A stretch of 64,000 bases of DNA from Lagopus muta (taxonomy: Eukaryota; Chordata; Aves; Galliformes; Phasianidae). The DNA lies in contig NC_064448.1 of NCBI RefSeq assembly GCF_023343835.1, positions 13,609,531 to 13,673,530 on the forward strand. The letters are read 5' to 3'. The notes beneath the pieces are model-generated. The model was given only the letters and a program-made list of their open reading frames with translations, was not told where the DNA came from and searched no databases. Numbering within the stretch: the first letter of the stretch is position 1; each line of letters opens with the position of its first letter. Below, in pieces: positions 1 to 64,000 of the stretch. The position numbers and the translations under genes are program-made.

Positions 1-988
1 AAGGCTGCAGACAGAGGTGGTCATCAATGGCTCTGTGTCCAGGTGGAGGCCGGTAACAAGCGGCGTCCCCCAGGGCTCTGTGTTGGGACCAGTGCTCTGT
101 AACGTCTTTATCAGTGACAGTGATGATGGAATCGAGTGCATCCTCAGCAAGTTTGCTGACAACACCAAGCTGAGTGGTGCAGTTGGCACAGTGGAAGGAA
201 GGGAGGCCATTCAGCCATTCATGACTGGCTGGAAAGGTGGGAACAGGTGAACCTGGTGAGGGCTGGAGGAATCCCAGGCATCCATGCAGACTGAAGGGAG
301 CGGTCCTTGAGAGCAGCCCTGCAGAGAAGGACCTGGGGGTGCTGATGCATGAAAAACGTAACATGAGCCAGCAGTGTGTGCTTGCAGCTTGGAAAGCAAA
401 TGGTATCCTGGGCTCCATCAGAAGAGGGGAGGCCAGCAGGGACAGGGAGGTGATCGTCCCCCTCTGCTCTGCTGTGTGTGTGCTCTGCTCCCCATCTGCA
501 GTGCTGTGTCCAGGAACAAAACAGGGAGCTGTTGGAGAGGGTCCAGAGAAGCCACAAAAGATGATCAGGGGGCTGGAGCAGCTGAGGGAGCTGGGATTGT
601 TCAGCCTGGAGAAAAGAAGGCTGCGGGGTGACCTCATTGCAGCCTTCAGTACCTGAAGGGAGCCTGCAAACAGGAGGGGAATCAAGTCTTTGAAAGGGAG
701 GATAACAGCAGGACAAGGGGAAATGGTTTGAAGTTGAGGGAGGGAAGATTGAGGTTGGATGTCAGGGGGAAGTTCTTTACAGAGTGGTGAGGTGCTGGAA
801 CAGCTGCCCAGAGAGGCTGTGAATGCCCCGTCCATCCCTGGAGGTGTTCAAGGCCAGGTTGGATGGGGCCCTGGGCAGCCTGGGCTGCTATGAAATGGGG
901 AGGTTGGTGGCCCTGCATGTGGCAGGGGGTTGGAGCTTCATGATCCTTGAGGTCCCTTCTAACCCTGCCCATTCTGTGATTCTGTGAC
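1..988 (+). mobile_element. CR1 LINE, 5'-truncated 3' portion
   Basis: Remnant of a CR1 non-LTR retrotransposon running in from the left edge. Positions 17-250 translate to reverse-transcriptase sequence with the motif [13 protein letters not shown] and a degraded active-site region ([10 protein letters not shown] where FADDTKLSGA is usual). The reading frame then shifts, and 237-656 continues into the RT C-terminal region (SSPAEKDLGVL, MIRGLEQLRELGLFSLEKRR). Frameshifts and stops show that it is dead. The 3' end is marked by the CR1-type tandem octamer ATTCTGTGATTCTGTGA at 971-987. No poly(A) tail is present, as expected for CR1. Confidence 0.93.
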
Positions 989-2040
989 TGTATTGGCCCC
1001 ATTTTTGGGTTCTAAGTGACACAATCATCTCAATTCCCTGTGGAAATTCCACTCAGAGCACAAAGGAACTCAGCCTGGTCAAGATGTGCAACCCCGGGGT
1101 ACAGCCCCAGGGAAGGACAGAGCCAAGCTGTTCCTGCAGCCCATAACCAGCTCATTTTTCATTCCCTGGGCAGGGAAAGGTGCATTGCCTCTAAGAGTGG
1201 TGCTGCCAGACCTTGCACCACACTGCACCGTACAGCTCTCATAAGGCGTCAAAGCTTTGCAATGAAGCACAGGACTGCAGCCCACCATGCTGCCTGCTGT
1301 AGCACAGCCAGCTCTGACACGTTCAGCTCAGCGGTGCAATCTCCTGTTCTCTACCTTTCGAAGCAAGCCTTACCTTTGTTCCTCTTGTGCTGAAGGACAG
1401 AGGTTGGCCTCAAGGAGGCAGCTACAGCAGCAGAACCCGGCAGCAGCCCAGTCGTCAGGCTGTGCGAGCACTGAGCGCTGCCTCCCGGTTCCCAAGAAAT
1501 GCATTTCTCACATGAAATGTGGCTGTGCTGTCATTGGTTCAGTGACCGCTGTGCAAGCAAGCTGAGCACTACAGGTGTGCTGTAACAACCCAAGTTTTAC
1601 CTTAACTGGCATCCATTAACATAACAGCAACTGAAAAAAATAGGGCCACTTGGGGTGGCTTTTTTTCCTTCCACCGCCATGCACCCGCTCGGCCCCCCCT
1701 TTGTATGCCTTTACCTCCCCCAGCCCCACAGCCCCAGCACCCTGCAGGCCACCGCTCCGCTGCTGCCACCCACCAAAGCCACAGAGCCCACAGCACCCCA
1801 GGGCTGGGACCAGGGCACCCTGCCTTCTGCCTCCCCCACCCCACCGTCACCCAGCGGGGCGGTCCCACTCCTGCCCCACAGCCAGAGGCTGAAAACCAAC
1901 AGGAAAGGGTAAAGAAACGACAACCCCCACAGCCAGGGCTGCCTACAAACCACCCAACGCCAACAGCCTCAGCGCCTGAGGCAGCGGCTGCTCCAGCACC
2001 ACCTGGGCCGCGCGAGGAGCGGAGAAATGAAGCTCCATGA
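989..2040. other. Intergenic stretch, no gene recognised
   Basis: Between the CR1 remnant and the 3' end of RBM39. It includes a proline-coding, C-rich low-complexity stretch at about 1,670-1,900. Open frames here are short, overlap on both strands and match nothing I recognise. The small mitochondrial gene ROMO1, which neighbours the RBM39 3' end in human, was not seen. Confidence 0.5.
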
Positions 2041-2932
2041 AGGCCTTTTTAAGAGAATTTTATTTGAGTGGTTCTTACAAAGATTGTTGCAATATGAAAG
2101 TCTTTGTTTGATAGAAATATCAAGCTGTCTTGTCAAACACACTGAAGTAACCCAAAAATATATTTCAGAGCTCACAGAGCTTAAAAAGAGCAAAGATTAT
2201 ATGCAACCAGAACAAAACGTGTTTCTGTATTTCCTGCCCACCTTCAGACTCTGCTGAAATCCTTCAGCTACTGCACGCACAGAAACCTGTCTGGAAATGC
2301 AGAGATGGTTTTGTTTGGAAACGTAGACACACCTCACACAGTATTTACAAAGAAACTTTTACAGATAACATTAATCAAAAGTTACCATCGAGAAATAAAA
2401 CGCTCCAGTCCTTCCATTCTTACCCTCGTTCAGCACAGCGCACCGAGCGCCGGGCCAGGTCAGCTTCCAGCAGCCTTTCCAGTTCCCCTTTATACACAAC
2501 ACTAAATATGTCCCTTCACAGTCTCTACCTCTGATATTAACCTCGAGCAGATCACCTACATTTAGTGAAATGTCAATTGTAATTGCTGCATTAAAAGAAA
2601 GGCTCGTGAAACACTTAAAAATTGAATTATGTCCCATCTGCCTTTTACAGAGAATTTATTTTCTATGAGCTACTTCTCAGTTCCTACAGATCACCTTAGT
2701 AAATGTACAAGAATTACAAGGCAGAACAAGAAGTCAACAGCTTTGTATACAGTGGAAATGCTAGTTAGGGAGAATGAACACACTGCATTTCTGCTTACTT
2801 CATTTTATTTTAAAGGTAGCAGGAAGTGTACACAAAATGACATTAAATCCTTTCCTTTAGTTTTATCTAAATAAAAGATAACTCAATCTTCCTCCAAAAA
2901 ATAACTATGTACAAAACTGACTAAATCCATCT
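2041..2932 (-). other. RBM39: RBM39 3'UTR
   Basis: Non-coding sequence after the RBM39 stop codon at 2,933-2,935. The distal poly(A) signal (AATAAA on the minus strand) lies at 2,059-2,064, so cleavage is expected near 2,035-2,045. Further AATAAA hexamers on the minus strand at 2,655-2,660 and 2,804-2,809 could give shorter 3'UTRs. The end point is inferred from the signal. Confidence 0.7.
2059..2064 (-). terminator. RBM39: RBM39 distal polyadenylation signal
   Basis: The canonical AATAAA hexamer on the minus strand (TTTATT on the plus strand) lies about 870 nt downstream of the RBM39 stop codon. It is the last strong signal before sequence that no longer looks like 3'UTR. Confidence 0.6.
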
Positions 2933-3033
2933 TCATCGTCGAACGGGAACCAGTAGCTGAGTTGCAGTCATGGAGTCTGGGAACAGGCTGTGGTACGTCG
3001 GGAGAGGTACGTAGGCTGCTGTGATCATTTTAC
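2933..3033 (-). CDS. RBM39: RBM39 coding exon 17 (last; C-terminus and stop)
   Basis: 101 nt, entered with one base of a glycine codon from exon 16. It encodes the UHM C-terminal strand and tail from GKMITAAYVPLPTYH to LLVPVRR, then TGA at 2,933-2,935. The acceptor is TTCAG on the minus strand at 3,034-3,038. The human protein ends in SRR; here it is VRR. Confidence 0.96.
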
Positions 3034-6000
3034 CTGAACAGGAGAGCAAAGCAAACCCCAGTCAGTTTCTGTCCAGTCCCACCATCCATGAACAAATGCA
3101 CATTTCTACCACACAAATGCATCTCCTCACCTGCAAACCATCTCCCGTGCAACGCGCTCACAGCTGCGGTGGCAGCAGCAATGGAAGGACATTTCACATA
3201 CACGTTGCCCTGCAACACAAAGCATTGCACCCTGTTACGTTCCCTGCAGTCACTTCCTCTGCACAGCTGTAATGGAAGCAAACCTTCCCCCGAGCTCCAG
3301 CAGCACGGCAGTGAGCACACAGCCACAGCCTTACAGATCTTCATACCAACGGTGCTTTTAGCAACATTCGCTCTTCTAATAAGATTCTGCAAGCCAGACC
3401 AAATGCAAGCCTGATGTATGGAAGCAGCAAGCATTGCTTACTTGCTCCTCATGCCTGAAGTGTGATCTAACGCTTCCCAACTACAAAATCCCAGGTGAAA
3501 CGGAAGCACGAGGAGTGTGGTTGCCTTTCTGCAATCTGCCATCAGGGAGAACTCCTACAGAGCAGCCCTGCTGACCAGGACTTGGCGCACTGCTTAACGT
3601 GAGCCTGCAGCGCGTGCCTGCAGCATGGAAGGCTGAGGGTGCCTTGGGCTGCATATGAAATGGGGGACAGCAGGGCAGGGAGAAGGCTGTCCCCTCCTAC
3701 TCTGTCCTCATGAGGCCCAATCTACACTACTGCACCAGTGCAGGAATGAGGGTGGTCCAGAGGAGGCCATGAAGATCACAGAGCTGGAGCATCTCTGCTA
3801 TTTAGGCTGAAGGAGCTGCAAGTGTTCAGCATGGAGAAGAGGGCTGCGGGGAGACCTCAGTGCAGCCTTCTGATGTTTAAGGGGAAATCATAAATAGGGG
3901 GGAAATCCACAAGGCAGAGTAGTTCTAAAATTGAGGAGGAAGGTTTACATTAGATGTCAGGGGGAAGCTTTTACTGAGAGATGAGGTGCTGGCATGGGCC
4001 GCCCAAAGATGCTGCGCACTGCCACATCCCTGCAGGAGCTCAGGGCCAGGACGGGGCGCTGGGCAACCAGGCCTGGCACTGGATGTAGGGGCTGGCAGCT
4101 CCACCTGTGGCAGAGGGCCAGAACTTGGTGACCCCTGAGCTGCCTTCCAACCTGAGACATTCCAGGATTCTATGAAATCCCAGCCACCACCAGCTGCTCT
4201 AGATGCAACAGCTTACAGGTTAATTTTCAAATGGACAGCATAGGAACTCTGTGCCCAGCAACAGCACAACCACCCAGCACTTCAAAGAAGGCTGATGCCC
4301 CAAGTATCAGTACATGAACTTCAGAACAGCCCAAGGTGCTCACTAACATGAATGAATTAGGAAATTTGTCTTTGCCACAGACAGCTGGAGCTTTCTATCT
4401 GCAGACTAAGCACTAACCCAGGTTGAAGCAAAGTACTGCGACATTCGCATTCAAAACCTGCAGAACACACACAAGCCCACAGCAACGTGTGCATTTTTAA
4501 GGCTACACAGTTAAATAAAATACTACCAGTAACTGCTGAGCCATGATGTGCTCAAGCCGGAACAGGCTTTAGAAGAGAAGTATACATCAATAAGAAGAAC
4601 ACAGGCTCCCTTCAGCAGCCTTCTCCAGCCTGCACCCATCTTTCCCATGTGGTATCACTCCTTCCCAGGGGCTCCTGCAGTCCACCACAGGGCACTGAGC
4701 AGCTGATGCTCGTGGGCACTGAGGAACACACGGCTCTGCTCTCAGCCTCCCCCTGCACAGACATCCCAGCTGCTTAAACCTCTAAATGGGACACAGCAAT
4801 GCAAAGCTTTAATTTCCCTGGAACACAGCACAGACTGCAAGAGCCAGGAGAAATGTACGTATTCAGTTGGGACAAAGATCTTTTCACCCACATCGATGAT
4901 GCCTGCACTGCTGTTACCGACAGCCCTCAGAGCCACAGGTCTGACTGTCTGGAAAACATCCCCAAAACTGTCTGGAAAACATCCCCAAAAGGCCAGAGAT
5001 TGGAGACCAGAAGTGAGGTCATGCAATGAGAATCTAAGCCCACAGAACAGCACAGCTGAAGTTTATGTTCAAAGTATTTCTAAATAGCAGTGGGTATTTT
5101 GTATCAGAGCCGTCCCTGCGTTAGCCTTAAAAATGGATTTCACATAACCTAACAAGTGTGTGTAAAAGAAATAAAATTACAGCTCCCTTATGAATTACAA
5201 TGGGCCAAATTTGCAGCTCAGAATCTACGTGCAATGCCAAGGGCTTAAAAGTTAATAAATATGAAGTCTGCAATAGGACACTGCACCCATGGCAGTCACA
5301 GACCGATGTGCCATGGGAAACATTTCTACACCCACCAGTTCAACACAACCCTTATCTGGGAGAGTGAAAGTCTTAGCAAAGACTGCATGCTGTCTTATGG
5401 ATTAGAAAGCAGCTTATGGCAAATGTAACACCTCAGCAAGCCATGTGAAAGGCTCACAGGTGAAAAGAAACTTCCACAGAAGCAGCTCAATGGTAGATGA
5501 AGGTCTCCACCAGGGTCACACTCCTACCTAAGCAGCAACTGGGAGGGACAGCAGCATAACTTCCAGCCCCTCACCCTGGCAGAGCACTCTGAAGGCTCCA
5601 TGGTTGGAAATGAGAATGTGACAGTGAGCGTTTTAATACAGTACTCCAGTTTGAGGTGTGGATTCCATAGGAAAGGAGTTTGAGAGTTCAAGTCAGCAAT
5701 TCATATGCCAAGAATGGAAATTCAGGGGAAGAGATGATCGGTCTGGGGGCTGCACAGGCCAACTGAACAAGGGAGAAAACTTCCTTAGCATTTTTCAAGT
5801 GCAGGCATTCAAGAATCTCTGTGTTTGAAAGGCACTAACCTCCACAAGTACCACTTCATCACGAAGCCTTCAGCAGCAGCTCCCAGGACGCAGGTCCCCA
5901 CACTGCCCTCAGCACAGTGCAGAGCCCTGGCTAACAGTGCTGCTGAAGACAACTGCTCCCAGGGACAGGACCAGGCACATTCACTGCAAATCTGAATCTG

Positions 6001-9000
6001 CTGTTGCACTGCCACCTTTGTGCTGAAGCTGAAGTCTGCACTCTGCAGCAGATGAAGAAACTAGAAGCCCCTGGCTCTTAGGAAACGCACAGTTCAAGGA
6101 AATGCCAGAAGTAATAGGCTGCTATTCTCCAGCCTGCATCCCACAGTAACTTCAGCTGTGGAAATTTGTAAGAACAGACTGCAACACCAAAAAAAGTGAT
6201 GATGACCCAAACTAGAAGGGAACTACATTCTGGAACAACTGCTAAGCACGTTCAGGGCATTCAGACTCAGATCATTAGATTCAGATTAGGGGGAAAAAAA
6301 AGAGTTTTTGTAATGTTCTCTCTATACAGAACAAAGCAACAGAACTGCAGCCTGTTCAGATCAGTGCCCCCTGGAGCCAGGCATACCTGAGCTGAGTTTT
6401 TGTCTACATAAATGTGGATAACTCCTCCATGTTTGTTACATTCCTCAATCACGTCATCTTTAATTTCTGTATCCCAGCCAGCTTCTTCTTCACTGCAGGG
6501 GGTGGAAGAGGAACAGAATAGAAATGGAAACATTACTACCCCCACTGAAACCCACTTCACAACCAATCCATCCACCCAAACCCCTCCCACCCACTGCTCT
6601 CACTGGTTTCTCACACGTCATCAACAAAAGCTGAAGTGAAACTGCAAGAGGTCACTTACGTTTGAGGATTAAACATGTTGGAAAGCTGGAAGCACTGTGT
6701 TGCAAGTGGTTGTACAGAAGCAGCTGCAGCCAAAACTGTTCAATGGGGAAAGAAAACACACTAATCAATCTCAGAATTCTCGATGCGTGGTTCCAATTTA
6801 AATGTGGAGCTTCCACCTACTCTAAAAAAATGATTATCTGGCACAATCAGCAACAGCTCTAACTGAACAGACAGCTGAAGGCAGGAAGCAGCGCTGTGGA
6901 AAAAGCCAGAGTAGCTACAACTGGTGCCAGAAAAAAGAACCCTGCACCACCACAGAGGTGGATTTGCAGTGTAAACATTTCAGTGCAAACAAGTCTCCAC
7001 ACGTGAGCACTGTGTGCATCCCAGCACCACCCTCAGCCATCCTTCAGCCCAGCAGCCACTGCAGGGCTGCCCCACACCTCACTTCACAGGACTGCCGGCC
7101 ATCCCTGAGAATCCTCAGGGCTTGTTCTGAGCAAACTGAAGGATCCTTCAAGCACATCTGACTTTTGTAGAAACACGCAGTGCAGGAAACACTCGGCAAC
7201 TGATAAAACTTCAGAGCAGCTCTGTGTTCTCTCAGTAACCCAACAATCACTGATTACCTGCTGTTACCAATCACCACAGTGCATCTTATTAACGTAGCAC
7301 TGTCCAAAAGCAGCTCCCTCACAGGCTGTAAGCTTCTGTTTGTTTAGGTGAAACAGGCTGCTTTCTCTCGACACATGTAGAATCAAGGGGGACAAAGGCA
7401 GCAACGTAAAGACTAATTGAGAGACAGCAACCCCAAGCACCCCATTTTCTTATCTGATTCTTCCAGCCCCTGCCTTTAACGCAGGGGAAAACAAAGCCAC
7501 ACCTGAAGCCCGACTGCCCCATCCCTTGGGCTGCCCCAGGCCCAACGGAGCGCTGGGAGCCACGCAGCCATCCTGGGACTCGGGGACATTTCCCAGCAGC
7601 ATTCCCAGGGCACGCGTCAGTCAACGCTGATGCCATGGAAAAGGCCAAGTATTCAACAGGCTTTCTGCTCTTTGTGGCCATTAGTCAGCACAGTTCCTAC
7701 AGACAGCACAATTCCTCAGGCTGCAGGCAATCTGGCAATCTCCACATCAAATGCATTTCACTTAGAGACAACACTCGCAGCACACAGGGCACTGGTGACA
7801 AGTTATATCAAAGTCCAGGTTACCTTCATTCTGCTGAGAGAGTCTTGTTTGCAGATCTGAGGAGAAATACACAGAGGTTAATTAGCACATTTGTGAACGT
7901 TACCATACCTGTGTTGTACCTGCCAGTCAGATTGTTTAGCTTGTGCTTTTGTGCCCAGACCTTGCTCAAAAATCTAGGCCTGCTCTCAACTGCTCCTATG
8001 AATAAATTTCCCTGTTTCCAGCTCCTCAGCTGGGATATTCTGTACTCAAGATATTCCATAACCACATAGGTAAGCAGGAGTAAGAAACAATGCCTTAAAA
8101 GGAAAGTGAGACATGACTGTGCCCTTTAGTTTAACACAGTGCTCACCTTGTCAGTAATGTGCTTCGACTCTTAAGTATTTTCTTTTCCCATGAGAAAATA
8201 CAGCAATTCCTGCAGGCACTGAAAATTTGCTACCTGAACTGAAAGCATTTCAGCACAGTTACCCAACCACCGTTCTGACAGCAGTCACTGTATTTATGTC
8301 AGAGAAACACGGTGCTATTTCACCTGTTATCTCTTCACCACGACACGTTCCTTTGGTACTCTTCCATTTCAAAACATTTTCAAGCACTCAGAACATGTAA
8401 TTTGTCACGTAAGCATAACAGCTGTCCCTATTTGAAGTAACAGGGGCAGAAGAACACAGACTTCCCAGTGTCTTATGACTTAAATACTTGACTCAGCTTT
8501 AGAGTAGCAACAAAAAGCTTGGGAACGCTGGAAACGAACTTCACTCATGTTTCAATTTCTCAATTCTCACCAACGCAGGGAGCCAGAGGTTTGCAGTGGG
8601 TCATCATCACAATTCACTTCTTTAGAAAGCTGTGATGACATGATGGACCACTTGGAAACTCGGCGAAATTAGCTGACACCTGTCTGGTATTTTTTCCCCT
8701 CCAAGCTCTGCTCCAGAATGCTGGCAGAGGCAGCGACGCCACTATGGGCAGCACAAGCCCTGGAGACACAAAGGCCTTCCAAACGACTTCCACAAGAGAA
8801 CACACACTGGGAAAGCACATAAAACACGGGATTAAAAGAAAGCTCTGAAGCCTGAGCTACATCTAGCATGTTCCTCATCTGGCTTTTTACCAGGAAGGAA
8901 TGCTCCACTCCACCAAGAGAGAAACCCCATAACGGGGGCTGTCCTAGGGCACATTCTCTACAGAAGCCCACGAGATCCACACAGAAGTGCCCAAATCTAT

Positions 9001-12000
9001 CATCTCACCATCTGTTCTGGTGATAAGGCACTGGAACAGGTTGCCTGGTGAGGTTGTGGATGTCCACTCCCTGGAGAGGCTCGAGGCCAGGCTGCACAGG
9101 GAGAGGCGTCCCTGCCTCGAGCAGGGGCTGGAACTAGGTGAACCTAAGGGTCCCTTCCAGCCCAAACCATTCTGTGATTCTATAAATAATTACCAAGTTT
9201 TTCGGTTAAAAAAAAGGTATTTGAATAAAATAAAGGCAAATAAGCAAAATCTCTGAGATCTCTCTAGTTAGATGAGGACGGACTTCTCCCTTTGCACCTC
9301 TGACATCACTTCAGCTGCACCCACCAAGATTGGCCATTGGGACCCTGCAGCCCCATCCTCCTGTGCCCAACATGACAGCTCCACACACAGCCCTCAGCTC
9401 TGGGCAGCGCTCACAGACCTGCTCCATTTACAGAAGGTCACCAATCGATGCCTGGCAGCAACATGTTTCATACGTTAATTATCTGCCATTTCAGAAGCAT
9501 ATTCCTCCTTCCATAAAAGCTTTCATTAACTACTTGAATCCTCCCTGCTCAGGACAGAAGAATGGATTTTCTCTCCAAATCCATTCCATTTTTGAACTCC
9601 ACCGTCACTCCTCTAAGGCTATTCCTCCTTAGGTACAGCTTTGAACAGGACGTGGACACTGAAGTTACCATGTGTCCAGTGAAACTCAGCCACGTGCTGA
9701 GTACATCCTGTGTATTATCTGCAAGAACAGGGAGACCTCAATGACTCTGCAAACGCTCAGGAGAGATACAGCAGGAATATCTACCCAAGCACTGCGTGCC
9801 TTAAAAGACATTGCAATATTACCTGCTTCACTTTCAAGCACAGCCAGCTTCAAGTGAACAAATGCTTGAAAACAAATGCCACATTTCCCAGTTTTCTCAT
9901 TATTTACAGCAGAACAGCAGATCAAATCTGCTGAAAAGGAATTCTGTCCCACAAAGTACATGAAGTGTTCTATGGCCTCCTGATTTTCCACTTTCAGACA
10001 CATTTACCTAGAGAACAAGAAACAGACAGCTGTAGCTGTTTAGCTTCAGCTCCTTTTCCTGCTGGAATGCCCTCCATGTCAGTCACATCCAAGCTCTCAG
10101 GCTCCCCAGGTAACTTACCACCCCCCATCTCCAGTCTCATTCAGCACATACCAAACACAGGCAAGCAGTTCTTGCCACCAATTAGCAGAGACATGAAGCA
10201 CATCGCAGGCATTCATGCCCACTCCCTGACTAACCCAGGTTTTCCAACTCATCATACTTCTCACTGCCAGACACTGGTGCTGTGTCACATGCTCTGCACC
10301 TCTACCAGCTCTCAGCAGGTGCTCAGCCCATGGATCTACACTGAGAGCACCTCTGTTTACTCACTGTTACCTCGCTGTTTTTTGCCATTGTGAATCATGC
10401 AATATTTTATGAGATCAGAAACTGGAAGTAGATTTCAACAACATCCCATCGTTCCCAGTCTTATCTGGGGAGGAAAAATCCCCTATTTGTGTGAATCAAC
10501 TTCTTGTCAGATGTTCCCATTGCACATACTGCCTCCTTCTTAGAAACTTCTTTGGGAAGTTGATTACAATTCCAAATGAACAAATCAGGAGTTAGCAGAG
10601 TATTGCTATCAAAGTCTTCCTTTACTCACAGACTGCTAATGCTTCCAAGCAGGTTTTCTGAAGGTATGCAGTATTTTAACCATAGCCTTCAGCTTGCCTG
10701 CCTTTAGTGCGACTTTTAAATGAACAAAGTGAAGTCAGAATAACAGGACTGGCAACTGTCCACGTCAGGTTCTTCCTCCTTCCTTTTTTAAAGTGCAGGC
10801 AATTTAGACCTGATGTCCCAGCCATGTATGATATCACAGGCTTACAATATTTACTGATAACACTGGACACTGTGTCCCATATTTCACGTACTGATTACTT
10901 CACTAATTTGATAGGAGTCTCACTGTCCTGAACTGACAACAGGCAGCTCTTCTTTAGACCCATCCACCTCGAGATGCATTTTCTCATCATCCATACTCCT
11001 ACTTGATAGGAATCCCAAACTTTATGACCAGTGTTCCCATTACAACCTGAGAGTAAGTTTCTTCTGAAACACCTCAAGTACTTTTTCATTCAACCTCAGC
11101 CCTGCTTTTCTGTTGTCTTCAAGATCTGACAAATCTTCATCTACACTTCCCTTTTGCTCATTTATCTTCACAAAGTCTATTGTAACCTGACTCTGGGTAA
11201 GCAATTCTCATCGCACCACTTACTAACAGCACTGCCTTCTTTATTGCCTTATTATCTTTATTAGCCTTTTCCTACTCTTCACAGGCTCTGTGCTTATCCT
11301 GTATTTTTCTGGAGCTCATTACCCAGATCAGTGTGGAGCCCAGTTTTAACAGGACTGTCTCTTCTCTCTGTAGGATACAGATCCAATATAGCATTAGCTT
11401 TTGGAACTGAAGGAACTTCTTACATCCTGTCTGCTCACACACTCATGCTGCTCAGACCAGTTGACTTTATTTCCTCAGTTCTTCAACCACCACTTTTGAA
11501 ATCACAAGCCTTATCCTTCCTTTTAAGCTTGAGCAATTCATGATCACTCAGTCAATGGTCAAAGCTATTCTCATCCATAACATCTTCATTACTTACCAAA
11601 ATGAGTTTAAAATAGCATCCCTTCTTCATGAGTCAGTGAGTGTTTGATGAAGAAATTTGTCGGATATCACATCCAGGAATATCTGGGCCCCACCATTATT
11701 ACTAGCAATTCTTCTCCAATCTGTATCAGGGAAGTTAAAGTCTCCCACAGTGACATAATTCCTGGTAGTAATTTTCTCTAACAAGAGTAAAGAGATCTTT
11801 AATCCATAACCAAATCTCACTTTGGGGACAGCTCATGACTCTAAAAAGCTTTATCCTTCTCCACAGTTACTCAAATTGTACATAATTGCATTATTCCTTA
11901 TGCACAATACAAGTGGAACAAACAGCGATACTCCTACCACCTTCATTTCTACAATTGCTAAACATGCACATTATACAAACAACTTTGTTCAGCCTTAAAA

Positions 12001-15000
12001 TTCACTCCTCCACAGTTGCACTGTCTCATTAATCCAATGCCATTCCAATGATTTACATGTCTTAAGCACGTTTGTGGCCTCCTGCTTCAGACACAGGAGA
12101 GAACATGATTACAGCTTTTTTGGTTAACGTTTTCCTCCTTTCTCACCAACCACACTTGTTCCCAGGCAAGGCTCTCACATCACCATCACCTACATTAAAG
12201 GTGATCTCATGCTACTGCTGTTCGCCTTCCTTCTTTTGGAACAGTTACTCCTCTTCCTTGCCACCTGGTCTTTTTCACCTCTTTCCTCATTAATATCAAG
12301 AACTCGTTCCTCAATTCCCAACGTTCTGTCACTTCTCAGACCCCTTTCCTTCCACTTCAGGGGATATAAACTATTTCCTTTTCTTTTTTCAGGACAGTCC
12401 AGTTTCACACATTTGCTCTTTTCAACAATGCACTTGAACTTCATTAAGGTGACTCAGGTGTACCTTAAGTCTGAATGCCTTCTGCCACTCTGCTGGAAGA
12501 CAGAAATCCCATGCATGTGTTCTTTCTTTGTCTCCTGACACTTCTTGCAAATTCCAGCAGCCAGTTATCTGCAATATCCCTCAAGTCTTTTCTACTGCTA
12601 CAAAGATTTGCCACCTTTTGCTTCAGTATTAAAGTCTCCTGTAAAAGTTACCTGAAGCCCTCCTGAACATTTTGGCTCAGGCCAGCTACTGAACTAGCAG
12701 CAGGCACAATCAGTTCTCAGCCTCATCCTTTCAAGCTAAAGTCTTGGTAATTCTTACAACAAAGCACACGAGCTACAGCCATTCCTCAAGCAACACCGTG
12801 ACACCCTGATGTGCAGTGTCCACCTCACTGGACATGCATCACACGATCCTAGCTACTGCAGTGTCCTCCATGGAGTACCAGTAACCTTCTTGCTCCTGGC
12901 ACAGCTGGCTTTTGTTTTGGTTGTTTTTTCAGAAGGGACTCTGTAGAGAGTCAATCCTCTTCCAGTTATGAGCCTGCCACTTTTAACAGCCAGTATTTAC
13001 ACTGCAGCAGAACATAAATGCTCCCACTAGCAGTGGGAACAGTGAAGAGACGAAGGTCTGAAATGATTAAATGAACTACAAAGATTCAGCAGAAGTAATG
13101 CAAAGTGAAGCATATCCATCAAAGCTGACACATGCTGCCACTGTTTATTTGCCCACGGATTTGAGAACTTCCTCAATCTTAAGATGCGCTGTGGTTCTAT
13201 GTTCCCAACTTAAAAGATCACAAGATGCATTTCAGCACTTTGTCTCAAAATCATCAAGTACGACCAGCATTTTGGGCAAATAAGGAGGCAATCATTTCTT
13301 ACCTGCCACAGCCCCAAATGCCAACGACCCACTCATCTGCAGAGCCTGCTGTGCAGCTGGGGGAATCTGCAACCCAGTACCTGAGCAGGAAGCACCAACA
13401 CATTGATTAATTCAAGCTGCATAAAGCCACAGGATTTTGCAGACTCCCTGTTCATCACCATACATACCCTCTGCAAGTCTTGCCATCAACTGAAGGCGAC
13501 CAGTTGTTCCCAAGTCAATTCCAGTTCGTTCCAACTCATCGCTGTCCAAAAACGAGCTAGCACTGGAAGCATCAGTGCGCTCAGTTACATGCCCAACTTT
13601 CATTGGCCTGCCAGCCAGCTCAAATCCATTGAGCTGCTCCAAAGCCTTTTTGGCACACTCTGAGTCTGAGAACTGCAGGTGGGAAAAACACAAATTCAGA
13701 AATCCTGCCAACGATATTTAGCAGCATTCATCGCATCAAACATCCACAGCTACAGAAACGTGGAAAGCACTGAGCATAACAGCAGCTGCTGCAACCTTAA
13801 ATGTGATTCATATTTTCTGCTATAGCCAAACACAAGCAAGGCAGAATATCTACTTTCCTCTATGCAGGGTATGTACTATTGTTGAAGCTGGACAACACAG
13901 ACACTGCAGTCTGTGGAAGGCATGGCTGTGGTCACCTTACAACACCTTCCCAGAACAGCAGTCACTTGCATAATTTCTAACCACCACGCATCTGCTGGCT
14001 GCTCTTGCAGATGATCTGTGTCAGGATGCACGCCCAATCAAAAACACGTGCTTGCTGTCTGTGTTAAGACATCATATATTAGCTATGAAGTCTGTTTCAT
14101 TGGTCTCCAAGTGCCAGAGGCCTCTGATGTTGCTTTCATCACAAATTGCTCCGTTCACAAAATTAGGTATTTGAGAGCCAAGATGAAGATGTTTTTAACC
14201 AAAAATTTCAGCCTCTGGAATTTGATGTCACAAAAAAAAAAAAAAAAAAAAAAAAAAGAAAAAAAATCTGTAATTCCGTGATTTCAATGACACTATGAGA
14301 AAGTCAGTGTTGGCAGGTGTACTCGCCCGCCAGGAATAGCACTGCTCTGCAGGCACTGACCATCAGCTATGCTATTCCTATCTGTACACGCGCATCATTT
14401 AATCACGTCACCCACAGAGAACTGGCAGAAAAAAACAGACCACTGCTGCACATCCTGCAACAGAAATTTCTAAGCAAGGTTTGAGTAACCTGCACTGACT
14501 GCTGTGTGAGAAGGTTATGCTCAAAGCTGCCCAACAAGTCTGGTAACCCCACTCATACCGTAATAAATCCATATCCTTTGGAACGTCCAGTTTCACTATC
14601 CATCATCAGCTGAATACTTTCAATCTAAAAAAAGAATAAGCCTGTTTACAATCCAACAGTTTGGAACAGAACAAGGTATCAAATAACACACATGTACAGC
14701 CCTGACAAACATACACATATAATGAGAAACCATGTTTGGGTTTTTTTTGTTCTTTTTTGGTTTTAAGTTCTTAATTCCTCCCTCAAATAAACATTAGCAT
14801 AGAAGCAGCAAGATGTGTGCTCTGACACACGAACAGCAGCAGTAAACACCAAGGCCATGAAACAACACAGGGCGTCCCATACGCTGAGGAAACCCAATTT
14901 ATGAAGAAAAGCAGTTTGCATGACTGGCCAGGGGCTTTAAGAAAAGTGTGCCTGTTTTCAATGATCAGGTATACTGTAATCCCTAACATTCCATAGTTAC

Positions 15001-18000
15001 TGAATTTAAACACGAGAAAGTCATCCATGAGCCACGAAATAGTGGCTGAAGAGAGAGCTGAACCGAAGACTGGGAAGAAAAACCTTCGCGCACAGCTATC
15101 TGCAAATCCTCCTGGTCTGTATTAACCCTACTGCCAGACCTTGGGAGAAAACAACAGAGCAGCCACATGGATTACAATTTAACCAACTGCTGCAACGTTC
15201 CAGACTTCTGCATAGCAGAATTAAAGGGATACACACAAAAAACTGAACAAAGATCTAAAAAGTGAGGTTACAGAATGTACAAAACAAGGCTGCTGTTCTA
15301 AAACAGTATGAACATCATCAACAGGCTTGATAAAAAACATACCTAAGCAGCGTATGAAATGTATTGCCTTCTCCTTACCAATACTGACATACCCTCAATG
15401 CAACAGTCAGCACAGTGCTGCACCAGTGTTTAACTTTTTTTTTTTTTTTTTTTAAGATGGAAAGTTCAGATTCAATCTCCTCACTTTCATAATTGTAAGG
15501 AAACATTACCATGCTATAAACTGAAAGTCACTGATCAGAGCGTAAAGACAGAAGCCTACATCACAGCAGCAGGTGACACAGCAAAGGTTGGCAACATGAG
15601 TTACTAATTAACAAATAAGTATTCAGAAACAGATTACACTACTACAGATTCACTGTGAATCAGACCAAGGCCTGATTCTGGGGAACTTCAGGAACTCGCT
15701 GAACTCTCAAGCTCTCTAACATAAGGCCTACACTCATATCACTGGACCATGTCTCCAGTCAAGGCCCTTACTTGTTCTGAAATGCTAACTCAATGCCTGC
15801 AGCCTTGTGGTGCAGAATGTAGGTACACAGCAGTGAGAAAAGGAAAACGTTTGGTGCCTGTGAGACTGAATTTCTTCCAGAGGCTATTTGAAAGCTCAGA
15901 TCAACCACAAGCCCACAGTGCCAAATCACAGCATACCCTGCCGAACGGCTCGAAGATCCCTCGAAGCATATCTTCAGTGATGTTGAAGTGCAACGACCCT
16001 ACGTAGAGCCTCATGGGGCCGGCGCTGCCCTTCTGCAGGTTGTTTGCCATTGCTGCTGCTCTGTTTTTCTCTGCCTGCGGGGAGAAAGAAAAACAAGAAA
16101 AAACATCAATAAATTCTGTACAAATACAATAATACTGAAAAACCCTAAAATAAGTAAAAAATACTTCTACCAAATTCAACTGGTTTATAGTCTGCACAGC
16201 CAGGTAGTCAACTCAAAATACAAAAGCAAAGACCATGACCAGATACAGAGATGTAATTCCCTAAAATCTTCAAGCTGAACAACTTTGTGCAGAATTCTGG
16301 CTTGCACTTAGTAAACTGTCATTTTGATTTTCACATCTGTTGGAAAGCACACCATGTATATTATTATTATTATATTATGATTTTTAAAAGTAACACTATT
16401 AACACCAGTATTTTCAAAATGCACCTTTGATTTGCATGTCAGCTACTGGGAACCAAGGTCAATTTCTACATTTAAACCATATGATCATTACTGGTAAGGC
16501 TTTTTGCATGTTCATTGGTGACCAAACACCAACTTTTCCAGCAAGGTAACAAGTCACCAGTTAAAAAAACCAAGCTTTTAACTGTGTTCAGTCCTTACCT
16601 GTGATGCCTGCACTATGATTGGTACGCCCAGGACTCTCTGTCCAGTGAGTCCTATTGCCAGAGGCACTGAACTAACATCAACGAATTCCACGTAAGCAAT
16701 TCCCTTTGAACGCCTGGAATTCCTATCAGAAATCATCCGCACATCACGCACCTGAAAGACAAGCACAGACACACTGTTACAGACAGAGCTGCACCAGGAA
16801 AGAAGCTGAAGCAGTTTACTTTCAGACTTACTAACAAGCAACTACCAGCCAAATCAATCAATGGCTGCGTAATTACGCTGCAAATCTTGGGTGGCATCAA
16901 ACCCTCTGAACAAACAAATCCTGGAGGAAAGCCAGCACTAAAAACTACAATTCAGAGTCAAATGCAGTATTTTTTTTAGGAAAAAGGTCAGCAGATACCT
17001 GCAGCACTGCAATGCTTTAAGCCAGAACCTTGCAGCTGGTAAAACTGCTGAAAAATGCTATTTCTTCAAAACTGAAAGTTGAAATTGAAATTACACTTCA
17101 ACCGGCAGCAGATTACCTGCAGGAGACTCAAAGTTCTGAAAATGAAGTTATCTGAACCACAGCTTCCTTGCATTTTGCATCACACTGCACACCCAACAGT
17201 AAACTGACCAGTTACTTCCCCACGCTCAGAGCCTTAAATCATGCACACCCCAGGACTCTCCTGAAAGACTCCTCCTTGTCACTCAGCACAATATCCACCC
17301 TAGCTAGAGACACCTGACCAAGTACTCAGAAGCACTTCAACCTCCTTATTACTTACCTTCCCTACTGTAGAGAAAAATTCTTCCAGGTCTCTTGGCCGAA
17401 TTCTTGCAGCTAGCTGCATGCAGAATACTGTTCGAGCATCCCTCTCTTCAGGGGTAAGATTATCAATAGGTTCTCTGGAAAGAAGAAAGATGCATTTAAA
17501 AAAAAAATCTGAATAAGGTAACCTTTGCAATGCATGAAACTTTAAACACAGGCATTTTGAAGTCAAACAGTGAAAAAATACCTGCAATATTAAAAAAAGT
17601 AGGTGCCAAGAGGTGAACACCTAATATTAATGCAATCGTATTTAACATGACTAAACTTCTTGTTTTCACCTTGAACTTGAGTATGACTGGAAATCAGTTT
17701 TCCAAACTCAGAAGCCCCAGCTACACAGGAGCTGCCATTCTGCTACTGTCATGAACAGAGAAGAGCACCATACTGACAAGTTTGTGGTAAAAGATGATAG
17801 GAAAATGAAGAGCACAGCATTAATCAGCACACCAATGCACTCTCAGATGAGCTTTGCAAACTAAGTTATTTATAGCCAGTCACTCAGGAGTCACTCCAGG
17901 CACTGCACACTGACATCTACACCAACAGCTCCCAGTCCTCACTGCTTGTGGCTGCTAACACTCCTCCCAAAAAAGCAAACACTTGAATAGCAAATAATTA

Positions 18001-21000
18001 CTGCCATCCCACAGACTGGATCAGTGCTGATTTCAATTGAACAACAGCTGCAATCAGACACACTACATTTGAAACGTTAAAGCTTCAACTGAAAAGAGCA
18101 GCAGAAAAAAAACCTGGCTTGCATTTATGCACAGGATAGAATTAGCAGGCCTGATTCTAGACTGAGCTTCCAGTAGCACAATGTATTTATTTAGATATAT
18201 CTATATTTTAAAACCTTCCTGAGAAAACACAAGAAAGCTTAATTAAATTATCTCACTTTGCTAATAAAAACCATGCAAGTCTATTCTCTAAATTAATATA
18301 CTTAAATTTAAACAAATCTAATTAGCAGCAATCTAAATACAAATTCCTTAATTGGGAAGCTTAGGAATGGATAAGCACTTTCTGGATTTCAGTTACTACT
18401 CCACAAATAACATCAACAATGGGTAGGAAAAAAACAGCAGCACTTTTCCGTTCTGTTTTTAGTAATATTTAGTAGGAATGCTAGGTAAGTTAAATTAGAA
18501 TTAACACAAAAACATGAAAACTAAGGCCAGACACGTTTTGCAAATTGATGTTATTCACAATGGTACACCAAAAACTGGAGAGAGGGAAGGGGAGGGGATG
18601 ACACGGGAAAAAAAGCAACATTTCTCCATGTTCTCATTTATTGGGCTTCCTGAATGAAGAATTCCAGCATCACTTGTGACTTTAATTGGATAGCTGAGCA
18701 GTCAGTCACACGCTATTTCATCATTACACTTCTTCCTTCAATCGATGGGGGAAAAAAAGCATATAAAAATAGCTACCTAACAGGGCTCTTGTCTTTTCTG
18801 AAGGGACTTTTGCTTCTGGAACGCCGTCTGCTGTAAAGAGATAAGAACAAGGTTACCAAAACACTTCAAGCATAACGGTCTTATTTTAAACAAAACCTAT
18901 TAACGATGCAATAAAAAGTAGAGAAAACTCAGAAACCTTAATTTGATGCTGTGAGGCAGACCAATCTTCCCTCTGATGGCACTGTTGAATTTGGGACCAG
19001 AACTACGGCAAAAGCAAAGACAGACGTCACTTACCAGAGCACCTCAATTCAAGATTTTGTCTGTACTGACATCACACTGACAGCACTCACCCACCCGTGC
19101 ACCTGGCCCTGCCAGCACTGCCCGCCAGCAGCCCCCACCGCATGCACACCTCCGCACACCTCCGCACACCTCCGCACACCTCCGCACACACAGGACCCCG
19201 AGAAGAAGGGAAGCCAGAGCTGTGGCACACGTGCACAGGCACTGTGAGCGAGGGCTGCTGTCCCCCCCTTACTGATACACCTGCCCACACACACACCTCA
19301 CTGACAGGTGCAGGCAGGACTCTGGTATGGCATCTTAAAACCAAAACCGAGATGAGACTGAAGATGCAAGTGGAAAGTGAAGGAGCTCCCCACGGATATC
19401 TGCAAAGGAAACATCCTGGGCACTGCTAGCGCTGCCTCTGCTGCATTCACTACAGAGATGTAACTAAAGCTTCCTTTCAGTTCTGAATGGACATCAAAAC
19501 ACAGAACCATTTAAGCAGTAGTTAACCTTATATAGATACACCACCATCTCTTGGCTGAATCTAATTTTAGTTCTGCAGGCTTCACGGCAGTTACAACCAA
19601 TGGCAATCTGCCCACAGCAAGGCAGCCCTCTTGCGAGTTCCTGTGGCAGAGTAACAGACTGTGCTGTGAACAGTAAATTCCTACTACTGTGCTCTCCCTG
19701 AACTTCATCTCCTTCTAGGTACAAGGCAAAGAATGCCACCTGTTAACCCTCCTCCTCCACATCCACTGAACGTCAGAGACAACACGACAGACTGAACGCA
19801 GAGGACTCTGCCCCTTTGCACAGAACTGTTTCTTTCTGCTGTGGATATAAATTGATGTGAAGACACCCTGAAAAATACAGCAGTCTGAAGATATCACATG
19901 ATCTTTCACTAAGTCCATGCAGTCAGCCAGGTTGTCTTGCTACTCAGGAAAGCAGCAGTGCTGAGAGTTAAGCTCAGCATTGACAACAAGGAGGAGGATG
20001 CCCCCTCTAAACACACCACGACACAGTAACAGGTGGAAGGACAGGGCTAAGATCCAGAGCCATGCTGGCCAGGTTAAAGGAAGGGAAAAATGGCCCTGAG
20101 CACCACTGGAATAAAGAAGTAAATCAGAAGGCTTAGAAACTATTTGTTAAGACAAAATAACACATTAAAAACAAGTACATAATATGCAATGTGTTGAGGT
20201 TACTCCGGATAAAAATACCCACTGAAACACAACCTAGGATAAAATATGGCATTTCCTACTCCAGTTGGGTGAGCTGCTGAGAACGCCCATCCAAGTTCTC
20301 CAACACCCCCAAAATATACTGCCAAAAAGTGCACTGGAAATGCCAGAACTGCTTTCAGAAGCTGGCATCTCATCAGAGGGGATTACCCTGCATCTTCACA
20401 CATGCTGCTGCAGAACACTATGGTATCTGTTTCAATTCATATGCAGCACTAACTACGGTGACCCCAATATTCAGACTATTAACACACAGATCAACTAAAT
20501 AACTGCCAGTGACTAAGATCACAAGCTTTCAGGGAAACACAAAGTGTTTTCTTACTGTATCTTTGCTGAAAACTAGTTAAAAAGGGGGAAAAAAAAAAAA
20601 AAAAAAAAAAAAAAGCCAGCAAAAAACTGAGAAGGTAAAGTGAGTTTTCAAATGCTGAGAAAATTAAAAAAACAAACATTAACCTTCCAATAATCTCTTG
20701 CTCATTTTCCCCCTCAACAAACAAGCAGCGTAAGATGCAAGAAACAAAGGAATTAATTATTAAAAAAAGACAAAGTGAAGACATAACAGTGAGTCTCAGA
20801 AGCAGAATGAGGCAAGGTGGCAGCTTGAGGGAACTCCTGCAGATCTTTTTCAACAGCAATCCGTGGGTTGCATTTATTTGGATTTTTTTACTGAGATCTA
20901 CTCGTAAAGCTACCAATCAAAGGAATTTTCTTCTTTTTCCATCTGCCGTTCTAAAAGCTCTTTTGCAGTTCTGCCCAGTTCCTGCTCTCGTGCATGGAAG

Positions 21001-24000
21001 AGCTGAGACAAGCAATTATCTGTATGCCTGGAGGTCAATGAGCCCTACATACAGCAATGCACACAGCTGCCTAAACCTACACGATGCCACACAGTCCAGA
21101 ACAAGGTCAGAAGTCAGCCTGAAAAAAAAAAAAAAGCTTGCACATCAGTTGAAGCCAAGAGTTCAAGAAAAGCTTCTCAGATGAAGCAAGTTTTGGCCAA
21201 GAAAGGCCAAGAGAGTCAATGAACATCAGTGTGTGTCAGGACTGTTTTTCCCATAGCTTTGTCTAAGTTCTTAGCTCCAGAATAGACTTGTTTCTCGTTC
21301 CAGTCCAAGTGAGTTCATTAGGAGCAGCTGATGTCTAAGCAGGCACACTTGGTAACTTCTTTTCACAAGAAGTCTTACAAAGCTTTAAAATATTTAAGTG
21401 GCAAGATAAGTGAAAAGAACACAGAGAAAGCTCCACAGACACTCAGCAATGAAAGCCAAGCATACAACTTTAAAAAACTGCAACACATAGAGACTACCTC
21501 ATGTTTGAAGACAAAACTTGAAGACTGAGAATTTCATACTGCCCATCCTTTTCCTTCAGAATTACCTACACCACACAGACAACCTCTCTCCAGTACTGCA
21601 GATGCTTCTGCATGCCCACCAGCAGCAGACATATCTCAATTTAAAAGTCATTTAAAGAGGACGAAGAGTGGAAAATGACACAAACAGGAACCATTCTGAA
21701 TTAGATGCAGCAGTTGAGTGCAACACAGCCTGCAGTAACGCCAACTCAAACTGCCTGAGCAGCCCCACAAAGTGAGATTCCAGATCCAAATTCTCCACGC
21801 AGCAGCTGATGTATCTCAATCTCATTAAGCATTGTTTGTTACTCAGGAAATGTGAAGCTGATGGCACTGCAAATAGAGTTTGTCATCGTATGGTAGCATT
21901 ATTTTTTGTAGATCCAAATGCATACAAGGAAAGGAGGCTGATGATGCAGGAGGCTTTATTTCCAGAACTAATGACTTGCCTGCTACTAAGATCTTGAATG
22001 CAGAAACTCATCTTTAAGATAACCAGCTCTGCTCATTCCAGACAACAAAGGAGGCTTTTCTTTTATCATCCACAACCTACAAGCAAACTACAGCTAACTG
22101 CTGTCCACTTCAGTCAGCACCAATGCTGCAGAGACGTGGGTACAACACATGTGGACACGTGAAAGTTGGCACACGTTAGTGCAGTAACATGCGTTTCAAC
22201 CTCCACCCAAGAGCATTTCAGAAGACCAGGATGCTAAGGCTCCCAGATGTCTGCAGGCAGAAAACTATCTCACTCAGTAACAACAGGAAAAAACAAAGAG
22301 CAAAAGCCTCCCACACAAACAAGAGGATGTAGAAACTCCCAGCTGATTACATGAGCAACAGCACCACAAAGAGAGGCGCCAGCAGGTTCTACCTCTGAAA
22401 GGCAGAAGACCTTGTCTAGGACTCCTGCATTTAGAGGCAATCTGGAGCAGCAACAGTGGCACTGACAAATTCCAGGCAGCTCCTGTGATCGTACAGGTGC
22501 CAAAGAGCTGTAGAAAACAAACCAGCTGTGCACTGTTGCAATCTTCAGAGCTGAAGTCCCGACCAGGTTTACAAAGGCTGCAAAAAGCCTTATAAAAGAG
22601 ATAAAGCAAAAGCAAGGCTGCTATGCTGTGACCTCTGAGTACAAAGGGCTAAAAAAACAGGGAATGCCGGGCACACCCCAGAGATGCACCACATCTGCAG
22701 CATGAAGACTGCCAACATCAAGGGGGCTTCGTGCAAAATGAGACCTGACCTCCAGCATTTCTGCCTGCACTCCAAGAGCACCCAAAGGAACGCACTCCTT
22801 GCAGAAGGACCCAGCCACCTAGGATAAAAAATCCAGTTTGCAGAGAACTGTACAAGCTTACAGAATATCAAAAAGGAAAAGACACTTTTGCAAAAATCTT
22901 GATGGATTTCTCCAAAGAAAGTGACATCACTTGTTGCAAAAAGAAGGAAAAAACCCAACAAACATCTTCTCCTAGCACCTGCTTCTGACGTTACCTTGCA
23001 TTCCAGGGTTTGGCAACTGCTGGGATGAAACCCGGACCAAAGCCTGCACAAGCAGCACCTGCAGGTAGCTGAGAAAAACCAAGCATGCAGCCCAGTTCTC
23101 ACTGCTTGTCTGCTTCACTGAGGACTAAAAGAGGCGATGGGAGGAGCATAGAGCAGGGCAGGAATATACAACAGCAGAAACCTTAAGCAAATACCACCAG
23201 TGAAAAAAACAGCATCTGAGAAACCAAAGCCAACCGCCACAAACCACCTACAGAAGTCTCATCAAGCCAAAGAACAGAGGCTCTGAAGAATACTTCCACA
23301 CCTCCAACTAAGTCTGAGAAAAGGCAAGGCAAGCATACAGCACATGGACACTACTAGACAAAACATTTCTAAGTTTGGATGCATAAAACAGCCCTGCAGT
23401 AAACATATAAAGAGGAACAATCCAGTAAGAAATTTCAGTTAAAAAAGCAAAGGGTTTTATGAGCCTGAAACACAAGTCTTTTTTTTTTTTTTTTTTAAAC
23501 AGTTAATCCTTCCAATATGTACTGAAGCATTTAGGATGTAAAAAACTTGCTCTGCAGTTTAGGTCTGAAATAAAACTTCATTTTTGCATTTGTTTCCCAG
23601 TTAGTTTTACGCATTCTTTCACTTGTTTTTGCTTCTTTACATTGTGATAAGAGGGAAAACTAGCAAGAGGAACACAATATGTTACCACCGTCCTCTTTTT
23701 AATCCATACTTATTGACACCACCTTCAGTCTGAACCTCGCAGTCCCTTTTCTGAGATGATTAACAAGCAGTGCAGAAAGCAGGCAGACAAACTTCAAGCT
23801 CTCACATCACACGCCGAGGGAGCACGCAAGCACCGTGTGCTGATGACCTACTAGGGACTCCTGTAGCGGCCTCTGAATCTGCGATCCCTGCTCCTGGAAC
23901 GGCTGCGCCTGCGCTCCTTGCTTCTGCTCCGCTTCCTTTCCCGGCTTCTGCTCTTTTTTCTTTCCCGATCCCGGCTCCGTTTGCGCTCCTTGCTTCTGCT

Positions 24001-27000
24001 CCTCTTTCTGTCATGGCTTCGACTTCGGCTCTTGCTCTTTTTTCTCCTGAGAAGATTAAAAAACAACACACCTTCGGTTACACGCGCAGCTCTGGCTCAC
24101 CCCTCCCGTTATTCATCCACATTCCACAGCTCCTCTAACTTAATGCCACGAGCATTAATGTGAAAAGTTGCTACATCCTGCTATGTGTACAAGGACTTTC
24201 GTAGAAGGGGTGGATAAACATCAGGAATCTTAAAATCCACAATGAACAAGATCAAGTGCTCTGCAGCACTTCCTTCTGATCTAATTCTGCGACACCAAAG
24301 GGGGGCAGAGCAGAGCAGGACAACCCCCCCTTACCCTGCTGCTCCTCTGAGTGCAGCTCGAGGCACTGCTGGCTCATGCCCAGCTTTTCACCCAGCAGGA
24401 CCCCCAGGTCCTCCTCCACAACAGCAGCAGGCCATGCTAACATATATGAACACCTGAGTACTTCGATTGAAACTGAAATGAGAGGTCAGAACCACTTCTG
24501 AAATTCAGGAAGCATTATCCTTCTTCCTACCTCAGTTTTAATTTGGGAGCTGGCCAGCGAAACAGAAGCAAGAGTTTTACATATGCTTTAAAAAAACATA
24601 AATAAAACTTCAGAACTTCAAATATTATGATCAGCTGATTTTGATGGGGTTTCAAGTCCATATTATGGCCTTGAAATATAGGCATATTTATTATGAGAAC
24701 TATGTTTACAAAATCTGATGATAAACAGAACCTTAAAGTAAGGCACTGACTAGGTAAGAACTTCAGCAACGCTTCCTGAAGAAAGCATGCTTGCAATCTG
24801 TTTCTGAAAGTTTTCATGTAATTTTAGAAGTTGCTTAAAACAGCTGTTGTACAAAAAAGTCAAAGAAAGACTCAATACTCAGTTGAAAATATGAGTAGCA
24901 ATGAAGATGTTGGGACGGAAAAGGGGAGGGAAGTTGATGTGGAACCCAATATGGAACCTTTTCAAGAAAGCAATCCGATCTTCTGCCTGCACTGCTCTAA
25001 ATTGCTTAAGATTTCACACAAAAGACTTAAATGCACAGCTAAAGATACAAAAAAAATAGGAGATGAATTGTGCAGAACCGCCCAAGTCTGTATTTTTCTC
25101 TGCTGCTAAAACAATACACGTATCCACGAATGTGGTGGTATCACAAGGATGTAACCGCATCCACACAAAAGAAAACTTCGTAATTCCCCCTGCTGCCAAT
25201 GCCAAGCCTTCCCAGTTCACTTCCTTTACCACCAGTGACGTGCACGGCGCATCCCACAGCTCCACCAGCCCGTCCCTCCCACAGCACGAGGGCACTCACT
25301 TCTTGCTGCGCTCCTCGTGGCCGTTGGCACTGCTCAATTTGTTCTCATCCTAAGCAGGGTTGATAGAAGAACATCGTGAGGACGAAGCGGAAACATTTCA
25401 AGTGGTCAAAGGGTAATGGGAATAGGAATAAGAAAATACAAAACAAAAATTTTAATACTAAATTACTTGTTTAGAGTTTAACGTGGAAAGCTTTAGATAA
25501 TTTAAGTAGGCATGTTTAACCACTTTGCTGCTTAAATTTAGGTCATACAACTACGAAATACAAAACTTACATCGTTTAAAAGCGTGTATTAAATTGTAGA
25601 TACTTCCTTACATGGTTTAGAGAGTAAGTTATCCTGTAGAATTCAGCACTCAAGTGGTTAAAAGTTATTTCTATAAAACGTAAGAGGAAGCTTCAGGTTT
25701 GTGTGCCCCTCAGACCAGCACCAAGGCTACAGCTCTGCCTAACCCCAGTGGCCGCGCTAGCAGCCAGCCACTATCCATTCCTGTGACCGATGCCATTCCC
25801 GAGATCTTCGCTCATTTTCGTTGAAGGGTTGTAAGAGCTTGATGCCACCTCTGTCACACATCTCGCCCTGAAGCAAACAGGGATTCACACTGCTTTAGTA
25901 ACGTCGACTCCCAAGAAAGTCATCAATAATCCACCAGTCCAGCCTAAACATTCCCTATTTCCATACCTGTTTACATGGAAAATATCCATGTTAAACCAGG
26001 AAACCACAAGAATTTCAACATAACAATTCACAATTTTCTCTTCAAGACTTTATGTAACTACTAAATATTACATGAACTAAATACACAATTTAAAACTTAC
26101 AGTGCTCATTCAAAATTCACGACACGGTTGTAATTAACACTGCAGAACAGACTAACAATAGCTGCTGTATAATTTATATACTCGCTTTACAATTTAATCA
26201 CATGGGTTACATCAGAAGTACAATTCCTAAACGCCTCAAGTTTGATACACGTTACTTGTGAAACCAGTGCTAAAGCATGCACGATGTTAACACTTCACCA
26301 CCACTTGGTGAAAAACAAAAAAGACAGTATTCATTGGCTGCTGGTTTAGGCAAAAGACATCGCTACACTCATCGGTAAGAATTTTGCATCAGAATTGACA
26401 CGTCTTAATTGAACAACTAGGACAGAGGATACAGGAGATTGTCTGGAACGACAGTGCAGACTGTGATACTGTCTTTTACTTGCTAAGAACGGGCTGTTCA
26501 GGGATCCAAGAATTTAGGTAAATTCGTTCACTCAGCAATTGATTTCCACCTGCTCTGTTAAAAGATTAACCACCACCAGCCTTCTGCAGTAAGAGCAAGT
26601 CTCACTTCTTGCCCTCAGCAGACTGTTCAAATATTTACTTGCCATGGGACTGGTGAAAAGGTTATTCTTGGAACCCTGCTGTTTTCCCAAACCACTGCAT
26701 TCACCTTGTTGCTATACCAAACTGGACCTGGCAATTTTAGGAGAGATTTCTTGTTTTGGGGGGTAATTTTTTTTTTTTGGTTGGTTGTTTTTGTTTCTTG
26801 TTTTTATTTTTGTTTTTCTTTTTTTTTTTTTTCTCTTTCTTTTTTTTTAACCTAGGGGACCACGGTACAGCGATACGTCACTCAATTACTACCTTATGAT
26901 TGACAGTTCACACTGGAATCAAAGGTGAATTCATGGGAGTAGAGGTGAGATATCGTTAGGCAAGTCTACAAAGAGAGATAGATGGGCATTTATTCATCAC

Positions 27001-27238
27001 GCTGAAGTGAAACTACTGCACAATATAATTACATTAACAGCACATATTTACTTGCAAGTTACATGTAATGCATCTCCAATAAGACAAATCATGAGGGCTC
27101 CAGGGATGTTAGTTTACAGTTCAGCAGTAGTTTCATGAATAATGCTAAATTAAGGTAAACAGGACCTCACTGGCACGTTTTTCTCACCTTCTTGTAAGGA
27201 GCTTCAAGCATTGCTTCTATATCAATATCATCAGCCAT
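2933..27238 (-). CDS. RBM39: RBM39 (CAPER-alpha), RNA-binding splicing factor; whole spliced CDS span
   Basis: Nuclear SR-like protein that works in pre-mRNA splicing (U2AF65-related, binding SF3B1-type ligand motifs) and as a coactivator of AP-1 and steroid receptors. Sixteen coding exons in perfect phase give 1,569 nt, or 522 residues; the matching human isoform is 524. Order: acidic N-terminus starting MADDIDIEAML; RS-rich region about 30-98; RRM1 about 150-227 (RNP2 VFCMQL 155-160, RNP1 KGIAYVEF 194-201); RRM2 about 250-327 (RNP2 LYVGSL 252-257, RNP1 KGYGFITF 291-298); linker; C-terminal UHM about 433-509 with the R-W-F loop at 486-488. The start ATG (27,236-27,238) is the only one that fits the family N-terminus. 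Every intron is GT-AG. Residues are almost invariant against the human protein as I remember it, except a two-residue shortening at the exon 13/14 junction. Promoter is a CpG island. Identification is very secure. Confidence 0.97.
3131..3209 (-). CDS. RBM39: RBM39 coding exon 16 (UHM)
   Basis: 79 nt (26 codons plus one base), from GNVYVKCPSIAAAT to HGRWFAG. It contains the R-W-F signature of UHM domains (residues 486-488), which grips tryptophan-containing ULM ligands such as SF3B1. The donor is GTGAGG. The downstream intron is only 97 nt. Confidence 0.96.
3555..4177 (+). mobile_element. CR1 LINE fragment
   Basis: Diverged 3' part of a CR1 element, antisense to RBM39. It begins near the RT C-terminal region (AGCAGCCCTGC..GACTTGG, then GCATGGAAGGCTGAGGGTGCCTTGGG). 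It continues through ATGGAGAAGAGGGCTGCGGGGAGACCTC and the typical GTCAGGGGGAAGCTTTTAC block, and ends with the octamer-like ATTCCAGGATTCTATGA. It has many stops and indels. Confidence 0.88.
4944..4989. repeat. 23-bp perfect tandem duplication
   Basis: The unit ACTGTCTGGAAAACATCCCC plus AAA occurs twice back to back (4,944-4,966 and 4,967-4,989). It is intronic in RBM39. The identity of the copies suggests a recent slippage or duplication event. Confidence 0.9.
6387..6492 (-). CDS. RBM39: RBM39 coding exon 15 (UHM start)
   Basis: 106 nt, completing a threonine codon and then encoding EEEAGWDTEIKDDVIEE to YVDKNSAQ, the first helix and strands of the C-terminal UHM. The acceptor is CCCCCTGCAG, the donor GTATGC. 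One conservative change against human is visible (EEEAGW where human has EEEVGW). Confidence 0.96.
6660..6735 (-). CDS. RBM39: RBM39 coding exon 14 (linker)
   Basis: 76 nt encoding LAAAASVQPLATQ to SNMFNPQ with split codons at both ends. The acceptor is CATTGAACAG, the donor GTAAGTG. Joined to exon 13 it reads QQNEVLAAAA, two residues shorter than the human QQTEASALAAAA, which explains the total of 522 rather than 524 residues. Confidence 0.95.
6736..7823 (-). other. RBM39: RBM39 intron 13
   Basis: 1,088 nt between exons 13 and 14. I recognise no repeat or gene in it. Confidence 0.85.
7824..7856 (-). CDS. RBM39: RBM39 coding exon 13 (33-nt microexon-sized)
   Basis: A tiny exon encoding DLQTRLSQQNE with split codons at each side. 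The acceptor is TTTCTCCTCAG, the donor GTAACC. In human an alternative upstream acceptor adds six residues (EFSFVI); no AG dinucleotide lies 18 nt upstream here, so only the short form appears possible. Confidence 0.93.
9023..9186 (+). mobile_element. CR1 LINE 3' end fragment
   Basis: Short 3' piece with the recognisable blocks AGGCACTGGAACAGGTTGCC, GAGGTTGTGGATGTCCACTC and GGGTCCCTTCCAGCCCAAAC, ending in CCATTCTGTGATTCTATAA. It lies antisense to RBM39 inside intron 12. Confidence 0.92.
10900..11830 (-). mobile_element. Decayed LINE, endonuclease-domain region (old CR1/L2-like family)
   Basis: On the minus strand, 11,626-11,820 reads VTVGDFNFPDTDWRRIA followed by GAQIFLDVISDKF. This matches the layout of LINE apurinic endonucleases (GDFN-x-PD-x-x-W, then F-L-D). 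About 50-200 nt further on, a second frame reads LILVSNEDVMDE and then LSDHELLKLK, matching the family's L-x-L-x-x-N-x-E and SDH catalytic motif. Stops and frameshifts interrupt it. It resembles the LINE EEP domain but is too diverged for me to name the family. Boundaries are approximate. Confidence 0.55.
13303..13380 (-). CDS. RBM39: RBM39 coding exon 12 (linker)
   Basis: 78 nt encoding TGLQIPPAAQQALQMSGSLA to FGAVA, part of the low-complexity linker between RRM2 and the UHM. The acceptor is CCTGCTCAG, the donor GTAAGA. The upstream intron is only 87 nt. Confidence 0.96.
13468..13672 (-). CDS. RBM39: RBM39 coding exon 11 (end of RRM2)
   Basis: 205 nt encoding FSDSECAKKALEQLNGFELA through GRPMKVGHVTERTD to LQLMARLAE plus one base. 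It completes RRM2 and starts the linker. The acceptor is CCACCTGCAG, the donor GTATGT. Confidence 0.97.
13673..14558 (-). other. RBM39: RBM39 intron 10
   Basis: 886 nt containing the A-rich run at 14,232-14,266. No other element was recognised. Confidence 0.85.
14232..14266. repeat. Poly(A) run
   Basis: 26 consecutive A residues, one G, then eight more A on the plus strand (poly-T in the RBM39 pre-mRNA). There is no retrocopy body beside it. Confidence 0.9.
14559..14624 (-). CDS. RBM39: RBM39 coding exon 10 (RRM2 centre)
   Basis: 66 nt, exactly 22 codons: IESIQLMMDSETGRSKGYGF plus IT. It carries most of the RNP1 motif of RRM2. The acceptor is TTTTTTTAG, the donor GTATGA. Confidence 0.97.
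14625..15936 (-). other. RBM39: RBM39 intron 9
   Basis: 1,312 nt with a 19-base T run (15,435-15,453). Nothing else was recognised. Confidence 0.85.
15937..16074 (-). CDS. RBM39: RBM39 coding exon 9 (RRM2 start)
   Basis: 138 nt, 46 codons, from AEKNRAAAMANNLQKGSAGP to MLRGIFEPFGR. It carries RNP2 (LYVGSL) and the first helix of RRM2. Residues M265, G268, E271 and P272, which in human form the face bound by aryl-sulfonamide degraders with DCAF15, are all present at the same numbers. The acceptor is CCCCGCAG, the donor GTATGC. Confidence 0.97.
16075..16598 (-). other. RBM39: RBM39 intron 8
   Basis: 524 nt, AT-rich, with a short TTA/ATT microsatellite-like stretch near 16,359-16,380. No gene or transposon was recognised. 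Confidence 0.8.
16599..16751 (-). CDS. RBM39: RBM39 coding exon 8 (RRM1 second half)
   Basis: 153 nt, 51 codons, from VRDVRMISDRNSRRSKGIAY to LGVPIIVQASQ. It contains RNP1 of RRM1 (KGIAYVEF, residues 194-201). The acceptor is GTCTTTCAG, the donor GTAAGG. Confidence 0.97.
16752..17356 (-). other. RBM39: RBM39 intron 7
   Basis: 605 nt; no repeat or gene recognised. Confidence 0.8.
17357..17474 (-). CDS. RBM39: RBM39 coding exon 7 (RRM1 first half)
   Basis: 118 nt completing an arginine codon, then encoding EPIDNLTPEERDARTVFCMQ through LEEFFSTVGK. It contains RNP2 of RRM1 (VFCMQL, residues 155-160). The acceptor is TTTCCAG, the donor GTAAGT. Confidence 0.97.
17475..18776 (-). other. RBM39: RBM39 intron 6
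   Basis: 1,302 nt, markedly AT-rich between about 18,180 and 18,360. No repeat family or gene was recognised. Confidence 0.8.
18777..18830 (-). CDS. RBM39: RBM39 coding exon 6 (end of RS region)
   Basis: 54 nt encoding RRRSRSKSPFRKDKSPV with split serine and arginine codons. The acceptor is CTCTTTACAG, the donor GTAGCT. The 106-nt intron upstream separates it from exon 5. Confidence 0.95.
   Translation of the reverse strand, partial: QTAFQKQKSLQKRQEPC
18937..19002 (-). CDS. RBM39: RBM39 coding exon 5
   Basis: 66 nt that complete the tyrosine split at the end of exon 4, then encode SGPKFNSAIRGKIGLPHSIK plus L. The acceptor is TTTTGCCGTAG, the donor GTTTCT (a weak +3/+4 match). Exon lengths and phase agree exactly with the family. 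Confidence 0.94.
19144..19189. repeat. 10-bp minisatellite (GCACACCTCC)4.6
   Basis: Four perfect copies of GCACACCTCC followed by GCACAC. It lies in RBM39 intron 4, about 140 nt upstream (in the transcript) of exon 5. Confidence 0.93.
20589..20614. repeat. Poly(A) run (26 nt)
   Basis: 26 uninterrupted A on the plus strand within RBM39 intron 4, with no adjacent retroelement body. Confidence 0.9.
23852..24046 (-). CDS. RBM39: RBM39 coding exon 4 (RS domain)
   Basis: 195 nt encoding the arginine/serine-rich domain: KKSKSRSRSHDRKRSRSKER, then repeats of RERKRSRSKERRRSRSRS, ending RRFRGRYRSP and a split tyrosine. RS domains mediate SR-protein contacts and nuclear-speckle localisation and are regulated by phosphorylation. 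The acceptor is TCTTCTCAG; the donor is GTAGGT right after TA, so the apparent in-frame TAG is intronic. Confidence 0.96.
24047..25299 (-). other. RBM39: RBM39 intron 3
   Basis: 1,253 nt containing a CR1 fragment in the sense orientation (24,295-24,442). Nothing else was recognised. Confidence 0.85.
24295..24442 (-). mobile_element. CR1 LINE RT C-terminal fragment
   Basis: Read on the minus strand it gives VVEEDLGVLLGEKLGMSQQC, the CR1 RT C-terminal block (usual form PAEKDLGVLVDEKLDMSQQC). Both ends are truncated and no 3' octamer is visible. Confidence 0.85.
25300..25349 (-). CDS. RBM39: RBM39 coding exon 3
   Basis: 50 nt encoding DENKLSSANGHEERSK plus two bases. The acceptor is CCTGCTTAG, the donor GTGAGT. 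It links the N-terminal acidic peptide to the RS domain. Confidence 0.95.
25757..25867 (-). other. RBM39: Candidate RBM39 poison exon (open in phase, then TAG)
   Basis: A strong acceptor (CCCTGTTTGCTTCAG, AG at 25,868-25,869) is followed on the minus strand by 36 open codons in the phase left by exon 2. They begin GEMCDRGGIKLL and run to WIVAGC, then TAG at 25,757-25,759. Inclusion would truncate the protein soon after residue 17 and target the mRNA for nonsense-mediated decay. The donor is not obvious; weak GT candidates follow the stop, so the 3' limit given is the stop codon. This is inference from the sequence plus knowledge of RBM39 autoregulation. Confidence 0.5.
26751..26849. repeat. 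T-rich low-complexity tract
   Basis: About 100 nt of T runs broken by G and C (A-rich with scattered G, C and T in the RBM39 transcript), within intron 2. Confidence 0.85.
27188..27238 (-). CDS. RBM39: RBM39 coding exon 2 (start codon)
   Basis: The first 17 codons, MADDIDIEAMLEAPYKK, with ATG at 27,236-27,238. The exon itself begins at 27,251 after the acceptor TTTCTTTCAG, leaving 13 nt of 5'UTR. The donor is GTGAGA. The N-terminal peptide is identical to the mammalian protein. Confidence 0.97.
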
Positions 27239-27448
27239 TTTTTCAGGACACCTGAAAGAAAAAAAACAATGCAGCTGAGAGGGAGAACCCCAGTGTTGAG
27301 CTCTTGCTTAGGAGTCGTTACTGCATCAGCGCAGTTCACACGTCAGCCTCTCGGCAGCTATTTCCAACAAGCCTGGAATGAAGCTCACCCAGTGAGCTGG
27401 TAAAGAATGTGACACCAAGCAGCAACCAACCACAGCTGAGAACAACAC

Positions 27449-27577
27449 AGATGCGTGGGGCCCTGGGCAGCCCGGTCTGGTGTGAAATGGGGAGGTTGGT
27501 GGCCCTGCCTGCGGACAGGGCTGGGCATTCGTGATCCTTGAGGTCCCTTCCAACCCTGGCCGCTCTGTGATTCTGTG
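27449..27577 (+). mobile_element. CR1 LINE 3' end fragment
   Basis: A short, well-preserved 3' end with GGGGCCCTGGGCAGCC, GAAATGGGGAGGTTGGTGGC and GATCCTTGAGGTCCCTTCCA, closing with CTCTGTGATTCTGTG. It closely resembles the 3' end of the CR1 at 1-988, so the same subfamily is likely. Confidence 0.93.
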
Positions 27578-28833
27578 CTATCAGACAATTAGCAGGCAGA
27601 AAGCCCTCAGGTACTCCCAGCTATTTCTCAACAAAGAACACAGCTCACTGTGATGCAGCAACACAGGTCTAGTGGCCATCTTAGGAAATATCAGAGCTCA
27701 ACCACAGGATTACCTGAGCTGCCTACAGACCAAACGTTCAGGCAAACCCACCCGCACACTCCCTGCACTTGCCACCATCCCATTTATTACCCTGATGACT
27801 TGGACTGCCTTTAAGAAACGTGACTTCCTGCACAGCACAGGCCACGGAAGAAGCTTATGATTCAAGCTCCAAGAAAAGCACACGATCCATTTAGTCCAGA
27901 CTTTCAAGCCTCAGGAAAGAAAAGAAAAAGCAGCCATATCACACCATGCAATACCAGTTTTTGACTTCAACCTCCTCGTGTCATTTTGTGTTTATTATAC
28001 TCCAAATCCTCATGACATTTGATTCCCTTTTCCTATGCAAGTCCACTATCAAGAACATTTCAAAACTCTGCAGTGTTGAACAGAGACTTAACTTCCTAAA
28101 AACTATCAATAAAAGAGGATTTTTCTTTTCTTTTTTAGAACTGAAAAGCAAGGCCTCTAGACATGAGCCATAGATGGAGAACTTTCCTCCACACGTGCCG
28201 TGAATTTCTTTAAACCATGACAGTTCTTGCACCATCGTTGCAGGTACTGCTGTACAAGAACTGCACTTTCCAGCATAATTAAATCATTCCAAATTTACAA
28301 AATTCTTTAACTCTTCACCCATAACCTCTTAACTGAGATTACTGTACCAGAGCTTCACCACCTCTAAGAACCAAGTCTCTCTTCCCCATTAGTACGCAAC
28401 AAACAGAAGAAACCTTTGCCAGTATGGGAGCACTGGAAGTTCACGTTCAATAGCTTACCATCAAGGCACACTAACCTCATTGCCAAAGTTACTGCCTCTG
28501 AGGCTAGTGTTACCACCAACACAGCCACCCTTAGTTTCTACCTGATGGCTACTATACTTTTTCTCAGAGCACTGACATGTAGTTTTTCAAGTCCTGCTGA
28601 TACCCATAACTCAACTGGCTGCTGTTCTAACAGGAGGTACCACTAAGAGGAGCAGTATGATTAAGCACCACTAAAAAGCACCGGGTCAAAACATGGTTTC
28701 AACACAAAACAATTCCATGAGTGGCAACTTCCACCCATGAAGGCTTTTTTGCCTGTGCACTTAGCCAACAGAACACATCCACGTACTGCTGGGCAGGATT
28801 CTTCACACTTGAAGAGGAATGGCCAAGGGAGGT

Positions 28834-28864
28834 CAGGGACAGAACAGGGACAGAACAGGGACAG
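28834..28864. repeat. 11-bp tandem repeat (CAGGGACAGAA)2.8
   Basis: Almost three perfect copies of CAGGGACAGAA in RBM39 intron 1. Confidence 0.9.
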
Positions 28865-30364
28865 CCCAACCACGAGCCCTGTGGACAAGCACCTCAGGAA
28901 TGCTGAGTGCTGCGCCCACACAAATAGGTGTAAAAGCAACAACCATCTTACGGAGGGTTAAAAAAAAAGAAAAAAGCCTTATCACAAAGCATTCAGCCAC
29001 AGGACTTACTGTTCCAAACAAAGAAAAAGCCACATGCTGTGTTCAAACAAAAAGTTTATAGAAAAGACTTTTCATTAAACAAAGACACCCCTCGTGACCC
29101 TGCGCCACAACCAGCAGAGGACACAGAGGGAAGTGTTGCTCCACCACAGCCCTCTATTCCTACTTGTTCTGGGCTGTGTGCTGTCAGGCAGAGCCACAGG
29201 CAGTGCATGAGGTTATGGAGACCTTTGGCCTCAGCCCGTGCAATTGTACAATTCGTAAGCAGTGCAATACTGGTGTCATAGAACGCTTCCAACAACGTAC
29301 ATTCTCCTTCTCTAACACACAGACCCACTGACTCCACAATTCCAGCCAGAAACCAAAACATACATAGCTATTTTTCTGGTAAAAAAATCACAGATAATTC
29401 ATAAATTTTAAATTTAAATCGTAACAGATTTCCAAATATTCTTCATTAAACAGCAAAAAACCGTAAAAGGCTACTTATAAAAGGCTTCATTGTTTTTGTT
29501 TTGTTTGTTTTTTTAAAGGAAAATAAAAGCTTTGTATGCTTGAATCATTGGAGAAAGAAAAAAATAGGAATGAATTATACTTGAGACTTCCACAGTCAAC
29601 AAGAAGCCTAAAAGAACGTAAGATTTACTACTGCTGACTTCATCAGTATTTCACAACGTAAATCCATCCCTCTTTACTATACCATCATAAGTAACAAGAA
29701 GTTTAAAATACCAATTCGGTGCGCGTTTTGCTAACAAGAGGCACGGAGAACCGTTACGGAGAGCTTCACCAACCGGGCTACGAGCACAGCTTTGGCCGCA
29801 CGGCGCCCATGCCGCCCACATTCGCACCCCGGCACTTCCAGCGCTCCGTGCGCAGCCAAAGAGGAAGGAAATCGAATTCGGTTCTCAGCGACGCCGCCAC
29901 AAGGCCGAGCCCCGCCCCGCCCCCCCCCCCCCCCAGCCGAGGTCCCGCTCCGCAGCCATTCGGGCCTCAGGGCCGCGCTCAGCTCCCGGCCCCGCGCCTC
30001 GACAGCCCGAAGGCCGCTCCCCACGGGTGGCAGGGCCGGGTCGCACAGCGCCATCGTGGGGGGACTCGGGGAGGGACAAGGCGGCAACAGGAACAGCCGG
30101 ACCCGCCCGCTACGTGGCCGCGGGAGCAAGCCGAGGCCGCACGGCCGGGCCGCGAGACGGGGAGCAGGCCGAGCTCCCCCAGCCCGTGCCGAAAGAACGC
30201 GGGCCGGACGCCGCAGGGAAACCGGCGGCAGGGCCCGAGAGCGCGGCACGGGGCGGCCCTACCGGAGCGAGGAAGCCGCGGCGGCAGGAGACGCGGGCCT
30301 CGTCGCCCCGCGGGCCGGGCCGCGGCTCACCCATTACGCGACCCGGCGCCAGCCCGGCAGTTAC

Positions 30365-30480
30365 CTGCGCCGCGGGCAGCCGCTGTCCTCGTTCGGGTGT
30401 CCGAGGCCCGGCGACGGCAGCGAAAGCTCCGGGCTCCGGCGCTCGCTGCGTTGACGGTGGGGGATGGGCACGAGGGCTCG
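30365..30480 (-). other. RBM39: RBM39 non-coding exon 1 (5' limit approximate)
   Basis: On the minus strand GCGGCGCAG is followed by the donor GTAACTGCC, so the exon ends at 30,365. It splices in a non-coding position to exon 2, where the start codon lies. The transcription start is not determinable from sequence; the 5' coordinate is a guess. Confidence 0.55.
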
Positions 30481-30704
30481 GCAGGCCCCTCCAAGCGGTC
30501 AAAAGGCGGACGGACGGCGCCGCTCGGCCGGCCGCGGAGGCGGCAGGCGGCAAAGAACGGCACGATCGTGACGAGCGGTCCCCGGACCCGGGCTGGGCCC
30601 CGGCTCTGACCGCGGCGGCTGCTCCCCGAAATGGCGCCCGCCGCGTCTCGCTGCTCGCAGGCTCCGCACACGGCACGGGGGCGCCCAGAACCCGTTGCAG
30701 GGGC

Positions 30705-30842
30705 TCTCGCGAGACACAGAGCCCGGCCCCGCGCCAGCCACCTCTCGCGAGACAGTGCCGCCGGAAACCGGCGCTCAAACGCTCGCGAGACTCGGTAAGG
30801 GCTGCAAGACCACCATCTCTGCCCCTCTGTGCTCTCGCGAGA
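30705..30842. promoter_or_regulatory. Cluster of TCTCGCGAGA palindromes
   Basis: Three perfect copies of the palindrome TCTCGCGAGA at 30,705-30,714, 30,743-30,752 and 30,833-30,842, plus a one-mismatch copy (GCTCGCGAGA) at 30,781-30,790. This element is known from CpG-island housekeeping and bidirectional promoters. A GCCGCCATTTT box (YY1-like) follows at about 30,898-30,908. Confidence 0.9.
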
Positions 30843-30880
30843 GTGCGCGCACCCGCCGCGGAAGGTCAAAGGTGACCCGT

Positions 30881-33756
30881 AGGGATTTAAATTCAGCGCC
30901 GCCATTTTCTTGTGTGGCTCCTTGGGGGGGGACTTAATGGTTGTTGCTGTAGTTTTGTGTCCTTTCTGAGTTACCGGGCCTTGAGGTTGTTTGTAGCGTG
31001 TTTGCAGGAAGGACCCTATCTGATCTCCTGTGAGCTGTCTGTTAGGTTGCCTGTGACCACACTTGAGCTTTAGCGGCCCAAACAGTCCCTGCTCACTTAA
31101 TTGTTTTCACAGTGTTGTTTGTTTTCTTTTAAGTGGGTGTGCTCACTGCTCTCCTGCACCCCGGATGGCAGCTCAGAAGGGTAAAAAGTGTCTTTTGTGT
31201 AAGGTGTTCTATTCTTTACTTTTTCAACAGTGTGCGCATTGGCCTTGTGCTGGTGGCTGCGGGCTCAGAGTCTTTATTTACTTAGAGTCTTTATTTATGC
31301 TGAAGCATCTACGTGATTATCCCTATGAAGTATTCCTGGGTAGTTACAGCTCTGATGTTAAGCTCTAAGTGAGAAAGGTCCTCTCGCAGTCCTTTGTCAT
31401 CTGGGGCCTTTTACCTAAAGAAATGGAAGAGCTTAACTTTAGGAGATAAAAAGGAACTGGGCAAGATAAAGTGGACCCAGGATAGGAGGAACAGAAGCTG
31501 GGAACCTGCAAAGCCAGCTCAGGCTGTTAGAGGACAACTTTAGGCCATACTGCATCTGGTAGATCTTGTCAGCCATCCAAGGTATGCTTCCAGAGAGGCT
31601 GTGAACAGCGACTGATGCAAAGCTTCAGTGGTGCTGTAGCTCTGGCGTCTTTTAATCAACAAAATATGCATGTGTTGCTAGCTGGGAAGTTTTGTTGGCA
31701 AAGTTGCAGGCACACACAGGTGTCTTGTCCAGCTTGAGCCTATTTTTTGTGGGAAAGCCTTGTTACTCCATTTTTTGAGCAAGGTTCTTTAAGAGATTAA
31801 GAAGTGTTACTGTTCCAAACATTTGGTAGAAGTGTAGATCACCACAGTAATGAGTTGAAGGAGGGATCACTGCAAAGGCAAGGTATTTGCCTAGACCCAT
31901 CTCCTTATCTTGTGAATACTATGCAGGCCTGTTTAATTACAGCAAGCAAACTTAGGGAGGAAAAGTTCTCGCAAACTATGCTTGCACACATTGTGGTAGG
32001 GTCAGAGTAAGGCCCCCTGAAGCCCCTCCAACCCAGTTCCAGAATTTTCTAAATCTTGAACTGCTCTTGCACAAGAGTAGGATCATACCTTGATCACAAT
32101 GTTAGAGGGCAGCTGATGAGTATCTGAGACCCTAGACTCATTTCTGGAATGTTCCAAAGGACTCAGCTTCTCCTTAGGAAGAGGAGGGACATCAGCACTG
32201 CTCAAGGATCAACTCTGGCATCGCTGGATCCAAGAGCGGTGACTGCATCTTTCTCTCTGTCCCCCCCCCCCCACCTCTCCTTTCAAATTATGTTGTTTAC
32301 CAGAAACAATATATTCTGTGTAAGCCATTAGACATCAGTATCCAAATATCTGCCTGAATTTGTTACATCAAACAACTTCATGCTTACTTGAGATCCCAAT
32401 CCATCCTTATACATCCTTATACATCCAAGTCCCAGTGTAAGCAACATGTTTTGGCTGACAGTAGCAAGTGAGAATTGCACAAAGGATGTTATATAAACCA
32501 GAGGAGCTCATGACAGTAACTGTCATGGAAAGCGCACAGCCTATGTAAGCTGAGTCCAGCGTAGGAAATCCTGAGCTGTGTCTGTTGCAGCCTGAGAGCA
32601 CAGGAGAAAGCCTTACCTTGTTAATAATATTCTTTCTTTCTTGGGTGAAATGGATGATGGTTGGGGATAGTGTTAGGCTTGTTTATTGTAGGAGAGAGCA
32701 AAATGTGTTGGGCAGGAAGTTGAAGCTGCCAGTGTTCCTTTGTGTCTGGCTCTTCTGATGTAATGACTGACAGTGGCTGTGTCTTCATGGTGTCTGTTCC
32801 TCCCTTTGGCTAAGGGCTCTGACAGGATTCTTCAGGCTTAAGACCAGCAACACCTGGTGGTGTCACTGCTGAACCCTTCTGCAGGAAGCTTTCCCTGGTT
32901 AAGGGATGCCCATATCTGACAGCCTTTTGCCTGCCGTAGACCCAGGTACATCTAAGATTGTTGGTAACCTGGCCTCCTCTTGCAGCTTTTGGCCCAAGCC
33001 ACTGCTGACTGCCATATAGAGTCTGCAAGCACCTTGGGGGCAAATGGTTTAATGGAAAAAGTACGAGTGTCTTGTGAGATGAAGCCTGACTGTCTCAGTA
33101 ATAGTGCTTTGTTTCCCCTGGAAGACCACAAAATGGCACATTCGTATTTACATTTAATTCAGTAATATTCTGGAAGTTTGAGCCAATTCCTCAATACAGT
33201 ACACTGTGGCACTGAGTGGTTTCGTACTGAAGCCAGCAGCAGACAAGCATTAGTGACTGGGCTTAGGGCATTTTTTTCTCTTATGAGTCTGGAACAGTTT
33301 ATAGAGAAGATTTAAACAAACTTTGTCTTCTGAAACTCTTTTTTTTTCCATAGCTAATGGAAATACTTAAACCAATGGGGGGGAGCTACGAACTCAGGTC
33401 TATAGGCTTCCAAATCAGAATGTATTTTATCACGCTGCATGGTGCTGGGCTCAGCAGTGGTGTCACTCGGCTGCTTCTCCTTTCACTGAGACATTTCTTA
33501 GCAAAAGCGTTCGTGGGTAAGGGCCAGGCTGGGCCTGCAAGGGAGGCTTGCTGCCATTCCTGCACTGGGCGCTGCCGGATGCACTGTTTGTGGCACAGGT
33601 CAGCGTGAGAGACATGGAGACAGTGCTACGAGCACCAGTGCCGTTACGGCTGCAAGGAGGCACCGGGGAGGTCCGGAGCAGGAATTCAAGTCGTTCGAGG
33701 ATGCTGTGTGGGTGCTGAGAGCTCTCGCAGTTGAAAACTCAGAAAGAAGCTGAAAT
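30881..33756. other. Intergenic stretch, no gene recognised
   Basis: About 2.9 kb between the RBM39 promoter and the tRNA gene. Open frames are short and match nothing known. There is a C run near 32,261-32,275 and a short duplicated CCTTATACAT near 32,405-32,424. No clear transposon was found. Confidence 0.6.
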
Positions 33757-33763
33757 AAAAAAA
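33757..33763 (-). terminator. RNA polymerase III terminator of the tRNA gene
   Basis: Seven consecutive T on the minus strand, 10 nt beyond the tRNA 3' end, the usual Pol III stop signal. Confidence 0.85.
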
Positions 33764-33773
33764 CGTTTGCGCT

Positions 33774-33845
33774 TTCCCACACCGGGAGTCGAACCCGGGC
33801 CGCCTGGGTGAAAACCAGGAATCCTAACCGCTAGACCATGTGGGA
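33774..33845 (-). tRNA. tRNA-Glu (anticodon TTC)
   Basis: 72-nt intronless nuclear tRNA gene. The acceptor stem TCCCACA pairs perfectly with TGTGGGA and the discriminator base is A. The D arm contains the A box TGGTCTAGCGGTTAGG. The anticodon stem CCTGG/CCAGG encloses TTTTCAC with anticodon TTC at 33,810-33,812. The T arm holds the B box GGTTCGACTCC. CCA is not encoded, as in eukaryotes. All stems pair and a T7 terminator follows, so the gene should be functional. It reads GAA codons. Confidence 0.97.
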
Positions 33846-35547
33846 CTGCATGCTAGGTGTCTCTGCTGCGGCGTCAGCTTCCTGCGCTCTGCCTGCAGTG
33901 CAGTGCCACCTACCGGCCGGGTCCCCGCACTGCTGCGCCGACCGCGCGGGCAGAGAACTGCGAGGACGGCGTGGTGCGGGCCGCACCGCCCCGCCACCGC
34001 GTGCCCGGGGACAGCGATGGCCAGGGCGCTCAGAGTCAGCGCACCTGGCTCACCTCAATCTGCCAGCGTGTAAAACTGCCCCTGCGGTTTGAAAGCTCGA
34101 GTGTAAATAGGAGTAAACAGGAAAAAACAAGTAATAGGGCTGCTGTAATGAGCGCTCTTCGAAACCAGTCCCAGGGATGTACCTGGGCGAGCGGACAGGC
34201 TGCGGAGGCAGAAAGCCGGTCGGTAATAGGCCCCGCGCCGGGTCTCGTGTCAGCGTGCCATGCAGACCGGGTCTGCGATCCCAGCAGGCAGCAGCTGCCC
34301 GGGGAGAGGTGAGCCATTGGTGCTGAGAGGTGGGAGGGACTTCGATCAGAACCGTGCTGGTAAGAGAGCGCTGTGAGACCGGGAACATCGTGGGTGTGAT
34401 CCGGTATAATTGAAAGAGCAGCTACACAGAAATCCCTCCCAGAAGAGCTAATTTAAAAAAAAAAGAAAAAAAAAAGAGTAAGCCAAATGGAGAACATGCT
34501 TGCAAAAGCCTCTTGTTTCACCAGACGCAAAACTATTCTAAGAATAGTCTCAAATGGCCGCAAAGCTTGGCAAAGAAAGATCTGAAATACTAAATTAAAG
34601 ATACAATGCTCTTAAAGATGCAAAGCTGATGCAGACCATGTCTGTTTGCCAGTAAAGAAGATCCCAGTCAAGTTCCAGGCTGTCCAAAGGCTCAGGAGTG
34701 GAATTGCATGTGCCCATGTGTGCAGGTGCTGCTTCCTGCAGGATCAGAGCTGCAGCCCCCGGCCTTTGCAGGGCGCAGGGCTGCACTGCTTCATGCTCCT
34801 GCTTCTTCGGCAGGAGAAGGTTAGAGCCTGTTTCTGTGAGGTCAGTCAGGCTTTGGCACAGCTGTCGCAAGATCTGGGCTTCTGTGCACCAGCCTGCCTG
34901 TCCTCAGCTTCAGATCTGCCTGGGTAAACACATCTGTGCTGCAGATGAAGACACTGTGTTCTGGCCTCCCAAGGGCTGCTCCTTCACCTGGGTGCACTCT
35001 GGTCTTACAGAAAGCTCTCCTCTCCTGATTTGCACCATCCAGCAACAATTTGGGGATCTATATATGGGCCAGCAATGAGTTATTTGCTGGGGTGCTGCTT
35101 CAAGGGATCTGTTGGGTTTCCAGGGGAGCTCTCATGCTCATCCCGCACAACCATGGAGTGCCAGGCCTTGAGGAGGGGCTGGGGCTGGGCTGAGATGCAT
35201 CTGCTGAGAGTAGGTGATGCTGCCCAGCTGCGTCAGGGATGTGTGATGACTGTAGAGAATAGGAGAATTTGCCACCATCAATAAACTTAAAGAACTAAGT
35301 TGTCATTTTTTTATTGCTGTCATAGGACAGGTAGAGAAACTTGGACAACTCAAATGCAAATCTTTTAACCTTTCTTGTTCTTTGACTTTGAAATTCACGT
35401 CCATCACAGTTCCACTGCACTGTGGGTGCTCTGGGAACAGGCCCTGTTTACATGGTCCCATAAAGCAGCTGTGTTCAGAGTTTGCAGGCAGTGTCACTAT
35501 CACCTGCACCTCAGCGTTTCAAACTGCCCTGCTGGGGCATCTGAAGC

Positions 35548-35673
35548 CCCATCCCTGCAGGTGTCTGAGGCCATGGCTGGGTGCTGGGCAGCCTGAGCTG
35601 GGGAGCAGACAGCACACAGCACGGCTGGGGCTGGGGGGGCCTTTCCATCCCAGCAGTGCTGGGATTCTATGAA
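35548..35673 (+). mobile_element. CR1 LINE 3' end fragment, diverged
   Basis: Contains CCCATCCCTGCAGGTGTCTG, then GGCCATGGCTGGGTGCTGGG, and ends GGGCCTTTCCATCCC..ATTCTATGAATT. This matches the CR1 3' consensus blocks with many substitutions and a small internal change. Confidence 0.75.
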
Positions 35674-38367
35674 TTCCTGTCCAGCAGCGCTGTGGGGGCA
35701 ATAGCTCTTCTCCAAAAAGCTTCTGGGGGCACACGTGCTGCTTCCAGCTGGAGTCTCTGCAGAGCTGGCAGCGCCCTTTGGGCTGAGCTGACCATCTGGA
35801 GGAAATGCTGTCAAAAAGCTGATTTTGCTAAGTCATCCCTGTATCACTGCTGAAGAACAGTGTGCAGGAGCAACCGCTTGCACTGACCACACAGGGATCC
35901 CCAGTAAATGCAGATCCTGAAAGCTGGGGAAGGCGATGTGTGCTGGTGTCCAGCTCACTCATGTGGAAAAGAAATGGCCTTCACCCTGTGTAGACTCTGC
36001 TCAGCAGCAGCGAACCCGCCACGGTGTTATCAACACTGCTTTTATTACAGATTCCCAAACACAATGTGGTACAGGCTGGTAAAAGAGAGTTAACTCCATC
36101 CCAGCCAGATCCAGTGCAGCACAGAATACAGTACAAACTGCCTGGGAGGTGACAACAGCTTACACTACCTCTGGTACCAGGCTGTGTGTCAGCTGTGCCA
36201 GCACCACACATCCCCAGCCCTGGAGTCAGACATATCCCCATTGCCAGAAAAGACTCCAGTGCTGTTGTGTCACCAGACAGCTTAGATACTGAGGATGGCC
36301 TTACTGTTGTAGCACCACCTGATCTGGAAAGGCAATCTCTAGTTCAGAAACATAACTTCTCCCTGTGGTTACAAAGTGGAGCAGAGAGTTTGCTGCCATT
36401 CCCAATGGCTTCTACAGGACCATGGCTGGACCATGAGAAAAGATGAAGGATATAGAGCAAACAAGCACTTCTCATGCTCAGTTTAGGAATGTTATCAATG
36501 AGTATTAGTAAACAGGCAGCGTGCAGGCAGAACTCAAGACATTATCTTCAGTGAAATGGATTAACCTCAATTAATAAAAAAAAAAGTTGTCATCATTTCA
36601 ACAAAGGAATATGGTAAGAAGAGCAACTTACAGATACTTCAGTTGGAAACATCTGTAAACAACAAAATGGAGTAAATCTGTCTGTGATGGTGAAGAATAA
36701 CAAGAATAATGGAATAAAACTGAGAATGTGTAATGCACTCCCCTTAGCAGGAAGGGGAATTCTGGATGACGGCTCAGGAGACAACAGGACCAGCAAGAGC
36801 CTCTGCACTCATGGGCATGCTGCAGGAGACCCTATAAATCCCCTTCTTCCTTTATCTCCATAGTTCTGGTGGTGGGACTTTCTGTCCAGGTTTCTTACAG
36901 AAATGGTAGCCCGATTAATTTGTCAAAGGTTGTAAGAAAACAAAACAAGCAAACAAAAAAACAAGGCTGCAGGATTAGCTTCAGCATTTGCAGGTTCTTT
37001 CTGCTCTGTTCTTGGCAAGTACCATCCACAGTATTACATTGCCTGGCACGGCCATCAGCCACAGACGGCTCCGGCAGCTTGTGTAGCCTGGCAGGAGAGG
37101 GAACAGCGAGCTGAAGTGTGATGGGACACCAAGGTCACCACCACTCATGTTGCTACTTGGGTACAGCATTGCTGTTCCCACTGCTAGCCTTGGCCACCCA
37201 CCTCTGGTGGCATCCCCTGCGCCAGGCACTGTACTGCAGCTGGTGCTGGGACTTGTGCAGCCGAGCCACGCACAGTGCTTAACGTCCCCTATGTGGGAGA
37301 GAGAACCGCTGGCTGGCTTGTGTGGTCAGCCCTTAGGGGGCAGATTGAAAGCAGCAGAGCTCTCACTGGGTACAAGGAGGTGTCAGTCATGGAGTAGAAG
37401 TCCCTTAGAAGCTCTAACTGATCTGGTGGTAAGGTGATGCATCTCATTTCAGAAATTTATCTGCTCTGTTCTCTCTGTGCTCCAGCCTCGCAGGAGACCC
37501 TGGGAGTCCTGAAGCAAGGCAGGGCATCTCTGCTGGGGACTTCTTCCCAACCATCATTACCAGAAACTTGAGGGTTTAGTTCACAGAAAGTGACTTGAGA
37601 GCAAGGCTTCCCATCCAATTCTGCCTAGCTTTGGGGCGAGGACTACCAGGGACAGCAGGTTTGGGGGGGCATTCCCACCTCCACCTTCCTCCCCACTTCT
37701 CTCCCTTCGTGTACAGTTCTGGTTTCTGGCTCTGCTCCTCACCCCTGGCACAGTGGTGGCCTTATCATCCAGCCTGGCAGAACACCTCACTCCTGCTTAC
37801 GACCTGTTCAACAAGCTGATGTAGTTCACTCATCTGGACAAAGGAATGAAGAGCAGCAGGAGGAGCAGGACTTGAAGCACAGGGAGTCCTCAGCTCAGCT
37901 ATCTCACCCAGCTGCAGCCATGTGTCCCCTCAAAGGGCCTGTAATCACTGTCTCTGATGTTCTTCCCCTCTTCCCAGTCCCCTGTAAAAAGGCAGAGCTC
38001 TCCCATACTGTGGGGAGCACTTACCCCTGCCAGAGCCCCCTCCGCAGCTTTGCAAGCAGCCAGGGAGCCACAGAAGCAGGAAAGATGGCAGAAACCTCTG
38101 CTCTGTATTTTCAGTAACAGTCTGTTTTAGAAAGCAAGAGAGGAAACAAAGAGCATTTGCTGTTCCATCTGTTTCCTGGTCCCATGCTGCTAAGGTTGGG
38201 TTGCAGCCAGCTGCTGCTATTGCCAATCGGTAACGTGATAGTGTGACTGCTTACTTTGCAAGGGAGCAAAAGATGGTAAGATGGAAAAAATCGGGACAGG
38301 ATGATTTTTAAAAAGCCCCATTGCAGAACATCTGGCTTCTTATATACATTTACATCATGCCCATGAT

Positions 38368-38416
38368 AAAAAAAAAAAAAAAAAACCAACAAAAAAAAAA
38401 CCAACAAAAAAAAAAC
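38368..38416. repeat. A-rich tract with CCAAC spacers
   Basis: A run of 18 A, then CCAAC, ten A, CCAAC and ten A; that is, two copies of a CCAAC-A10 unit following a long A run. Confidence 0.9.
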
Positions 38417-38985
38417 CTGCTGATTGCTGCTTGAAACCACGTATTTTTACAAATGGCCAAACATTTCCAACTAGCTCTTTCCAAGTGACAGTCCTGGGCT
38501 ATTTGATTTCTTCAGTCAGCTTCAAAACACAGCCAGGGTTAATTAAGAACAGGGATGTTTTTTTATTTGCTTCATACATGCTAAGGCCTTTGCTGGAAGA
38601 GGACTCTCACAGTGCACAATCCAGGGAACCTCAGCCATCAGCTGACGCATCCAGGTCAGCCTGGTCCCGTTCAATAAAGGATCTGAGACATTTTATGGAA
38701 GATGTCTGCCCTCCAAAATAATGGAGAATTCACATCTGCTTTGTTCAGTTTGAGCCTCAAGCCTCTCACAGGGAATAAGAAGCACTCTGGTCAGAAGGCA
38801 CCTTTGAAGGGCGCTAACCCAAACCCTCACTTAAGGGAGACCATCACTGATGGTAGATCTGGTCAGCTGTGGCTTTGTGTAGCCAAGCCCTGAAAACTCT
38901 GAGGACGGTAAGCTGTACCCCTGGTGAGCCAAATGCTTTGTCTTGATTACCGGTACAACAAAGAGCTGCCCATGGTGAGAAATCT

Positions 38986-39107
38986 TAGAATCATAGAGTC
39001 ATCAACGTTGGAAAAGACCTCTGGGATCTTCTAGTCCAACCCCAACCCCCCCCCCATGCTCACTGACCGCGTCTGTCTGTGCCACAGCTACAGACCTCAC
39101 CCAGGTG
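38986..39107 (-). mobile_element. CR1 LINE 3' end fragment
   Basis: The plus-strand sequence AGAATCATAGAGTCATCAAC then GTTGGAAAAGACCTCTGGGA and CTTCTAGTCCAACCCCAAC is the reverse complement of a CR1 3' end. It starts with the inverted octamer and fades in a region with a C run at about 39,045-39,055. Confidence 0.92.
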
Positions 39108-41739
39108 CAGCCACTTGAAGAGGTGGTTTGGTGGTTCTTGGAACATTGTGGAGTACTACTGGGTCTTTCATTTTAAAACTGCGCTGCGTTGGCACTTGCC
39201 ACAGCCACCACGAGCCAGAAGGGGAGGGAAAGAGATGAGAGGTAGAGCTGCCTCTGCTGAGATGGGGCCATACAAAGGTGGTTTGCTCCTCTGGCGGGGC
39301 TCTTTGCTCCTACGAGCGGGCCCTGCTCCCCGGGTTAGGCACTTCAGTGTCCAAGGCATTACTTCTTCCTGGAGCCTGCTGGGGCTGCAGCAGAGCAGGC
39401 TGCTCCTGGTCCTGCTCCCCATTCCAGCCCTAGGGTTCTCAGTGTTGAAGAGCATTAGGAGGGGGCAGGAGAGGAGAAAGCAAAGTAGTGTTGTAGCTGA
39501 AGGTGCAGTCCCACCATGCCAGAGAAGCAGAGCAGGTCCTGCAATGGTAACCAGCCACACCAGTGGCTGAGGCAGGCCCTGGGTACAGCCTGCCGGTGGT
39601 TGGGGCAGCAAGGAAGGCCTTTGTGCAAGGTCCTGATGATGTCCTGATGTGCAGTGTTTGCACAGGTCTGTCAGCAGAGCAGCTGCATGAAAAGAGGAGT
39701 GGGTGTACGACTCCTGGCACTGCTTCTTCCACCCAGGAGCAGCAGCTGAAGGAACCATTTGAGCGTGATCTCAGGCACCTGGCTCCTTTTGCAGTTGTTC
39801 AGTGATAGCTGTGGGAAGCGTCCTTCAGCCAAGAATGGACAGCAAGGGGATACCTTGGCCTGGAACCATTGGTCGGACATCTCTTAATTCATCTTGCAGT
39901 AACCCAGTGTTCACAGCCTCACAATTCACAAAGGCTGTTTCTTCCAGTGCCTGGTGGGAAATGTGGTTTCATTACTAGCAAAAGAGCCAGAGGTTCGTAA
40001 CCGTCTGCTCTCAGAGACGCTGTGATGTCTTTGCCACGCTTTCAAAGACCATTACAGACATTTCATGTCTACCTCCTGCTGCTGACAGGGGTGTGCTGAT
40101 GGCCAGCATTGCATCCAGCCGGCCTGATCCCCTGTGCCTGGCTCAGTGCGACCTGCCCACACCACGGGGGGCGACGGGGACCTCCTTATGTTGTTGCACC
40201 AGGCAGAAGTTTTCCTCAGCCCACAAGGCCTGAGCTATGCGAGCCTCAGGGAGAGCCACTGCAGAGGCCCTACAGAAGAGGCATTTTCCCTCAGCTGCTT
40301 GATCTTTCCCCTCCAGGATCTGCCTCCTCCTCCCCGAGCAGCACACACAGCTCACACCCACCGGCGCTCTGTGGCTCTCCCAAAAGTCACACCCTGCCCT
40401 GGCAGCTTGGTGCCCCTGTGCAAGTCCCAGCCTCACTGTGTCACTCCTCCTGGTGTCCCTACAGCAGGGGCTCCAGTGACCTCCCAACCCCCAGCTGCTA
40501 TTTTTAGTCTTCATGAGGCTCCTGCCAGTGCTGCAGTGTCAACCAGACTGCTAACATTTTTACACGCTGACTCTACCTCTACATGAGCCCTCGAACAGAG
40601 GCTGTCAGGCAGCTGTAAGCATTTTCCCAGATTTGCTGTGTCCCTCAGAGGACAGGTATAGCCTTTATTGGCAAAGGCAGACAGCATCTGCAACTCTGCA
40701 ATGAAAGCTGCCAGGTTAACCACATTTTAGAGCTACACCAGAAACTTTCATTCTGAGTGTTAACTCCTGCTTTTCCCCTCTGCTGCTCCACGCCCCAACC
40801 CTGAGTTCGGCTGCCCGCAGCGCTGATCCCATCCTGCCTGCCCCACGGTGCCACCAGGGATGTCCTCAGAGCTGCCGCAGGGCCCCGCTCTCCATGTGCA
40901 CTGAATCCAGCCTGTGAGCAGGCGGCCATGATCTCACTGTCTCTCTATTTGTTATTTACAAGTGCAGGGGGACTTTGCTCAAATGTCTTCAGATTAAGTT
41001 ACTCCAAAGTTATTCGGCAGTGCCAAAACAGCATCAGGGAGGCAGCACGGCAAGGGCTGTGTCTGGTGTGCACTGATGGGCTGAGAGGGGTCACGCCTGG
41101 CCGTGCGGGAGCCCACAGACCCCTCTGCTGGAGGCAAAGCCCACCTGGTGTCTGCCATCTCACACTGCCACGGGCAGAGCCTGTGGAGCTCAGGCACCCC
41201 GAGGCTTTGCCTCCACACGGCGCTGTTCCTCCCTGGAGGGACAGGGCCTTGCCGGCTCTGCTGTGCCACTGGGTGATGTTCTCCAAGTGGTGCTGCCAAG
41301 GCTGTGCTGACTGAGCAGGGCTCAACTCTTTGCAGCACTCCTACTCACAGGATGTCAGAGCTCTGCCTTGTCTCGGGGTCTCTGAGTTGCTGTTGTCAGC
41401 ATGCCGATGGCTGACATGTGCAGAGGCTGTGCTGGATGTTGCTGCACAGCCTTGGCCAGGCTGTTGGGGCTGATAGACACAGAAATCCTCCTCCGGACAG
41501 ACGTGATGTGGCACAGGCCCCATGGACACACATGGCACAGCTCTGCTGTATGGATGCCCCGTCTGACAGCCCGGCAGGGAGCAGCGCTCCGTGGCACCGA
41601 ACCTCTCAACACACAAGGCTTTGCCATTTCCCAGAGGGGATTTTTGTTCCCTCGTGGAAAAGGCACCATCGTTCACAGCGAAGCTTCATTTCACGGAACA
41701 GAATGGTGTCCCACAGCTGATTTTGGGAGACACCGCACC

Positions 41740-42960
41740 CTCGGGCTCCCCATCGCTCCGTGCTGCTGCCAGAGCCCCGCGGCTCCCGCCGGGCCCCCGT
41801 TCTCCCTCAGCAGAGCCTTCTCTCCCCGCTCCATGTCCCCGGGCACCCCGCACCCCACCCGGACCGACCGCCGAAGCGGACGCGCGGGCAGCAGCCGCCG
41901 CTCCCGAAGCGCCCTCCGCCGCCGCCAGGGGCTGCCCTCGGCCCGCGGGCCCCACGGCTGCTCGGGTCCCGAGCTGCGCCGGGTACCGCTGCCCGCCCCG
42001 CCCCGCCCTCGGCCCGGCCCGGCGCGGCGAGGCGGCCCCCAGCAGAGGGACCCGGGGAGCGGCCGGGGGGTCCCGGCGGCCGTGCCGAGCGGCGGGGCGG
42101 GGCGGGGCGGGGCGGCGCGGCGGGTCGGGTTACACATCCTGCCCACTGCGGGCAGAGCCGAGCGGCGGCGCGGGCCATGGCGGAGAGGTGAGTGCGGCGG
42201 CTCCACCTGTTGAGGGCCGGGGCAGAGCCGAGCCGAGGCGCGGGTGGGGGCGGCCGTCCCGTGAGCCCCCGTCCTGCCCTCGGCCGCTCTCTATCGCCTG
42301 TTGTCCGCTCGCGGCTCGTGAACAGGCGGTCCTGGGCTGCGGCCGCGCTCGGCCCCGCGGTGGGAGCTCCGCGGGTTCCGGGCGAGTTTCCTGCCCGGCG
42401 AGGGAGCGGCTGTTGCGCTTCTTGCCGGAGAGGCGCAGCCGGGATCCCGGGGTTCACCTGGGCCCGCTCCGGGCCGCCCTCCTCCCCTACCCCCCGCGGT
42501 GGTTCCGTGGCTGCCCCGAATCGCCCCGTCCCGAAGGTCCCGCGGCCGCGGGGCTCGGCCTCAGTCGGGTTCCGCGGGCCGTGCTGATGCCCCCGCTGTT
42601 GCTGCCTTCCGACGTGACGGGCTCGGAGCGATCGGACGTTCCTGCGAGCCCCGCGCTCCCCAGGGCAGCGGCTCCCGGCTGGCTGCTCGCTCCTCTTTGT
42701 CTGGGGGAGAGAAGGGAGAGCCGTGCTGGCGCGCTGCCCGGCGGCTCGGTGCGAGGCACTGGGAACTATCCGTGTTCCTCTGGAGCGTGAAGTTTTTCCT
42801 CCTCTTTCGCGTCTCTTCCCGCAGCACGCTGTTCCGGTTAGTTAGCAGGGACGTGTCCTGAAGGCATCACGCATCCCCCGAGCGGGGCTGCGGCACACCG
42901 GCAGCCAGCCGGTAGCGCGGGGTTGAGCCCCGCATCTGCCCGCAGCCGTCATCGCCGCTG
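41740..42960. promoter_or_regulatory. CpG island promoter of the ARHGAP39-like gene
   Basis: Very GC-rich, CpG-dense stretch surrounding the first coding exon. It contains five successive GC boxes (GGGGC repeats, Sp1-type) at about 42,091-42,116, some 60-85 nt upstream of the start codon. No TATA box. The long open frames across this island in several frames and both strands are an effect of GC content. Confidence 0.85.
42177..42187 (+). CDS. ARHGAP39-like gene, coding exon 1 (11 nt)
   Basis: ATG GCG GAG AG, followed directly by a consensus donor GTGAGTG. The ATG has a strong context (G at -3, G at +4). It joins exon 2 at 62,016 to give MAESSDWVEIIEPR, which keeps the frame and places the first WW domain at once. 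That junction is inferred: the tiny exon is supported by the CpG island, the start context and the perfect phase, not by a transcript. An unseen exon could lie between, and a different start is possible. Confidence 0.65.
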
Positions 42961-45900
42961 CTTCTGCCTGCGCTGCTGGCGGCGATGGGGCTCGGGGATG
43001 TAGGGTGCTCCTTTTGGGGCACGGACCCCATGGAGTCACGGAGCTCTGGGCCGGCCCAGCTCTGCTCCTCGTGCCGCTGCTCCTGTCCCGTCCCCGCTCC
43101 CTGGCGCGTTGTTTGCCGGGTCGATGCGCTCTTTCCTGTCGGTTGGATCGAGGATCTTTGGAGCGATGCTGAGGTCGGAATGGATCGTAGGAATGCGGAT
43201 TTTGCAGCCAGGTTTTTGGTGGGATAGTTCACATGCCTTTGGTATTCACAACAGGTTTGCTTAGCCGAAACAGATGTCTTGGCCTTAGCTGGAAGCACAT
43301 GAACTGGAGGGAAATCCATGTGTGCTGGCCTAGTGCATTTTGTAACCAGGAGAATTTTATGGCCCTCCTTGTGATGCAAAGGCTGCTTTCAGCCTGACAG
43401 TTACTGGATCTGCAGCTGAAAACCTTGCATAAGACTTGTGCATCTGGTGTGCCAACCAAAGTGCGGAATCTGGTTTGCTTGATGCTGCCCTACTTTAGGG
43501 GCAGATGTGTCCCATTCAGCTTATGTACCTGATCTCAAAAACGTGTGCCCTGCCGCGAGGGTGGAGGAAGGAGAGACTGAGGCTGCTGTGCTGAGCGGCT
43601 CACTCAGGAGGTAAGGAAACCTTGCAAGTTTCTGTGTATTTTGAGCTTCGAGGCATTCCTCTGGGGCCAGCTTTATAGGATCGGGGCAGCTGCCTGCTGT
43701 GATAAACAGGTGGAGGCTCGTGTACCAGAAACGGCTGCTTTTTTTCCCAGTAAAGCTCCAGGGAAGGATCCGGCAGCACTGCTGGGAGACTGAGAGTAGG
43801 ACTGTAAGATCCAAATCGACTCTGATGGAATTGCTTCTATAATGAAAGATAAGGAAGCATCAGCTGCTGTAGGATTCTGGCTTTTTTTGACCCATGAGGC
43901 TTTCCTTGTCTTTTTTTTCCCTTCCTTTTCCCCCAGCACTATGGCTTAATGAATATTCACGAAGAGTTCCTTTGAAGTTGTGAAAAGATGAGTCATGTAT
44001 GTATTTCTTGATAGGTAAATGCGCTGGTAAGCGTGTGGTTTGGTTGCCATTTTACCCCTGAGAAGCAGGCTGTTCAGCTCGGTGCTGGCGTTGCTCAGCG
44101 TGGTTTTGGCTGTTGGAACCGAGGAGCCCCAGGAAGCACATGTGGAGATGGTGCAGAGTGCTGGGCTGTGGGCCCTGCTGGGTGGGGAGAAGGATCGCCC
44201 TGGGTGCCTCGGAGGGCACTTGTTTGGTGGGAAACCTGCAGGTCTGCTGCCCTTTTAATCTGATTAATGCAAGATAAAAAGGATTCTTGCACTTTACATT
44301 CTGATTACAGTGATACTGAAAGTAAGGCTCTTAATTTTGCTGTTAAATCTCAGTATCCTGAGTAATGAGTTTGTTGGAGCTAATTAATTCTGGGTTTAAT
44401 ATGCTTTCAAATACCAGAACTAGACCAGCTTGCGTGGGGTTGTTTCTTTTTCTTTTTGGTGTTGTTTTCCCAGCAGCTTTAATTTAGCAGTGAGTGAAAG
44501 CGCCCGCAGCCCGGCAGCCTCCCAGCACTGTGGGCTGGCTCCTGCGGCAGCGCTCACTTGTGGCTTTGCGGTCGAGGGCTCTTCTGGTTTTGACAGAGCA
44601 TCTGAACCTCCTGCTGATGTTCAGCCCGGGTCCCTGCGCGCATCCTCTGACGGGCTCTGAGAGCCCTGTTCTGCTTCGTGCTCATCTTAGCTGTCTTACG
44701 TAAGCCCCTGAATGAATAAATGTTTTCTCTGTAGTGAGCCGTGACCGCAGGAGAAGCTTCTGCTCCCAGCAGCTTATCCCACGCTCGCCTGCTGGGTGAG
44801 CCTATTCCTGGCTGAGCGCTCTGGTCCCTGCGCTAAGTGAGCCAGGTTAGTAAGGTCTCTGCTTTCTCAGAGATAAGCGCAGGTGTCGGAGGTTATCAGC
44901 AGGCTGACCCCTGCTCCGTGCTGCGGGAGCCGTGAGTGAGAGTGCCAGTGTGATTTGCTCAGGGTGTGGTGGTTTAGGGCAGGGGGTGGAAGCAGGAGGG
45001 TGCTTTCTCTCCAGTGGCTCTGCTGCTGGGCAGGGGGTGGAGGGGGCGCAGGCTGTGCAGGACCGGGTGGTCCTCTGGTCCACGGTAGGGCTGTCCTTTC
45101 CCAGCTCTCTCAGCAGGCCCTGCTGCTGCCCTGAGGGTGGATCTGTTGCTTTGGTGTGTGACTATGCAGATAAAGCCTGGTCTTTGAGAAACACCTTCAG
45201 ACACACCAGACTCTTCTGATGGTAACTAATCAGAAGTTCAAAGGAAAGAAGCAGCATTTCCTCCTTCTCTGTGGTCTCCTTTCCCAGTGCTTCCATTCCT
45301 GTTGTACTACCCCAGTGGCTTCCTTGGTGGGTGATGCAATTAGGAGATGCTAGAAAGCTTTCATCAGGTAAATACGTCAGATTTTGAAGTGTTCTATTTA
45401 GGCTTGAACAGTCCTTTCAGATAGAGTACAATAATTTGTGCCTTGTTGTGACATGTCTCCTTTAAAAAGCCCTCCAGGCGGATTTGAGTAGTTAGTGAAG
45501 CACCTCTTGTTTGTAATAAAAATAAATTCCAGAGCAGACATTGGGATCTGGTTTTAGCTGGATTCCTAGAGGGTTTCCAAGCTCTACTGTTGTAATTTAC
45601 ATATTTGATGTAATTCCTCTCTGTCCAGGTAAGCAGAGAGGCAGTTCACTTGTGCAAAAAGTGGCTGTAATGATCAAGCTGCTTACTGTACCTCTTCAAA
45701 GCTCAGACATGAGCGTCTGCTGAAGTAAGTGCTCCTATTTATTTTTCACACATTTCATGGGGAAGAGTAGTTTTCTGCTTTGTGCGACTTCTTGAAGCAG
45801 TTAATGCTTTCCTCCTTCTCCAAAAACCAACTGAAGCAGCAGACGTGGGGTCCATCTGGCTCACACATCTGGAACTAGACACTCTAGTCAAGAGAAATGT

Positions 45901-48900
45901 GTTCGTGCTTGGTGTTTTTCCTGCAATCGGTCTTTCCCTCGTGGGAAAACCTAACAAATATGATTGTTTGGGATATATTCTCTCATCATAATTACTGTTC
46001 CAAGTGCTTGAGGTTACTGATGTATGGAGTAGCACTGCTTTATATGTCCAGTTGAATGCTGACCAGCAGGTTCCGGTGTAGGGGTTAGCAGGTGTATCCT
46101 GGGTACTGTCCTAGGTGTTCTTCTCTGCACGTGGTCAGCTGGCATTGTTTGGGCTGTGTGATAACCCAGACAGGTTTGGGAAGCTTTTAATGGGGATACT
46201 GAAGACCCAGATCACAAAACTTCTAAAACAGAGGTTTATCAACATCTTTTCAGTCACGGAAGGCAAATAGAGGGCTGATCCTCCATAGAGGAGCCGTGAG
46301 CTGAGCTCTTGCTCATGGAAAGTCTGTCATGTGCGATGAGTCAAGGATGACAGCAAGCACCCTGCTCCCACATGTGCTGTTGCACCTTGGAGCTGGGTGC
46401 TGCTGGGCCCCTCTAAACTGATCTTTTTCTTAGCTGCAGGGTTTATGATCTACTAAGAACAAACAAACCTGCCCTGGGCTTGTTTGTGTGTAACTTGGCA
46501 GATGTGGGATGCTGCCATAAGGCACTTTGCTTTGGCAGATGGGGCCGCTTCCTACCTGGGCAAACAAGGTTGCTGCTTTCTGGCTGGAAACCCATGAGAG
46601 GTGCAGGAAAGATGCAGTGTAGTGGGGTTTTGTGTCTTCTCAGAGGGCCAGTTGCTCTGTATCAGGGATAAAGCAAGAATAACTTCTTCATTCTGTAGGT
46701 CTGTTTTTTGTTTTTTTCTTACGTCTCTGTCACTTGTGATATTAAGAGAAACCCCGTCTAAATTGGAAGCATGCTCAACAAGTCTTCAACCAGGTGAGGT
46801 TCAGCCATGCTGCTGTGTGTGACTGCAGGCATCATAAGGCATTGCACACGACTTTTCACGTGTAGCAGCAGCCAGGACTTGCTTTAAAAGAAGGGTGGGT
46901 TGTCATGAAATTCTTTCAGTAACGAAGTGAAGCCAAGAAAGGAGTTATCATTGGAAACTCGATGTCGAAGTAATTAAGCACAGACCCCGGGATGAAGCGG
47001 TGCTGCACGGTGTTACCTACTCACGGCTGCTGATGACGGCTTTTGGGGCTGCTCCAGCCAATTGCTCTGGCCCAGGTTTGCTGGCTGCAACCGGCTCTTC
47101 TGGTGCCTGTTACTTCCCCTCTTACCCTGCTTGCGCAGCACTGTTCCCCTGGTGTGCATTTGGGGTGGTGTGGGAGGTAACAGGTACCTTGCTGGTTCCA
47201 GCCAGGAAGTGTGGATGACTCCTGCTGCTGGATGGCTGACTGCTGCTATCCAGGCTCCCTTAACGTGTGTTTAAACAGTGGCTCAACTTCCAGCTTTTAG
47301 TTTCAACGTGCTTAGCTTGTCATAAAACTGTAAATGCTTTCTGTAGTGCTATCCTGGTATGCCTGCTTCCTCTTCACAGATATTGTAGTTCTTTGGTTGT
47401 CCTTTGATAACTCCCAATATCCAGCTGTGCATCAGGCACTCTGTCTAGTTCTTTGTTCCCTAGCCATAGTGATTAGGTTTGGGCTCTACTTTTTTTTTTA
47501 ATTATTATGTATTTTTATTTTTTTATTAGTCCTTCTGCTGTTCTAAGCTATCATGAGCAAAGCAACTCTGAGTGTGTTATGAATTCTTGGTGATGAATCA
47601 ACAGCAAGTGAAGAAAGGGATGTGAGGGTGCACAGCCTGGAGCGAGTCTGAGTTCGCTGGGTGCGTGTCTGGCACAAGCAGTGCTTATTGCCTGCCTAAG
47701 GACAGGTGCTGTGTACATCGGATGTGATGGAGTGTTCTCTTAGTGATTTGAACTGTCCTAATGCAATGGGTTGTCCTGTTATTGTGTGACTGACTGGGCT
47801 GTGGTACAGAGAAGGGATGTGAAGGATGTGGTGTTGGGGCTGCAGCTTTGTGTCTGTGTTGGTGCTCTGCTGGCTCTCCCCTTCGGGCTTCACCTGTGAA
47901 GAGTGCTAATAGCAGAGGGTTATGATATCAGCTTGGAAACTCTTGGTACTAGAATAAAGGTACTGTAAATTTCACAAATTGGGTTTTAAAATCACTGAAA
48001 ATGAGGATGGAAAGCCATCGTGGTTCTCCTTTTTGTACTGTGGGTTTAGAAGCTGCTGAGGACATGCCTGGTGTCCTGTCAGCTCTGCTGAATTTGCTAG
48101 AGCTGTAAATTAAAACAAAGTCTTGTACCCCAGTTTGAGGTTTTGGAGACTGAAGCCTTCTCCAAAGAGAAGGGATGGCTCACAAAAGCAAGGGAAAACC
48201 AGCTGCTGATTTCATTTGTAAGCTACACAAGTTTGGGCACGGTTTGGGGGCACTGGTTTCCTTACGGTGCTGGGAATGCAGGGTGCAGAAGGAGCGTGGG
48301 GGAGCAGCTGAGGGGGGTGGGATTAAAGTTGCTGTTCAACCCTGAGCTGAGAGCTTTTCTCTGAAAATGCCAAGTCGTGATCGTCTCCTGTGGTCCCTCT
48401 GTCCTTGTGCCACAGAGGAGACTTCAGGTACTCTGTGGAGACTTGGCCCTCAAATGCCCAAACTCCACTGGAAGAGCGCAGCTCGGGGGTAAAGCTGCTT
48501 TGCTGGGATCTCCTGTTGGAGTGGCTCTTGTTGCTGAAGTGAGCAGGGCTGGAGGAGTGCCGTGGAGGAGGAGATGTCCCCTGAGTCTCTCTGGCTCCCA
48601 CATCTCCTGCCTGGACCTTCCGTGAGTGGCTCTGCAATGCAATGCAATGTCTGCTGGTGCTGCCTGTGCTTGTTCCCCCTGCTGTGCCTGTGTGCTTGTA
48701 CTTTATTTGGTTTTGGAGGGATGAAATCACTTTTGTCTCTGTTTGGATAGGGAAAAGCTTCTGCTCAGCTTTGTGAGCTGTTTGTATGCGCTTGCAATGG
48801 CAGCAGTTTCTCAGTAACTGCGTGTTGTTGGTGCAGGATGAGCTTGCTGAGGGTTAGAGGGAAGCTTTGTCTTTCTCCAAACATAAAGTGAAGATCTCAG

Positions 48901-51900
48901 GCTAAAAAGGGTTGAGAGCTGGGTGACTGCCATACAGCTTGGAGCTAAACACAAAATGTAGGAGTGGGCGACAGAAGTGCTTGTTCCTGCCAGGCTTGGG
49001 AGCTCTGGGCTGCATGCTGGGGTTCAGCACAGTTTCAGGAGATGCTCCCAAATGGGACACTGTGTGTATCTTGTACTCTGGGCGCTGAAATAGAATTTCC
49101 CCACAGCTGGTGGCATCGGCTGCACTGCTGTGTCCTTCCTTGCTTTGGTGCCTGCTGGGAGCAGAGGCCAGGTCCCAAAATGCCAACCACCCCTTGAAAG
49201 GGTGCACACTTAATTAGAACCTCTGCTATTGGCGATAGCGCAATGTTCTTCAAGGTGAACATTTGGGGCTGTTTGGAGCACAGCTAGATTGCTTACAGGG
49301 CTGCTGTAGTGCTGCTTTCCTGCCCTCTGCTCCCAGCTGGTCCTGGGTTGGAAGCTGCACTTTCTGTTGTCTCCTGGCGGGGATTTGATGAGGTTGTAGA
49401 TGTGATGTGAATTAATTAGTTTCCCCCAAACTCTCATTCTGGCGCTGCTCTGTGCCCTGGAGCCCACAGGCAGAAGCTCCCTTCCCTGGGGAGGGCCTTT
49501 CCACGAGCATAGGTGGCCTTGTGCTGCCCGGGGTGTCTGTGCTGGCTGCTCTTGGTGAAGGCAAGGCTGTCTGTGGGCACCCGGGATGGAGGATGAAGGG
49601 AAGTGCAGCTCTGGCGCTGGGGTGCAGCTCTGGTGCTGGGGTGCAGTGGGCAGCCCCATCCCTCAGCTCCGTGCTGAGCAGGAGCTGCGGGAGCACCGGC
49701 CTTCATTTATTTCAAGTCCGCGCCTGCTGAATGGTGACAGAAGACATCAAGAAAAGCAATGAGCAGCTGGGAGATGAGAATCTTCTTTTTTGCTTTGGGC
49801 AAAAATTGATTGGTGACTTTTAAATTCAAAGCTGTCCCTGCCTGAGCCTGCACTGCAGTGTGCTGGCAGCCGGGCTGGCCTCGCAGCTCCCTCAGGACCT
49901 CTGCAAGGAGCCACGTGGGCATCGGCACTGCTCTGTGCACAGCTGTGCTGAGCATGCGGGAGGAGCTCCAGGCTGGGGCTGCTGGTGGTGTGGGGCACGT
50001 GAAGCTGGGGTTGCCAGTGGTGCTGTCCTGCCTGGCCCAGCATCCATGGCAGAAGCTGCAGACGTCTTACTTTGGGCATCTGGGAACTGGGAATGTGGAG
50101 TTACTTCTGGAAAATCGGTGCATACGTGTCCAGGAGCAGCCAGCGTAACTCTAAGCCCAGGGATGTGATGAGCAGCATTAATAAAATTGATGAGACTTGT
50201 CTGCTCTGCCACAGGACTGGCACCCACCCCTGAGTCTGCTAAATGGGGCTTCCTCTCGTGGCAGCCTTGTCAGAGCCCTGGTGCTGGCCTGCCTTGTACG
50301 GCTCTGTCCTGCTGCTGAGAAGCTGATAGGAGTGGAGGTGGTATGAGAGTTATTTGGGGATGGCATTGGCAGCTCAGGAGGAATGGATACCTCCAGTGAG
50401 AAAAGGTCAGATACTTTTTTTTTCCCCATTGAAAAAAGAAAAGGAAATTGGCAGGGGAAAGGACTGGTGGAATGAAAAGGATGTCGGTCAAAAAGGACAT
50501 TCTGTATTCATACAAGATGATAAAACTTCAAATTCCTGACATTCTGTGTGAAGGACAGGTATACGTTGCATAGTGTTACATGTAAAAATAAAACGAGGCA
50601 GGCCGAAATACGACTTCTGAAGAATAAAAGTGATTCATGTTTGTATAGTTGCATCAGAAACCTTTCGGAGACATCGCAGCAGGAGAGCGTGGGAGTCACA
50701 GAAGATAAAGCCATCACAGAAAATCAAAACCACTTTTTGGCCATCTTGACTCCTGTGGAGGAGCTTTGTAGCACAGGAAATTAGAAGCCCTCTGTAAAAG
50801 AGCTGTCTGAGAAGATGTCTTGTGTTGAATATCAATAGAAGTGGCTTTAAAGCAAACGGAGGAACTGATAAGAAGCTAAAGAACACATAGCATTGACTCA
50901 AGAGTGCTGTGGGATCTTAAATATGAAATTGTTGGGATATTTTTGTGGGTATACTGTTCATTAAGTGCCCTCAGTATTGTAGAAATTGATGCTGAAGAAT
51001 GGATGGCGGTTATTAAAGAAGGTGGGAGGCACGTGGCAGGTGGCCCAGCGTCTGCCCACTGCACTGCGGGACAAGGGCTGCAGGAGGGCCGGGGGGCTGC
51101 ACAGCTCTGGGTCTTACCTCAAGTGCGTGAGTGTGTGTGTGTTAAAGAACGAGGTTACTGCAGGCATGGCCAAGTGCAGCCTGCTGGAAAAGGGTATCAG
51201 CCTGCCTGTAAAGGCAAGCCCTTCCTCATGGACCTGCTGGAACGTGGGGATCTTGTGGAGATTTCAGAGAATTGATATATTTGAGTTTTCGAACAGCCTT
51301 TGACACTGTTAGCCACTGAAGACTTGTAAGGAATCGAGCTACTTCAGTGAAGAAGTCCTGTTGTGGACCCAGGATTTGTTAAAGCACATGATGCAGAGGG
51401 TAGGGCTTAGTGGTCGTTCTTTGACATTGCGGGGGGGAGGATGTTGGCAGACTCTTCTGGGATTGGCATCCTCTAGTATCCATAATACAAGATTCGGGGA
51501 AGAGAGGGTATGACCAGATGATGTGCTGTCCTGCCAGCCTGGCGGTGGGTGGGATGGAAGGACAGTTGGGAGCTCAGAGTTCGTTTCTTAAATTCTTGAA
51601 TGGTTTCAGGAAACAGTGTTAAGCAGGAATGTAGATAGATGTGGCGTGTCAGTGTGGCTTTCATAGGCCAAAATTCCAGCCCTGCAATTTCATCAGCACA
51701 TGGAAGGCCATGAGCACACGGCAGGGGTGCTTCAGTGGGAGGCTCTAATGGGACTTCCCATGGGGTTTCAGCCATATCCGGCCTGCAGGGTCTCCAAGGA
51801 ACATCCATCGTGGGATGCTTAGATGAGTAATGAGTTAAAGGAGAGGTTGCAAAGCTTAGGAGTAGGCTGACAGCTTTGACAATGGAGGGAAGTTGCTGGT

Positions 51901-54900
51901 GGAGCCTGGACGGGATCTGTGCTGCTCAGGGTGCTTGTGAATGACCTAGAAAAGGGCTGGGAGAGGTGACAGGGAAGAGTGCTGCGGAACGCACGTGCTG
52001 GGATGGGCTCTCAGCAAAAGAGGCAAGAAATCCTGGTTACTGCCATTCAGAAACAAGATTGGGGTAACGGAGGGTGCTGTGAAAGCATCGGCTCAGTGTT
52101 TGGTAGCGCCAGAGGAAGGAAACTGGGCGTTGTGGAGAGCTGAGAGCAGAATGGAAAAGTCGTGACACAGCTGCGCTTTGCTGTCCTGTTGGAGGTGAAG
52201 TGTGTGTCGGGGCATCTCATCTCGGGACGGCCCTCGCTCCGGGCTGATGGCAGTGGGAGGGCTCTGTGAGGTTTTTTGCTTTTTTTCTTTTAATATCTGC
52301 ATCCCATGCAGTGTGCTGGAAGCAGATGGGGGCTGCCTTGGTGGGCACCTGGTACAAAGGAGGCTGATGGAAGTCCACAGCTCTGACCCAGTCTGCTGGC
52401 CGACTACGCGCTGCCGCCTTTGATGCCTCTCATGGCAGCTTGCAGAATTTGCCCCTTTTTCTGCTGCTTTCCTTAACGCTGCTGAAAGTGAAAAGCTCAG
52501 TTTTGGACTGAGCACAAGCTAATAAATGCTTGGGTGTTTGGTGAGAGAAAATAAAAGGAACTTGTTTTGGGCACCAAATCAAAAAGTAAATTGTTCTCAC
52601 ACCACTGTTTGCCGTTACCATGTATAGCAGTCACTGCCATGGCAACAGATATTTTCAAGATCCAGCCAAGATCTTGCAGGGCTGCAGCATAACTTCTGAT
52701 ACTTGCTCATTGCCATGCTATTAATAACTGCGTTTTCCCCCCTCGCCGCCAGGAAGTTTCTTCTTCCTCATGTACCAGGCGCGAGGGAGCAGCTCATTCT
52801 AAATCAATTGTGGGGAGAAGTGACACTGGGGATTTCCTGCTTGTTTTTTGTTGTTGCGGAGATCCTGTCTGGTGCTGCCAGCTCTGCAGTTACCTCTGAG
52901 CGGAGCGGGGCTGTGCCTATTGTGCTATTTATATGAAAGCCCAGCCTGGCTTTTTTTTTTCTTTTCTTTTTCTTCAAACCAGGACGAGCAGATGACTTGT
53001 GTTTACTCTTCCAGCTATGCACAGAAGCTTAAGTGTTTATTTCAGTCTGACTCAGCCCAGGGGAGAACCTCTGGCTGACTGAATGGTGTTGGGGCTGGGT
53101 GCCGCTCCAGACAGGGTCTGCACCGATCTCCAGCCATTTCAGATACACAAACTGTGCTGTGTCTTCCAAGTTGTGGTTTAACTGCACTTGACAGTGGTTT
53201 AGTTTTAGATCCCCCTCTTGCACACCCAGCTTTAAGGTCTTTTCCAATCCAAACCATTCTGTGGCTTTCACCCCTCCAAAGGAGCGGGTTGTTCTGCTGG
53301 CCCAGTCTCTTTTTAACCCCCAGGGAGCAGAAATGTGCCTGCTGCTGTTTAGGCCTCCCTGCCCCCTCCATCGCCAACTGGGGGGCAAAAAGAAGCACGT
53401 GATATCGGCTCCCTGGTTTTCCCTACTTTCTGGAGCTCTCAAGTCCTGCATCTCCTGAGGTTACTGCTTTTGACATCCTCCTTTCCTCGGACAGCGCTGT
53501 CCCTAAGAACCCAGTGATTGTATCTAATTGAATTGACCATTGAAACCAAGAAAAAAAAATACTTAGTATCAGGGAAAGCATGGAATCTCATATTTTATCT
53601 GCCTGCCTGAGAAGGCTGAATATTGCTATGCAAAATATTGGTCCTATGCAAGGAGTGATTCAGTTGTGTGTGAAGGAAGTAACTGCTTTCCTCCTCCCGC
53701 TGCTGCCCAAGTTTCTCAGCAGGAACGGCTGCAGGCGGTGATGCTGGAGGAGCTGCAGGGCACTGAGTCCCCATCTGGGCAGCTCCAGGCTGCAGCTGTG
53801 GGCCCACACCCCTGGGTGTTTTGCCTGGGCACCACAAGGGCTGATACTCTGCCTTCTTGCTGATGCTCAGGAAGATTAGTCTCACCTTTGTTTCTGCAGC
53901 CAGGTGAGAGCAAACACAGGTTTGGAGCTCCAGCACTCATCGCGCTTTGTTCGGACACGGTGAGATCACAGATGTTTGTTTTTTAAAAGGCTGTGACTGT
54001 GTTCTGGGGCAAGGCTGAGCTGCACGGTCTTTGTTTATCATTTAAATGCAGCCAGATCTTGTTAGTGACAAAGCGCCAATATTTTAGGTGAGCAGCATTT
54101 TTGTTTGTTTGAAGGTGATCAGGCGCTGCTCAGTGACCAGCGCAGTGCCCAGCTGGTGGGATTGACAGCTGCCCAGGGCATGACGTTTTGGAGGTGATCA
54201 GGCAAGGAGGTGAGGGCAGGAATCCTGCGTGCCTTTTCTTTCAGAGGAAGGTTGGTTTTTTGTTGTTCTTGTTTTTGTGGTTTATTACATCAAAATTTAA
54301 GAACAATGGGAAAGAAATGAAGCACGCTGTGGTTTTCTTTCCTCAGCCACCAACTCACTCATCTGCAGGTGAGCTTTTCAGAGGTGCCCCCAGCTCCACC
54401 CCATCCTGCCAGATGCACAGGACACACAGTGCTTTCTGCAGGCAAAACAAGCCTAACGAAATCAATTCCTCACGGAAAGAGGTTTTTGCTTATTGTTTTA
54501 TGAAGGGTTTGTGAACTCTGTGGCTGAGACTTTGGCTATTTATTTACCGCTTCTTTCCCCGTGCCAGAGGAAATTAATGTGCTTGGCCGAGGGAAAGCGA
54601 TGCTGATGCTGGAGCAGCTCCTCCGCATGGCGTCCTGCAGGGATGTTTCCTCATTGCAGCTATGGGAGCAGAGCAGAGCTGTTCGTTTGCAGGCTTTCCT
54701 GTTGCTTTTGACTTGTAGCCAAATTCCTCCGCGGTCCCAGCACTGCAGTGGTTAACGTGAGTCACGCTGACAAGCCAGGGCAGCCCAGGCTTTCAAGAGC
54801 TCCTCTCCATTTGTTCCCGCTGAGCTTTTTTCAAGGAGTCAGCAGGGACAGCTGCAGCCGGAGAGATTTGCGGAAGAATGAAAGGGCCCACAAAAGTGGC

Positions 54901-57900
54901 GATGGAACACTGTTATCTTTGTTTTGTGCTTTTAGCCACCAGTGTCTTATGGGCTCTGCCAGCTGAGAAATAACCCGGTCCCTTGCAAGCGGCGTCAGTG
55001 TTTTGCATGGGTTTTCAAGGGACTCTGTGTTTCAGCTGATAAATGACTGGCAGCCCTTTAAATGAGGAGAGACAGAGGGCCATTATTTTGCTAATGCCAT
55101 GCATTTAGGAATGTTGCTGCTGCAGATATGTAGCTTTGCACACTGCTGCCTGAAAGCTGTCCGATCTGAGCTCGGGCTGTTTATGTGCAACAAACAGCTG
55201 GCACCCTGTAACGGCGGCCTGCAGGTGCTCCACCCCTAATTGCAGCCTCTGCACCTTCTGTAGCAGGGCTGGAGCTGTGCTGGGTGTCGTATGGCCTGGC
55301 AGAATTATTTTAGGAAGATGTCTCGAGAGGCCCCTTCCGTCCTGTCACTGTTCAGGCGCCTGCTGAGTCTGTGAGCTTTCCCTGCTCTGCTTCTGTTTCT
55401 TTTTCTATTGCTCCCCATGCTCCCCAGGCTGCTGACCTGTGGCACCCTACCTCAGTCAGTGTTCTCGCTGTGCCATCCAGCATTCCTTCGTGTAGGAAAT
55501 GGGCATCTCTGCGCTGGGCACAGCTGAACTGCTGGCACTTGGCTGTTGGTGGGGTTCTGCCATGGCTGCTGTCTGCCCTCTGTTCCTTTCAGTGGTGATA
55601 ATACAAAAGCTGTTGTCATTTTCTTCTATATGGAAAATTGCACCATGGATGCTCCCCTTCCTGGCTGCTTTTGCCTGCACCTGTGGCCAGGGCAGCAACT
55701 GTAGGCCCCTGGCTGAGAGGGAGTCCTGAAATCAGCAGCAGTGATACAGGAAACCGTAAGGAGTAAATTTCAAGTCCTGAAGCAGCTGGACAGCAAGCTA
55801 GACCTCTGTCAGTCATTCCTGGAGTCACAGAGAGGGCGGTGAGTGCTGCCGTGTCCTTGAAATAGCAGGAATATCGGGTGACATTACTGGCTCTAGCATA
55901 GGGCGTGCACTTGGGGCTGGCTGCTCCGCCAGGGCTTCTATTTGCTGGCAGCAGCAGCTCAGTGCCCCATCCCTGTCTGCATGCATGCAGTGGGATCAGG
56001 AAATGCCAGCTTGCCCTGCCTGGGTCTGGTGTACTTTAGTAAACAAATCATGTTCAGCTTTCGAGTAGCTGAGCCCGCTCTGGAGCGGCAGCCCAGTGAG
56101 AAGCGCAGAAGGCTCCTGTGCAGGTCCATGCTCCAGCCTGGCTTTGTGCTGCATGTCGGTCCCGTCCACGAATGGGAGCAGCCCAGCCCTAATTGTGGGG
56201 TGAGATGCCCAGACCAGCCTACTCCTGGGTGCCTTGAGCCCTGCCTCAGGCTGGCCCTGTGTGGTGGAGTGCCAGCACGACCTGCTAGGGTGGGTGAGGC
56301 AGGTGTCTGTCCTGGCTGGGTGTCACCTATAAAGCACGAGGCAGCAATATCACCTCTTCTGTGCTGGGAGGATGATGGAGTCTGGTGATGCTGTCACCAA
56401 TGAAGTGCAGTGCTGATGCTGCTCCCAGGCCACCCCCAGACCTGACCCGATCACTTGTCCTGGTCTTGGTCTGCGTGTCCCACAGCCAGCAGGAAGACAG
56501 CACTGGGCTGCACCAGGGCACAGTGCCTGCAGCCCTGGGGCAGGCACCAGCCGGCATCCGGCCTCCCCATGGCTGCCTCCCCTCTAGCAGCTGGGGTTTA
56601 GCTGGAACCACGGAGCCATGCAGCACATTTTGGATGGAGAGAGAGGGGATTCAAAGTGCCAGTACATTTTTCTGAAACTGCTTGTCAAATGCTCAGCCCT
56701 TAAAAGGAAAAAAGGCTCTGCTGCAGCCTTTGCTGGACTTAGGAGGTGCCGCAGCGTCTGGGGCAGAGCGGGGCTTTTGGAGGCTGTGCAGCAGTTGGGG
56801 GTTTCGGCCATGCTATGAAGTGCAAAATAAAAACGCTGACCACAGCAGAGGGAGAGATGCAGGGGTTGCTGTGATGGCAGCTCGAGGGCCAAACAGGTTG
56901 TTAGGGCAGATCCTGTAGCCCCAAAGCTTGTGCTGCTCCGTGGTATTTTGGGCTCCATGGGAGATGATGTTTCCCTGGATCAGCTGGGACAGGCGCTCAG
57001 GTCCTGTGGGCTCTGCTCCTGCACAGCTGTGTCACTGTTGTCTGTGGGGGGAGCTGAGGTGGGTTGGGGCAACAGCAAGCGGAGAGCCTGCAGTGCTGGT
57101 GAGGGAAATTTGGGAATAGACAGGGCTGGGGATGGTGCAAGAAGCAGCGGGGCTGAACAAGCAGAAGGCCGTCGAGTTTCTCATCTGGCATCTCCATCCA
57201 GCTTTGTGCACTAGGACCTTCTCGGGCAGCACGGGCTGTCTGCTATCTCTCACCCCGACATCAGGGTGCTGGGCTCTTTTCCCCTTTCTGCAACGTGCAG
57301 CTGCTGTCCGCTGCATTCAGGAGGGTGCCCCATTCTGCCCATGTGTGAGCTGAGCGTACATGCTCAGGCTTGGAGCAGCCATTTGTGCTGTATTTTCACA
57401 GTCTAGTCTGTCTCCTGCTAGGCAGAGGTTGATTTGTTTGCACAATGCTTATTTTTGGAAGCAGGACAGTCTTTTAGGAACAGGCTGACATTATATTTAT
57501 TTTAGTTCCTCTATAATTTTTGTTAGAAAGATGCGTGTGTATTCAGAGATTATATATGGGGGAGGTGGGAGGACAGGGTTGCTTTGGGTAATTTTTTTTT
57601 CCTAAGACCTAAATTATAGCTTTCCTGGGCTTGGCTGAGAGGAGGCAGTGAGCAAAGAATAGAGTGACCGAGCCAGCTGGTGGAGCATTGCAGGAGGTGC
57701 TGGTGCTGGTGACCTCCTCTGGGGCCCTCCGCAATTCCAGGGCACAGATGAGTTTTACAGCCCTGTTCTGGCTTTGATGTGCAGATCTGAGCAGCTTCCA
57801 GCCCTTTGGGGGGTCACACTTTCCTGCTCAAGGCTTACAGTGAGCGAGGCTTTCCTAAGCATTGTCTGTCTGGGTGCTGCAGGTGCCTTCACTCTTTGCA

Positions 57901-60900
57901 GGGCCAAAGGCACAGTGCTGCTCTCAACACGGTGCTGATGTCAGTCAGGCACTGTGCAGCCCATGGGGTTCCTGTGCCGGGAGCAGTGTGGCCAGCAGCT
58001 CCAGCACAACCCCCACACCCTGCTCAGCCCTGCTCAGCTGCTGGGGGCTCTCTGGGGCTGCACAGCATCTGCTCCCCCTCCTGGGCCCTGGTCACGCTTC
58101 CCGCCAGCAGTGATTGAGTGATCTGGACCACAGGCATCCTGAGGACAAACCTTTCCTGCTGCCAGCACAAGTGCTGTGGGGCACACAGGAACCTGGGCTG
58201 TGCCACTGCAGTGAGCCCTCCTAGGCTCCATGTGCCACGTCCCTGCCTCCATGGGCTCTGTCTGCATCCCAGCATGGGGCAGTGGGACTGTGCCATGTCA
58301 TGCTTCTTCCTGGGATGGGAACTGCTGGGGCAGTTGGCAGTGCCCCTGGTTCCAGCAGTGGTTCGTTTTGCCCCAAAGGGTCATGGGGACCACAGAGCTT
58401 CTCAATTTCTGAGCCATGTTGGGAGGAAATGAGAGTCACTACTGAAATGTCACTGGAAAAAAGTAGGAGTGACTGCAATCACCCTCTAGAAGATGAGCAC
58501 TGGTGATGGGATCTGCCCGGTCTGGGGCTGCAGCAGCTCTGCTGGGAGCTGCAGTTCTTATGCGAGGGCTGGGAGCAGCACCTCTGTGTAAGGTGTGGAG
58601 GTGATGCTGGTGCTTTCCTTCACATTGCGGTGATCACACTGTCCCACAGCTACTGGAGCTCTTCATTCACTGCAGGCATGTACCCCATCCTTTGAGCACA
58701 GCCTCCTTTCGTGCTGCTAACTATGCGGCCATACGCTGACTGTACGCACACTGCAGTTTCCTGGAGTCATTGTCACAGAGCAGCTCGAGCACGAAGGGAC
58801 CTGCAGGGATCATCAGCATCAAACCCCGACTCCACGCAGCACCACCCTGAGTTCAGACCATATTTCTGAGAGTGCTGACTGTAATTTCACAGGTGCTTCT
58901 CATTGTTGTGGGATCCATCTTTAAGTCTGCTGGAGGCTCTTCGAGGCCATCCGTCATCTGGACCCACTCAGTATGGAGTCAGCATTAGGCTGTGAAGGAC
59001 TGGGCTCTGCCTTAAAGAAGGGAACTGGGGGAATGAGGTGGGGCCCAGTGTGGGGCACGCAGGAGCAGAAATAGCAGAACGTGGAAGTGAAATGGGAGAG
59101 CAAGGCATGAGACCTCTCTGAGACCCTGCAGAATGGTGTCCTTGCAGCTCGGAGTGCTCTGAAGCGAGGAGTTCCCATGGCTCTCCGTGGGGCTGGGCTG
59201 TCACCAGGGGGTGAAAGAGCTGGACCTGGAGCTGGTGGTTGGAGGGAGAGCTTCATGCAGGGGGCTAAGCGACTTGGGCAATGGTGGCAAGAAAGTCAGC
59301 TGCCTTGGAGCAGTGGTTGTTTGGTTTCGTGGGGTTTCTTCCCTGTTCCTTCAGGTGATGTTTTTCCCCCTCCAGCTGCTGCTCCCTTCCATTTCTGGAC
59401 CCTTCCGTTTATTTAAAACAGAATTTTAAATTTATTCTCTCCTGGACTCACACTAGTGTTATAGTCAGAAAGCTGGCTCAGGGATGTGAGCAGCACAACT
59501 GGTGTTCACGTGGGTTTGTATTGCTCTGTAGCTGCTCCTTTCACATGCTTGGGGTGGCTTCTTGTCCCTGCATGAGTCAGGCCTGTAGGTGCACCCTGAG
59601 GAGCCCTGCTGTGCCTGTTCCCGGGGCAGGAGCCCCAGGGATAAGATCTCCAGCATCCAGGGCAGCCTGGAGTCTGTTTTGATCCTTGGAGAGCTTTGTG
59701 CTTTCCTAGGCTTGCTGGTAAAGCTGGGGGGCGTTAGGCCCACCTGCAGTTCTGTATACAGCACAGCTATGTGGGTTGGGCTGTAGGAGCCATGCTACGT
59801 TCTTTCAGGCTGAAATAGACTTTTAATTAGGATTGTCATTTCTTAATTATTTATTATCTTCCTTGGCTTCCTTTGCCGACCAAGGCCCCGGAAGGAGCTG
59901 CAAGCAGGACGAACCCAAGCTCACCTCTTTGTTCCTGAAGGAGCAAAGTTTGCAGATATAAATCATGCCTGTCCCAGGGGCAGGCGGGACGGAGCCGCAC
60001 CTTGGCCTTTTACCTGCTGTGTTTGTGCAGCGCTCCGTACAAACAAGGTCTGTCAGGGGCTGCCTGAGCCTTCGGCTGAGCACTGGCTGCTGGGCCACGC
60101 GCAGCACTGCGGTTGTGCACCACGCGCTCCCTGCTGCTCCTTGCACAGCTGGCTCGTGGGGCTGGTGCTGCACCTGGGACCTCAGCCCCCATGGCAGCCC
60201 CACAGCCCACAGCAGGTCTGTGTGTGAGTGCCTTTGGAGCCTGAGCGAGCGGCTGGAGCTGGGGCCTATTTGCAAACTCAGAGGCTTGGAAAGTATTTGT
60301 GTATTTACTTAGGATACAAAGGAAGCTTCTGAAACTCTCAGACAATAAAGGAGGATGCACGCTGGGAATGTGTTTTTGTTTTTGGAAGCAAGTGGGGATT
60401 TTGTTGAAATTCCTCCTTTCTGTTGAAGTCTGAGCTCTGCTGCCCAGATGGGCGCTCTGGCTCCAAGCAGCGCCTCGCACCGGGCTCGGTCTGTGGGGAA
60501 TGCTGCAGCCCAGGGCGTTCTGTCCCAGTGGAAGCGAAATGGACCAAAGCCAGCGCAGCGTTCCCACCGCGGTGACAGCAGTGCTGCTGCTGTGTGGTGG
60601 CAGCGGGGGGCTGGGAGTGGGGCATGGGGTCCCAGCCTGCGCTGCGTCCAGGGCCTGCTGTGGGGTGGGCAGGGACAAGGCCTCGTTCGGATGGTTCCGG
60701 GGAAACTTCTTGTGGTGGGGAGTCTGAATCCATTCCTGTGTCCAAGTTATGACTTTATCTCCAATCCTGTCTTTATCACGTCTTTCCAGAGTTCCTGATG
60801 TTATGTTCCAGACTTGTGTGGCAGCCCGGTGCTGGCCCTGCTCCAGGAATGTGCTCCTTGCCTTTCCTTCTCTTCCTTTACGTGTGATTGTGATTGTACC

Positions 60901-62414
60901 AAACTCTTCGGCATTTCAATGTGTTCTGTGCAGATTTTTGCCTCATTAAGCTCCAACTCGATAATCCTCAGCCCCAAATGTACGGCAAGCAAAGAGGTCA
61001 CCAACTAAAGGCGTCCACTTACGTGTCTTTGCATGCAGAGATAAATGTGGGCCTGTTAAAACGGAAGACTATAGTTAGCAACACACACTCGGTCATGGCC
61101 GAGTGCCATGAGAAGAATTCGTTATTTTCAATAGCTTGCACTTAACAGAAAATAGCTGACCTCTCCTCCCTCCCGAGGAGCTGCAGTGCTGGTAGGGCTG
61201 GTCGGCGCCTCACATCTTTGCTAATCCTCTTGCTGGCAAAACAGATCCCAACCTTCGTGCTCTCAAATGTTACAGCTCCATTGCTCTGCCATGTCCCGCA
61301 GGGCGCCTTCTGTTCTGCCAAGCCAACGCTGTGCGATGGCCTCCCTCCTCCCACCACCTCTGCCTGAGCCGTGTTCCTGCAGTGCGGTGGCTGTGCTGTG
61401 CTGCTCCATGCCTGCCTTCCTCTCTCAGCAGTGGCATGCTGGGCCCGCAGCTCCCAACAGCTCCTGCCATGAGCTGCCCACAAATGTGGGTCTGATTCCC
61501 CTTCTGAGTCCCCCTCTGGCTGTGCCCAGCTGAGCTCTGTCACACCATGATGGTTTTGGGCACTCTGGCTGCCCATCAGCCCTGCTTTTCCATTTCCTTA
61601 TCCTGTCTTCACTGCTGTCTCCTGGGATTTCTCCTGCCAACACTGCTGGGCTCTTCTGCTGCCCTCCTTTCCTCTTTGATGCTGTTGTTATGGATAACAC
61701 CCCTGTGCAGTTTGCGGTGCCCTTGATATCAGCAGTCACTGATTCGTTCCTTCTGCGCCCATCGGTTCCATTGGGCTGTTTAGGGATGTTTAGGGTGCTT
61801 CCCACCCTCGAGCTGTGGCACAGGGGCAGTCAATTAGGGGAAAGAAGGCCAGACCCCACAGAACACTTATCTGTGCCGCTCCACGTTTATCTTTGAGCTC
61901 CCATGGTCTCACCAGTGCTCGGCTTGTTTTATCAGCACGGGTGAGCGCTGCCCCCCATCCCCTCTCTCCCCAACCCCCTCCTTGCCCACACTAACGTGGC
62001 TCTCATTCCCCACAGCTCGGACTGGGTGGAGATCATTGAGCCCCGCTCCCAGGAGCGGATGTACGTCAACCTGACCACAGGGGAGTGCGGCTGGGAGCCC
62101 CCCCCCAACCTGAAGGTGCGCCAGTCGGACCAGAAGCAGTGGTGGGAGCTCTTTGACCACAACAACAACCGCTTCTACTATTACAATGCCATCACGCGGC
62201 AGACGGTGTGGCATCGGCCCCAGGGCTGCGACATCGTGCCCCTGGCACAGCTCCAGGCCATGAAGCACAGCTCCCAGCCCGACTGCCGGGGCCGGCAGCA
62301 CCGGGGCAGCAGCGGCAGCGAGGGCAGGATCACCCCCATCCCCACAGCCCTGCTGCAGGAGATGGAGAGGAGCAAAGGGGACTGTGCCACCGACAAGAGG
62401 CCGGACACGGGCAG
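42177..62414 (+). CDS. ARHGAP39-like (Vilse/CrGAP family) tandem-WW protein, 5' part only
   Basis: Partial gene; about 136 N-terminal residues are visible. WW domain 1 is about residues 6-34 (W7, Y20, W30, P33). WW domain 2 is about 45-74 (W46/W47, the aromatic run YYY 58-60, W69, P72), followed by HRPQGCDIVPLAQLQ and a Ser/Arg-rich tail. As I remember human ARHGAP39, it shares the blocks WVEIIEPR, QWWELFD and TVWHRPQGCDI but has a longer N-terminus before the first WW, so this looks like a paralogue rather than the same gene. Known family members carry MyTH4 and RhoGAP domains downstream; they inactivate Rac/Cdc42 and in flies act under Robo in axon guidance. Those domains would lie right of the window. 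Confidence 0.8.
49603..49647. repeat. 20-bp tandem repeat (about 2.3 copies)
   Basis: The unit GTGCAGCTCTGGCGCTGGGG is followed by a copy with one change (GCGCTGG to GTGCTGG) and the start of a third. Confidence 0.85.
51272..51990 (+). mobile_element. Decayed CR1-type LINE, RT region
   Basis: Positions 51,272-51,317 translate to IYLSFRTAFDTVSH, recognisable as the RT motif usually written IYLDFSKAFDTVSH. Near 51,910-51,960 a frame reads GSVLLRVLVNDLEKG, matching the later RT block [17 protein letters not shown]. The sequence between is frameshifted and rearranged. It is an old, inactive copy with approximate ends. Confidence 0.6.
53228..53268 (+). mobile_element. CR1 LINE 3' terminal scrap
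   Basis: CAGCTTTAAGGTCTTTTCCA followed by ATCCAAACCATTCTGTGGCT matches the last 40 or so nt of CR1 (CTTTAAGGTCCCTTCCAACC, then CAAACCATTCTGTGATT). Confidence 0.75.
58770..58880 (-). mobile_element. CR1 LINE 3' end fragment, diverged
   Basis: Reverse complement of a CR1 3' region: CACGAAGGGACCTGCAGGGA, then CATCAAACCCCGACTCCACG, then CAGCACCACCCTGAGTTCAG and a TTTCTGAGAG block, all typical of an inverted CR1 3' end. Confidence 0.8.
62016..62414 (+). CDS. ARHGAP39-like gene, exon 2 (both WW domains)
   Basis: 399 nt with acceptor CATTCCCCACAG and donor GTAGGAG. The first base completes a serine from exon 1 and the last two bases start the next split codon. It encodes SDWVEIIEPRSQERMYVNLT, the remaining WW1 strands ending GWEPPPN, WW2 from QWWELFDHNNNRFYYYN to TVWHRPQGCD, then a linker rich in Ser, Gly and Arg. 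WW domains bind proline-rich ligands. The continuous frame and typical splice sites make this the best-supported exon of the gene. Confidence 0.93.
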
Positions 62415-64000
62415 GTAGGAGAGCTTTGGTTTGTATTTAGGAGGTCTCTGGGCAGGGACCAATGCGCAGCCTGTGCCCAGGAGCGTGCAGTGCTGGGCAA
62501 AGCACTGCCAGGTGGCACTCACCTGCCCTCCTTGTCCCGAGTGAAGCCGTCCCCTTCTGCTGCTGCAGGAATACTTGAGCGTCCACATTTTTGTGGGGTG
62601 CTGTAAAGATCAAAAGATGATTGCTGCTCTGCAGCCTTTATACCCAGCGGGACAGGAGGGGACAGGCAAGGCTGCTCAGTGCTGTGATGGGAGCTCTGTG
62701 GGATGTGGTGATGGCACATGGTCAGGTTAGCTGGGCTGGCCAGGGGTGTGGGTGAGCTGCTTTGCTTTTTCCCTTGTTGGTACAAGCAAGTATCTGTGCT
62801 CTGTCCACTGCAGCCCCCTCCACCCTGGCCAAGCTGTGAGCAGCCAAGGCAGAGTGGTCTGCAGGGGACAGAGCTCAGCTACTTTCTTGTATCAACCCTG
62901 CAACAAAAGAACAATAACGGGATGCTATTTGGTTTGACTGTCAAACCAGTCTGACAACAATCAAGATTTTTTCATATTGAAACTTTGCCAGCTTCAGCTG
63001 CACAAAAGCATTCCCTCCCTGGTCTGTGCCGGGACGGCCTGCTTCCTCCGTGCCCTGTCTGCATCGTCCTGCCATCGAGAACGTGGTGCAAGCAGCAGGG
63101 AAGGCTGTGCAGTGGGTGCTGCTGAGTCACGCTCAGGAAAAGTGATTCACCCAAGGCCTGGAGCAGTGCTTGAGTGAGCCCGACACTCCTGTCACCCCTT
63201 GTCCCTGCTTTCCTCCTGCAGCATTTGGACAGGGTGATGTGTCAGGCCAGGCATCTTTTACAACTTGCTTTTGGGATCAAGGTCACATTGCTGTGTATGT
63301 GGTGCTGGAGAGAAGCGGTGAGAAAACCAAAATGGTGAAAACCTTGTAGGTGGCAATTCTGGAGAATACCTGCTCTGGAGAGCTGTGAGCTGAGGTTCAT
63401 CCCTTGCCTCCTGCTCCATGCAAGGTGCCTGTGTGTTCACTGAAGCTGTGAACACACTGTGCTGATGCACAAGAAAGAGCCTGTGACTTTGACCCCTGCA
63501 GTGCCTCCTGCTTCAGGGCCAGTGCTGGGGAAGGTGCTCAGCTCGTTTGGGAGCTGGCAGTCTGCTTGGTCTTGTGTCACTTTTCCAGATCTCCGCACTA
63601 TTAAGCCAATGGCAACTGCTTACAGATGTTTTTGTGGCAGGAGATCGGGTGTTGTTTCCCTGCACAGCCATCACATGTAGACACTGCTATTTGCAAGCAA
63701 GCGTTAGCATGCCTTGTTTTGGCGTGGAAAACACTTGCCCTACCCAAATCTGACAGCTTAGGAGAGACTTCTTGTGTTTTTCTAGCTTACAAAACGGTGA
63801 CTGAGGAGCTGAGCCCAAAGCAAAGGCTTCCAGGTGGGATCTGGTACCCTCGGTAAGGTGTCTAGACTAGCAGCAGAGAAAGCTTGTCAGCTCTGCTGTC
63901 TGCATTTTTCTCCAAAGACAAACACGAGCATGTCCTTTCTTCCTTCGGCAGGAATACAGCTGTATAAACAGAAGGCAAATATGTTGAGTGTTCTTAGTAG
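62415..64000 (+). other. Start of intron 2 of the ARHGAP39-like gene
   Basis: No further exon that joins in frame to exon 2 was found before the window ends. An exon-like segment with good splice sites lies at 63,786-63,852, but its open frame does not match the incoming phase. Confidence 0.6.

Follow-up and report, generated by a model that had tools for sequence, protein, structure and literature searches.

The window, meaning the whole 64,000 nt stretch of Lagopus muta DNA that was analysed, carries RBM39 on its minus strand. Exons 2, 3, 4 and onward lie in order among the matches listed in a tblastn search with the human RBM39 protein. In PDB, the joined translation of the RRM exons matches chains that bear the name RNA-binding protein 39, with a best E of 4.3e-57. 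Both results identify the gene as RBM39. Exon anatomy was read on the minus strand of positions 29500–23000. Exon 2 runs from acceptor to donor at 27251–27188, with a CDS of 51 nt (27238–27188, MADDIDIEAMLEAPYKK) that is in phase 0 and ends at a codon boundary. Exon 3 follows at 25349–25300 (50 nt, DENKLSSANGHEERSK), and the intron between them, intron 2, is 1838 nt long with a GC content of 38.5 %. Within intron 1, the minus strand at about 27580–27450 resembles a fragment of a CR1 LINE when judged by eye. A window-wide Rfam search at gathering scores returned a single match, a tRNA; a tRNA-Glu (TTC) gene is located at 33774–33845 on the minus strand.

Between exons 2 and 3 lies a cassette of 73 nt (26965–26893, minus strand), separated from exon 2 by 222 nt and from exon 3 by 1543 nt. 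It is in phase with exon 2, after which it reads TCLTISHLYSHEFTFDSSVNCQS followed by a stop, the premature in-frame TAA at 26896–26894 being one base before the donor. The donor itself (26895–26886, AAG/GTAGTAA, with the slash marking the exon end) is weak; it scores 3.78 and ranks 18 of 134 with the weight matrix described below. The premature stop precedes later exon junctions, as the exon 3/4 junction is 51 nt and the end of exon 4 about 246 nt downstream of the TAA. At the 3′ splice site, CTCTTTG is followed by one base (T) and then AG (26975–26966, CTCTTTGTAG), and ACCTTTG is found inside the cassette at 26926–26920. The exon anatomy, phase, stop and both motifs, together with a predicted stem loop, can be read directly from the bird DNA. 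Soon past the donor, the minus strand contains an A-rich tract (26848–26767).

The two motifs are those described for human RBM39. PMC10477243 reports, from knock-down, rescue and minigene experiments, that human RBM39 favours inclusion of exon 2b in the mRNA that encodes it. The motif that confers this RBM39 dependence is CUCUUUG (BS1), placed immediately upstream of the AG at the 3′ splice site, and ACCUUUG (BS2), located in exon 2b, is able to form an inhibitory stem loop, SLi, with the 5′ splice site. The same paper describes a premature-stop cassette after exon 2 with a weak donor, and the bird cassette shares this layout as well as an exact CUCUUUG at the AG and an exact ACCUUUG in the exon that could base-pair with the 5′ splice site. 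It may differ by the single T between CTCTTTG and AG, as the human motif is described as ‘immediately upstream’.

The combined layout, BS1 and AG followed by BS2, is rare. Intron 2 has a single instance, against none in 2000 dinucleotide-preserving shuffles of that intron, and across both strands of the window it is found only once, at this cassette. CTCTTTG with no or one base before an AG is likewise present once in intron 2, at 26975; by itself the BS1-AG combination is not rare, being present in 40 of the 2000 shuffles and four times across both strands of the window. A hairpin is predicted between ACCUUUGAUU and AAUCAUAAGGU, with one bulged U, in which BS2 contributes the 5′ arm and the donor is covered; the donor AAGGU pairs with ACCUU of BS2 in this stem loop, a prediction from one sequence without covariation. 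Its stability is −11.7 kcal/mol (z −2.24), equalled in 4 of 200 shuffles. The longer fold, which takes in the whole exon and its 3′ splice site, has an ordinary stability (z −0.47; 63 of 200 shuffles as good), and its centroid retains the hairpin between BS2 and the donor.

A second published description, in PMC6547761, concerns an RBM39 ‘exon 3’, a premature-stop cassette responsive to depletion of RBM39 and of nonsense-mediated decay (NMD). Citing Mudge et al. 2011, that source puts the human–Xenopus identity of this poison exon, numbered 3, at 98.6 %, which makes a bird copy expected. We infer that this ‘exon 3’ and the exon 2b of PMC10477243 are the same exon. A length of 73 nt would fit the quoted identity if it stands for 72 of 73 positions, an agreement of arithmetic rather than a sequence comparison. 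The bird and human exons are likened here by two motifs and layout rather than by the letters of the whole exon, and function in the bird would be analogous to that described for human RBM39. On this basis, 26965–26893 can almost certainly be equated with the known poison exon by which RBM39 limits its own level, the counterpart of human exon 2b.

A literature survey of titles and the openings of abstracts recognised no publication on a bird RBM39 poison exon. Six pieces of 16–17 bases from the poison exon, with both strands represented, had no match in the literature text, and the RBM39 passages in PMC5224494 and PMC13247117 have no bearing on the question. Exact scans found 0 loci for a 28-base core of the poison exon in viral_contigs, for a 22-base core in genome_contigs and for a 23-base core of the segment described next in viral_contigs; vertebrate DNA is not expected in either collection, so these zeros say little.

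About 1.1 kb downstream of the poison exon, in the same intron, is the segment that the earlier note had singled out as the premature-stop cassette (25867–25757, minus strand). Its layout is as had been claimed: an AG at 25869–25868, 36 open codons from 25867 in the phase left by exon 2 (translated as GEMCDRGG...IVAGC) and a TAG at 25759–25757. The acceptor had been called strong; a polypyrimidine tract and AG are present, and its strength is better graded as fair. Splice sites were scored with a simple weight matrix, and the 109 AGs and 134 donors of intron 2 were ranked. The first acceptor in the intron is 25670 (10.28), the second that of the poison exon (9.83) and the third that of the flagged segment (8.37). 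The flagged acceptor exceeds that of real exon 3 (7.24); across nine RBM39 exons (2 to 10) acceptors score from 7.24 to 15.0, and it beats two of the nine. For exons 5 to 10 in this survey, which ends at exon 10, the boundaries are approximate, each being placed at the highest-scoring site no more than 5 bases from the protein match. The nearest listed donor past the TAG, at 25744 (TGGG/GTTAGG, 4.85), is weak. CUCUUUG is absent from the flagged AG, where the upstream sequence is CTGTTTGCTTCAG, and ACCUUUG is absent from the segment; on the minus strand of the window ACCTTTG starts only at 39279, 36930, 30873, 26926 and 15588.

A splice-like start with an open frame of this kind is little above the chance level. 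At least 36 codons are open in the exon 2 phase after 9 of the 109 AGs of intron 2, and in the 2000 shuffles an acceptor of at least 8.3 followed by at least 36 open codons, observed once in the real intron, has a mean of 0.089 per shuffle and is reached in 8.65 % of them. Because so many AGs open frames of this length and because this share of shuffles matches the combination, the flagged site is judged to be a product of chance. Looser cut-offs are met more often, by 17.2 % of shuffles for an acceptor of at least 7 with at least 36 codons and by 55 % for an acceptor of at least 5 with at least 30. With an acceptor of at least 8.3 and at least 20 codons there are two real cases, the flagged segment and the poison exon, a result found in 2.95 % of shuffles. 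The segment 25867–25757 is most likely a chance pseudo-exon.

The main result against pure chance at the flagged site is an excess of strong acceptor-donor pairs in intron 2. There are 5 pairs of an acceptor of at least 8.3 with a donor of at least 7, 40–300 nt apart, where the shuffles average 0.364 and 0.2 % of them reach that count; lowering the donor threshold to 3.7 gives 8 against a mean of 2.011 (3.2 % of shuffles). Of the five strong pairs, four combine acceptor 25867 or 25670 with donor 25612 or 25571, and the fifth joins acceptor 26965 to donor 26705; the flagged acceptor takes part in two of the five. The 25670 acceptor with the same two donors would give exons of 59 or 100 nt in which the frame stops at the second codon, another possible cryptic cassette.

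This excess is what a second poison cassette, specific to birds or to a narrower lineage, would have in its favour. Such a cassette would begin at the 25868 acceptor and end at donor 25744, 25612 or 25571, giving 124, 256 or 297 nt, and if real it would provide RBM39 with two stacked feedback exons, the second with an RRM2-type motif at its acceptor. Apart from the rank of the acceptor, donors 25612 (7.78) and 25571 (7.71) rank 3 and 4 of 134; they are 145 and 186 nt past the TAG. CTGTTTG at 25880–25874, just upstream of the AG, fits the RRM2 consensus, and the segment is slightly raised in CpG and in GC (52.3 %, a value reached by about 6 % of 111 nt windows). However, motifs of the RRM2 type are at chance density in the intron (9 against a mean of 8.7), the fold of 25870–25740 is ordinary (z −0.60), the donor closest to the stop is weak, and the joint frequency of frame length and acceptor in shuffles is that given above. 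A second cassette is therefore regarded as very unlikely.

The GC-richer patch within an AT-rich intron might alternatively have come from a mobile element, or from another gene, as a fragment carrying its own open frame. Yet in searches of the readable parts of the bird’s own genome (1.03 Gb, 165 contigs) the flagged region and its peptide match only themselves, with no second copy. Pfam returned no family for this peptide (nor for that of the poison exon), and Rfam at gathering scores has no match at the segment. An origin of this kind is regarded as highly improbable. That the flagged segment is itself the mammal-type exon, as the earlier note proposed, would agree with the intron, the phase and the in-frame stop but is practically untenable and was rejected, as BS1 and BS2 are both absent there and both present at 26965–26893.

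A paralogue of RBM39 in the same genome served as a control. It is located on a 53-kb contig (C46 of G000) at about 33298–49860, with 74–80 % identity over three RRM pieces, and by inference is RBM23-like. It resembles RBM39 in having an exon 2 counterpart, which encodes DIVIEAMLEAPYKK, and an exon 7 counterpart with 83 % identity. In 20 kb of the paralogue no convincing copy was found of the poison exon (best E 3.2 by blastn with word size 7, 0.64 by tblastn of the peptide) or of the flagged segment (1.3 and 0.011, respectively), in a comparison that could miss distant relics. The best match of the flagged peptide there has 7 of 18 residues and precedes the exon 2 counterpart by about 7.5 kb, and the best match of the poison-exon peptide lies before that counterpart as well.

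Overall, we consider it highly probable that the flagged segment is intron without function whose splice-like start arose by chance, and that the working autoregulatory element is the 73 nt cassette at 26965–26893. The proposal that intron 2 of RBM39 in this bird contains a premature-stop cassette for autoregulation is well supported by the anatomy of that cassette, while the segment named for it is not that exon. The earlier note had the mechanism right but assigned it to the wrong site, and the switch itself is already known from vertebrates.

If the 26965–26893 cassette behaves in the bird as its human counterpart does, it would be bound by the protein, included in a regulated way and followed by decay of the mRNA. 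When RBM39 is abundant, its RRM2 would bind CUCUUUG at the 3′ splice site of the cassette, and RRM3 and the RS domains may help to hold U2 snRNP. With U2 snRNP held, the cassette would be included and translation would end at its TAA; the resulting mRNA would be subject to NMD and the level of RBM39 would fall. The stem loop of ACCUUUG with the 5′ splice site may keep baseline inclusion of the cassette low.

Deep conservation of this switch, between human and Xenopus, is already in print, and the bird exon is a confirmation rather than a discovery. A search for splice junctions at 25867 would probably find nothing, and could wrongly suggest that birds are without the switch. Mutagenesis has demonstrated that the human exon is controlled by elements also present in the bird, a finding consistent with selection acting on the switch itself.
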